DNA of 39,401 bases, from contig JAPLLU010000020.1 of NCBI GenBank assembly GCA_026387385.1, positions 1 to 39,401 of the forward strand, given 5' to 3'. The position numbers were made by a program, and so were the translations under genes. The notes below the pieces were generated by a model. The model did no database searches. It had not been told where the DNA came from and saw only the letters and a list, made by a program, of their open reading frames with translations. The DNA is from Candidatus Omnitrophota bacterium (GTDB taxonomy: Bacteria; Omnitrophota; Gorgyraeia; Gygaellales; Profunditerraquicolaceae). Shown here one piece after another: positions 1 through 39,401 of this stretch. The stretch's first letter is position 1; each line of letters begins with the position of its first letter.

Positions 1-998
1 GCCTCTGCCAATACTTTCATTTCACAAACGAGTTGAGCGAAGTTAGCAGGTAAAAGCGATTGCTCACCGTCAGACACTGCATCTTCAGGATGGCCATGCA
101 CTTCGATAATCAAGCCATCAGCTCCTGCTGCGATGGCAGCATTAGAAAGCGCTGGAACCAAGCCCCATTTACCTGCGGCATGACTGGGGTCAACAATTAT
201 CGGAAGATGAGAAAGTTGCTGGGCTACAGGTATAGCGCTTATATCTAAAGTATTGCGCGTAGAATCCTCAAATGTCCTTATTCCGCGTTCGCATAATATA
301 ACGTTAAAATTACCACCCGCTAATATATATTCTGCAGACATGAGCAGTTCTTTAATAGTTGAGGACATGCCGCGTTTTAATAAAACCGGTTTATTTGTCA
401 TTCCTACTTCTTTCAGGAGATTAAAATTTTGCATATTGCGCGCACCGATTTGAAAAATATCCACATATTTGGCTACCAGTTCCACATCGCGGGTATCCAT
501 TATTTCGCTGACTATGGGCATCTGTAATTCATCTCCCACCTCTTTTAAATACTTGAGCCCTTCCTGCCCTAAACCCTGAAAACTATAAGGCGAGGTCCGC
601 GGCTTAAACGCTCCTCCGCGTAATACCGTGGCGCCTGCTTTTTTGACCTCAGTTGCAATTTCGTATAACGAATCCTTGTCCTCTACAGCACAAGGGCCTG
701 CCATAAGCACTACCTTTTTGCCCCCTATCTTGATGCCCTTACCGAGTTCGATGATTGAATCCTGCGACTTAAACTCCCTGGAAACTAATCTGTAAGGCGC
801 TAAAACCGGTATAACCTTTTCTACTCCGGGAAAAACCCCTAAAGGAGTAACTCTAAGCACATCCTCAGGACCAATAACGCCGATAATAGTGCGCTCTACG
901 CCTTTTGAAACATGCGGCTTGAGCCCTAAAGTTTGCACTTTTTCAATGATGTGATTTATTTGTTCTTCTGTAGCATCGGGCCTCAATATTATAATCAT
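1..998 (-). CDS. aroF: 3-deoxy-7-phosphoheptulonate (DAHP) synthase, AroF/AroG-II-like with N-terminal ferredoxin-like domain; C-terminus cut by window edge
   Basis: Reverse-strand reading from ATG at 998: [33 protein letters not shown]...[10 protein letters not shown]...[23 protein letters not shown]...[13 protein letters not shown]. Not in ORF track because it runs off the window. Confidence 0.93.
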
Positions 999-1058
999 CT
1001 TACCACCCCCCTACAAAAATTAAGCAGAAAGCACGAGCTTAAAACGTAAGGCGCAAAG

Positions 1059-1124
1059 AGTAAAACTAAAGTTTAAAACTAAAAGTTTTTAGTTTTGAGT
1101 TTAAGTTTTTCGCTTTTCGCTTTA
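1059..1124. repeat. Heptad word array A between hisC and the DAHP synthase gene
   Basis: gtaaaac|taaagtt|taaaact|aaaagtt|tttagtt|ttgagtt|taagttt|ttcgctt|ttcgctt; period 7 through an inverted pair. Confidence 0.78.
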
Positions 1125-1144
1125 CCTGCCTGCCGGCAGGCAGG
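1125..1144. repeat. 20-bp perfect palindrome CCTGCCTGCCGGCAGGCAGG (copy 1 of 4)
   Basis: Direct reading; other copies at about 7555-7574, 7902-7921 and 15151-15170 (boundary ambiguous by 1 nt in the tRNA copies). Confidence 0.97.
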
Positions 1145-1157
1145 AGCTTTGCGCTTC

Positions 1158-2243
1158 TCATAATACTTTTTTTAGCACCTTGATAAATCTCTCATTCTCT
1201 TTTCTTGTGCCGATAGTCACTCTGATAAAATTTTTCAGTCCGTATTGTTTCATATCCCTTACAATTACTCCATATTTAAGCATATCACGGAACAGGCCTA
1301 CGCTATCTTTACCCACATCAATCAGGATGAAATTGGCTACGCTAGGCACGTAAGCTATTCCCAGCTTATTTAAGGCTTCATAGAGGTAATTTCTGCCCTG
1401 TAAAATCACTTTTCTGGTTTTACGTAAGAAGTCTCTGTCATCCAATGCCGCAGTTGCAGCCACCTGAGCCAGGAGATTAACATTAAACGGTTGCCTCACT
1501 CTCTCCATATAAGAAGCGAAATCAGAGGAAGCTATGGCATATCCTATTCTTAATCCGGCTAAACCGTAAGCCTTAGAAAAAGTTTTTAAAACAATAATAT
1601 TTTTATTCTGGCCGCTTAAATATTGTAGGCTTTTAGGGAAATCATCGACATCGATAAATGTATCATACGCCTCGTCTAATACTAATATCAAATCTCGAGG
1701 CAAGTCAACCATAAAATCCTCAAGTTCAAATTTTGTAACGTATGTGCCTGTCGGATTGTTTGGATTAGAGATAAATATCAATTTAGTTTTTTTGTTTATC
1801 TTTCTCTTGATCCCTTCTAAGTCATATTTAAAATATCTTAAAGGCACTGTAATAACTTTACGGTTATTTACCTGGGAAATTATTTCGTATTCTAAAAATG
1901 TTGTATCTGCGGTTATAATATTCTCGTCTTCTTCCACAAAAGTTTTTATAATAATGTCGATAATCTCATCCGAGCCGTTGCCCAAGACTACGTTTGAGGA
2001 CTGGACTTTCAAATATTGGGCAATCTTTCTCTTTAAATAAAAACCCTGGCTGTCTGGATAGCGATTGATGCCAGATACATTCTTTCTTATCGCCTGTAGT
2101 GCCTTAGGGGAAGCGCCCAGGGGGTTCTCATTGGAAGCTAATTTTATAACTTCTTTCAAACCAAGTTCGCGCTTCGTTTCCTCTATGGGCTTACCTGCCA
2201 TATAAGGCTTTATATTTAGTATGCTATTTTTTATTAAACTCAT
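1158..2243 (-). CDS. hisC: Histidinol-phosphate aminotransferase
   Basis: Fold-type I PLP aminotransferase; SNENPLGASPKAL, PNNPTGTYV, LKTFSKAYGLAGLRIGYAIA motifs. Confidence 0.93.
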   Translation of the reverse strand: MSLIKNSILNIKPYMAGKPIEETKRELGLKEVIKLASNENPLGASPKALQAIRKNVSGINRYPDSQGFYLKRKIAQYLKVQSSNVVLGNGSDEIIDIIIKTFVEEDENIITADTTFLEYEIISQVNNRKVITVPLRYFKYDLEGIKRKINKKTKLIFISNPNNPTGTYVTKFELEDFMVDLPRDLILVLDEAYDTFIDVDDFPKSLQYLSGQNKNIIVLKTFSKAYGLAGLRIGYAIASSDFASYMERVRQPFNVNLLAQVAATAALDDRDFLRKTRKVILQGRNYLYEALNKLGIAYVPSVANFILIDVGKDSVGLFRDMLKYGVIVRDMKQYGLKNFIRVTIGTRKENERFIKVLKKVL

Positions 2244-2256
2244 TTTAATTTTCCTT

Positions 2257-3318
2257 TTATTCTCCGACCGGATATGAGCCCAGGATCTTTAAGAACCTGC
2301 ACATGCCCTCTAATTCCGTAAGAGCTTTCTTAACTCGAAGATTATCCCTATGCCCTTCCAGATCTACGAAGAAGTAATAATCCCAGGCCTTCTTCTTTGA
2401 TGGCCGGGACTCAATTTTAGTAAGATTAATCCTGTATTTTTTGAAAGGCAGAAGCATATTATGCAAAGCGCCTACTTTATCTTTAACGGAAAAAATAAGC
2501 GAGGTTTTGTCAGAGCCGGTTTGCCCAACGTCATTTTTTCCTATTACCAAAAACCGAGTAATATTGTGAGGCGAATCTTCTATATCTTTAGCGATTGTCT
2601 TTAACTTATAGACCTTGCCTGCCAATGATGAAGCAATACAGGAACTATTCTTCTCTTTCACGGCGATCTTGGCAGCGGCTGTAGTGCTAGAAACATCTAT
2701 TTTTTCAACTGTCGGTAAATTTTCCTGAAGCCAGATACGGCATTGCCCAAATACCTGCGGGTTAGAATATATACGTTTTATCTTAGAAATAAGACAATTA
2801 GCCAGGAGATTATGCGATACGTATAAAATCACCTGAGCGCAAATCTTTAAGTCTGAATCCACAAGCATATCCAAGGTATGGCTAACTGCTCCTTCAATCG
2901 AATTTTCTATTGGAACCACGCCGTAATCTACGCTATCTCTATCTACTTTCAAGAACACATCCGGAATCCCTTCACAGGCAATGTACTCAACCTGTGAGCC
3001 GAATCTTTTTAGGGCTGCCAGATGAGAAAAGGTTGCCTCTGGCCCCATATAAGCTACTCTAAGAGGCTTTTCTAACGAAAGGCTGCCGGACATAATCTCG
3101 CGGTATATGGCCAAGGCAGCACTCGGGGCCAATGGGCCATTATTTATTGCAGTAACCTTTTTTAAAACCTCGCGCTCGCGGTCCGGAGAATAAAGAGCCA
3201 GGCCCTTCTGACGTTTAAGCTTAGCTATCTTTGAGGTAAGTTTTACGCGCATATTTAAAAGTTCGATTATTTTCTTGTCTATACTATCAATCTGTCTGCG
3301 TAGATTCTTTAGAATCAT
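2257..3318 (-). CDS. pheA: Bifunctional chorismate mutase / prephenate dehydratase
   Basis: N-terminal chorismate mutase (RRQIDSIDKKIIELLNMR), prephenate dehydratase (VAYMGPEATFSHLAAL), C-terminal ACT (KVGALHNML, KIESRPSKKKAWDYYFFVDLEG). Confidence 0.93.
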   Translation of the reverse strand: MILKNLRRQIDSIDKKIIELLNMRVKLTSKIAKLKRQKGLALYSPDREREVLKKVTAINNGPLAPSAALAIYREIMSGSLSLEKPLRVAYMGPEATFSHLAALKRFGSQVEYIACEGIPDVFLKVDRDSVDYGVVPIENSIEGAVSHTLDMLVDSDLKICAQVILYVSHNLLANCLISKIKRIYSNPQVFGQCRIWLQENLPTVEKIDVSSTTAAAKIAVKEKNSSCIASSLAGKVYKLKTIAKDIEDSPHNITRFLVIGKNDVGQTGSDKTSLIFSVKDKVGALHNMLLPFKKYRINLTKIESRPSKKKAWDYYFFVDLEGHRDNLRVKKALTELEGMCRFLKILGSYPVGE

Positions 3319-3862
3319 CTTGATCCTCCTTCTTATCTAAAAGCTTACCAAGGTCTTCTGTCTTAGGTAATTCCTCCAAAGATCTTAATCCGAAATATTC
3401 CAAGAATTGCCTGGTTGTTCCGTAAACCTTTGGCCTGCCCGGAGCTTTTTTTCTTCCCATAACACGAATAAGGTCTTTATCCACAAGGCTCTTAATTACG
3501 CCGTCGATATTCACGTTTCTTATAAGTTCAATCTCGTGTCTGGTTATAGGTTGTTTATAGGCTATTATTGCCAGGGTCTCTAATCCAGGCCTTGATACTC
3601 TTTCTGCATTGCGTTGTTTGTATAATTTCTTCAAGAAAGTAGCGAGGTTTGGAGGAGTCACCATCTGAAAACCACCGGCTATCTGCACGATGCGTACGCC
3701 GCGGTTTGAATTCTCATACTCAGACTTTAATTCCTCTAAAATTTTATTAATCTGGGCGGTATCTAAATTATCCAATACGCTCCTTATCTGTTCATAGGTC
3801 AGAGGCTTCTCGCTGACAAAGAGCAGGGCCTCAATCACCGCTTTTGTGTTATCGTAAGACAT
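3287..3862 (-). CDS. scpB: Segregation and condensation protein B
   Basis: ScpB winged-helix motifs: IEALLFVSEKPLT, RPGLETLAIIAYKQPITRHEIELIRNVN, GRPKVYGTTRQFLEYFGL. Confidence 0.93.
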   Translation of the reverse strand: MSYDNTKAVIEALLFVSEKPLTYEQIRSVLDNLDTAQINKILEELKSEYENSNRGVRIVQIAGGFQMVTPPNLATFLKKLYKQRNAERVSRPGLETLAIIAYKQPITRHEIELIRNVNIDGVIKSLVDKDLIRVMGRKKAPGRPKVYGTTRQFLEYFGLRSLEELPKTEDLGKLLDKKEDQDDSKESTQTD

Positions 3863-3864
3863 TG

Positions 3865-4494
3865 TTATTTAGTCTTTTTTTGTTTATAAACTTCATTCAA
3901 AAGCTCTTCTGCTGTCGTTATTCCGGGATTCCTTTCTAGAGCCTTTTTTATCATCATCGAGGCTTCAGGCCTCTTATACTCTAACTGCACAAGCAGGGAT
4001 AAGACTTCATCTTCGATATCGCTGGTTTTTTCCTTCCGCGCCTTTATTTTACCATCTTGAATAAGTCCGAATTTACTCACCTTGTTCTGAAGTTTAGCAA
4101 TGATCTCCCTGGCTCTTTGTTGGCCTATCCCAGGTAGAGACCTTAAAAAATCAGCATCTGCTTCATCTATAGCACGTGCAATTAGAGATATCGGCCTACT
4201 TAATGCTTTCAGAGCTGCCTTGGGCCCTATACCGGAAACCGTAATAAAAACCTCAAAGAATTCTTTTTCTATCTCATTCAGGAAGCCGATTAATACCGGG
4301 GTAGACCTGGATGGCTCAACCTGAAAATAATGATAAGTTATAAGAGTGATTGATCCATCGTTGGATATATTCTCATCCAACCTCTGCATAGCCGTAGACG
4401 GAAGCAAGACCTCATAACAGATTCCTCCCCCAACATTAATGATTAAATAATTTTCTCCTTTCTCAATTACTTTTCCTGAAATTCTAGCAATCAT
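3865..4494 (-). CDS. ruvA: Holliday junction DNA helicase RuvA
   Basis: N-terminal OB fold, FEVFITVSGIGPKAALKAL and LPGIGQQRAREIIAKL HhH motifs. Confidence 0.93.
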   Translation of the reverse strand: MIARISGKVIEKGENYLIINVGGGICYEVLLPSTAMQRLDENISNDGSITLITYHYFQVEPSRSTPVLIGFLNEIEKEFFEVFITVSGIGPKAALKALSRPISLIARAIDEADADFLRSLPGIGQQRAREIIAKLQNKVSKFGLIQDGKIKARKEKTSDIEDEVLSLLVQLEYKRPEASMMIKKALERNPGITTAEELLNEVYKQKKTK

Positions 4495-4517
4495 TTATAA
4501 TGAGCGCTTAACTTACG

Positions 4518-4540
4518 CCTGCCTCACCGGTGAGGCAAGG
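4518..4540. repeat. Variant palindrome cctgcctcaccggtgaggcaagg in the ruvC-ruvA gap
   Basis: Perfect core GCCTCACCGGTGAGGC. Confidence 0.85.
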
Positions 4541-4553
4541 AACACACTATAAG

Positions 4554-5072
4554 TTATGTCGCTTTCCTGGCTCCGTAACTTATGTCCTTAAGTATTCTTG
4601 ACCTTAAGGTGTAACTATGCGCAATAGCTAAAGCCAAGGCATCGGTTATATCAGTATATTTAGGCAACGTACTAATATTAAGTATATTGGCTACCATGCG
4701 CTGAACCTGATATTTAGAGGCTAGGCCTTTTCCTACAACCGCCTTTTTCACCTGCGTAGCCGCATATTCAGCCAAAGGAATATTTGCTCTTGCACACGCC
4801 AGGCATATCACGCCTCGAGCCTGCCCTAAGAGATAAGCAGTGGTAGGATGCCGGTAGTGCGCATACAATTTTTCTAATACCAAAACATCGGGTTTATTTT
4901 CGGCTAAAAGCCTCGTTACTCCTTTATATATCTTGTCTAAACGTTCAGGCAATATTTGCTTAGGTGAAGTCTTTATTATCCCCGCCTCTAATAAAGACGC
5001 TATATTCTTTTTTACGACAATTACTCCGTAGCCGGTAACAGTTAAGGCCGGATCAATCCCTAAGATTATCAT
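4554..5072 (-). CDS. ruvC: Crossover junction endodeoxyribonuclease RuvC
   Basis: MIILGIDPALTVTGYGVI, LVLEKLYAHYRHPTTAYLLGQARGVI, DITDALALAIAH. Confidence 0.94.
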   Translation of the reverse strand: MIILGIDPALTVTGYGVIVVKKNIASLLEAGIIKTSPKQILPERLDKIYKGVTRLLAENKPDVLVLEKLYAHYRHPTTAYLLGQARGVICLACARANIPLAEYAATQVKKAVVGKGLASKYQVQRMVANILNISTLPKYTDITDALALAIAHSYTLRSRILKDISYGARKAT

Positions 5073-5074
5073 AT

Positions 5075-5824
5075 TTAGCCTGCAGCCATCTGCTCCAGAA
5101 TATCATCGGGGATATCGAAATTGGCATAAACCTGCTGCACATCATCGTGCTCTTCCAATGCCTCAACCAGTGACAATACCTGCTTGGCTTCGCCACCAGT
5201 TACTTTTATCGAAGAAGAAGGGATCATGGTCAATTCTGCATCAAGCCATTTTATCCCTTTTGCCTGCAAGACTTCTTTGACCTTTTCTAAATCCTGTGGA
5301 GAGGTTGTTATTTCATAATTTTTATCGTCTGATTTGAAATCTTCAGCCCCCGCATCTAAAACAATGGACATCAGTTCTTCTTCTTTGATCTGACTTTTTT
5401 CAATCAATATATAACCCTTTTTGGTAAACATCCAACTCACAGAACCAGCCCCTGCAAGGTTACCGCCTTTTTTAGACACGATATTACGAATCTCGGCAGT
5501 ACTGCGGTTTTTATTATCGGTAAGAGCCTCAATTAAAATTGCTACTCCTCCCGGGCCGTACGCTTCATACATCACAGTTTCGTAAACTACTCCCGGCAAT
5601 TCTCCTGTGCCGCGTTTTATTGCCATCTTAATATTATCAAAAGGCATATTAGCTTCTTTTGCCCTAGTCATTGCTGTGCGCAACCTGATATTGGTATCAG
5701 GGTTACCGCCTTCACGCGCAGCCACTGTAAGCTCTTTAATAACTTTAGTAAAAGTAGCTCCCCTTTTTGCGTCTGCAACCATCTTTTTGCCTTTATTAGT
5801 CTTCCATTTTGAATGACCGGACAT
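5075..5824 (-). CDS. yebC: YebC/PmpR family DNA-binding regulatory protein
   Basis: MSGHSKWKTNKGKKMVADAKRGATFTKVIKELTVAAREGG; GGG-rich RBS-like sequence upstream. Confidence 0.95.
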   Translation of the reverse strand: MSGHSKWKTNKGKKMVADAKRGATFTKVIKELTVAAREGGNPDTNIRLRTAMTRAKEANMPFDNIKMAIKRGTGELPGVVYETVMYEAYGPGGVAILIEALTDNKNRSTAEIRNIVSKKGGNLAGAGSVSWMFTKKGYILIEKSQIKEEELMSIVLDAGAEDFKSDDKNYEITTSPQDLEKVKEVLQAKGIKWLDAELTMIPSSSIKVTGGEAKQVLSLVEALEEHDDVQQVYANFDIPDDILEQMAAG

Positions 5825-5850
5825 TTTAACCCTCCCTATATTATATGTTT

Positions 5851-5913
5851 AGTCCACAGTCCACTGACCACAGTCCACAGTTTTCTGTGGACTGTTGACT
5901 GTCGTCTGTCGAC
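5851..5913. repeat. Heptad word array B: 9 x 7 nt, inverted pair in the same phase
   Basis: agtccac|agtccac|tgaccac|agtccac|agttttc|tgtggac|tgttgac|tgtcgtc|tgtcgac; contains the perfect stem ACAGTCCACAG-TTTT-CTGTGGACTGT. Confidence 0.85.
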
Positions 5914-5926
5914 TATCTTTTTAGCA

Positions 5927-6321
5927 GGGCAGGCAGAATAAGCCGAGTTCTGTTTTGGATGCGAATATCCGCTTCCTTTATGGTCATTTCTCTTAGCTCT
6001 GATATTACTATCAGAATCATGCAGCCTACCCGAGACTTTTTCCCGCCGAAGCGGTCCTCCCGCAAAATGCGGGAACCGGGACGGGCATCCCTCATCTCCT
6101 ATTCGGCCTTACTCCACGTAGAGATTGTCTCGTTTCACCCCCGACAAGTTAATGCCGGGCTCGTCTCTGTGACTCTGATCCGCCCTGAACTTTAAAATTC
6201 AGGTGGTGGGCGTTACCCACTACGTTGCCCTAAAGGAGCTCGGACTTTCCTCCCCACACTACTTTCGCAATCAGCATATGCTAATTGAAGTTGGTGTGGG
6301 GCGACCACTTTCTACCTGCCC
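5927..6321 (-). ncRNA. rnpB: RNase P RNA, bacterial A-like
   Basis: Minus strand reads GGGCAGGTAGAAAGTGGTCGC...GGAGGAAAGTCCGAGCTCC...ACAGAACTCGGCTTATTCTGCCTGCCC. 12-bp terminal P1 helix (GGGCAGGTAGAA/TTCTGCCTGCCC); P4-type pairing CCGAG/CTCGG is consistent. Confidence 0.93.
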
Positions 6322-6354
6322 AATTTGTCAAAGAAAAAACCAACGAATATAACT

Positions 6355-6765
6355 CTATCTTTTTTTTAGCGCTTCTTTTACTGCTTTATTGGCTAACTTG
6401 TCAGCTCCTTTATTTTTCTCACGAGTAACATGATTAATCGAGACGCTTTTAAAAGCTGACATAAGATGCAATGCTTGATTATACAATCCCGCTATATTAG
6501 GGCTTTTGATCTTATAAATCTTTTTTATCTGACGGTATAGAAGCTCGCTATCGGTGTTTACCTTTATACTTTCGGCTTTAAGCATCAGTCCTTCTTGCAG
6601 CCCGTAAATTAAGGCGGTATATTCGGCAATATTGTTTGTTGCATTTCCGATATAACTGGATATATTCTTAATAGTCTGGCCGCCCTGACATACAACTACC
6701 CCTACACTGCTTGGTCCCGGGTTACCTTTAGATGCACCGTCAATGTAAATTTCGAGTTCCTTCAT
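6355..6765 (-). CDS. Ribonuclease HI family protein
   Basis: YIDGASKGNPGPSSVGVV, NIAEYTALIYGL, VNTDSELLYRQI, HVTREKNKGADKLANKAV. Confidence 0.92.
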   Translation of the reverse strand: MKELEIYIDGASKGNPGPSSVGVVVCQGGQTIKNISSYIGNATNNIAEYTALIYGLQEGLMLKAESIKVNTDSELLYRQIKKIYKIKSPNIAGLYNQALHLMSAFKSVSINHVTREKNKGADKLANKAVKEALKKR

Positions 6766-7493
6766 AGTGTTATTTCACCGTCTATATAAAGTATTCTGTT
6801 GCAGACCTCACAGGTGACTATGCGCTCGTACATCTTTATTTCATTTATCACCTGCGGCGGGACAAACATATTGCAACCCTGACAGGAATTATCTTTTACA
6901 GTAACTATTGCCAGGCCATCTCTATTAGTTAAAATTCTCTCGTATTGCCCTAAGACTTTATCATCGATATTGGGCGTAATCTGTTTTCTCTGTGAATCTA
7001 ATTGAGAAATGCGGTCCTCTATTTCTTTTATCCTATCATGGATATCTTTCTTTTTTAAGTTGAGCACTTTCTCTTCTTCCTGTAATCCTTGCTTCTCGCG
7101 CTCGATTTCAGCTTTTGCCTTATCTACCTGGTCGATTAATATCAGAATCTTATCTTCTATGACTGAGATATCGGCTTTTACTGAGCCTATCTGCTGCAGC
7201 ATGGTCTGATACTCCTTGTTGGTCTTCAAAGAGTATAATTGAGTCTGTAGTTTTTTTACCTCCTCTTCCTTAGAGCCCAGCTCTAATTCTCTTTCCTTTT
7301 TCTGTTTTTGCAAATCCAAGGAGGCCTTTTCAAGCGTTGTTAAGGCCTGTTTCTTTTCTTCAAAAGCTGCTTCCAGGGCTTTAATTTCTTCTGGTTTAGC
7401 TTCTTTTTCGTATCTTAAAGAGTATATCTCAGTATCTATCTTTTGTAATTGCACTAAACTAGCCAGCTGTGCCTTTAAATTTATCTTCTGCAT
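6762..7493 (-). CDS. C4-type zinc ribbon domain protein with long coiled coil (DUF164/CT398-like)
   Basis: Long coiled coil then CQGCNMFVPPQVINEIKMYERIVTCEVCNRILY. Confidence 0.85.
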   Translation of the reverse strand: MQKINLKAQLASLVQLQKIDTEIYSLRYEKEAKPEEIKALEAAFEEKKQALTTLEKASLDLQKQKKERELELGSKEEEVKKLQTQLYSLKTNKEYQTMLQQIGSVKADISVIEDKILILIDQVDKAKAEIEREKQGLQEEEKVLNLKKKDIHDRIKEIEDRISQLDSQRKQITPNIDDKVLGQYERILTNRDGLAIVTVKDNSCQGCNMFVPPQVINEIKMYERIVTCEVCNRILYIDGEITL

Positions 7494-7535
7494 ATTATTG
7501 AGTTAATCATAAAATTAAATCACTACTTATTGCAT

Positions 7536-7590
7536 GGTGGGCGATAGAGGATTCCTGCCTGCCGGCAGGCAGGCGGACCTCTGACCTCTA
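7536..7590 (-). pseudogene. Partial 3'-end copy of tRNA-Val interrupted in the T loop by a 20-bp palindrome
   Basis: ggtgggcgatagaggattc | ctgcctgccggcaggcaggc | ggacctctgacctcta versus intact ggtgggcgatagaggattc | ggacctctgacttcta at 7620-7654. Confidence 0.88.
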
Positions 7591-7621
7591 AATTAGAGTC
7601 ACCCAATTATATCAGTTCTGG

Positions 7622-7695
7622 TGGGCGATAGAGGATTCGGACCTCTGACTTCTACAATGTGAATGTAGCGCTCTAACCAACTGAGCCAATCGCCC
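7622..7695 (-). tRNA. tRNA-Val (anticodon CAC)
   Basis: GGGCGAT TG GCTC AGTTGGTTA GAGC G CTACA TTCACAT TGTAG AAGTC AGAGG TCCGAAT CCTCT ATCGCCC A; all stems pair. Confidence 0.92.
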
Positions 7696-7728
7696 GCTTA
7701 CCTTATCCGCTATAAGATTGGCGAACGC

Positions 7729-7823
7729 CTCTAACCAACGACGAGTAATGCGTTTTACGCATTACGAGGAGCCCCGCAATCTTATTTAGTTAAGACTGAA
7801 TGCGGGGCTGAAGCCAATCGCCC
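7729..7823 (-). pseudogene. Partial 5'-end copy of tRNA-Val interrupted in the D loop by a two-hairpin insert
   Basis: cctctaaccaac [~70 nt insert] tgaagccaatcgccc versus intact ctctaaccaac|tgagccaatcgccc. Insert contains GTAATGCG-tttta-CGCATTAC and AGCCCCGCA...TGCGGGGCT hairpins. Confidence 0.8.
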
Positions 7824-7827
7824 TTTT

Positions 7828-7876
7828 GGTTAATGGTTATGGGTTAATCGATTAACGAATAACTACTAACGATTAA
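7828..7876. repeat. Heptad word array C: 7 x 7 nt, inverted pair
   Basis: ggttaat|ggttatg|ggttaat|cgattaa|cgaataa|ctactaa|cgattaa. Confidence 0.82.
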
Positions 7877-7883
7877 CCAATCG

Positions 7884-7929
7884 CTGGGCCCACAGGGATT
7901 CCTGCCTGCCGGCAGGCAGGCGAACCCCG
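7884..7929 (-). pseudogene. Partial 3'-end copy of tRNA-Ile2 interrupted in the T loop by the same 20-bp palindrome
   Basis: ctgggcccacagggattc | ctgcctgccggcaggcaggc | gaaccccg versus intact ctgggcccacagggattc | gaaccccg at 7955-7980. Confidence 0.88.
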
Positions 7930-7955
7930 CATACCCAAAAATAAAATTATGTATC

Positions 7956-8028
7956 TGGGCCCACAGGGATTCGAACCCCGGACCAAGTGATTATGAGTCA
8001 CCTGCTCTAACCACTGAGCTATGGGCCC
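7956..8028 (-). tRNA. tRNA-Ile2 (CAT anticodon, presumed lysidine-modified)
   Basis: GGGCCCA TA GCTC AGTGGTTA GAGC A GGTGA CTCATAA TCACT TGGTC CGGGG TTCGAAT CCCTG TGGGCCC A; anticodon loop CTCATAA and D-arm resemble ileX-type tRNA-Ile2 rather than tRNA-Met. Confidence 0.9.
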
Positions 8029-8048
8029 CAAAATCTACGTTTTTACCA

Positions 8049-8122
8049 CCCCATAGCGAATCTCTGCGAAGCCCTACCATTGCTTTCCATGTCCAAGGGC
8101 GAAGCAGGAGAGCTATGGGCCC
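8049..8122 (-). pseudogene. Partial 5'-end copy of tRNA-Ile2 joined to an imperfect hairpin element
   Basis: gagctatgggccc shared with intact tRNA 5' end (8016-8028). Adjoining element ctctgcgaagccct...agggcgaagcaggag with outer CCATAGC/GCTATGG inverted repeat. Confidence 0.65.
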
Positions 8123-8141
8123 GTCTAATTTTTTGTTTACT

Positions 8142-8174
8142 GGCCCAATGGTGAGCTTGTCGAACCATGGGCCT
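8142..8174. repeat. Hairpin element GGCCCAATGGTGAGCTTGTCGAACCATGGGCC
   Basis: Arms ggcccaatggt / accatgggcc pair with one bulge; loop gagcttgtcga. Confidence 0.75.
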
Positions 8175-8323
8175 AAAAAGTTAATATTATATGATACTAT
8201 TTGAAAGCCGGTTTGGCAAGTGAAAATTATAACTTGAAGAGTTCATCACAGGGACCCCTGAGAACTATTATAACCGCAAAGTATTTGCTGGCTTAGGAAA
8301 AACGCAAGGCGTGCTTATTTATC

Positions 8324-9271
8324 TTATAACGGCGGTTTAAATAAAAAAATGTGGCGGAAATTCAAAACAGTAGACCTCTCTACCCCTTTAATAAACGCTC
8401 TTTCTTCATGCCAATTGGCGAACTTTGCTTTAAGAGGCAACTCAAAAAGTAATACGCAATTAGCCCAGATTATCTCGCGCCAGGTATTCAAAAAAGACAG
8501 AACGCCTTCGCTGTGCAATCTTTTGATTATTTTATACATCTGATAAGATCTTTTGAAGAGTTTATAGTAATATAGCGCCAAAGGCAGTTTTTTGGCTTTA
8601 AAATAAATCCAATTTACATGGCTTCCGATTTTGCTATTTATTTTCCTATACGCTGCCGGTGCGCTAAAATGCCTCACTACAGCCTTATTAGCATATCCTG
8701 TCCTGAAGCCATGGTCTTTTATCCTGTTAATGAGGTCTGTTTCTTCATGATGGGAAGTTCTGTGAAAAAAAATGTTTTTGTCAAATAAGAATCTATTAAA
8801 TACTTCTTTTTTAAAAGACATATTACAACCGAATATACCATCATATGGAAAATAAGCCTTCTTATCTGAGTGCCCGTCATAACTGAACCCTCCAATAGCC
8901 ATTAATGTCTCATCTTTTAAATGTGTGGTAACTAACTCGCTTAGCCAATTTTTATCTACGAGGCAATCGTCATCGATAAATGCAATGATTTCGCCCTGTG
9001 CATGGAAAACACCGACGTTTCTGGCATAAGATGTACCTTTGGAGACTTTATTCCTTACTACCTTAAGGCGCCCAGTAATGTCTTTATAGGTATTTAAGAA
9101 TTCTTCCGTGCCGTCTTTGGAAGCATCGTCTATTACTATCACCTCATAGTTCGGATATGACGACTCAAGTACAGAGCTTAATGAGTAATCTTTTAAATAT
9201 TCTCTTCTGTTTTGTGTGCAGATAATAACTGAAACAAACGGCCCATCTTTACTTTTTAGATTATTGCTCAT
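8324..9271 (-). CDS. Glycosyltransferase family 2
   Basis: VSVIICTQNRREYL, VIVIDDASKDGTEEFL, IAFIDDDCLVDKNWL. Confidence 0.88.
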   Translation of the reverse strand: MSNNLKSKDGPFVSVIICTQNRREYLKDYSLSSVLESSYPNYEVIVIDDASKDGTEEFLNTYKDITGRLKVVRNKVSKGTSYARNVGVFHAQGEIIAFIDDDCLVDKNWLSELVTTHLKDETLMAIGGFSYDGHSDKKAYFPYDGIFGCNMSFKKEVFNRFLFDKNIFFHRTSHHEETDLINRIKDHGFRTGYANKAVVRHFSAPAAYRKINSKIGSHVNWIYFKAKKLPLALYYYKLFKRSYQMYKIIKRLHSEGVLSFLNTWREIIWANCVLLFELPLKAKFANWHEERAFIKGVERSTVLNFRHIFLFKPPL

Positions 9272-10169
9272 ATATGGCGTGGCTTTCTACGGGGTAAATA
9301 CTTTTAAAAAGATATTCTATTTTAATTGGTTCTAATAAGAATGCCTGCCAAAAATAAGTCTTTGCCTTATCGAATTCTTTCAATCTTAAGAAATCCTTAG
9401 CCAAACCATAGTAAAACCGGGATAGATATTTTTTATGTTTTTTAAGTAAAGCGCGGTGTTTCTCTAAGAATACTTCCTTTCCCGATATATACTCGATACT
9501 AACTGTGGATACTCCCTCCACTCTGTACTTAATAGTTAAAGGCAGGTTTAAAAAATATATTCTCTGCCCATCCAAAAGCGCCCGCATTAACAAGTCTATA
9601 TCTATAAAAGCATAAATCTTGGTATCGAAGCCATTTATTTTCTTTATAGCCACCTTATCACAAAACCAAGTTGACGGTTCCATAAATGTGTACCTACAAC
9701 TAAATATATCTTTTTGTGTTAATAGTTTACTTTTTTTATTCAAAGGTAACATTGTTTCTGCGCCTTCTTTTTGTATCCACATATTACTATAAATAATGGA
9801 GGGCTTGGTAATAAGTGAATTCATTAAATCAATCTCTCTATCCATTTTATCAGGAAGATACTCACAATCATCGTCTAAAAACGCCAAAAAAACTCCTCGG
9901 CTGTGTTCAATGCCCAAATTCCGAGAGTAAGACTGCTCTTCATTTTTTTTATTTCTTAAAGAGATAATGCGCTTATCTTTATTAAGATAATTATTAATTA
10001 CCTCCTGCGTATTATCCTGGGAGCAATCATCAACAATAATTAATTCTATGTTCTGATAAGTCTGGTTCAGGACAGATTCAATGGCCCGGGGTAAAAGATC
10101 AGCGCGATTATAAGTAGGGATAATTACCGAAACTAATGGTTGTCTGCACTTCCCATATTTAGTAGACAT
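9261..10169 (-). CDS. Glycosyltransferase family 2; ATG at 10169 preferred over the TTG used in the ORF track (10205)
   Basis: LVSVIIPTYNRADLLPRAIESVLNQTYQNIELIIVDDCSQDNT, LAFLDDDCEYLPDK. Confidence 0.88.
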   Translation of the reverse strand: MSTKYGKCRQPLVSVIIPTYNRADLLPRAIESVLNQTYQNIELIIVDDCSQDNTQEVINNYLNKDKRIISLRNKKNEEQSYSRNLGIEHSRGVFLAFLDDDCEYLPDKMDREIDLMNSLITKPSIIYSNMWIQKEGAETMLPLNKKSKLLTQKDIFSCRYTFMEPSTWFCDKVAIKKINGFDTKIYAFIDIDLLMRALLDGQRIYFLNLPLTIKYRVEGVSTVSIEYISGKEVFLEKHRALLKKHKKYLSRFYYGLAKDFLRLKEFDKAKTYFWQAFLLEPIKIEYLFKSIYPVESHAIYEQ

Positions 10170-10293
10170 GTTGTTAAGATAGTAACGCTTGTTTTTCGTA
10201 CTCAAAAGAACACAAGTAACCGAACATTAAATACACCACCACCCCCCCCTTACCGCAACTTTCATTGTGTCCACTTTTCAGGAGGGAGATCAG
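10158..10293. repeat. Copy 1 of a ~125-bp direct repeat flanking the fkbM gene
   Basis: tttagtagac...gtttttcgtactcaaaa...caagtaaccga...ttcattgtgtccactttt...atcag matches copy 2 at 11430-11555. Confidence 0.82.
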
Positions 10294-10319
10294 ATGTAGA
10301 GAAGAGAGTTATCTACGTG

Positions 10320-11375
10320 TTAATTTTTATTAAATGTTTTAAGTTCTTCTTGTTTAGTAAGATTTATGTATTCTTTTTGTGATGCGAATAAAATACCAAT
10401 TAAGGTAGGCATGTTTCTATTTTCCTTTTTAATTTGCACTTCAAATCCTGCTTTTTCAAAATAATCTATCAATCGGAATGGATTAGCGTGATATTCAATA
10501 ATTATAATCTTTATTTTTTTTAGATAAGCATATGGACACGAGAGTATAGCATCAAATTCAGCACCCTCGCAGTCCATCTTCATTACATCTATCTTATCTA
10601 TTTCTTCAATTATTGTTTGTAGTGGTTTAATTTTTATCATTATTTCTTTGCCATTGGGGCATTCATGCAAACCAAAACTCGAGGTAGCTGCATGCTCTTT
10701 ATCTTCCTTGACATAACTGTTAGATTCTTCTTTTCCAACACCATAATTCTTGATGTCTATCTTATCTACTAATTTATTTAGCTTCACATTCATCAATGCA
10801 ATTTTGTATAAAATAGGATGGGGTTCGTAGACATATACCTTCTTTGCGCCCCTCATACAAAACATTATAGATGAATCGCAAATATAGCCACCTATATCTA
10901 ATACTATGCTTCCTTTAAGAAGAGGATATAGAGCATCGTATTCATTTTTTAGAAAGCCTTTTTCCAGAGCTAAGAAATCAGATCCGATATTTTTTCTTAT
11001 CAGAAATTTTATTCCAGTTACAATTTCTACTATAAACAGATCGTTACTATATTCTTCAAAATCTCCACATACATTCAATATTCTTTCAATATTTTCTACG
11101 ACTTCAATATTTAATTGAAGTTTCTTTTTTATTTTTTTGTCTTGGCAATAAATCACCATCGTATCGGACTTATTATCGTATTCAATTCTATTTTCTTTGA
11201 TTAGCCTAAAAATTACTTTTAGTTTGCCTTTTATGCGCTTAAAAATATACCTATCCCAATTAGTAGTTATTTGATCGGGTTTAGTTTTTAGTATCAGAGC
11301 TGTTTTCCCTCTAAGTCCATATTTGACCAAATAATAATCCCACCAGTTTTCCACAACATCACAGATATTCTTCAT
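10320..11375 (-). CDS. FkbM family SAM-dependent methyltransferase
   Basis: VLDIGGYICDSSIMFCMRGAKKVYVYEPHP, IDVMKMDCEGAEFDAI, IIIIEYH. Confidence 0.86.
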   Translation of the reverse strand: MKNICDVVENWWDYYLVKYGLRGKTALILKTKPDQITTNWDRYIFKRIKGKLKVIFRLIKENRIEYDNKSDTMVIYCQDKKIKKKLQLNIEVVENIERILNVCGDFEEYSNDLFIVEIVTGIKFLIRKNIGSDFLALEKGFLKNEYDALYPLLKGSIVLDIGGYICDSSIMFCMRGAKKVYVYEPHPILYKIALMNVKLNKLVDKIDIKNYGVGKEESNSYVKEDKEHAATSSFGLHECPNGKEIMIKIKPLQTIIEEIDKIDVMKMDCEGAEFDAILSCPYAYLKKIKIIIIEYHANPFRLIDYFEKAGFEVQIKKENRNMPTLIGILFASQKEYINLTKQEELKTFNKN

Positions 11376-11429
11376 AGTTTATTTTTTATTAACCTGTCAG
11401 TATAATAACTTTGTATTGACCTTTCCCTC

Positions 11430-11555
11430 TTTAGTGGACTAATTGTTTAGAGAAAATTTCTGTTTTTCGTACTCAAAATGGCTCAAGTAACCGAGTGTTG
11501 AATGCGCCCGAAACGCTAACTTTTCATTGTGTCCACTTTTTCGGTGGAAAATCAG
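11430..11555. repeat. Copy 2 of the ~125-bp direct repeat flanking the fkbM gene
   Basis: tttagtggac...gtttttcgtactcaaaa...caagtaaccga...ttttcattgtgtccacttttt...atcag; AGTGGAC/GTCCACT inverted ends. Confidence 0.82.
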
Positions 11556-11594
11556 TTTATCCCTATTATTTTCTTGGCTTGAGCTTAAGAATAG

Positions 11595-13151
11595 CTAAAT
11601 ATTTAAAGGGGTTTTTAGATAGTCGGGGATTTCTTTGCCGATCAGGGTATAAAAATTAGATAAATGCATGCGAAAGAGCTGGTCAAAATCTTCGTGGTTC
11701 TCCCCATACCACCAGAACCAGTCGCTACCTTCTGCAATATAGATTTGTTTCCATGCCAACTCTAGCTTGGAGCTTGGAGCTTGGAGCTTGGAGCTTCCCA
11801 GTTCTTCTCTTGCCATTGCCAACCATTCCCAGGCCTTATTCTTATAGGGACTGCCTATCCATTTTGAAAACTCGGCATATATCCAGGAACCAGCGGCTAA
11901 ACGTTTAATCTCTAATTCAGCAGGGTGAGTTTTAAGATATTCACAAACCGTCGTGGTTTTGACAAAGTCAGCCTCGGACAACCTCTGGTAAAGCATTTCC
12001 AAGAAATCATGCCCGTCATTAGTATAATACTCCCAGGCATTCTCACCGTCCATAGCAATGGTAACGAGGATATCCTCTTTTTTAAAAGTTTCGGAAATAT
12101 TCTTTAGGTGCTGCATAAAATTTTCTACTGCAGCTTTAGCCTGCCATTTATCATAAACAAACCCGATTAAATCCGAAAGGTTGCGGTCACGAAAGATAAT
12201 ATTTAAACTCCCCTCTTCTCTTTTGAGTAAATGGGGCTGATAAATTAACGCAGTATCCCTCTTCTTCTTTTTTAGGGACTTAAATAGAATTGCTTCATCA
12301 GTAACTATCCAGCTTATACCAGATTCAATGATAAGAGGTAAAATATGCTCGCTCACTGATTCTTCCGAAGGCCACATTCCTTGTGGTAAACTTTCAAACC
12401 TGGATTGATAAAATTGAATTGCGTCCTTGATTTGAGCCTTGGTATCGTCAGGATAATTAAATTGGGCTTTAGGTAAAACGGTCTTAGGATGGGCTTCTTT
12501 GCCGATTTTAATGTTATAAAGCAAAGGTAATATAGGGTGATAATATGGGCTTATGGTGACCTCAATTTGCCCTTTATTCATAAACCTTTTGTATGTTGGG
12601 ATAATATCCTCTAAAATCTCAAGCTGTTTTGCCAAAACCACCTGTTTTTCCTCTTCGCTAAAGAACCTGCCTTTATTTACAATATCAGTCAATTCCGGCA
12701 TCTCAGCCCTAAAGTAAGGGTCAATCCAGGCCAGATTAAACCAGGCCTGTAAATCTAAATAGTCCTGAATTTCAAATTTCGCTTTCTTTTGATTTTTCAG
12801 ATACAATTCATAATAGCGCGGATGGGTAGCAGTTATTTTCTCCGTATTACTCTTAAAAAAATTATCTAAAATAAAACTCTTTTCTTGGCCGGAAAGTTCT
12901 GTTGCCGGCTTATAGGAAAGCTCTAAAAACTTGTCCTTGACTGTGCGGTTAGTATAATCTTCTATCTGTTCTACTAAAGACGGCACCAGGTTAAAGGTTT
13001 GCTGAATTTTGGGGTATTTATCCAGGATTTTCACCATATCCAGATAGTCCTTAACCCCGTGCAAGCGCACCCAGGGCATTCCTGACTCCTCGGTCAGGAG
13101 ATTCTTGTAGTAGGGCTGGTGCATGTGGAAGATGAAGGCGAGATATAACAT
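11595..13151 (-). CDS. Glycoside hydrolase family 57 protein
   Basis: LAFIFHMHQPYYKN, GMWPSEESVSEHILPLI, IAMDGENAWEYY, IYIAEGSDWFWWYGENH. Confidence 0.9.
   Translation of the reverse strand: MLYLAFIFHMHQPYYKNLLTEESGMPWVRLHGVKDYLDMVKILDKYPKIQQTFNLVPSLVEQIEDYTNRTVKDKFLELSYKPATELSGQEKSFILDNFFKSNTEKITATHPRYYELYLKNQKKAKFEIQDYLDLQAWFNLAWIDPYFRAEMPELTDIVNKGRFFSEEEKQVVLAKQLEILEDIIPTYKRFMNKGQIEVTISPYYHPILPLLYNIKIGKEAHPKTVLPKAQFNYPDDTKAQIKDAIQFYQSRFESLPQGMWPSEESVSEHILPLIIESGISWIVTDEAILFKSLKKKKRDTALIYQPHLLKREEGSLNIIFRDRNLSDLIGFVYDKWQAKAAVENFMQHLKNISETFKKEDILVTIAMDGENAWEYYTNDGHDFLEMLYQRLSEADFVKTTTVCEYLKTHPAELEIKRLAAGSWIYAEFSKWIGSPYKNKAWEWLAMAREELGSSKLQAPSSKLELAWKQIYIAEGSDWFWWYGENHEDFDQLFRMHLSNFYTLIGKEIPDYLKTPLNI
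11764..11798. repeat. Heptad word array G (5 x 7 nt) inside the GH57 CDS
   Basis: agcttgg|agcttgg|agcttgg|agcttgg|agcttcc; encodes SSKLQAPSSKLE on the minus strand. Confidence 0.9.
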
Positions 13152-13214
13152 CGTATTTCGTATGGCGTATGGCGTATGTCGTAACGATATGCGAAATACG
13201 ATATACGCTATACG
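13152..13214. repeat. Heptad word array D: 9 x 7 nt, inverted pair, abutting the GH57 start codon
   Basis: cgtattt|cgtatgg|cgtatgg|cgtatgt|cgtaacg|atatgcg|aaatacg|atatacg|ctatacg. Confidence 0.9.
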
Positions 13215-13216
13215 AT

Positions 13217-13254
13217 AAAAAAACCCTCAGGGGATTGCTCCCCCGAGGGTTTTT
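13217..13254 (-). terminator. Rho-independent terminator of the porin gene (potentially bidirectional)
   Basis: Minus strand CCCTCGGGGG-AGCAAT-CCCCTGAGGG followed by a T-run; A-run on the other side. Confidence 0.88.
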
Positions 13255-13273
13255 GTGCTCTACATAAGTTGAC

Positions 13274-14779
13274 TTAGAAGGTAACTTTCATTGAACCAAT
13301 TAACTGGGTGGCAGTTCCTTCGTATCCGTCTGGGTGACTACCATATTCAGCATCTTTCAATGCTTTACCAGGTGCAAACATACCAAAGGTCAAGCCGAAT
13401 TGCACATCCTCAGTATAATCATAGGTAGCAGTTAAGTCTAAGGCACTACCAAGGGCCCTCTTGCCATCGTTATTCCAAAGTGTCCACTCACTCGATGGAG
13501 AAGAACCATAAATTGCAGGTATAACACCATTGTCTTTTGGTTTCTTAGACAACCAGTAATAACCGTAGTTTATGGCTAAGGTTGTATCTTCCGTAGGCTT
13601 TATACTTCCCAGAATATTAATATTCTGTGTGCCAGTATTCGGAAACATAGCATTCACGAGGTTATTAGGTGTTTGGTCCTCAAACATCGGGTCCCACATT
13701 GTAGCTTTACCGTCAGCTTTATTGTCAGCGGAAAGATAGGTATACTTGATGCCGACCATAGGTGACTTATCTTTGTATTTCTCGGATTGAATCATATAAT
13801 TCAAACCTCCCTGTATAGCAAAGGCCTGACGCTTGGCATTATCATCGTTCATGTATGTGATGTCATAGGGTACATATCCGAACTGCCAGGCATACTCAAT
13901 GTTTCCCGTCAAGTTTTTAAGAATCTTTCCGGTAAGCAAGGCTCCAATGGTATTACATTCATCTTTCTTGTAATTACCATCCCACATACTGTTTCCATAC
14001 AAGTTCCTACGTAGCCAGTAATAAAGGTCCAACTTTCCTTCGATACCTAATGCATTCTTCGTATCCAAGCTGGCATTTATGCCATAAAGGTCAGTATCAT
14101 TTCTCTCCATTTCTCCATGCGGCCTATTATTATACAAATTTGTAGCCCACCAAACATCGTGTTCTGCAATCTTAGAATAGACTAAATCAAGAACCCAGGG
14201 AGTATAGTCTAAGGTAGCCCTGATGGCATCAAATGACTTCTTTAGGCTGAGGTCCAAAGGAATTGCAAAAGAATTGGAGAGCATATTGGTGTCCACATCG
14301 CCGATAATCAAGGCGTTGCCAAATCTGAGCTCCTGACGACCAATGGTTAAAGTCAAAGGTGAATAAAGGAACTCTTTTAAAGTAACATAGGCTAGGTCTA
14401 TTTCAAAGTCTTCAGAACCAAGCCAGGATGAATCAGCATACGGGCTGGAAATGTCCCATGGATCTCCTACGTCTACTCCTTCATCGGTTAACACTGCATC
14501 CATCGGGTTGAGTTGATCGCCCCATGACCTTTCATTAAGTAACCTGATAGTTGTGGAAACATTATCAGTAAGATCAGCATCCACTCTTACGCGCACTTGA
14601 GAAGTTATACCACTAGCCTTGTATTTATTAACATCTGGATTCAAGGTAAGATCACTTCTACTAATTGCACGCATGAGAATATCGCCGCTTACTTTTACAT
14701 TCTGGACTTCTGCGTATGCTGCTAGGCTTAAGCCTAACATGAACGCAACAGCCAGAATTATTATTAAGCGTTTACTCAT
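13274..14779 (-). CDS. Outer-membrane beta-barrel porin (alginate-export-like)
   Basis: Signal peptide MSKRLIIILAVAFMLGLSLAAYAE; alternating amphipathic strands; LTIGRQELRFGNALIIG; ends ...GSMKVTF. Confidence 0.8.
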   Translation of the reverse strand: MSKRLIIILAVAFMLGLSLAAYAEVQNVKVSGDILMRAISRSDLTLNPDVNKYKASGITSQVRVRVDADLTDNVSTTIRLLNERSWGDQLNPMDAVLTDEGVDVGDPWDISSPYADSSWLGSEDFEIDLAYVTLKEFLYSPLTLTIGRQELRFGNALIIGDVDTNMLSNSFAIPLDLSLKKSFDAIRATLDYTPWVLDLVYSKIAEHDVWWATNLYNNRPHGEMERNDTDLYGINASLDTKNALGIEGKLDLYYWLRRNLYGNSMWDGNYKKDECNTIGALLTGKILKNLTGNIEYAWQFGYVPYDITYMNDDNAKRQAFAIQGGLNYMIQSEKYKDKSPMVGIKYTYLSADNKADGKATMWDPMFEDQTPNNLVNAMFPNTGTQNINILGSIKPTEDTTLAINYGYYWLSKKPKDNGVIPAIYGSSPSSEWTLWNNDGKRALGSALDLTATYDYTEDVQFGLTFGMFAPGKALKDAEYGSHPDGYEGTATQLIGSMKVTF

Positions 14780-14962
14780 TTTGTATTTCCTCCTTAAAAA
14801 AATTTCAATATATTTTATTTAACTAGGTTTATATCTTTTCCTAGAGATTTACTATATATATGTATATCACCGGATTTTATTTGGCTTTAAGCGTTTTAAA
14901 CTTACCACCTCCCTTTCGCCTGAAATTAAAACCATCTCCAGTGGTATAACCTACTTTGTTAA

Positions 14963-14991
14963 TTTTTATCATATAACCCCATATTTGTCAA
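14963..14991 (-). promoter_or_regulatory. Candidate sigma70-type promoter upstream of the porin gene
   Basis: Minus strand TTGACA-17 nt-TAAAAA; implies a 5' UTR of roughly 175 nt. Confidence 0.5.
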
Positions 14992-15066
14992 GCATTTTTT
15001 TCGCTTGGTAATCAAATTTTACGAATCTATCATAATATATTCAAATTAAAGAAGTAAGGAGACGAA

Positions 15067-15250
15067 CTTGCAACCTGAATCCTGCAGCTTGCAGCCTGAA
15101 GCCTGCATCCTGCAGCTTTCTTCTGCCACCCAACTCCCAACTCATAACTCCCTGCCTGCCGGCAGGCAGGCAAACTCCTAACTAAACTTGCAGCCTGTAA
15201 CTTGTAGCATGTGGCCTGCTGAAGCCTGCATCCTGAATCATGCAGCTTGA
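15067..15250. repeat. Heptad word array E (two words, cctgcag-like and aactccc-like) with a 20-bp palindrome embedded
   Basis: cttgcaa|cctgaat|cctgcag|cttgcag|cctgaag|cctgcat|cctgcag|...|ccaactc|ccaactc|ataactc|[palindrome 15151-15170]|caaactc|ctaacta|aacttgc|agcctgt|aacttgt|agcatgt|... Confidence 0.88.
15151..15170. repeat. 20-bp perfect palindrome (copy 4 of 4), inside array E
   Basis: cctgcctgccggcaggcagg. Confidence 0.97.
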
Positions 15251-15253
15251 ATT

Positions 15254-17488
15254 CTACCTTCTATTCGCAACTACTAATAATCCCAAACTCCCCAATTTCA
15301 GTGCAACTATAACCATACAGGTATTAAAAAGCCCCAATATAGGCAAAAATATTATCCCGCCAAAAATTGCCGCCACCCAGCCGCCGATCAAGTCAGAGCC
15401 ATAAAGCAGGCCTACCGTAGCGCCTACCTTATCGCTTTCTTTTGAGTAAATTTTAGCTGCTAAAGGAAACTCTAAGCCCATCAGAAGGCCGGAAATAAAA
15501 AACAACAAAAGGAATATTAAAAATGTAAATCCAGTGTGGCTGCTAATCTCAAGTATTATAATTGCGATAAGGAAAGAAAAAATAATTACCCCGGCTTCTA
15601 AGCTGATAAGCCATTTTATCCTGTTTTTAATTTTCTCTATTCTTCGGCTCATAAAAATACTTCCCCCTGCTATACCCGCCATAAAAACGCTGATCAACAT
15701 TCCTATCGCGTAATATAAATAACCGTAAACTACCTGGAAACTGAATATCAAAACCAAATTTATCAGCATACCGAAAAAACCGGTTGTAGCTATACAATAG
15801 GCAATGCTAAACTTTGACTGCTCTTGTTTGTGGCGAAAGAAAATAACTGTGAGCGCAAATATGGCTAAAAGAATTACCTTCAAATTTAAACTTCCTAATA
15901 TCTCTAGAATATTTGCCAGTTTTGGAGTGAATTGTTTATTCCACAAAATCAGCATCTGGTATACTGCAAAAGGCGTATAGTCTTTATTGATTTTTTTTGT
16001 CGCACCTACGGATGATTTTATAAACCACTCAAGCCATCTTTTATCTAACCTGTAATCCAAGTAAGACGGAATAAGGATATTAGTTTTAATATTGCGCTCG
16101 AGCATTCTCTCCGTTATTAAATCAGGGCTAACTTTAAGCATAGACTCATCATTTGAGGCCAAATAAATATTATAATCTCCCGGGATAATCCGCACATAAC
16201 TGTAAGTATCCTTAAGTGCATTTAATACGCTAAAATTAAGGTCTCTTAGTTGCTTGCTTAGGTAAGTTAATGAGCCGGGTAGCCACAGTGCCAATATCCC
16301 CCCTGGACTTAACTTCTTTTCTGCCAAAGAAAAGAACTCTTGGGTAAAAAGGCGGTTGCTGGATAAATCAGAAGGATTAGATACCCCGATTAAAACTAAA
16401 TCATATTTATTAGGAGTGGCTTTAACAAAGAACCTGGCGTCACCATATTTAATGTTCACCCTGTTATCACTTAACTCCCTGTTGGTTAAATCCGTAGGAT
16501 ATTTTTTTAGCATTTTAATCATCGTTGGGTCGAGCTCTGCGTAATCAATACTCTTTAGGGGATACTTAAGCATTTCATTAATCAATCCCCCTGCCCCTGC
16601 GCTTAAGATAAGCGCGTCTTTAGGTTCAGGATGAAATAACAAAGGTAGATTTCCGAATTCCTCTACAAAGGTTATATCCGGATACGGCGCAGTAATTACG
16701 GGTGTGCCGTTATGGAAAAAAGTATACTGCCCTTCTTTTTTAACCACCGCGATGTTTCCGTAAACAGAATTACGGTAATCTAAAACCTCTTGCATCCCCA
16801 ATTGCTTTTTTACAGAAAAACGTTGAATTTTATCCGAATTTCCGCTTAAAAATATAAAAAACACTAAGGCAATAAGAACTAAATATTTTAAGAAGGCAGT
16901 ATTTTTTTGTAGCGAGTTAAAGAAAAACAAACAAGTGGCAAGATTAGCTATAACTATTATAAAGGCGATCTGAAAAGAAGTTAGATACGGAATAAATAGA
17001 TAAGTCAGGATTACGCCGCCGATAATTGTTCCGATAGTCTCCAAGGCATATACTCTTCCAATCGGACTCAAGGGACGGGGTAAAGAAAACAATTTAGTGA
17101 GTGTGCTGAATAATGCCCCGTGGCAAAACCCCGGGAGTAAGATAACAAAAAACGAAACCCAGAATATTGCAGGAATCCCTATCCCCTCCCCAAACGGAAT
17201 TCCTAATACACTCTTAAAGGCGCGCGATAGATAAACGGATAACGGCAGGGAAATTGAAAATGCTATCTGCAAGATAAAAAACAGGCTTATTTTATTTTTA
17301 ATCTTATCAATGGCCTTACCAACAAGATAAACTCCTGAAGCTTCCAGAATGACCCAATTAGCTAAAATTATGCCCAAAATCAATTCATTGCCGTAAAAAC
17401 TTACCAGGAGTTCGCGCAAGATTAAGACCTGCGCCACTATCCCGCTTGCTCCTATGGTTATAATTGCAAAAACAAAAATATGATTCAT
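15254..17488 (-). CDS. Fused membrane transporter-like / spermidine synthase-like SAM-binding protein
   Basis: N-terminal TM helices, central ALILSAGAGGLINEMLKYPLKSIDYAELDPTMIKML...YDLVLIG, C-terminal TM helices. Confidence 0.78.
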   Translation of the reverse strand: MNHIFVFAIITIGASGIVAQVLILRELLVSFYGNELILGIILANWVILEASGVYLVGKAIDKIKNKISLFFILQIAFSISLPLSVYLSRAFKSVLGIPFGEGIGIPAIFWVSFFVILLPGFCHGALFSTLTKLFSLPRPLSPIGRVYALETIGTIIGGVILTYLFIPYLTSFQIAFIIVIANLATCLFFFNSLQKNTAFLKYLVLIALVFFIFLSGNSDKIQRFSVKKQLGMQEVLDYRNSVYGNIAVVKKEGQYTFFHNGTPVITAPYPDITFVEEFGNLPLLFHPEPKDALILSAGAGGLINEMLKYPLKSIDYAELDPTMIKMLKKYPTDLTNRELSDNRVNIKYGDARFFVKATPNKYDLVLIGVSNPSDLSSNRLFTQEFFSLAEKKLSPGGILALWLPGSLTYLSKQLRDLNFSVLNALKDTYSYVRIIPGDYNIYLASNDESMLKVSPDLITERMLERNIKTNILIPSYLDYRLDKRWLEWFIKSSVGATKKINKDYTPFAVYQMLILWNKQFTPKLANILEILGSLNLKVILLAIFALTVIFFRHKQEQSKFSIAYCIATTGFFGMLINLVLIFSFQVVYGYLYYAIGMLISVFMAGIAGGSIFMSRRIEKIKNRIKWLISLEAGVIIFSFLIAIIILEISSHTGFTFLIFLLLFFISGLLMGLEFPLAAKIYSKESDKVGATVGLLYGSDLIGGWVAAIFGGIIFLPILGLFNTCMVIVALKLGSLGLLVVANRR

Positions 17489-17503
17489 ATTTTTAGTTCA
17501 ACT

Positions 17504-17531
17504 CCTGAAGCCTGTAGCCTGAGACCTGTAG
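17504..17531. repeat. Heptad word array F (4 x 7 nt)
   Basis: cctgaag|cctgtag|cctgaga|cctgtag. Confidence 0.8.
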
Positions 17532-17552
17532 CAGTTTGATACCAAAAATGCA

Positions 17553-17584
17553 CAAAAATAGCGAATTCGCTTGAATTCGCTATT
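17553..17584 (-). terminator. Rho-independent terminator after the O-antigen ligase-like gene
   Basis: Minus strand AATAGCGAATTC-AAGC-GAATTCGCTATT followed by TTT. Confidence 0.75.
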
Positions 17585-17604
17585 ACGCCGCCTATTTCTT
17601 AATC

Positions 17605-18849
17605 TTATAAACTAACATCCGGTTCTAATTTAATTATGGCCACTGCTAATCCTAACATAAACCAAAACAAAACTGACAACTGCAACGAATAAAGATGATT
17701 ATCGAAAAAACTATGCACCAGAAAGCCGAATATACCGCAGATGAGGCCAAGAAGGATGAAATCCTGACTTTTTTTGAATGCCTTTATACATGAATATAAA
17801 AGTGAAATTAAAAACCCCAGGAAACTCAATAAGCTGAAAATCCCCGCCTCAGCCCAAATCTGCAAAAAAGAGTTGTGCGCATACTGGGTACCTAAACCAG
17901 AAGTATGCTGCTTGAAATAATCCATAAATGTGCCCAGGCCCTTACCAAGAAAGGGATTCTCTTTGATCATCTTCCATGCGCCTTCCCATATAGCAAATCT
18001 GTATGCATCCCCTCCTGCTTGGAAGGTAAACATTGCTTTTCTTCTGATCCACGGAACCAGAATTGCCAAAAGTATAAAAATACAAATGAACGGTAAAATG
18101 ACCCTACATTTACGTGATAAGAATAACATTAACAATCCTGCAGATAAAAAACCTAACCAACCTCCGCGAGAAAGGGTAAATAAAACAGAAAGGCCTAATA
18201 AAACTATCAACAAAAATAAGCCAACACGGTAAATCATCTTTTTCGTCTTTGCTAAAAATAAAGCAATAGCTAAAGACGAAACAGAAGATAAATAGGCAGC
18301 GAGGCCATTATAATGCTTAAACGGCCCGGTAATAGCATACACTCCCTCCCTTATCGGCATTATTGGTCTTTTCCGTAAAAAATCTATCCCTAAGAATCGC
18401 TGAAAAAAAGCGTCAACCGCAACAAGGACTCCCACCGCTAAAAAAATTGCTACAACATTTCTTATGCGCTGTCGGCTGGATAAGGCATCCACAGCCATAA
18501 GAAATATAAAAATACCCTCTAACCATTTAAAAACCAATGCCTTCAGGCTTTTTTGAAGATAACAACCGCTGTTAATTAAAGAGAGCCCGCAAAAGATAAT
18601 AAAGAACAAAAGAAATAAGTGCGTGCTTAACAGGGACTGTCTTTGACTCGTCCCGAGAGAGTCCGAGGAAATGGAGCTATCTCTAAAAATAAACTTTGAC
18701 TGAAGAATCTTCTTAGCAATAAAAGCCGATATAGCTAAACTGACAAATATCTCAATTGCTGCGTTGGAAATAGGGATAAAAAATATCAATCCATAAAGAG
18801 AATACTCGACTATTCTATCCATTATTTTTATTATTTTTTCTCTTTTCAT
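17605..18849 (-). CDS. O-antigen ligase / Wzy_C family membrane protein (ATG 18849 preferred over TTG 18879)
   Basis: Polytopic membrane protein; SRGGWLGFL, FLGKGLGTFMDYF...YAHNSFLQIWAEAGIFSLLSF. Confidence 0.86.
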   Translation of the reverse strand: MKREKIIKIMDRIVEYSLYGLIFFIPISNAAIEIFVSLAISAFIAKKILQSKFIFRDSSISSDSLGTSQRQSLLSTHLFLLFFIIFCGLSLINSGCYLQKSLKALVFKWLEGIFIFLMAVDALSSRQRIRNVVAIFLAVGVLVAVDAFFQRFLGIDFLRKRPIMPIREGVYAITGPFKHYNGLAAYLSSVSSLAIALFLAKTKKMIYRVGLFLLIVLLGLSVLFTLSRGGWLGFLSAGLLMLFLSRKCRVILPFICIFILLAILVPWIRRKAMFTFQAGGDAYRFAIWEGAWKMIKENPFLGKGLGTFMDYFKQHTSGLGTQYAHNSFLQIWAEAGIFSLLSFLGFLISLLYSCIKAFKKSQDFILLGLICGIFGFLVHSFFDNHLYSLQLSVLFWFMLGLAVAIIKLEPDVSL

Positions 18850-18892
18850 TAACAGCCTAGCAGTATAACAATTTACCAATTAAACAGTTTAA

Positions 18893-20293
18893 CTAATATG
18901 CTCCTTTTTTCTTTAAAACCGCCGGGATTGTCCATAAGAGAATCAGCAAATCCAAGCCAAATGACCAGTTATCAATATACCATAAATCCCACTTCATCCA
19001 TTTATAGAAACCCAGCTCGCTCCTTCCCCTTATCTGCCAAAGACAAGTAATGCCCGGTTTAATATCTAGGCGCCGCCTCTGCCAGATATCGTATTTAGCC
19101 ATCTCATCAGGAGTTGGTGGTCGAGTACCTACCAAACTCATATCTCCTTTTACAACATTAATCAACTGAGGTAACTCATCTAAGCTATATCTGCGCAAAA
19201 GTCTTCCAAAGCCGGTAATGCGCGGGTCGTTTTTTATCTTGAATACAGGCCCCTTAACCTCGGATTTGCTGCGCAAGGCTTCTTTATGGCCATCGGCATT
19301 CATTACCATTGAACGGAATTTGTAGAAATCAAATAACCTGCCCTTTTTACCGCAGCGCTTAGAGATATAAAATATAGGCCCTGGACTATCCAGTTTAATC
19401 AAAAAGGCAATAAACGCAAATATGGGCGCAAATAATATCAATCCTACGCCCGCACCCAACACATCTGAAAACCTCTTAATAAACATTTCCGTTCCATGCT
19501 CACCGCCATCGATATACCTAATTAAAGGAATAAGTCCGATATAGTTCAGTTTCATTTGAGTAAAAGGGAAGGTAAAGCTATCCGCAACAACTCGCACTGT
19601 TTTCTTCATCTTTACCCCCAGCGTCAAAATCTCAGAAACCCGCTTGCGCTCAGAAGGAATGGTAACATAAATTTCATCAACAAAATACTGCTGAATCAAA
19701 TCCTTTAAATCATTAATCTTTCCTAAGATATCATAATTTAAGACCTTACCGACCTTAATATCATCTACAAAACCAACAACTTTAAAACCTAAGTAGGGAT
19801 TACTTCTCATTTCTTCAGCCAAGGCGCATCCCGCACTACCTGCACCCGCAATTAAGACATTTATATTATAATGCCCTTTAGTAATACGATATCGAATAAG
19901 AATTCTTTTAACCACCCGCCAGAGTGACAAACTTAAAATCAGAAGTATACTGCTTGAACCAAACACAAGACGAGAAAACATCACCATCCGTAGAAGAAAT
20001 ATAGCTAATCCTGCCAAAACAGAAGAAAAAATCACGCATTTAATTACTCTCCACGTTTCTTTTGGTATGGTTAAAGAACGATCTGTTGCATAAAGGGCAT
20101 GGTTGTTCAGGAAAAATATTAGGCTTAATCCCCAAATGGAAAATAATAAAAAATAATCCCTAAAATAAGGAAAATTGTTTATAATAAGACTACGATTATA
20201 TCTTAGGTAATAAGGCAGGTAAAATGAGAGGCCAATTAGTAGAATATCTACAGTCCAGTAAGTAAAATGTACATATTTTTTGTCTCGAAACAT
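18893..20293 (-). CDS. Polyprenyl-phosphate glycosyl-1-phosphate transferase (WcaJ/EpsE-like initiating enzyme)
   Basis: CoA-binding-like domain, then KRFSDVLGAGVGLILFAPIF...SPGPIFYISKRCGKKGRLFDFYKFRSM...RYSLDELPQLINVVKGDMSLVGTRPP. Confidence 0.92.
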   Translation of the reverse strand: MFRDKKYVHFTYWTVDILLIGLSFYLPYYLRYNRSLIINNFPYFRDYFLLFSIWGLSLIFFLNNHALYATDRSLTIPKETWRVIKCVIFSSVLAGLAIFLLRMVMFSRLVFGSSSILLILSLSLWRVVKRILIRYRITKGHYNINVLIAGAGSAGCALAEEMRSNPYLGFKVVGFVDDIKVGKVLNYDILGKINDLKDLIQQYFVDEIYVTIPSERKRVSEILTLGVKMKKTVRVVADSFTFPFTQMKLNYIGLIPLIRYIDGGEHGTEMFIKRFSDVLGAGVGLILFAPIFAFIAFLIKLDSPGPIFYISKRCGKKGRLFDFYKFRSMVMNADGHKEALRSKSEVKGPVFKIKNDPRITGFGRLLRRYSLDELPQLINVVKGDMSLVGTRPPTPDEMAKYDIWQRRRLDIKPGITCLWQIRGRSELGFYKWMKWDLWYIDNWSFGLDLLILLWTIPAVLKKKGAY

Positions 20294-20423
20294 GAATCTG
20301 ATTATACCACAGAAAATCCATTTTTAAACAAATATACTGCTCCCCTATTAACAAATAAGCGCACAATAGATGCTTAAATGGACTATAGAAAAAATAACGA
20401 AAGAGATATCAACTTTGGAGTAG

Positions 20424-21653
20424 CTAATGAACCCTGAACTCCGTGAATACATCGCGCTCAAATGATTTAAGAACGTTAATTTTTGAAAAATGGTTAACTA
20501 CATAGTCTCTTGCTTTTTTACCGTATCCTTCGGATTCCTGCGGTTCATTGTATAATTTCATTATTGCTTTCAGAAGTTGTTCAGGATTTTCAGGTTCAAC
20601 TATCAGACCAGCACCGGAATCATTTAACACATTGTAAAGTTCGGTCCCTGCATTGGCTCCGGCAATGACAGCTCTGCCGCTTGCCATTATTCCCAAAAGC
20701 TTTGATGGCATAGTGACATCTGTCATGCGCATTTGTTGAGGGATCAGGCAAATATCAGCTGCGGATAACATATAAGGCAAAATTTCTTTTGGCTGTAGCG
20801 GGAGAAATATTATATTTTCTAATCCCGATTTTCTATATATGCCGAGGAGTTCTTTCTTATATACACCATCTCCAACAATAACATAAATAATCTTTTTATT
20901 ATCCTTGGTTTTCTTTGCTACTTCAAGTACAACATCTAATCCTTGTTTTATACCAATATTACCAGAATACAGGACTATAAATTTATCGTTTAATTTGTTT
21001 AGCTTTCTAAAGTTGTTGATTTTAGGCATAGGTGTTATACATTCTGTATCTACCCAATTAGAAAAGTAAATGACTTTTTGTTTACTAATTCCCTTTAGAA
21101 TAATTTTTTCTTTCATTTTATTACTGATCACGCTAATTCTTGCTGCCTGTAGATAAACTAGCTTCTCTAACTTATAAAGCAATTTTAGTATTGTTTTGCT
21201 TCTCAACATTCCAACCTCAACAGCGGTATCGGGTTGTAAATCCTGAACGTGAAAGAGAAAAGGAATATTTTTGATTCTGCTAATTGCGCAAGCCACCAAA
21301 CCTAATCCCAGAGGAGGTGAAATAGTAATAAGCAACTCTGGTCTCCTTGAAAAAAGCAAATTGAAGAAGGAAAAAATCATAAAAGAAAGTTCATGCAAGA
21401 TTCGAGTTCTCGGTGTAACTTTGCGAGGTACATATAGATATGAACGCCTGATTTTAATTCCCTGATATTCTTCTACCATAAATAACTTTTTATTATACGG
21501 TTTTTTAACTTCCCATTCAGGATAATAAGGAAAACCTGTTACTACAGTTACCTTATGGCCTTTTTCAGCTAAATACTGACATAATTCAGTAGTATATTTG
21601 CCTATTCCTATAAGTTCTGGATAATAGTTTATTCCGTATACAAGGATTATCAT
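20424..21653 (-). CDS. Glycosyltransferase family 4 (WcaI-like)
   Basis: INYYPELIGIGKYTTELCQYLAEKGHKVTVVTGFPYYP; MPSKLLGIMASGRAVIAGANAGTE. Confidence 0.88.
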   Translation of the reverse strand: MIILVYGINYYPELIGIGKYTTELCQYLAEKGHKVTVVTGFPYYPEWEVKKPYNKKLFMVEEYQGIKIRRSYLYVPRKVTPRTRILHELSFMIFSFFNLLFSRRPELLITISPPLGLGLVACAISRIKNIPFLFHVQDLQPDTAVEVGMLRSKTILKLLYKLEKLVYLQAARISVISNKMKEKIILKGISKQKVIYFSNWVDTECITPMPKINNFRKLNKLNDKFIVLYSGNIGIKQGLDVVLEVAKKTKDNKKIIYVIVGDGVYKKELLGIYRKSGLENIIFLPLQPKEILPYMLSAADICLIPQQMRMTDVTMPSKLLGIMASGRAVIAGANAGTELYNVLNDSGAGLIVEPENPEQLLKAIMKLYNEPQESEGYGKKARDYVVNHFSKINVLKSFERDVFTEFRVH

Positions 21654-22411
21654 TTTAAACCTATTACTTGAATTTTGTTTCCTAATCTACCAAAGAAAAG
21701 ATTTGTCAAGTAAAAAATAATTTTTATGAAATAAAATAATGGTAGAAAGTCAAAAATTCTAAATACCCTACCGGGTTTATGCGGGTAATACATTAAATAT
21801 CGCTTAATAATGATTTTCTTAATTCCAATTTCTTTAAGCCATGATATTATTTCACTTTTTCTAAACCGGTAAACAAAATCTGAGCCTTCGTATTTTAGAG
21901 AAAATCCCAACAGAACAGAAAGTTCAGTTATTAATGCCTTAGCCGGTTCAATAATAATAACCGCCTTTTTGGCAATTCTGACCATCTCTCGAACTGCCTT
22001 CTTAGGATCACTTAGATGGTGTAACCCATCATGAACAGAAACTATATCAAAACTATTATCCGGGAAGGATAAGTTAGCCACATCTGCTTCTTTAAACTCA
22101 GCATAAAAACCATAACTTTTACTTCTAAGGCGCGCTCTTTCGACAGCGCAAGAAGACAAATCAGTCCCAACTACCCTCGCTCCCTCTTGGGCATAATATT
22201 CAGAAACCATCCCTGAACCACAACAAGCATCTAAAACAGACAAACCTTTAATTGGAAAAGGCAAAACTTTTAATGCTTTCTGAAACTTATAATTGATTAA
22301 AAAATTATAAAATTGCCCGGAATTATGCGGACGATTTATTTCGAATTGTTCATTATCTTCTTCTTTGTAATAATTCAAGTGCCTTTGTTTATTATTAATT
22401 TTCTCACTCAT
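21650..22411 (-). CDS. Class I SAM-dependent methyltransferase
   Basis: LSVLDACCGSGMVSEYYAQEGARVVGTDLS; FDIVSVHDGLHHLSDPKKAVREM. Confidence 0.86.
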   Translation of the reverse strand: MSEKINNKQRHLNYYKEEDNEQFEINRPHNSGQFYNFLINYKFQKALKVLPFPIKGLSVLDACCGSGMVSEYYAQEGARVVGTDLSSCAVERARLRSKSYGFYAEFKEADVANLSFPDNSFDIVSVHDGLHHLSDPKKAVREMVRIAKKAVIIIEPAKALITELSVLLGFSLKYEGSDFVYRFRKSEIISWLKEIGIKKIIIKRYLMYYPHKPGRVFRIFDFLPLFYFIKIIFYLTNLFFGRLGNKIQVIGLK

Positions 22412-23628
22412 GAAATTAAATCCGAGTATAACTTAATTATCCTCTCATAATGAACTTCAGGATTGTAAAGATCTTCTACTTTTTTACGAGCATTCCTCCC
22501 CAAAAATTTTATTAATTCATCACCATAATAAAGAGCCATTACCTTTTTCCTTAAATCCTCTACGTCGCCAGGAGTAAACAGTAAACCTACATCTTCTGTA
22601 ACAAGTTCTGGTATCCCGCCAATATTGGAGGCTACAACCGGTTTACCACAAGCAAACGATTCATGTATTATTAACGGAGAGTTTTCGTACCATTCAGAAG
22701 GAACAATAACAAACCTTGCATCTTTAATAATCTCCTGAAATTCTTTTCCTCTCAGGAATCCACTCAATTTAATATTCTTCAGATTGTGATTATCTATATA
22801 ATCTTCTATCTCGGGTAGTAATTCACCCGTTCCTAAAAGAACTAATTTGATAGGGAGCGACTCGAAGGCTTTTATTAGCGTCAGGATACCTTTCTGTCTA
22901 ACAAATCTTCCCGCAAATACAACGTAATCTCCAAGATTATAACTTGGTTTATATTCGCTTAAATCAATTGCATGAGGAATGATCACTACCTTTGATTCGT
23001 CAATCCCACAAGAAACAAATTTGTCTTTGAGAAACTGAGTTGGCGAAATAAAAATATCTATCTTTTGGTGATAGATTTTAAAAGTACTGTGAACTACTTT
23101 TGCTGAGAATGCTAAAAAACTTGCTGCTAAACTGTTACTGTAACAGCGTTTTTTTAAAATATTATAATATCTTCCACCTTTACACATTTCACATACCTGG
23201 TTTCTGATGCAAAGATTATTGCTGGCACAAATAGCCTGATAATCATGAAGCGTCTGAATTATTGGAATACTTGCTTTCTTTAACGGCTCAAGTATTGAAG
23301 GAGAAATCTGATAGAAAATATTATGAATATGGGCGATATCCGGCTTTGTCTTTTCAATTAGAAGCCCTATCTTCCTCTTTGCTTCAAGGTTATAGATGGC
23401 ATTTATATAAGCTTTAACCTTCTCGATTGCGCTTGCCTCTTTCCAATTCTCGTGAGTTACACCAGCTATAAAATACTCTGAATATTCCGAGCTAAGATTC
23501 CGGGGATGATTTAGACAAAACTCAATAACCTCGTGTCCTTTAGTTCGTAAAAGTTTGTTTAGTTGGAAATAATAAGTATCTGCACCACCAGTTATATGAT
23601 GGTATTTGTTAATCATTAATATTTTCAT
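22408..23628 (-). CDS. Glycosyltransferase family 4
   Basis: ADTYYFQLNKLLRTKGHEV; VVFAGRFVRQKGILTLIKAFE; HESFACGKPVVASNIGGIPELV. Confidence 0.9.
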   Translation of the reverse strand: MKILMINKYHHITGGADTYYFQLNKLLRTKGHEVIEFCLNHPRNLSSEYSEYFIAGVTHENWKEASAIEKVKAYINAIYNLEAKRKIGLLIEKTKPDIAHIHNIFYQISPSILEPLKKASIPIIQTLHDYQAICASNNLCIRNQVCEMCKGGRYYNILKKRCYSNSLAASFLAFSAKVVHSTFKIYHQKIDIFISPTQFLKDKFVSCGIDESKVVIIPHAIDLSEYKPSYNLGDYVVFAGRFVRQKGILTLIKAFESLPIKLVLLGTGELLPEIEDYIDNHNLKNIKLSGFLRGKEFQEIIKDARFVIVPSEWYENSPLIIHESFACGKPVVASNIGGIPELVTEDVGLLFTPGDVEDLRKKVMALYYGDELIKFLGRNARKKVEDLYNPEVHYERIIKLYSDLIS

Positions 23629-23710
23629 TTCTGTCTCTTATCTATACACTAAAATGCATTGATATTATTCTTTATGATAATAAACAAATAATCGAGAATT
23701 CTATGACAAA

Positions 23711-24907
23711 TCATTTCTGAAATCGTCTCTTCTTATTACCTCCCATTTGCAATGCAAGTTCAATTGCTTCTAATATTTTGTTAGCATAATTCCATACTGT
23801 TTTATCTTTTATAATTTCTAGCGACTTTGCTCCCATCTTTTCCCTTAATTCATTATTACTCAAGATAAATTTCAATTTTTCAACCAATTCATCTATTTTA
23901 TTTGGACTAAAGCTGTACCCGTTTACACCCTCTTTAACTAAATCTTCTGTTACTCCAGCATATTTAGAAGAAAGCACCGGTAAGCCACAAGCCATCGCTT
24001 CATTCACCACTAATCCCCACGTCTCATTAAATGATGGCAGCACAAAAACATCTGCCAATTTATAGTATTTAACTATATCTTCTTTCTGAACAAATCCTTC
24101 AAAGAAAACATTTTTTATATTATACTCCTTAATGTATTTCAAATATTTATCTTTTTCTTTCCCTTCCCCAACCAAAATCAACCCAACATTAGCCATATCC
24201 AACTTTTCAAACGCCGCAATGAGACTGATAACACCTTTGCGTTTGATAAATGCTCCAACATAAAGAATATTCTTGGAAGGATATTTTCTCTTCATCTGAC
24301 TAATTTCATTATCCTGTATTTCTTTATGCTTCTTCATGAACCACTCAAGATCAACCGAATTAGAACCCATAACGATCTTTTCGGGTTTCGCTCCATAATA
24401 AATATTCTGTCTCTTGGCTGCTGTACCGCAAGTAATATAAGAATCGAATCTCGAAATAATATTCTTTTTGTAAAGGTCTGCTAGGGAGTTTTTAATGAAG
24501 CCGCTCAATAGATGACTCTCTGACCAAAGGGTAATGGGTATCTCGTTGATTCTTGCATATAGCAATGCCTCTATCGTTACCAAATAATGATAACCAGACA
24601 CGCAAATGGCATCCGGTTTGAACTTAGTTAGCGTTTTCCAAAATCCAAAATTAAAATAAATGGGCATTTCCCATGATTGAATAAATATACAGAAACTTTT
24701 TAGTACACTATAATTGAATTTAATCTCATCCCAATAGATATTCCATTTTCTATTAGTTTCATTTTCTGCGAGAAATATAACTTTTAAATCGACCTCAGGG
24801 TGATCGGATATTGCATTGAATACAGAAATTATATTTGGAGCAATAATATTTGTGATTAGTACGATTTTCTTTCTCATTTTTACATCCTTAACAATCTCAT
24901 TGCTCAA
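23711..24907 (-). CDS. Glycosyltransferase family 4 (likely start MRKKIV, internal to the ORF)
   Basis: ILYVGAFIKRKGVISLIAAFEKL; PSFNETWGLVVNEAMACGLPVLSSKYAGVTEDLV. Confidence 0.88.
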   Translation of the reverse strand: MSNEIVKDVKMRKKIVLITNIIAPNIISVFNAISDHPEVDLKVIFLAENETNRKWNIYWDEIKFNYSVLKSFCIFIQSWEMPIYFNFGFWKTLTKFKPDAICVSGYHYLVTIEALLYARINEIPITLWSESHLLSGFIKNSLADLYKKNIISRFDSYITCGTAAKRQNIYYGAKPEKIVMGSNSVDLEWFMKKHKEIQDNEISQMKRKYPSKNILYVGAFIKRKGVISLIAAFEKLDMANVGLILVGEGKEKDKYLKYIKEYNIKNVFFEGFVQKEDIVKYYKLADVFVLPSFNETWGLVVNEAMACGLPVLSSKYAGVTEDLVKEGVNGYSFSPNKIDELVEKLKFILSNNELREKMGAKSLEIIKDKTVWNYANKILEAIELALQMGGNKKRRFQK

Positions 24908-25682
24908 GATGATTATTTAACTTATTTCTATATTTCAAATAGTAAGCTATTTTAGCCCGAAGTAAATAGTAAACAATTAAAAATTTATTTATGATTCCCG
25001 GGGCATAGATTTTTCTTATTCTTAGCTCTTCTTTTCTCCATCTTCTTTTGCTTGCCTTCTGCCCGGTTTTACTTTGTGGATAAATTCGGAAGGTCCCCAG
25101 TACTTCCGGGATCAAGGCTATTATAAATTTTTTTCCAATCCGGCAATAAAATTCTGTATCCATAGAATAGTGAAAATCTTCATCAAGATAACCCACTTCC
25201 TCTAATACTGATCTTCTAAAAAAAACTGTTGCTTGGACAGGGTGGAATCTACCGCAGGTAAACTGTCTGTAAGAGAAATCTATTATCTTTTTTGTAAAAA
25301 GGAGATCGCCATTCTCATCAATATAATTAAAATATCCGTAAACCATTCCGACATTGGGATTATTCAAAAAAAAATCTACAATAATACTTATTGTTTTGGG
25401 TAGGTAAGTATCATCGGAATTTTGCCATGCCAAAATTTCTCCTGTTGCCATTTTAAATCCTTTATTAATTGCCTGTGTTTGACCGTTATCCGGTTCTGAT
25501 TTCCAGATTATTTTTTTATAATATTTTTTAAATATTTCTAATGTGTTGTCCGTAGAAGCTCCGTCTATTATTATGTATTCAATGTTAGGGTAGTCTTGAC
25601 TTAAAACACTTAAGATTGTTTCCTCAATAAACCTGCCCTGATTAAATGACGGGGTTATTATTGAAACTTTGGGATTATACAT
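24897..25682 (-). CDS. Glycosyltransferase family 2
   Basis: VSIITPSFNQGRFIEETILSVLSQDYPNIEYIIIDGASTDNTLEI; LAWQNSDDTYLP. Confidence 0.9.
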   Translation of the reverse strand: MYNPKVSIITPSFNQGRFIEETILSVLSQDYPNIEYIIIDGASTDNTLEIFKKYYKKIIWKSEPDNGQTQAINKGFKMATGEILAWQNSDDTYLPKTISIIVDFFLNNPNVGMVYGYFNYIDENGDLLFTKKIIDFSYRQFTCGRFHPVQATVFFRRSVLEEVGYLDEDFHYSMDTEFYCRIGKKFIIALIPEVLGTFRIYPQSKTGQKASKRRWRKEELRIRKIYAPGIINKFLIVYYLLRAKIAYYLKYRNKLNNHLEQ

Positions 25683-25715
25683 TTCTATAAGAGATTTATT
25701 TAAAATAAAAACGCT

Positions 25716-27023
25716 TTAGGTACAATCGCTACCATGATAAGCTACCTTTTTTTCCAAATAATAAACTGACATTGACTGTCCAATCATCACTCCGAGAAAA
25801 ATTAAAAAAGGGGCATAAGAAAGATTCCCTGAAAATGAGTTGATGAGCACAAAAGGTAACATCGAAGATAAATAAAATGCCCTGTACTTTTTAAAAAAAA
25901 CGTCTCGGGAAATAATTTTAAATATGTTTATGAAGGATTTAAGATAAAACCAGAGTATTAATAATGTTCCGACGACCCCAGATTTCACAAGAAACCAGAG
26001 GAAAGAATTGTGTAAAAATAATGCCACTTCCATCTCTTGGCTTTTGGGTTTCAAAAAGATAATTCTGCTTCCGAGTCCTGTACCAAAAATTGGATGGCTC
26101 AGAAACATTTTGAAAGCATAAGAAAACTCAGATAATCTATATTGAACAGCCACATCTTTAGAACCAGCAAAAAAGAGCGACAAGCGCTGGATAGCCCCTT
26201 GATTGATGTCAGCTTGCCAAAGAAATTTAGAAATTGACCCCGAAACAATAACAAAAAAAGTTAGTGAAGCAATCATTTTAAGTATCGAACTTACGGGTGT
26301 CTTTGATGACATGACAATGACTGAAAATAATGTAAGCAATGTTTGTACATATATGCTTCTTGTAAAAGATATGGATATAGCAAAAAGGTAAAGGAACACA
26401 ACAAGAAACCAGAATTTATTTAGAATTGAAAATTTAAAGCTGTTTCGAAAACAGTATAAATAAGCCAGTGAAAAAGGTATTATTTGCGCTTGTATCGTTA
26501 TGTTTCGCGTTTCCGAAACATGTGCTACATTTAGGTGGACTAAAAAATATCCAAACTGTTCGATGGAAATTAAAATACCGATTGCAATAAGGACTTTGCC
26601 AAATAAGACAATATCTCTCATGGACTTGAAAAAAAATGTTGATATATACACCATTGATAAAAAAAAGAAAAATATCCTAAAATCTCTTAAAATATCCACT
26701 AGCTTATTCCCATTTCTTGCTCCTAAAAATCCACTGACTATTGCGTAAAATAAAGTAATAACTAAAAGAAAAAATAAATTCTTTATTTTAACTCTAAAAT
26801 AAGTTTTGTCTATCATAGAGCGCAAATAAAAAGAAAAAATTAATGTTATAAATACAAGATCATACGGATTAATTAAAAACCCTGAAAAGGGTATTTTAAG
26901 TTCACGCCAACTTGTAATATATGTTCCGGCAATAAACACACATAAATAAAAAGACCATAATGGATTTATTAATAAAAATGTAAATAAAAGACCTAAAAGT
27001 ATAAGCAAAAGTAATGATATCAC
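25716..27023 (-). CDS. O-antigen ligase-like / Wzy-like membrane protein
   Basis: Polytopic; HPIFGTGLGSRIIFLKP...ALFLHNSFLWFLVKSGVVGTLLIL. Confidence 0.8.
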   Translation of the reverse strand: MISLLLLILLGLLFTFLLINPLWSFYLCVFIAGTYITSWRELKIPFSGFLINPYDLVFITLIFSFYLRSMIDKTYFRVKIKNLFFLLVITLFYAIVSGFLGARNGNKLVDILRDFRIFFFFLSMVYISTFFFKSMRDIVLFGKVLIAIGILISIEQFGYFLVHLNVAHVSETRNITIQAQIIPFSLAYLYCFRNSFKFSILNKFWFLVVFLYLFAISISFTRSIYVQTLLTLFSVIVMSSKTPVSSILKMIASLTFFVIVSGSISKFLWQADINQGAIQRLSLFFAGSKDVAVQYRLSEFSYAFKMFLSHPIFGTGLGSRIIFLKPKSQEMEVALFLHNSFLWFLVKSGVVGTLLILWFYLKSFINIFKIISRDVFFKKYRAFYLSSMLPFVLINSFSGNLSYAPFLIFLGVMIGQSMSVYYLEKKVAYHGSDCT

Positions 27024-27112
27024 TAACCTAACTCCATGAGTATTCTACATCAAGCATTCTAAATCAAACATTCTAATTTCTAAAGCTTTAGTAACCTGCC
27101 CACCCCTTTAAG

Positions 27113-27135
27113 TTGTACCGGTTCTTAAGAGAAAG
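27113..27135. repeat. Short direct repeat flanking the 27177-28118 gene (copy 1)
   Basis: ttgtaccggttcttaagagaaag versus 28152 ttgtatcggttcttaaaaaagtg. Confidence 0.55.
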
Positions 27136-27176
27136 CCGCTGTTAAAACAACTTGTTCGATTGTGGGTTATAACTAT

Positions 27177-28118
27177 TTATTTTCTTAAAAGACGGCTTAA
27201 AATTTTCCTACCACTCGTATATACAGAGTTTTTGTTAATCAACAATTTCTTGATAAATTGAGAGTCTTCTAATGTTTCAATATTTGCCATTGATGCAAGA
27301 AACTTCTTATCGCCAGGAAGATGTAACAAGAAGCAGTTTTTATAATAGTCAAATGGCTTTTGGTGATGTAACGTTTTTCCGCTCCAATATCTGCCAACAA
27401 TTCCTAATGTTCCGGCATCCGCGACATATGTGCCTTTTCTTCGAATTTGTTCTAACGCAACTGATATCAAAACTTCACTACCCACATGGCACAGAACGTC
27501 AATTTTACTAATGTATTTTTCAAAAAAATTATCAATCTCACTTATAAGTGACAGAAAAAAAGCGGGAGAGCCTGTAATAAACTCCCCCCCAAACCACCTT
27601 CCTTCGCTATTGACACATGAAATGCTTTCCATATCACGGATAATAATATCGTGTCCATAAGCAGGTATGACTTGGTCTGTAATGTCATAACACATAGGTA
27701 TCTTATCTCTTATAATGTTTATTAAACATTCGGGAATTTCGTTTATAGCTCTCACATCTAGATCACAAAATCCAATATACGGAGACCTGTCAATGCTGAG
27801 TGAAGAAAAATATCGAAAAACATCAAATACGAAGTGTGCTGAATAAAAACGTATGCCACTAGGAACCTTAGTGGGAAAACTGATTTTTTCAATATGTAAA
27901 GCATCTTTTCGCCCGATTCCAATTAGGGCGTCAAAAATAAAATCCAACCTGTTAGTTAACAATGTGAATTTTATGCCCCTTTGTCTCAAAGAAGCAGAAA
28001 GTCCAATTGCGTTTTGAACGTACAATTTAATTTGTTGCTGAAAATTCTTTACGTGGGCGTTCACTAAGCTTTTTTCACCTTCAACCAAATATAGTAGACC
28101 ATACAATTCAAAGTTCAT
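27177..28118 (-). CDS. Uncharacterised protein, possible GT-A-fold glycosyltransferase (DxD-like motif)
   Basis: YIGFCDLDVRAINEIPE, GRWFGGEFITGSPAFFLSLISEIDNFF; no family confidently recognised. Confidence 0.5.
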   Translation of the reverse strand: MNFELYGLLYLVEGEKSLVNAHVKNFQQQIKLYVQNAIGLSASLRQRGIKFTLLTNRLDFIFDALIGIGRKDALHIEKISFPTKVPSGIRFYSAHFVFDVFRYFSSLSIDRSPYIGFCDLDVRAINEIPECLINIIRDKIPMCYDITDQVIPAYGHDIIIRDMESISCVNSEGRWFGGEFITGSPAFFLSLISEIDNFFEKYISKIDVLCHVGSEVLISVALEQIRRKGTYVADAGTLGIVGRYWSGKTLHHQKPFDYYKNCFLLHLPGDKKFLASMANIETLEDSQFIKKLLINKNSVYTSGRKILSRLLRK

Positions 28119-28151
28119 TAAATTCCTCTTGATTTAAGCTACAGCTATAAA

Positions 28152-28174
28152 TTGTATCGGTTCTTAAAAAAGTG
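28152..28174. repeat. Short direct repeat flanking the 27177-28118 gene (copy 2)
   Basis: ttgtatcggttcttaaaaaagtg. Confidence 0.55.
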
Positions 28175-28301
28175 CAACCGAGTTCCTAGGCACTTTGAGG
28201 TCATAGTATGCTGACCCCACTAACAAAGAGCCGATCCAAACTTAAATTCACCTTGACTAATGAAACATTACATCATACTTCTTGTGCTCTAGAGGCCTAG
28301 A

Positions 28302-29810
28302 TTAACTCCTCATTCCGCCATTCAATAGTTCATGCGTAATCCATCCCATCAAGCGTTTTCGCATCGGGTGAAGCCAGAAGGGAAAAAAGATAATTGTTGA
28401 GAATATAAAAATAATTAAACTATTTAATACTATTGTATTAAAAATATGGTTGAATTTATACTGAATTAAGATACTAAATAAAATACCGAGCAAACATGCT
28501 ATCGTGGTTGCTCTACTTGCTTTTGGTAGCAATTCAATCAAAGGAATTTTATTTCTAATATGATAGGATAAATAAATTAAACTGCTACCTAAAGCCAAGG
28601 CAACTACCCATGCAACCACTACTCCTGTGCCACCAAAATATACTCCTAATAGAAACCCCAAGCCAGCATTTAATACTCCTATCGTGACGTGGCTTATCAC
28701 ATTCCAGCGAAGTTCTCCAATACCCAAATTTGCAAAATAAGCTGGGGCATTTAATACATTCAAAAACCAACCAATAGTAAGTAAAGTTCCAAAATCCACA
28801 AAAACACTCTCATAACGCCCAATCCATAATTTTGATATAATCGGTATAGATACAATGATTAAGGAATATAATGGTACTGCGAGATAAAAGAGTAATTGAT
28901 AAGAAGTGAGATAAACCGATTGTATTTTCTCAGGAATTTTCTCCTTCAAATCCGCAATAGCTGGAACAAGTACCTGATTTGCAGAAACAATAAGTGCACG
29001 AAGTTGTATTATCATTTTATTAGCCATCTCATAGTATCCTACCATAGACAGTCCACCGAATTTGCTCAGAAGCGCTTTCGTAATTGGGTCATAAAACATG
29101 ACTGTTACAGATATCATTTGAAAGTTTATACCATAACTAATCATTTCCCTGAATAAGTTTTTATCCCATTTATAAGGAATAAATGGAAGCATGGGTAAAT
29201 ATCTTTTAAGCAAAATCCAAGTACTGAAAAGAATTATAACATTCTGTATAATCTGGGCATAGGCTAATCCTATCAGTCCATAAAGAGGTACAAATATGAA
29301 ACACAGGACCAGATAAAATATTGCGCCACTCATCAGGAGAAGATTTCTAATATAGATCCGTTGATACCCGTCAAATCCTGAATGGAAAACACCTACAATC
29401 ATAGTGATCCATAAAGAAAAAATGGCAAAAGGTAATATTTCAATGGCTAAGCGAATGGACTCAAGAGGAATAATGTTTTTGAGAATCCATTTCATTACAG
29501 GATAGCCAAAAAGAAGAATAATACCTATAAAAACACTAACTGAAATAGCAGCGGTCTGAATAACACTACAGACATTTTCCTCCTCACCGCGGGCAACATA
29601 TTTTGCTACAAATTTTACCACACTTCCTGAAAGTCCTAAATTTGCTATTTGAGTTATTGATGTAGTCGCGAGCACCAGAGACCATATACCCAATTGTTCA
29701 ACGCCAATTGTCTTCAGGAAGAATCTATACAAAATAAATAATACACCACTAATTACTACAGTCTGAACTACGGACATTACTGCATTTATTAGAACCTGTC
29801 GCCTTTGCAT
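28302..29810 (-). CDS. Oligosaccharide flippase / Wzx-like polysaccharide biosynthesis protein
   Basis: 14-TM MOP-type protein; LGLSGSVVKFVAKYVARGEEENV, YYEMANKMIIQLRALIVSANQVLVPAIADL. Confidence 0.85.
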   Translation of the reverse strand: MQRRQVLINAVMSVVQTVVISGVLFILYRFFLKTIGVEQLGIWSLVLATTSITQIANLGLSGSVVKFVAKYVARGEEENVCSVIQTAAISVSVFIGIILLFGYPVMKWILKNIIPLESIRLAIEILPFAIFSLWITMIVGVFHSGFDGYQRIYIRNLLLMSGAIFYLVLCFIFVPLYGLIGLAYAQIIQNVIILFSTWILLKRYLPMLPFIPYKWDKNLFREMISYGINFQMISVTVMFYDPITKALLSKFGGLSMVGYYEMANKMIIQLRALIVSANQVLVPAIADLKEKIPEKIQSVYLTSYQLLFYLAVPLYSLIIVSIPIISKLWIGRYESVFVDFGTLLTIGWFLNVLNAPAYFANLGIGELRWNVISHVTIGVLNAGLGFLLGVYFGGTGVVVAWVVALALGSSLIYLSYHIRNKIPLIELLPKASRATTIACLLGILFSILIQYKFNHIFNTIVLNSLIIFIFSTIIFFPFWLHPMRKRLMGWITHELLNGGMRS

Positions 29811-29814
29811 TTTA

Positions 29815-30783
29815 TTATTTCTTTTTGAAAATCACTACTAAATGATCTTTTGCAGATAACCATGAAGGAGGATGCTCGTATATGTTATTTGAATTACTAC
29901 CATTATTAAAGTAAATACGCCTTATCTTACGTAATACACAAAACAGAGATGGACAGAATATATATGTTAGATTTTTAATAAGATCTGAAACTACTGTTTT
30001 AAATGTAATCCCTCCAGCATGAGAAAACTTTTCAGCATGGGCAATTTCAAGATTTAATTTTTTAGCAACAAAATCACACCAGTACTTGTTTATAAATGAT
30101 ATATGTTCTGGAAGTGTACAGTACCAATACTTACTTCCACAAATTTTCCGTGTTATAGCTTCAGCATTTCCGGAAGATATGATTATATAGCCGTTTTCCC
30201 CAGTCAATCGAGATATTAAAGAAATAAATTTAAAGGGGTCTTCTACATGTTCAATAAAATCGAAAGCAGTTATAACATCAAACTCCATTGCGGGATTATT
30301 CAGTTCATGTATATCTCTTGCGACTATTTTTATACCTTTTGAAGTAGCTTTTTCAGTAGCATATGAATTTATTTCTACGCCATAAAGGCCTAATCCATTT
30401 TTTAAACTTTCTAAAAACTTACCATCCCAACATCCAATATCTAAGATAGAACCAACTGCTACTTTTTCACTTACCCACTCTGCAGCCATCTGCCAATCTT
30501 TTCTGTTTTTAAATTCATATTGCCAGTTTTCTGGATTTCCTACTTGATAAATTCTTCTTAGCAGATCTTTATTAAACCTTGGCCATCGGAATTGCAAATT
30601 ACATTTTAAACATTTTAAAAGATGCCCACTCGTAAGGAATGAAATCGGCAAAATGTTTCCAGCACATATGCTCATCCGTGGGATTTTACCGATATAAGCT
30701 ATTCGATATGAATTACATGAAGGACAACTTACAGATTCAGTTCCATCTTTAGTTAAGCTTTTGCATTGCCTTAGTAGTGCCAT
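29815..30783 (-). CDS. Class I SAM-dependent methyltransferase with N-terminal zinc-binding cysteines
   Basis: CPSCNSYR...CLKCNLQF; GSILDIGCWDGKFLESL; FDVITAFDFIEHVEDPFKFI. Confidence 0.83.
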   Translation of the reverse strand: MALLRQCKSLTKDGTESVSCPSCNSYRIAYIGKIPRMSICAGNILPISFLTSGHLLKCLKCNLQFRWPRFNKDLLRRIYQVGNPENWQYEFKNRKDWQMAAEWVSEKVAVGSILDIGCWDGKFLESLKNGLGLYGVEINSYATEKATSKGIKIVARDIHELNNPAMEFDVITAFDFIEHVEDPFKFISLISRLTGENGYIIISSGNAEAITRKICGSKYWYCTLPEHISFINKYWCDFVAKKLNLEIAHAEKFSHAGGITFKTVVSDLIKNLTYIFCPSLFCVLRKIRRIYFNNGSNSNNIYEHPPSWLSAKDHLVVIFKKK

Positions 30784-31084
30784 TTAGTTAATTTTTACTT
30801 TTTGAAGAAAGCAACATCTATATAAATCCAATACCCATCATCAGCAATATAAATTCGTAGTGGCTTAGCTTTACGTATCGCTTAAAAAACCTGATTAGTA
30901 GTATCCAACCGTTTAAACACTAGAAACAACACCGTGATTTCAAGAGCACGGAATGGCGAAAATGTTTGGCTATTCTTCATTACGCAATAACAACTCAAAA
31001 TACCCTAATCCTTTGGCATTTTATTGAATACAGGAATCCAGTAAGGGTAATGATGTTTGTAATTAATTCTGCTTTTTTATCATC

Positions 31085-31792
31085 TTACGCCTTACTTGCT
31101 TCAACACAAAGACTATATTTAAACCTATCAGGATTATCGAGAATGCCTATCTTTTCTATTGCACTGTCTAAATATTCTTTTTGAGTTATTCTCACAAAGC
31201 CAGTTTGCTTTAATTTTAAACTTAATGAGTAATAATCGTACATCCATTTATGAATATTTTTATTTGATTGGAGAACCTTTACAAATCTAATTAAAAAAGA
31301 GTCATCTTCTCCTGCCCTATCAAATAATCCTAGTCGTTCAATAAATTCATCAGCAGGAGAAGTAATATTAGCTGCGTCTTTTTTAATTCCTTTAATTTTG
31401 TTAATATAATTTTGGCTCAAGCCTTGTAAGTCAGGAACTATAATTCTAATAATCCCTTCCTTCATCATCACCCGATAGCATTCCCTTAGAAAACATTCAC
31501 AATCTTTTTTAGAAAGGTGCTCAAGAAAATGAGAAACATAAATATATCTTACTGTCTTATCTTTATAAGGCAGCCCCTTCCGTACATCTAACACCGTAAT
31601 ATTATTTGGCCATGGCAAATCATAGAGTCTTTTAGGAATAACTTTTATCCTGCTTAGAAATTTTTTAATTCTAGGGTAGCGAGCAAGTATGGCGCTAAAG
31701 GAATTATCAATGTTTATCCAGTCTCCTGGCGTATTGGTATATCCACAACCGATATTAAGCATTAAACCTAACTTAGTATTGCAGTATTTCAT
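31085..31792 (-). CDS. Methyltransferase domain protein
   Basis: LMLNIGCGYTNTPGDWINIDNS; YIYVSHFLEHLSKKDCECFLRECYRVMMKEGIIRIIVPDL. Confidence 0.8.
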   Translation of the reverse strand: MKYCNTKLGLMLNIGCGYTNTPGDWINIDNSFSAILARYPRIKKFLSRIKVIPKRLYDLPWPNNITVLDVRKGLPYKDKTVRYIYVSHFLEHLSKKDCECFLRECYRVMMKEGIIRIIVPDLQGLSQNYINKIKGIKKDAANITSPADEFIERLGLFDRAGEDDSFLIRFVKVLQSNKNIHKWMYDYYSLSLKLKQTGFVRITQKEYLDSAIEKIGILDNPDRFKYSLCVEASKA

Positions 31793-31836
31793 ATAAATCT
31801 GCGCAACGCTGACCTCATCAATGTCGGTCTACTTGA

Positions 31837-33195
31837 TTATCCTAAGAAAGTCGTATCCCCGCTCACCAATAGCTTATACCGCAGCCTAACGAGAATCAAT
31901 ATCCAAAGCGTATAGGAAAAATAAAAAATGACGCTGGCAGCCACTACACCCACCACGCCCCAATAAGCCGCTCCAAGAATATTCAGCAGCACTCCAACGA
32001 TAGCAGTCAGCACTTTCGGCAAAAGTAAAGAACGTGTTTCCATTCCAATCTGAAAAATAATGCTACCACATTGACCACTAGCAAACAGGCCACCAGCCAA
32101 CACCATGCCTGGCAGAAGCCACGAAATCTCACGGTATTCAGGCGCTACCAAATACCTAAAAATAGATCTGTGCAGGGAAAAAGCGAGTAATGTGGCGATG
32201 CCCGTAATGAACAACGTTACCACTGTCAGCCTCCAGTTGAGTATATGAACTTGCCACATTCGAGACGGATCGGATGCATCGCCAACCCGCTGGAAGAACA
32301 CTGGTGCCACCAGCTGCGTAATAAGTCCACTGAAAATTGCGATAGGATAGTAACCGAGTTGATATAGAACCGCATATAGACCTACTTCTCGTGTACCAGT
32401 AAATATCTTTAAGGCCCAGCGGTCAGAAGCCAGTTGCGCCCAAGTAAAGATTCCCCATAAGGCAAAAGGCCAGGCATAGGTGAACATTTTAGTTTCCCAA
32501 TGCCAAGGCAAAACCTTTATACTGGATGATAAGTTTCTCGTGGGTAATAATTTACGTTTAAAAAACCAAAATTGGGAAAGCAGAACCAGGAGGGCACCTA
32601 TCATGTATCCCAACATAGCCAAAGAGCTGATTGCGCCAAACCACATAACTAAACCCACTGCTATCATAAACCGTCCCCAATAGGCCAATGCCTGATGCCA
32701 TGCCACAACCAGACGTTGCCGTGCGGCGTTCTGTATACCATCTAGAACAGAATTATAACCCGAAAAAAGTGAGAAGCCTAATGTAGCTGCACCCAACCAC
32801 AACCATTTTGATTGTTTAGTTAACAGCAGAAACACACCTGTGCCAATTAAAAGCAGAAACACGATCCCCGTAACTTGCACGAACATCCTGCGTAGAGCCA
32901 TCATAAATGACGGTAGCTCACCTTTCTCGCAAGCAGGGGAGAAAAAACGCAACGCAGCACTACTTAACGGGCTAAACAGAACCAGGTTTACGAGTGTAGC
33001 TAGCGTCATCCCTAAAGCCAGCTCCCCATAAATTTGTGGCGACAATACACCGGTGAGCAGACGCACGCCTACAAGTGCCCCAAAAAGCGCTATTACCTGT
33101 CCTAATGAAATCCAAAAGAACTCACGGCCTAAACGTTGAAATCGCTTGTGATTAGACCGGACAAAGCTATCTAGCTTTTGAATAATATAACGCAT
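31837..33195 (-). CDS. Second oligosaccharide flippase-like membrane protein
   Basis: MOP-type polytopic protein; LGQVIALFGALVGVRLLTGVLSPQIYGELALGMTLATLVNLVL. Confidence 0.8.
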   Translation of the reverse strand: MRYIIQKLDSFVRSNHKRFQRLGREFFWISLGQVIALFGALVGVRLLTGVLSPQIYGELALGMTLATLVNLVLFSPLSSAALRFFSPACEKGELPSFMMALRRMFVQVTGIVFLLLIGTGVFLLLTKQSKWLWLGAATLGFSLFSGYNSVLDGIQNAARQRLVVAWHQALAYWGRFMIAVGLVMWFGAISSLAMLGYMIGALLVLLSQFWFFKRKLLPTRNLSSSIKVLPWHWETKMFTYAWPFALWGIFTWAQLASDRWALKIFTGTREVGLYAVLYQLGYYPIAIFSGLITQLVAPVFFQRVGDASDPSRMWQVHILNWRLTVVTLFITGIATLLAFSLHRSIFRYLVAPEYREISWLLPGMVLAGGLFASGQCGSIIFQIGMETRSLLLPKVLTAIVGVLLNILGAAYWGVVGVVAASVIFYFSYTLWILILVRLRYKLLVSGDTTFLG

Positions 33196-33234
33196 TATAA
33201 CTTGGAGAAATTGTTAATGAGGACGGTTTTAAAA

Positions 33235-35213
<1,979 letters not shown>

Positions 35214-35249
35214 TTATCCCTTCCTTATCACATTGTAATTAATAACACT

Positions 35250-36249
35250 TTATGTTTTTTTAGAAACTTTCCACCATTCCATAGAGAAAGCCAAAAATAC
35301 ACCTGTCATTAGGCCAAGCAGAGCACCAATAATGACGTTCTGTTTTCTATTCGGCCTTATTGCATATAAAGAAACTTGCGGCTCCTGAATTATCCCTAAA
35401 TTGCTAATTTGATTTTTTTCAATTGTTAATTTTTCTATCTCAATTTCAAGACTATTGATATCATTTTCATAGTTTTTAGTTTCAGTTTTAACATTTTCTT
35501 TTCCAACTCTAAGATCAGAAATCTGATTTTGCAGTTGGATAGAATAACCAATATTCTGCTGTATTATATTACTATAAAGTAAAGCTGAAATATCTTCTTT
35601 GCTATCTTTTTTTTCTAGCAAAGCCCCTCTTCCAACTACTAATTTTTCAGAGTTAGACTTAGTCTCTTTAACTTCGTCAAGCAACCTCTGCTCTCTATCT
35701 TCCTGTATCTTCAATTGCTCTTCTTTAAGCTTAATCTGATTTCTTTTTGCGTTGATTTGGCCATTGACTGTACCGATTTGAGCGTCAATCGCGTTTTTCT
35801 TGTTTTCTATAAACTTTGAGTAATTTAGGTTTAACTTTTCCAGTAATTTGTTTAAAACTGCTAAGCCTAAAGCCGTTTTCTTAGCCCGTGCTTCTAAACT
35901 AACTTTAATCAATCTTGTGTCTTTAGGTTGCACAATATCGAACTTTAGATTATCTTCTTTTAAGTTCAAATCTTTTATTATTGCTTTATTAAAAGCGCCC
36001 TCTTGGATTTTTGCTTTTATGTTCTCAGCTGAATCGAAGTTCTGCACTCCTGCATTTGTCACGGCAAGGATAGGTGGTTCGATAATCATTGAGACCTCAT
36101 AAACTTCAGGCATAAGAAAACTTCTAATGGCTGTAGTAATTACTAAAACAAGAAAAACAACCAAGATAAGAGTTTTTCTTTTGATAATCACATTGATGTA
36201 GTCGGCTAGATTAATTTCATCTTCTGCCTCAATTTGTTGATTATTCATG
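35250..36249 (-). CDS. Wzz-like polysaccharide co-polymerase / chain-length determinant (ATG 36249 preferred over the ORF-track start 36323)
   Basis: INLADYINVIIKRKTLILVVFLVLVITTAI, central coiled coil, C-terminal TM VIIGALLGLMTGVFLAF; GGAGG 7 nt upstream of ATG 36249. Confidence 0.85.
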
Positions 36250-36291
36250 CAATCCTCCAAATTTAAAATTAAGATTATTTCACGAAAATAC

Positions 36292-37032
36292 TTACTTGCG
36301 TATAGTCCAGAAATCAGCTGCAAGAGTCTCTAAGTATTTATACGGCATAGTAAAATAACCGCATTGACCCCATTCTTTACCCCAGGAATTACGGATAAGA
36401 AAACGCCTTTCTTTCTGATTGTATCCTACCGCCATAACTGCGTGTCCACCAATAACCCGTTCGCTCTTTTTAGGCATATTAACAATTCCGGTACGTTCTA
36501 CTTTTTTGGATTGGAAACTCTCGTAAACCGCAAAGCCGAAAACAAAGGGATAGCCTTCGGCAAAGCAGGCCAACATTTCCGGTAAGGTATGAATACGATG
36601 GTATGAGGTAATGCGGTGTTTGTCGGCTTCGTTGTAGCAACGCTTGGGGGGCTTTTGAGCAAAACACGCAATATCATAAGGCCAGCCCTTCTCCCAACAG
36701 TAGCCTATCTTTTTTAAAGTTTTTATGCCGTCGCGCAAAGAAGCTCCTGAATCGTAGTCTTCGTTTCCACGCAATAGCCGTTCGTTGTAGTAAATAAAAA
36801 GCTTGCTTACATCAGTATAGACGGCATCCGGCCGGTTATCCAAGAATTCAAGGTTTCCGGTAAGTGCGCAAGCTGTACAGCTGCCCAGACTTCCTTGCCG
36901 CTCCACTTGAGAACAATAGCTACGCAAGTCAACCTTTGCGGGCAATCTAATCCTGGGTTTAATGTCACTGTAAAGCAAATCGCGTTGATCGGGGATATCA
37001 GGTAACCAGCCATATATCTTATGCTTAAACAT
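36292..37032 (-). CDS. C1 (papain-like) family cysteine peptidase
   Basis: Q-GSLGSCTACA catalytic Cys, GGHAVMAVGY His, LIRNSWGKEWGQCGYFTM Asn motif. Confidence 0.9.
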   Translation of the reverse strand: MFKHKIYGWLPDIPDQRDLLYSDIKPRIRLPAKVDLRSYCSQVERQGSLGSCTACALTGNLEFLDNRPDAVYTDVSKLFIYYNERLLRGNEDYDSGASLRDGIKTLKKIGYCWEKGWPYDIACFAQKPPKRCYNEADKHRITSYHRIHTLPEMLACFAEGYPFVFGFAVYESFQSKKVERTGIVNMPKKSERVIGGHAVMAVGYNQKERRFLIRNSWGKEWGQCGYFTMPYKYLETLAADFWTIRK

Positions 37033-37260
37033 ATTTTAACTTTCGGATTGGGAACTTAATACTAGAAATTGCATATTTCTAGTATTTTAAAAAGCCCTGT
37101 TACGTGCACCGAAAAATTACTATATCTCATTATTTATCAAGATGTTCTCTTCTATAAGACTTCTTCGGGTTAAAAATATATTATAATATGAAGAGTAAAA
37201 AAAACAAGGGGTTTTGTTCTAATTATTACTAGATTTAACTTATGCGAGCTTTAAAAGAAG

Positions 37261-38292
37261 TTAAAAAGGTATGTGCGCTCTTACTTCGGCTCGCCCCTCT
37301 TTCCCTATAAGTTCTTCTAACCTGATAAACACTTCTGCATCGTGGCTTTTAAGAAACTTATGGGTAAAGGTAAGGCTTAAGCCGAGCGGTTGATTATGCT
37401 GATTTTTTAAACGGAAGGTAAATTTATCTTTTGAGCTTAATACTACTTCTGCACCAAATTCTAATGCATGGAGCGAGCCTTCTCCGTAATCCATCTCAAA
37501 TAATAGACCAAGGGCGCGGCTGAATTTCCAGGTTCCAAAAAGAGAGATTATCTTCTCTTTGGGTCTTTCCATCGCTTTTAGGCCTATTCCGATACGATAT
37601 TTTATTATTCCTTTAGCAGGATAGAGATTTTTACTTTCTAGCTGCAGGCGAAAATCAAAATATGAAATACTGCTGCCGCTAAGTATATATCTTAATTTAT
37701 CCGACTCCCCTATCTCCCAAAAACCGTCAAATTCTAGCTTCTCAGAAGACTTAAGGCCGCTAGCAAAGTCTCTCCTCTCGTAACTATAGGCAATCTTTTG
37801 ATTCTGGTTTATCTGCCAGGCGCCCTGCAAAGTAAGTACATCTGAAACAGTATCTTTTTTCACGAGAAATGTAAGTTGATTATTCTCATCTGCCTGCCAG
37901 GTTCCTAAAAGCTTAATTAACTGAAAACTATACAGGCCAGGTTCATCTTCTAGGCTAGGCTCTAACTTCTTTGTAATCGCCTCAAAAACTAGGTAATTGT
38001 TTTCGACAGAGATAATTCTTCCGTGAATAATAAGGCGTTCGCCTGCATATTGGGTTTCTGATTCCGTTAAAATTAACTCCAGGTCATAATTGGAATTCAA
38101 TTCCCATCTGCCGCTAAATCTCATCTTACTGGGTAAATTGTATTCTCTGCGCCAGGAATCCGACTCATTAATGTAGTAAACCAACTGATTATCTTCAACG
38201 GAAAAATGTCCGCCTATAGGAGTTGGCGTTTTAGCACTAGAAGTTCTAAAAAGGAGTTGATTGTCAGAATTGACAGCAAAGCTGTTTTTCAT
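37261..38292 (-). CDS. Uncharacterised beta-rich protein with five internal hxhxGxW repeats
   Basis: MRFSGRWELNSNYDLELIL / IKLLGTWQADENNQLTFLV / LTLQGAWQINQNQKIAYSY / LEFDGFWEIGESDKLRYIL / ISLFGTWKFSRALGLLFEM. Confidence 0.75.
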   Translation of the reverse strand: MKNSFAVNSDNQLLFRTSSAKTPTPIGGHFSVEDNQLVYYINESDSWRREYNLPSKMRFSGRWELNSNYDLELILTESETQYAGERLIIHGRIISVENNYLVFEAITKKLEPSLEDEPGLYSFQLIKLLGTWQADENNQLTFLVKKDTVSDVLTLQGAWQINQNQKIAYSYERRDFASGLKSSEKLEFDGFWEIGESDKLRYILSGSSISYFDFRLQLESKNLYPAKGIIKYRIGIGLKAMERPKEKIISLFGTWKFSRALGLLFEMDYGEGSLHALEFGAEVVLSSKDKFTFRLKNQHNQPLGLSLTFTHKFLKSHDAEVFIRLEELIGKEGRAEVRAHIPF

Positions 38293-38354
38293 CGTTAAAT
38301 CTCTAAGGCTTTATTAAAAAAATACATTCTCAATAATAAGGTGAATGCCGTGCG

Positions 38355-38391
38355 TAAAAAATAATGGCGAGCCATATTTAGATAGCCCGCC
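38355..38391 (-). terminator. Probable rho-independent terminator of gapA
   Basis: Minus strand GGCGGGC...GCTCGCC stem followed by ATTATTTTTT. Confidence 0.75.
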
Positions 38392-38418
38392 TTCATTTTC
38401 AAAAATCTATTACTAATA

Positions 38419-39401
38419 TTAAAGCCCTTTTCCCACTATAAATTGAACTAAATCTACAACCCGTAAAGAATATGCCCATTCGTTGTCGTACCAACCCATT
38501 ATTTTAACGAGTTTTCCATCGATAACTTTGGTCAATTCTGCATCAAGGATACAAGAGTAGTTAGAACCATAGAAATCTTTGGAGACTAACGGCTCAGTAA
38601 GATACTGAAGTATGCCTTTAAGGCTGGTTTCGGAAGCCTTTTTGAAGGCTTCGTTAATCGTCTCTACTGTCGCCTCTTTTTCAATAATACAGGTTAGGTC
38701 AGTCAAAGAGACATCCGGAGTAGGGACGCGGATTGCTAGGCCATCCAACTTTCCCTTTAGCTCAGGCAAGACTTCTCCTATTGCCTTGGCAGCACCGGTT
38801 GAGGTAGGTATCATAGAAACCGCTGCAGCGCGTGCCCTGCGTAAATCCTTATGAGGTAAATCCAAAATCCTCTGGTCATTAGTATAAGAGTGTATGGTGG
38901 TCATTAGTCCGCTTTTAATTCCGAAGTTATCCAATAATACCTTGGCCATAGGCGCAAGGCAGTTTGTGGTGCAGGAGGCATTGGAAATTATATTATGTTT
39001 CTGGGAATCATATTTTTGTTCATTAACTCCCAATACTATTGTTATATCCTGGCCCTTTGCAGGCGCGGTAATAACGATTTTCTTTGCCCCTCCGTTTGAG
39101 ATGTGTCCGATGCATTTTTCTTTCTCCGTAAACACGCCTGAAGATTCTATCACTATTTGAACCCCATAATCCTTCCAGGGAATCTCAGCCGGTGATTTAG
39201 CGCTTAATACTTTAAGTGTTTTTCCATTTACGACTAAGGCATCTTCTTTTGCTTCAATCGTCGCGTTTAATGCTCCGAAATTAGAATCATATTTAAGAAG
39301 ATGCGCTAATGTCTTTGTCCCTACAGGTAAATCATTGACTGCTACAAAATCTAAATCCTTCGAGCCTTTTGCCAACGCTGCGCGATACACTAACCTACCT
39401 A
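38419..39401 (-). CDS. gapA: Type I glyceraldehyde-3-phosphate dehydrogenase; N-terminus beyond window (frame continues as GRLVYRAAL past the ORF-track 'start')
   Basis: IISNASCTTNCLAPMAKVLLDNFGI; TTIHSYTNDQRILDLPHKDLRRARAAAVSMIPTSTGAAKAIG; WYDNEWAYSLRVVDL. Confidence 0.95.
   Translation of the reverse strand, partial: GRLVYRAALAKGSKDLDFVAVNDLPVGTKTLAHLLKYDSNFGALNATIEAKEDALVVNGKTLKVLSAKSPAEIPWKDYGVQIVIESSGVFTEKEKCIGHISNGGAKKIVITAPAKGQDITIVLGVNEQKYDSQKHNIISNASCTTNCLAPMAKVLLDNFGIKSGLMTTIHSYTNDQRILDLPHKDLRRARAAAVSMIPTSTGAAKAIGEVLPELKGKLDGLAIRVPTPDVSLTDLTCIIEKEATVETINEAFKKASETSLKGILQYLTEPLVSKDFYGSNYSCILDAELTKVIDGKLVKIMGWYDNEWAYSLRVVDLVQFIVGKGL

Follow-up and report, generated by a model that had tools for sequence, protein, structure and literature searches.

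A probably mobile 20-bp palindrome, identical in distant bacterial phyla, interrupts tRNA relics and other sequences

Introduction

Two broken tRNA genes that lie close together in an Omnitrophota genome are interrupted by the same short palindrome at the same position of the T loop. Why should one sequence occupy one structural position of two different tRNAs, and does it belong to tRNAs at all? The initial annotation of this locus proposed site-directed insertion. Here, the palindrome, denoted P, is followed from the window, that is, the whole stretch of 39,401 nt that was analyzed, to other genomes, and its sites are compared. P reads CCTGCCTGCCGGCAGGCAGG, is a perfect palindrome of 20 bp, and occurs in four exact copies in the window; the shuffled window sequence contained no match. 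The copies and the tRNA-derived features around them are collected in Table 1.

Results

Two tRNA fragments are interrupted at one T-loop position

On the tRNA strand, the junctions read GGTCCG^AATCC in the Val fragment and GGGTTCG^AATCC in the Met (CAU) fragment, which confirms that P lies in the T loop of both relics, between C56 and G57 or between G57 and A58. The one-base ambiguity is genuine, and the coordinates first assigned were correct within one base. When P is removed and the flanks are joined, both relics return to the uninterrupted tRNA sequence, so that the gain is exactly 20 bp with no duplication and no loss, in agreement with the initial annotation. The Val 3' fragment corresponds to nt 42 to 77 of the intact gene (97% identity over 36 nt), and the Met 3' fragment corresponds to nt 49 to 73 (100% identity over 25 nt). 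The intact siblings do adjoin their fragments, as had been noted. The two fragments derive from different tRNAs, and their outer flanks are unrelated. An origin as one duplicated block, which the initial annotation had named as one of the findings that would speak against targeting, therefore does not apply, and the claim that P was inserted twice, separately, at the same position of a tRNA holds.

Table 1. Copies of P and tRNA-derived features in the window
Feature	Positions	Strand	Basis or remark
P copy in AT-rich word array, adjoining aminotransferase-like ORF 1158-2243	1125-1144	none	
tRNA-Val 3' fragment with P inserted, located downstream of intact tRNA-Val	7535-7590	-	nt 42-77 of the intact gene
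P copy in T loop of the tRNA-Val 3' fragment	7554-7573	none	
Intact tRNA-Val(CAC)	7619-7695	-	
tRNA-Val 5' fragment (nt 1-12 and 15-25)	7729-7823	-	D loop split by 72-nt compound hairpin (7740-7811)
tRNA-Met(CAU)/Ile2 3' fragment (nt 49-73), interrupted by P	7885-7929	-	
P copy in T loop of the tRNA-Met/Ile2 3' fragment	7901-7920	none	
Intact CAU-anticodon tRNA (Met or Ile2)	7956-8028	-	ARAGORN: Met
tRNA-Met 5' fragment (nt 1-13, then GTGGT)	8045-8122	-	D loop split by ~60-nt hairpin (8050-8109); part after the insert is 5 nt only
P copy in AACTCC word array	15151-15170	none	

Both window tRNAs also have an upstream 5' fragment with a larger hairpin in the D loop, which the initial annotation did not include. 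The hairpins of these Val and Met 5' relics are followed or ended by TTCG and an inverted copy of approximately tRNA nt 4 to 11. A similar plan was seen at a tRNA-Lys (L056) and a tRNA-Arg (L061).

The window contains other repetitive sequences. Degenerate low-complexity word arrays at 15067-15258 and 1030-1120 (CTTGCAGCCTGAAGCC; TTTTAGTTTTGAG) have copies of P in or beside them. At 8140-8172, GGTTCGACAAGCTCACC lies within a GGCCCA/TGGGCC palindrome, presumably a motif of the intergenic repeats of many phyla. A large imperfect palindrome of CAGTCCAC words at 5850-5915 adjoins the RNase P RNA gene (5925-6319).

P is dispersed across phyla but patchy among close relatives

The genome that contains the window (G000; 1.57 Mb, 98% complete) has 41 exact copies of P and 64 places with one to three mismatches, that is, 105 places with at most three mismatches; one mismatched variant recurs several times. 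A control search with the reversed pattern gave 0 matches. Exact P was present in 31 of the 59 genomes of a search among relatives and in 92 of the 292 genomes of the phylum, and within a single genus (g216) the number of copies ranged from 0 to 20, with 20 in G140 and none in G063, G076, G118, and G122. When one genome per species was scanned, exact P was found in at least 120 stretches. The phyla among the matches listed are Patescibacteria, Omnitrophota, Bacteroidota, Nitrospirota, Elusimicrobia, Planctomycetes, Verrucomicrobia, and Chloroflexi, and the cultured isolates among them include Winogradskyella, Salegentibacter, and Longitalea. The presence of P in cultured isolates shows that it is not a MAG artifact and rules out an origin in sequencing or assembly. 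Carriage by phages was also rejected, given that just 33 stretches with P were found among the 2.9 million viral contigs of IMG/VR. Neither P nor the peptides LPAGRQ, PACRQAG, and CLPAGR appeared in the literature searched, which includes few subscription journals.

Most insertions are blunt, and junction preferences vary between lineages

In total, 330 distinct P sites were collected across genomes. The copies in G000 are mostly found in AT-rich word arrays, for example, TTTTT^CGCTTT and AACTC^CAAACTC, and in other repeats; word arrays also contain P in G295. In other genomes, P lies within the REP-like palindromes of the respective genome (G017, TGTAGGGACAGG...CCTGTCCCTACA; G204; G136). P is even nested in P, at CCTGCCTGCCG^GCAGGCAGG, in three genomes (L087, L307, and L007, where the host copy is degenerate). 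Some copies may have spread within larger repeats (G140 and G194).

For 40 sites, a copy of both 13-nt flanks without P was available in the same genome sample. At 31 of these paralogous empty sites, the gap between the flanks was exactly 0, indicating that P is usually gained blunt, without duplication; the remainder consisted mainly of simple or repetitive sequence. An AdoCbl riboswitch was the single orthologous locus for which congeners were compared, and there the difference exceeds a clean 20 bp.

Two leader-like contexts were observed in G194. At L360:1397-1525, P is the last hairpin of a weak match to the AdoCbl riboswitch (37 bits, below the gathering threshold), and the congeneric L371 has no P there. 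In addition, five copies of a leader-like repeat (L356, L363, L365, L367, and L369) include P as one arm (CCGCGC...GCGCG-P-GGT.GCCC). This repeat had no Rfam match at E values up to 1 and is possibly a new RNA or repeat family.

The most frequent junction tetramer was TT|CG both in G000 (4 of 24 de-duplicated sites, 0.17 expected) and in G136 (3 of 15 sites, 0.16 expected). Each value is the most extreme among many tetramers, without correction, and the count for G000 includes the sites of the window itself. The commonest junction in the cross-phylum set was A^T. Junction preference thus varies between lineages, which may reflect several histories or enzymes. Targeting of hairpin loops, an idea suggested by the tRNA loops and by the nesting of P in P, was dropped as a general rule because two tests at 316 sites revealed no clear overall excess: the junction fell in a loop at 54 sites (0.17, compared with 0.167 in controls), and the stem score reached an overall z of 1.9, raised mainly in G017 and G204.

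tRNA relics are a recurrent but not a specific target

P was counted 15 times in tRNA-derived, non-intact stretches; two of these were the sites of the window, which recur in an overlapping locus, leaving 13 distinct sites, whereas the proportion of these loci that such stretches occupy predicts 0.44. In this control, all positions of the loci count equally, coding DNA included, and the excess is therefore due in part to avoidance of genes; with a fivefold correction, the expectation becomes approximately 2 by arithmetic estimate. Weaker tRNA matches add about 7 sites. In the alignments, which were read by eye, the interruptions are located in or at the edge of loops, namely, the T loop, the D loop, one anticodon loop, and one variable loop. 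Wherever an intact gene is part of the locus, P-bearing 5' relics lie upstream of it and 3' relics downstream, on the same strand. Relics without P also exist, and P is therefore not needed to make relics.

Two further observations concern tRNA genes. For 80 tRNA genes of the loci, matches to the gene within its own flanks were predominantly upstream copies of 5' parts (24) and downstream copies of 3' parts (18); if such a match reaches a mature tRNA end, it mostly terminates at that end or a few bases from it. A viral contig carries an otherwise complete tRNA-Met whose variable loop contains P (L284:2239-2330), and L263 holds a shortened relative; none of the other tRNAs detected by ARAGORN contained P or was restored by deletion of P.

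The initial proposal of tRNA- or T-loop-directed insertion accordingly stands only in part. The loops of tRNA relics are a recurrent, overrepresented target, but P is specific neither to tRNAs nor to T loops: only 4 of the 41 copies in G000 are tRNA-like (T loops of Val and Met, D-loop regions of Gln and Arg), and the rest are located mainly in arrays and repeats, with two in frame in genes. The T loop of most tRNAs contains TTCG. Given that G000 prefers TT^CG, the coincidence in the window requires no tRNA-specific enzyme; it fits a local junction preference combined with tolerance of insertions in expendable relics.

P is also found in frame in conserved genes

P has no stop codon in any frame. 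In G000, chorismate synthase (L036) and an ETF alpha/ferredoxin protein (L008) each contain a 7-residue insert with LPAGRQ that is absent from the solved homologs (1q1l and 6fah, respectively). LPAGRQ is also encoded by further frames through P, which, as read from sequence, are presumably those of RecG, PrmC, and valyl-tRNA synthetase. In FabD (L212), the insert region aligns with scattered gaps and shows no clean 7-residue gap. An in-frame insert of 7 residues amounts to a net gain of 21 nt, and the exact length of 20 bp is thus not universal among insertions; in genes, selection would keep only multiples of three.

Discussion

P is dispersed, patchy between close relatives, and inserted in tRNA relics, in other palindromes, in itself, and in coding frames. 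The initial annotation raised a RAYT-like option, under which P would be a REP or REPIN moved by a Y1 transposase (RAYT, TnpA-REP) via a single-stranded DNA hairpin. P is indeed a short palindrome without target duplication that often lies within REP-like palindromes, and Y1 transposases are common in the relatives (47 of 59 genomes). However, G000, the genome richest in P and 98% complete, had 0 matches to PF01797, and over the 59 genomes the number of Y1 genes is uncorrelated with that of P (Spearman rho, 0.01; p, 0.93). Furthermore, P is fully symmetric, lacks a GTAG or CGTC tag, and forms single palindromes rather than REPIN doublets, which makes this option very improbable. Movement of P through reverse transcription of an RNA hairpin and insertion of the product, a route reportedly proposed for the small dispersed repeats of cyanobacteria, appears improbable as well. 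In RNA folds of the relics, P is a stable hairpin, and it occurs in RNA-structured sequences (tRNA relics and one riboswitch), but an RVT_1 reverse transcriptase is missing from G000 and from 48 of the 59 genomes searched. Compensatory stem variation was not seen either: 0 of 14 two-mismatch variants had changes at paired positions compared with 0.7 expected, a weak test. With both absent from the richest genome, the Y1 transposase and the RVT_1 reverse transcriptase were discarded as drivers.

A tyrosine recombinase that directs P specifically to tRNA T loops in an att-like manner would explain why four T-loop sites (two in the window, L081, and L202) agree in position within one base. Yet clear tRNA-like sequence accounts for only about 4% of P sites, mostly D loops, and the insert is 20 bp long, without an integrase gene or a visible att core; the distribution of the other copies largely refutes such an enzyme, which is scarcely credible. 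A possible, if somewhat unlikely, account does without a dedicated transposase: P would be filler from the repair of DNA breaks or from template switching where forks stall, and structured tRNA DNA would be a hot spot. The gains are blunt and without duplication, the 5' relics lie upstream and the 3' relics downstream of the intact gene, as slippage or partial duplication predicts, and other hairpins occupy the same D-loop positions; conversely, filler does not account for one exact 20-mer across phyla.

Because Y1 does not track P, RVT_1 is absent, and the two-mismatch variants are uncompensated, blunt insertion that is trans-acting or linked to repair is favored. Judged from sequence comparison, P is probably a non-autonomous, recently mobile 20-bp palindrome, letter-identical in distant bacterial phyla and among the smallest mobile DNAs. 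A trans-acting activity would insert P where DNA is broken or single stranded, with a preference for certain short junctions, such as TT^CG in the G000 lineage. Selection would then leave it where it is least harmful, that is, in tRNA relics over working tRNAs, in intergenic arrays, and in tolerated protein loops. The T-loop sites of the window would be two events of this kind: TTCG, which is near-universal in T loops, would supply the preferred junction, and the adjoining intact gene would make each relic expendable. A more far-reaching reading, tentative and on balance unlikely, is that P is a cross-phylum selfish element without an enzyme of its own, for which a widely conserved host activity performs both the copying and the blunt insertion. 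Conserved proteins would then repeatedly have acquired an LPAGRQ-containing peptide from P, and tRNA relics and riboswitch leaders would have acquired new hairpins.

If mobile, P is about as small as mobile DNA can be. Conserved proteins gain one and the same peptide from it, and RNA-derived sequences gain hairpins, so that P bears on how small inserts enter genes. The copies are exact, and congeneric species differ widely in how many they have, which would permit a direct search for the insertion rules and the enzyme.

Comparison with known elements

Several known elements share features with P. The PstI palindromes of Neurospora mitochondria are GC-rich, 18 nt long, and often near tRNA genes; they differ from P in sequence and in belonging to fungal mitochondria. 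From classical ISs and MITEs, P is distinguished by the lack of target-site duplication, as seen at the empty sites. The small dispersed repeats (SDRs) of Nostoc and relatives, reportedly described by Elhai et al. in 2008, are 21 to 27 nt long, form hairpins, are nested in themselves and in tandem word arrays, and are confined to a cyanobacterial subgroup. P is likewise dispersed, self-nesting, and present in arrays, and its 20 nt fall one below the SDR range; it is set apart by being a perfect palindrome, by its cross-phylum occurrence, and by its in-frame copies in genes.

REP and REPIN elements, which are associated with RAYT transposases (PMC3116915, where SDRs are also mentioned), resemble P as dispersed palindromes of 20 to 40 bp that are sometimes located inside other palindromes. 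REPs fall into GTAG and CGTC families and are sometimes inserted within other palindromes (PMC3733652). The flanks of the 41 G000 copies and of 128 other copies of P, in contrast, contain no constant tag, GTAG and CGTC included, and inverted doublets are absent, the 41 copies being scattered with the closest pair of starts 347 bp apart; nor does P follow the Y1 transposase. Rickettsia palindromic elements (RPEs) occur between genes, in frame in conserved protein genes, and in the RNA genes for tmRNA and M1 RNA, but are 105 to 146 bp long and Rickettsia specific; for the RPE in guanylate kinase, enzyme activity has been compared in the presence and absence of the insert (PMC2229807). P resembles the RPEs and their Wolbachia equivalents in its 7-residue in-frame inserts in conserved genes and in its insertion into RNA-derived sequence, and differs in its length of 20 bp. 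It is also the same in many phyla, whereas RPEs, SDRs, and REPs are lineage bound. On the best reading, P works like the RPEs and the cyanobacterial SDRs and, by length and taxonomic range, is a member of neither.
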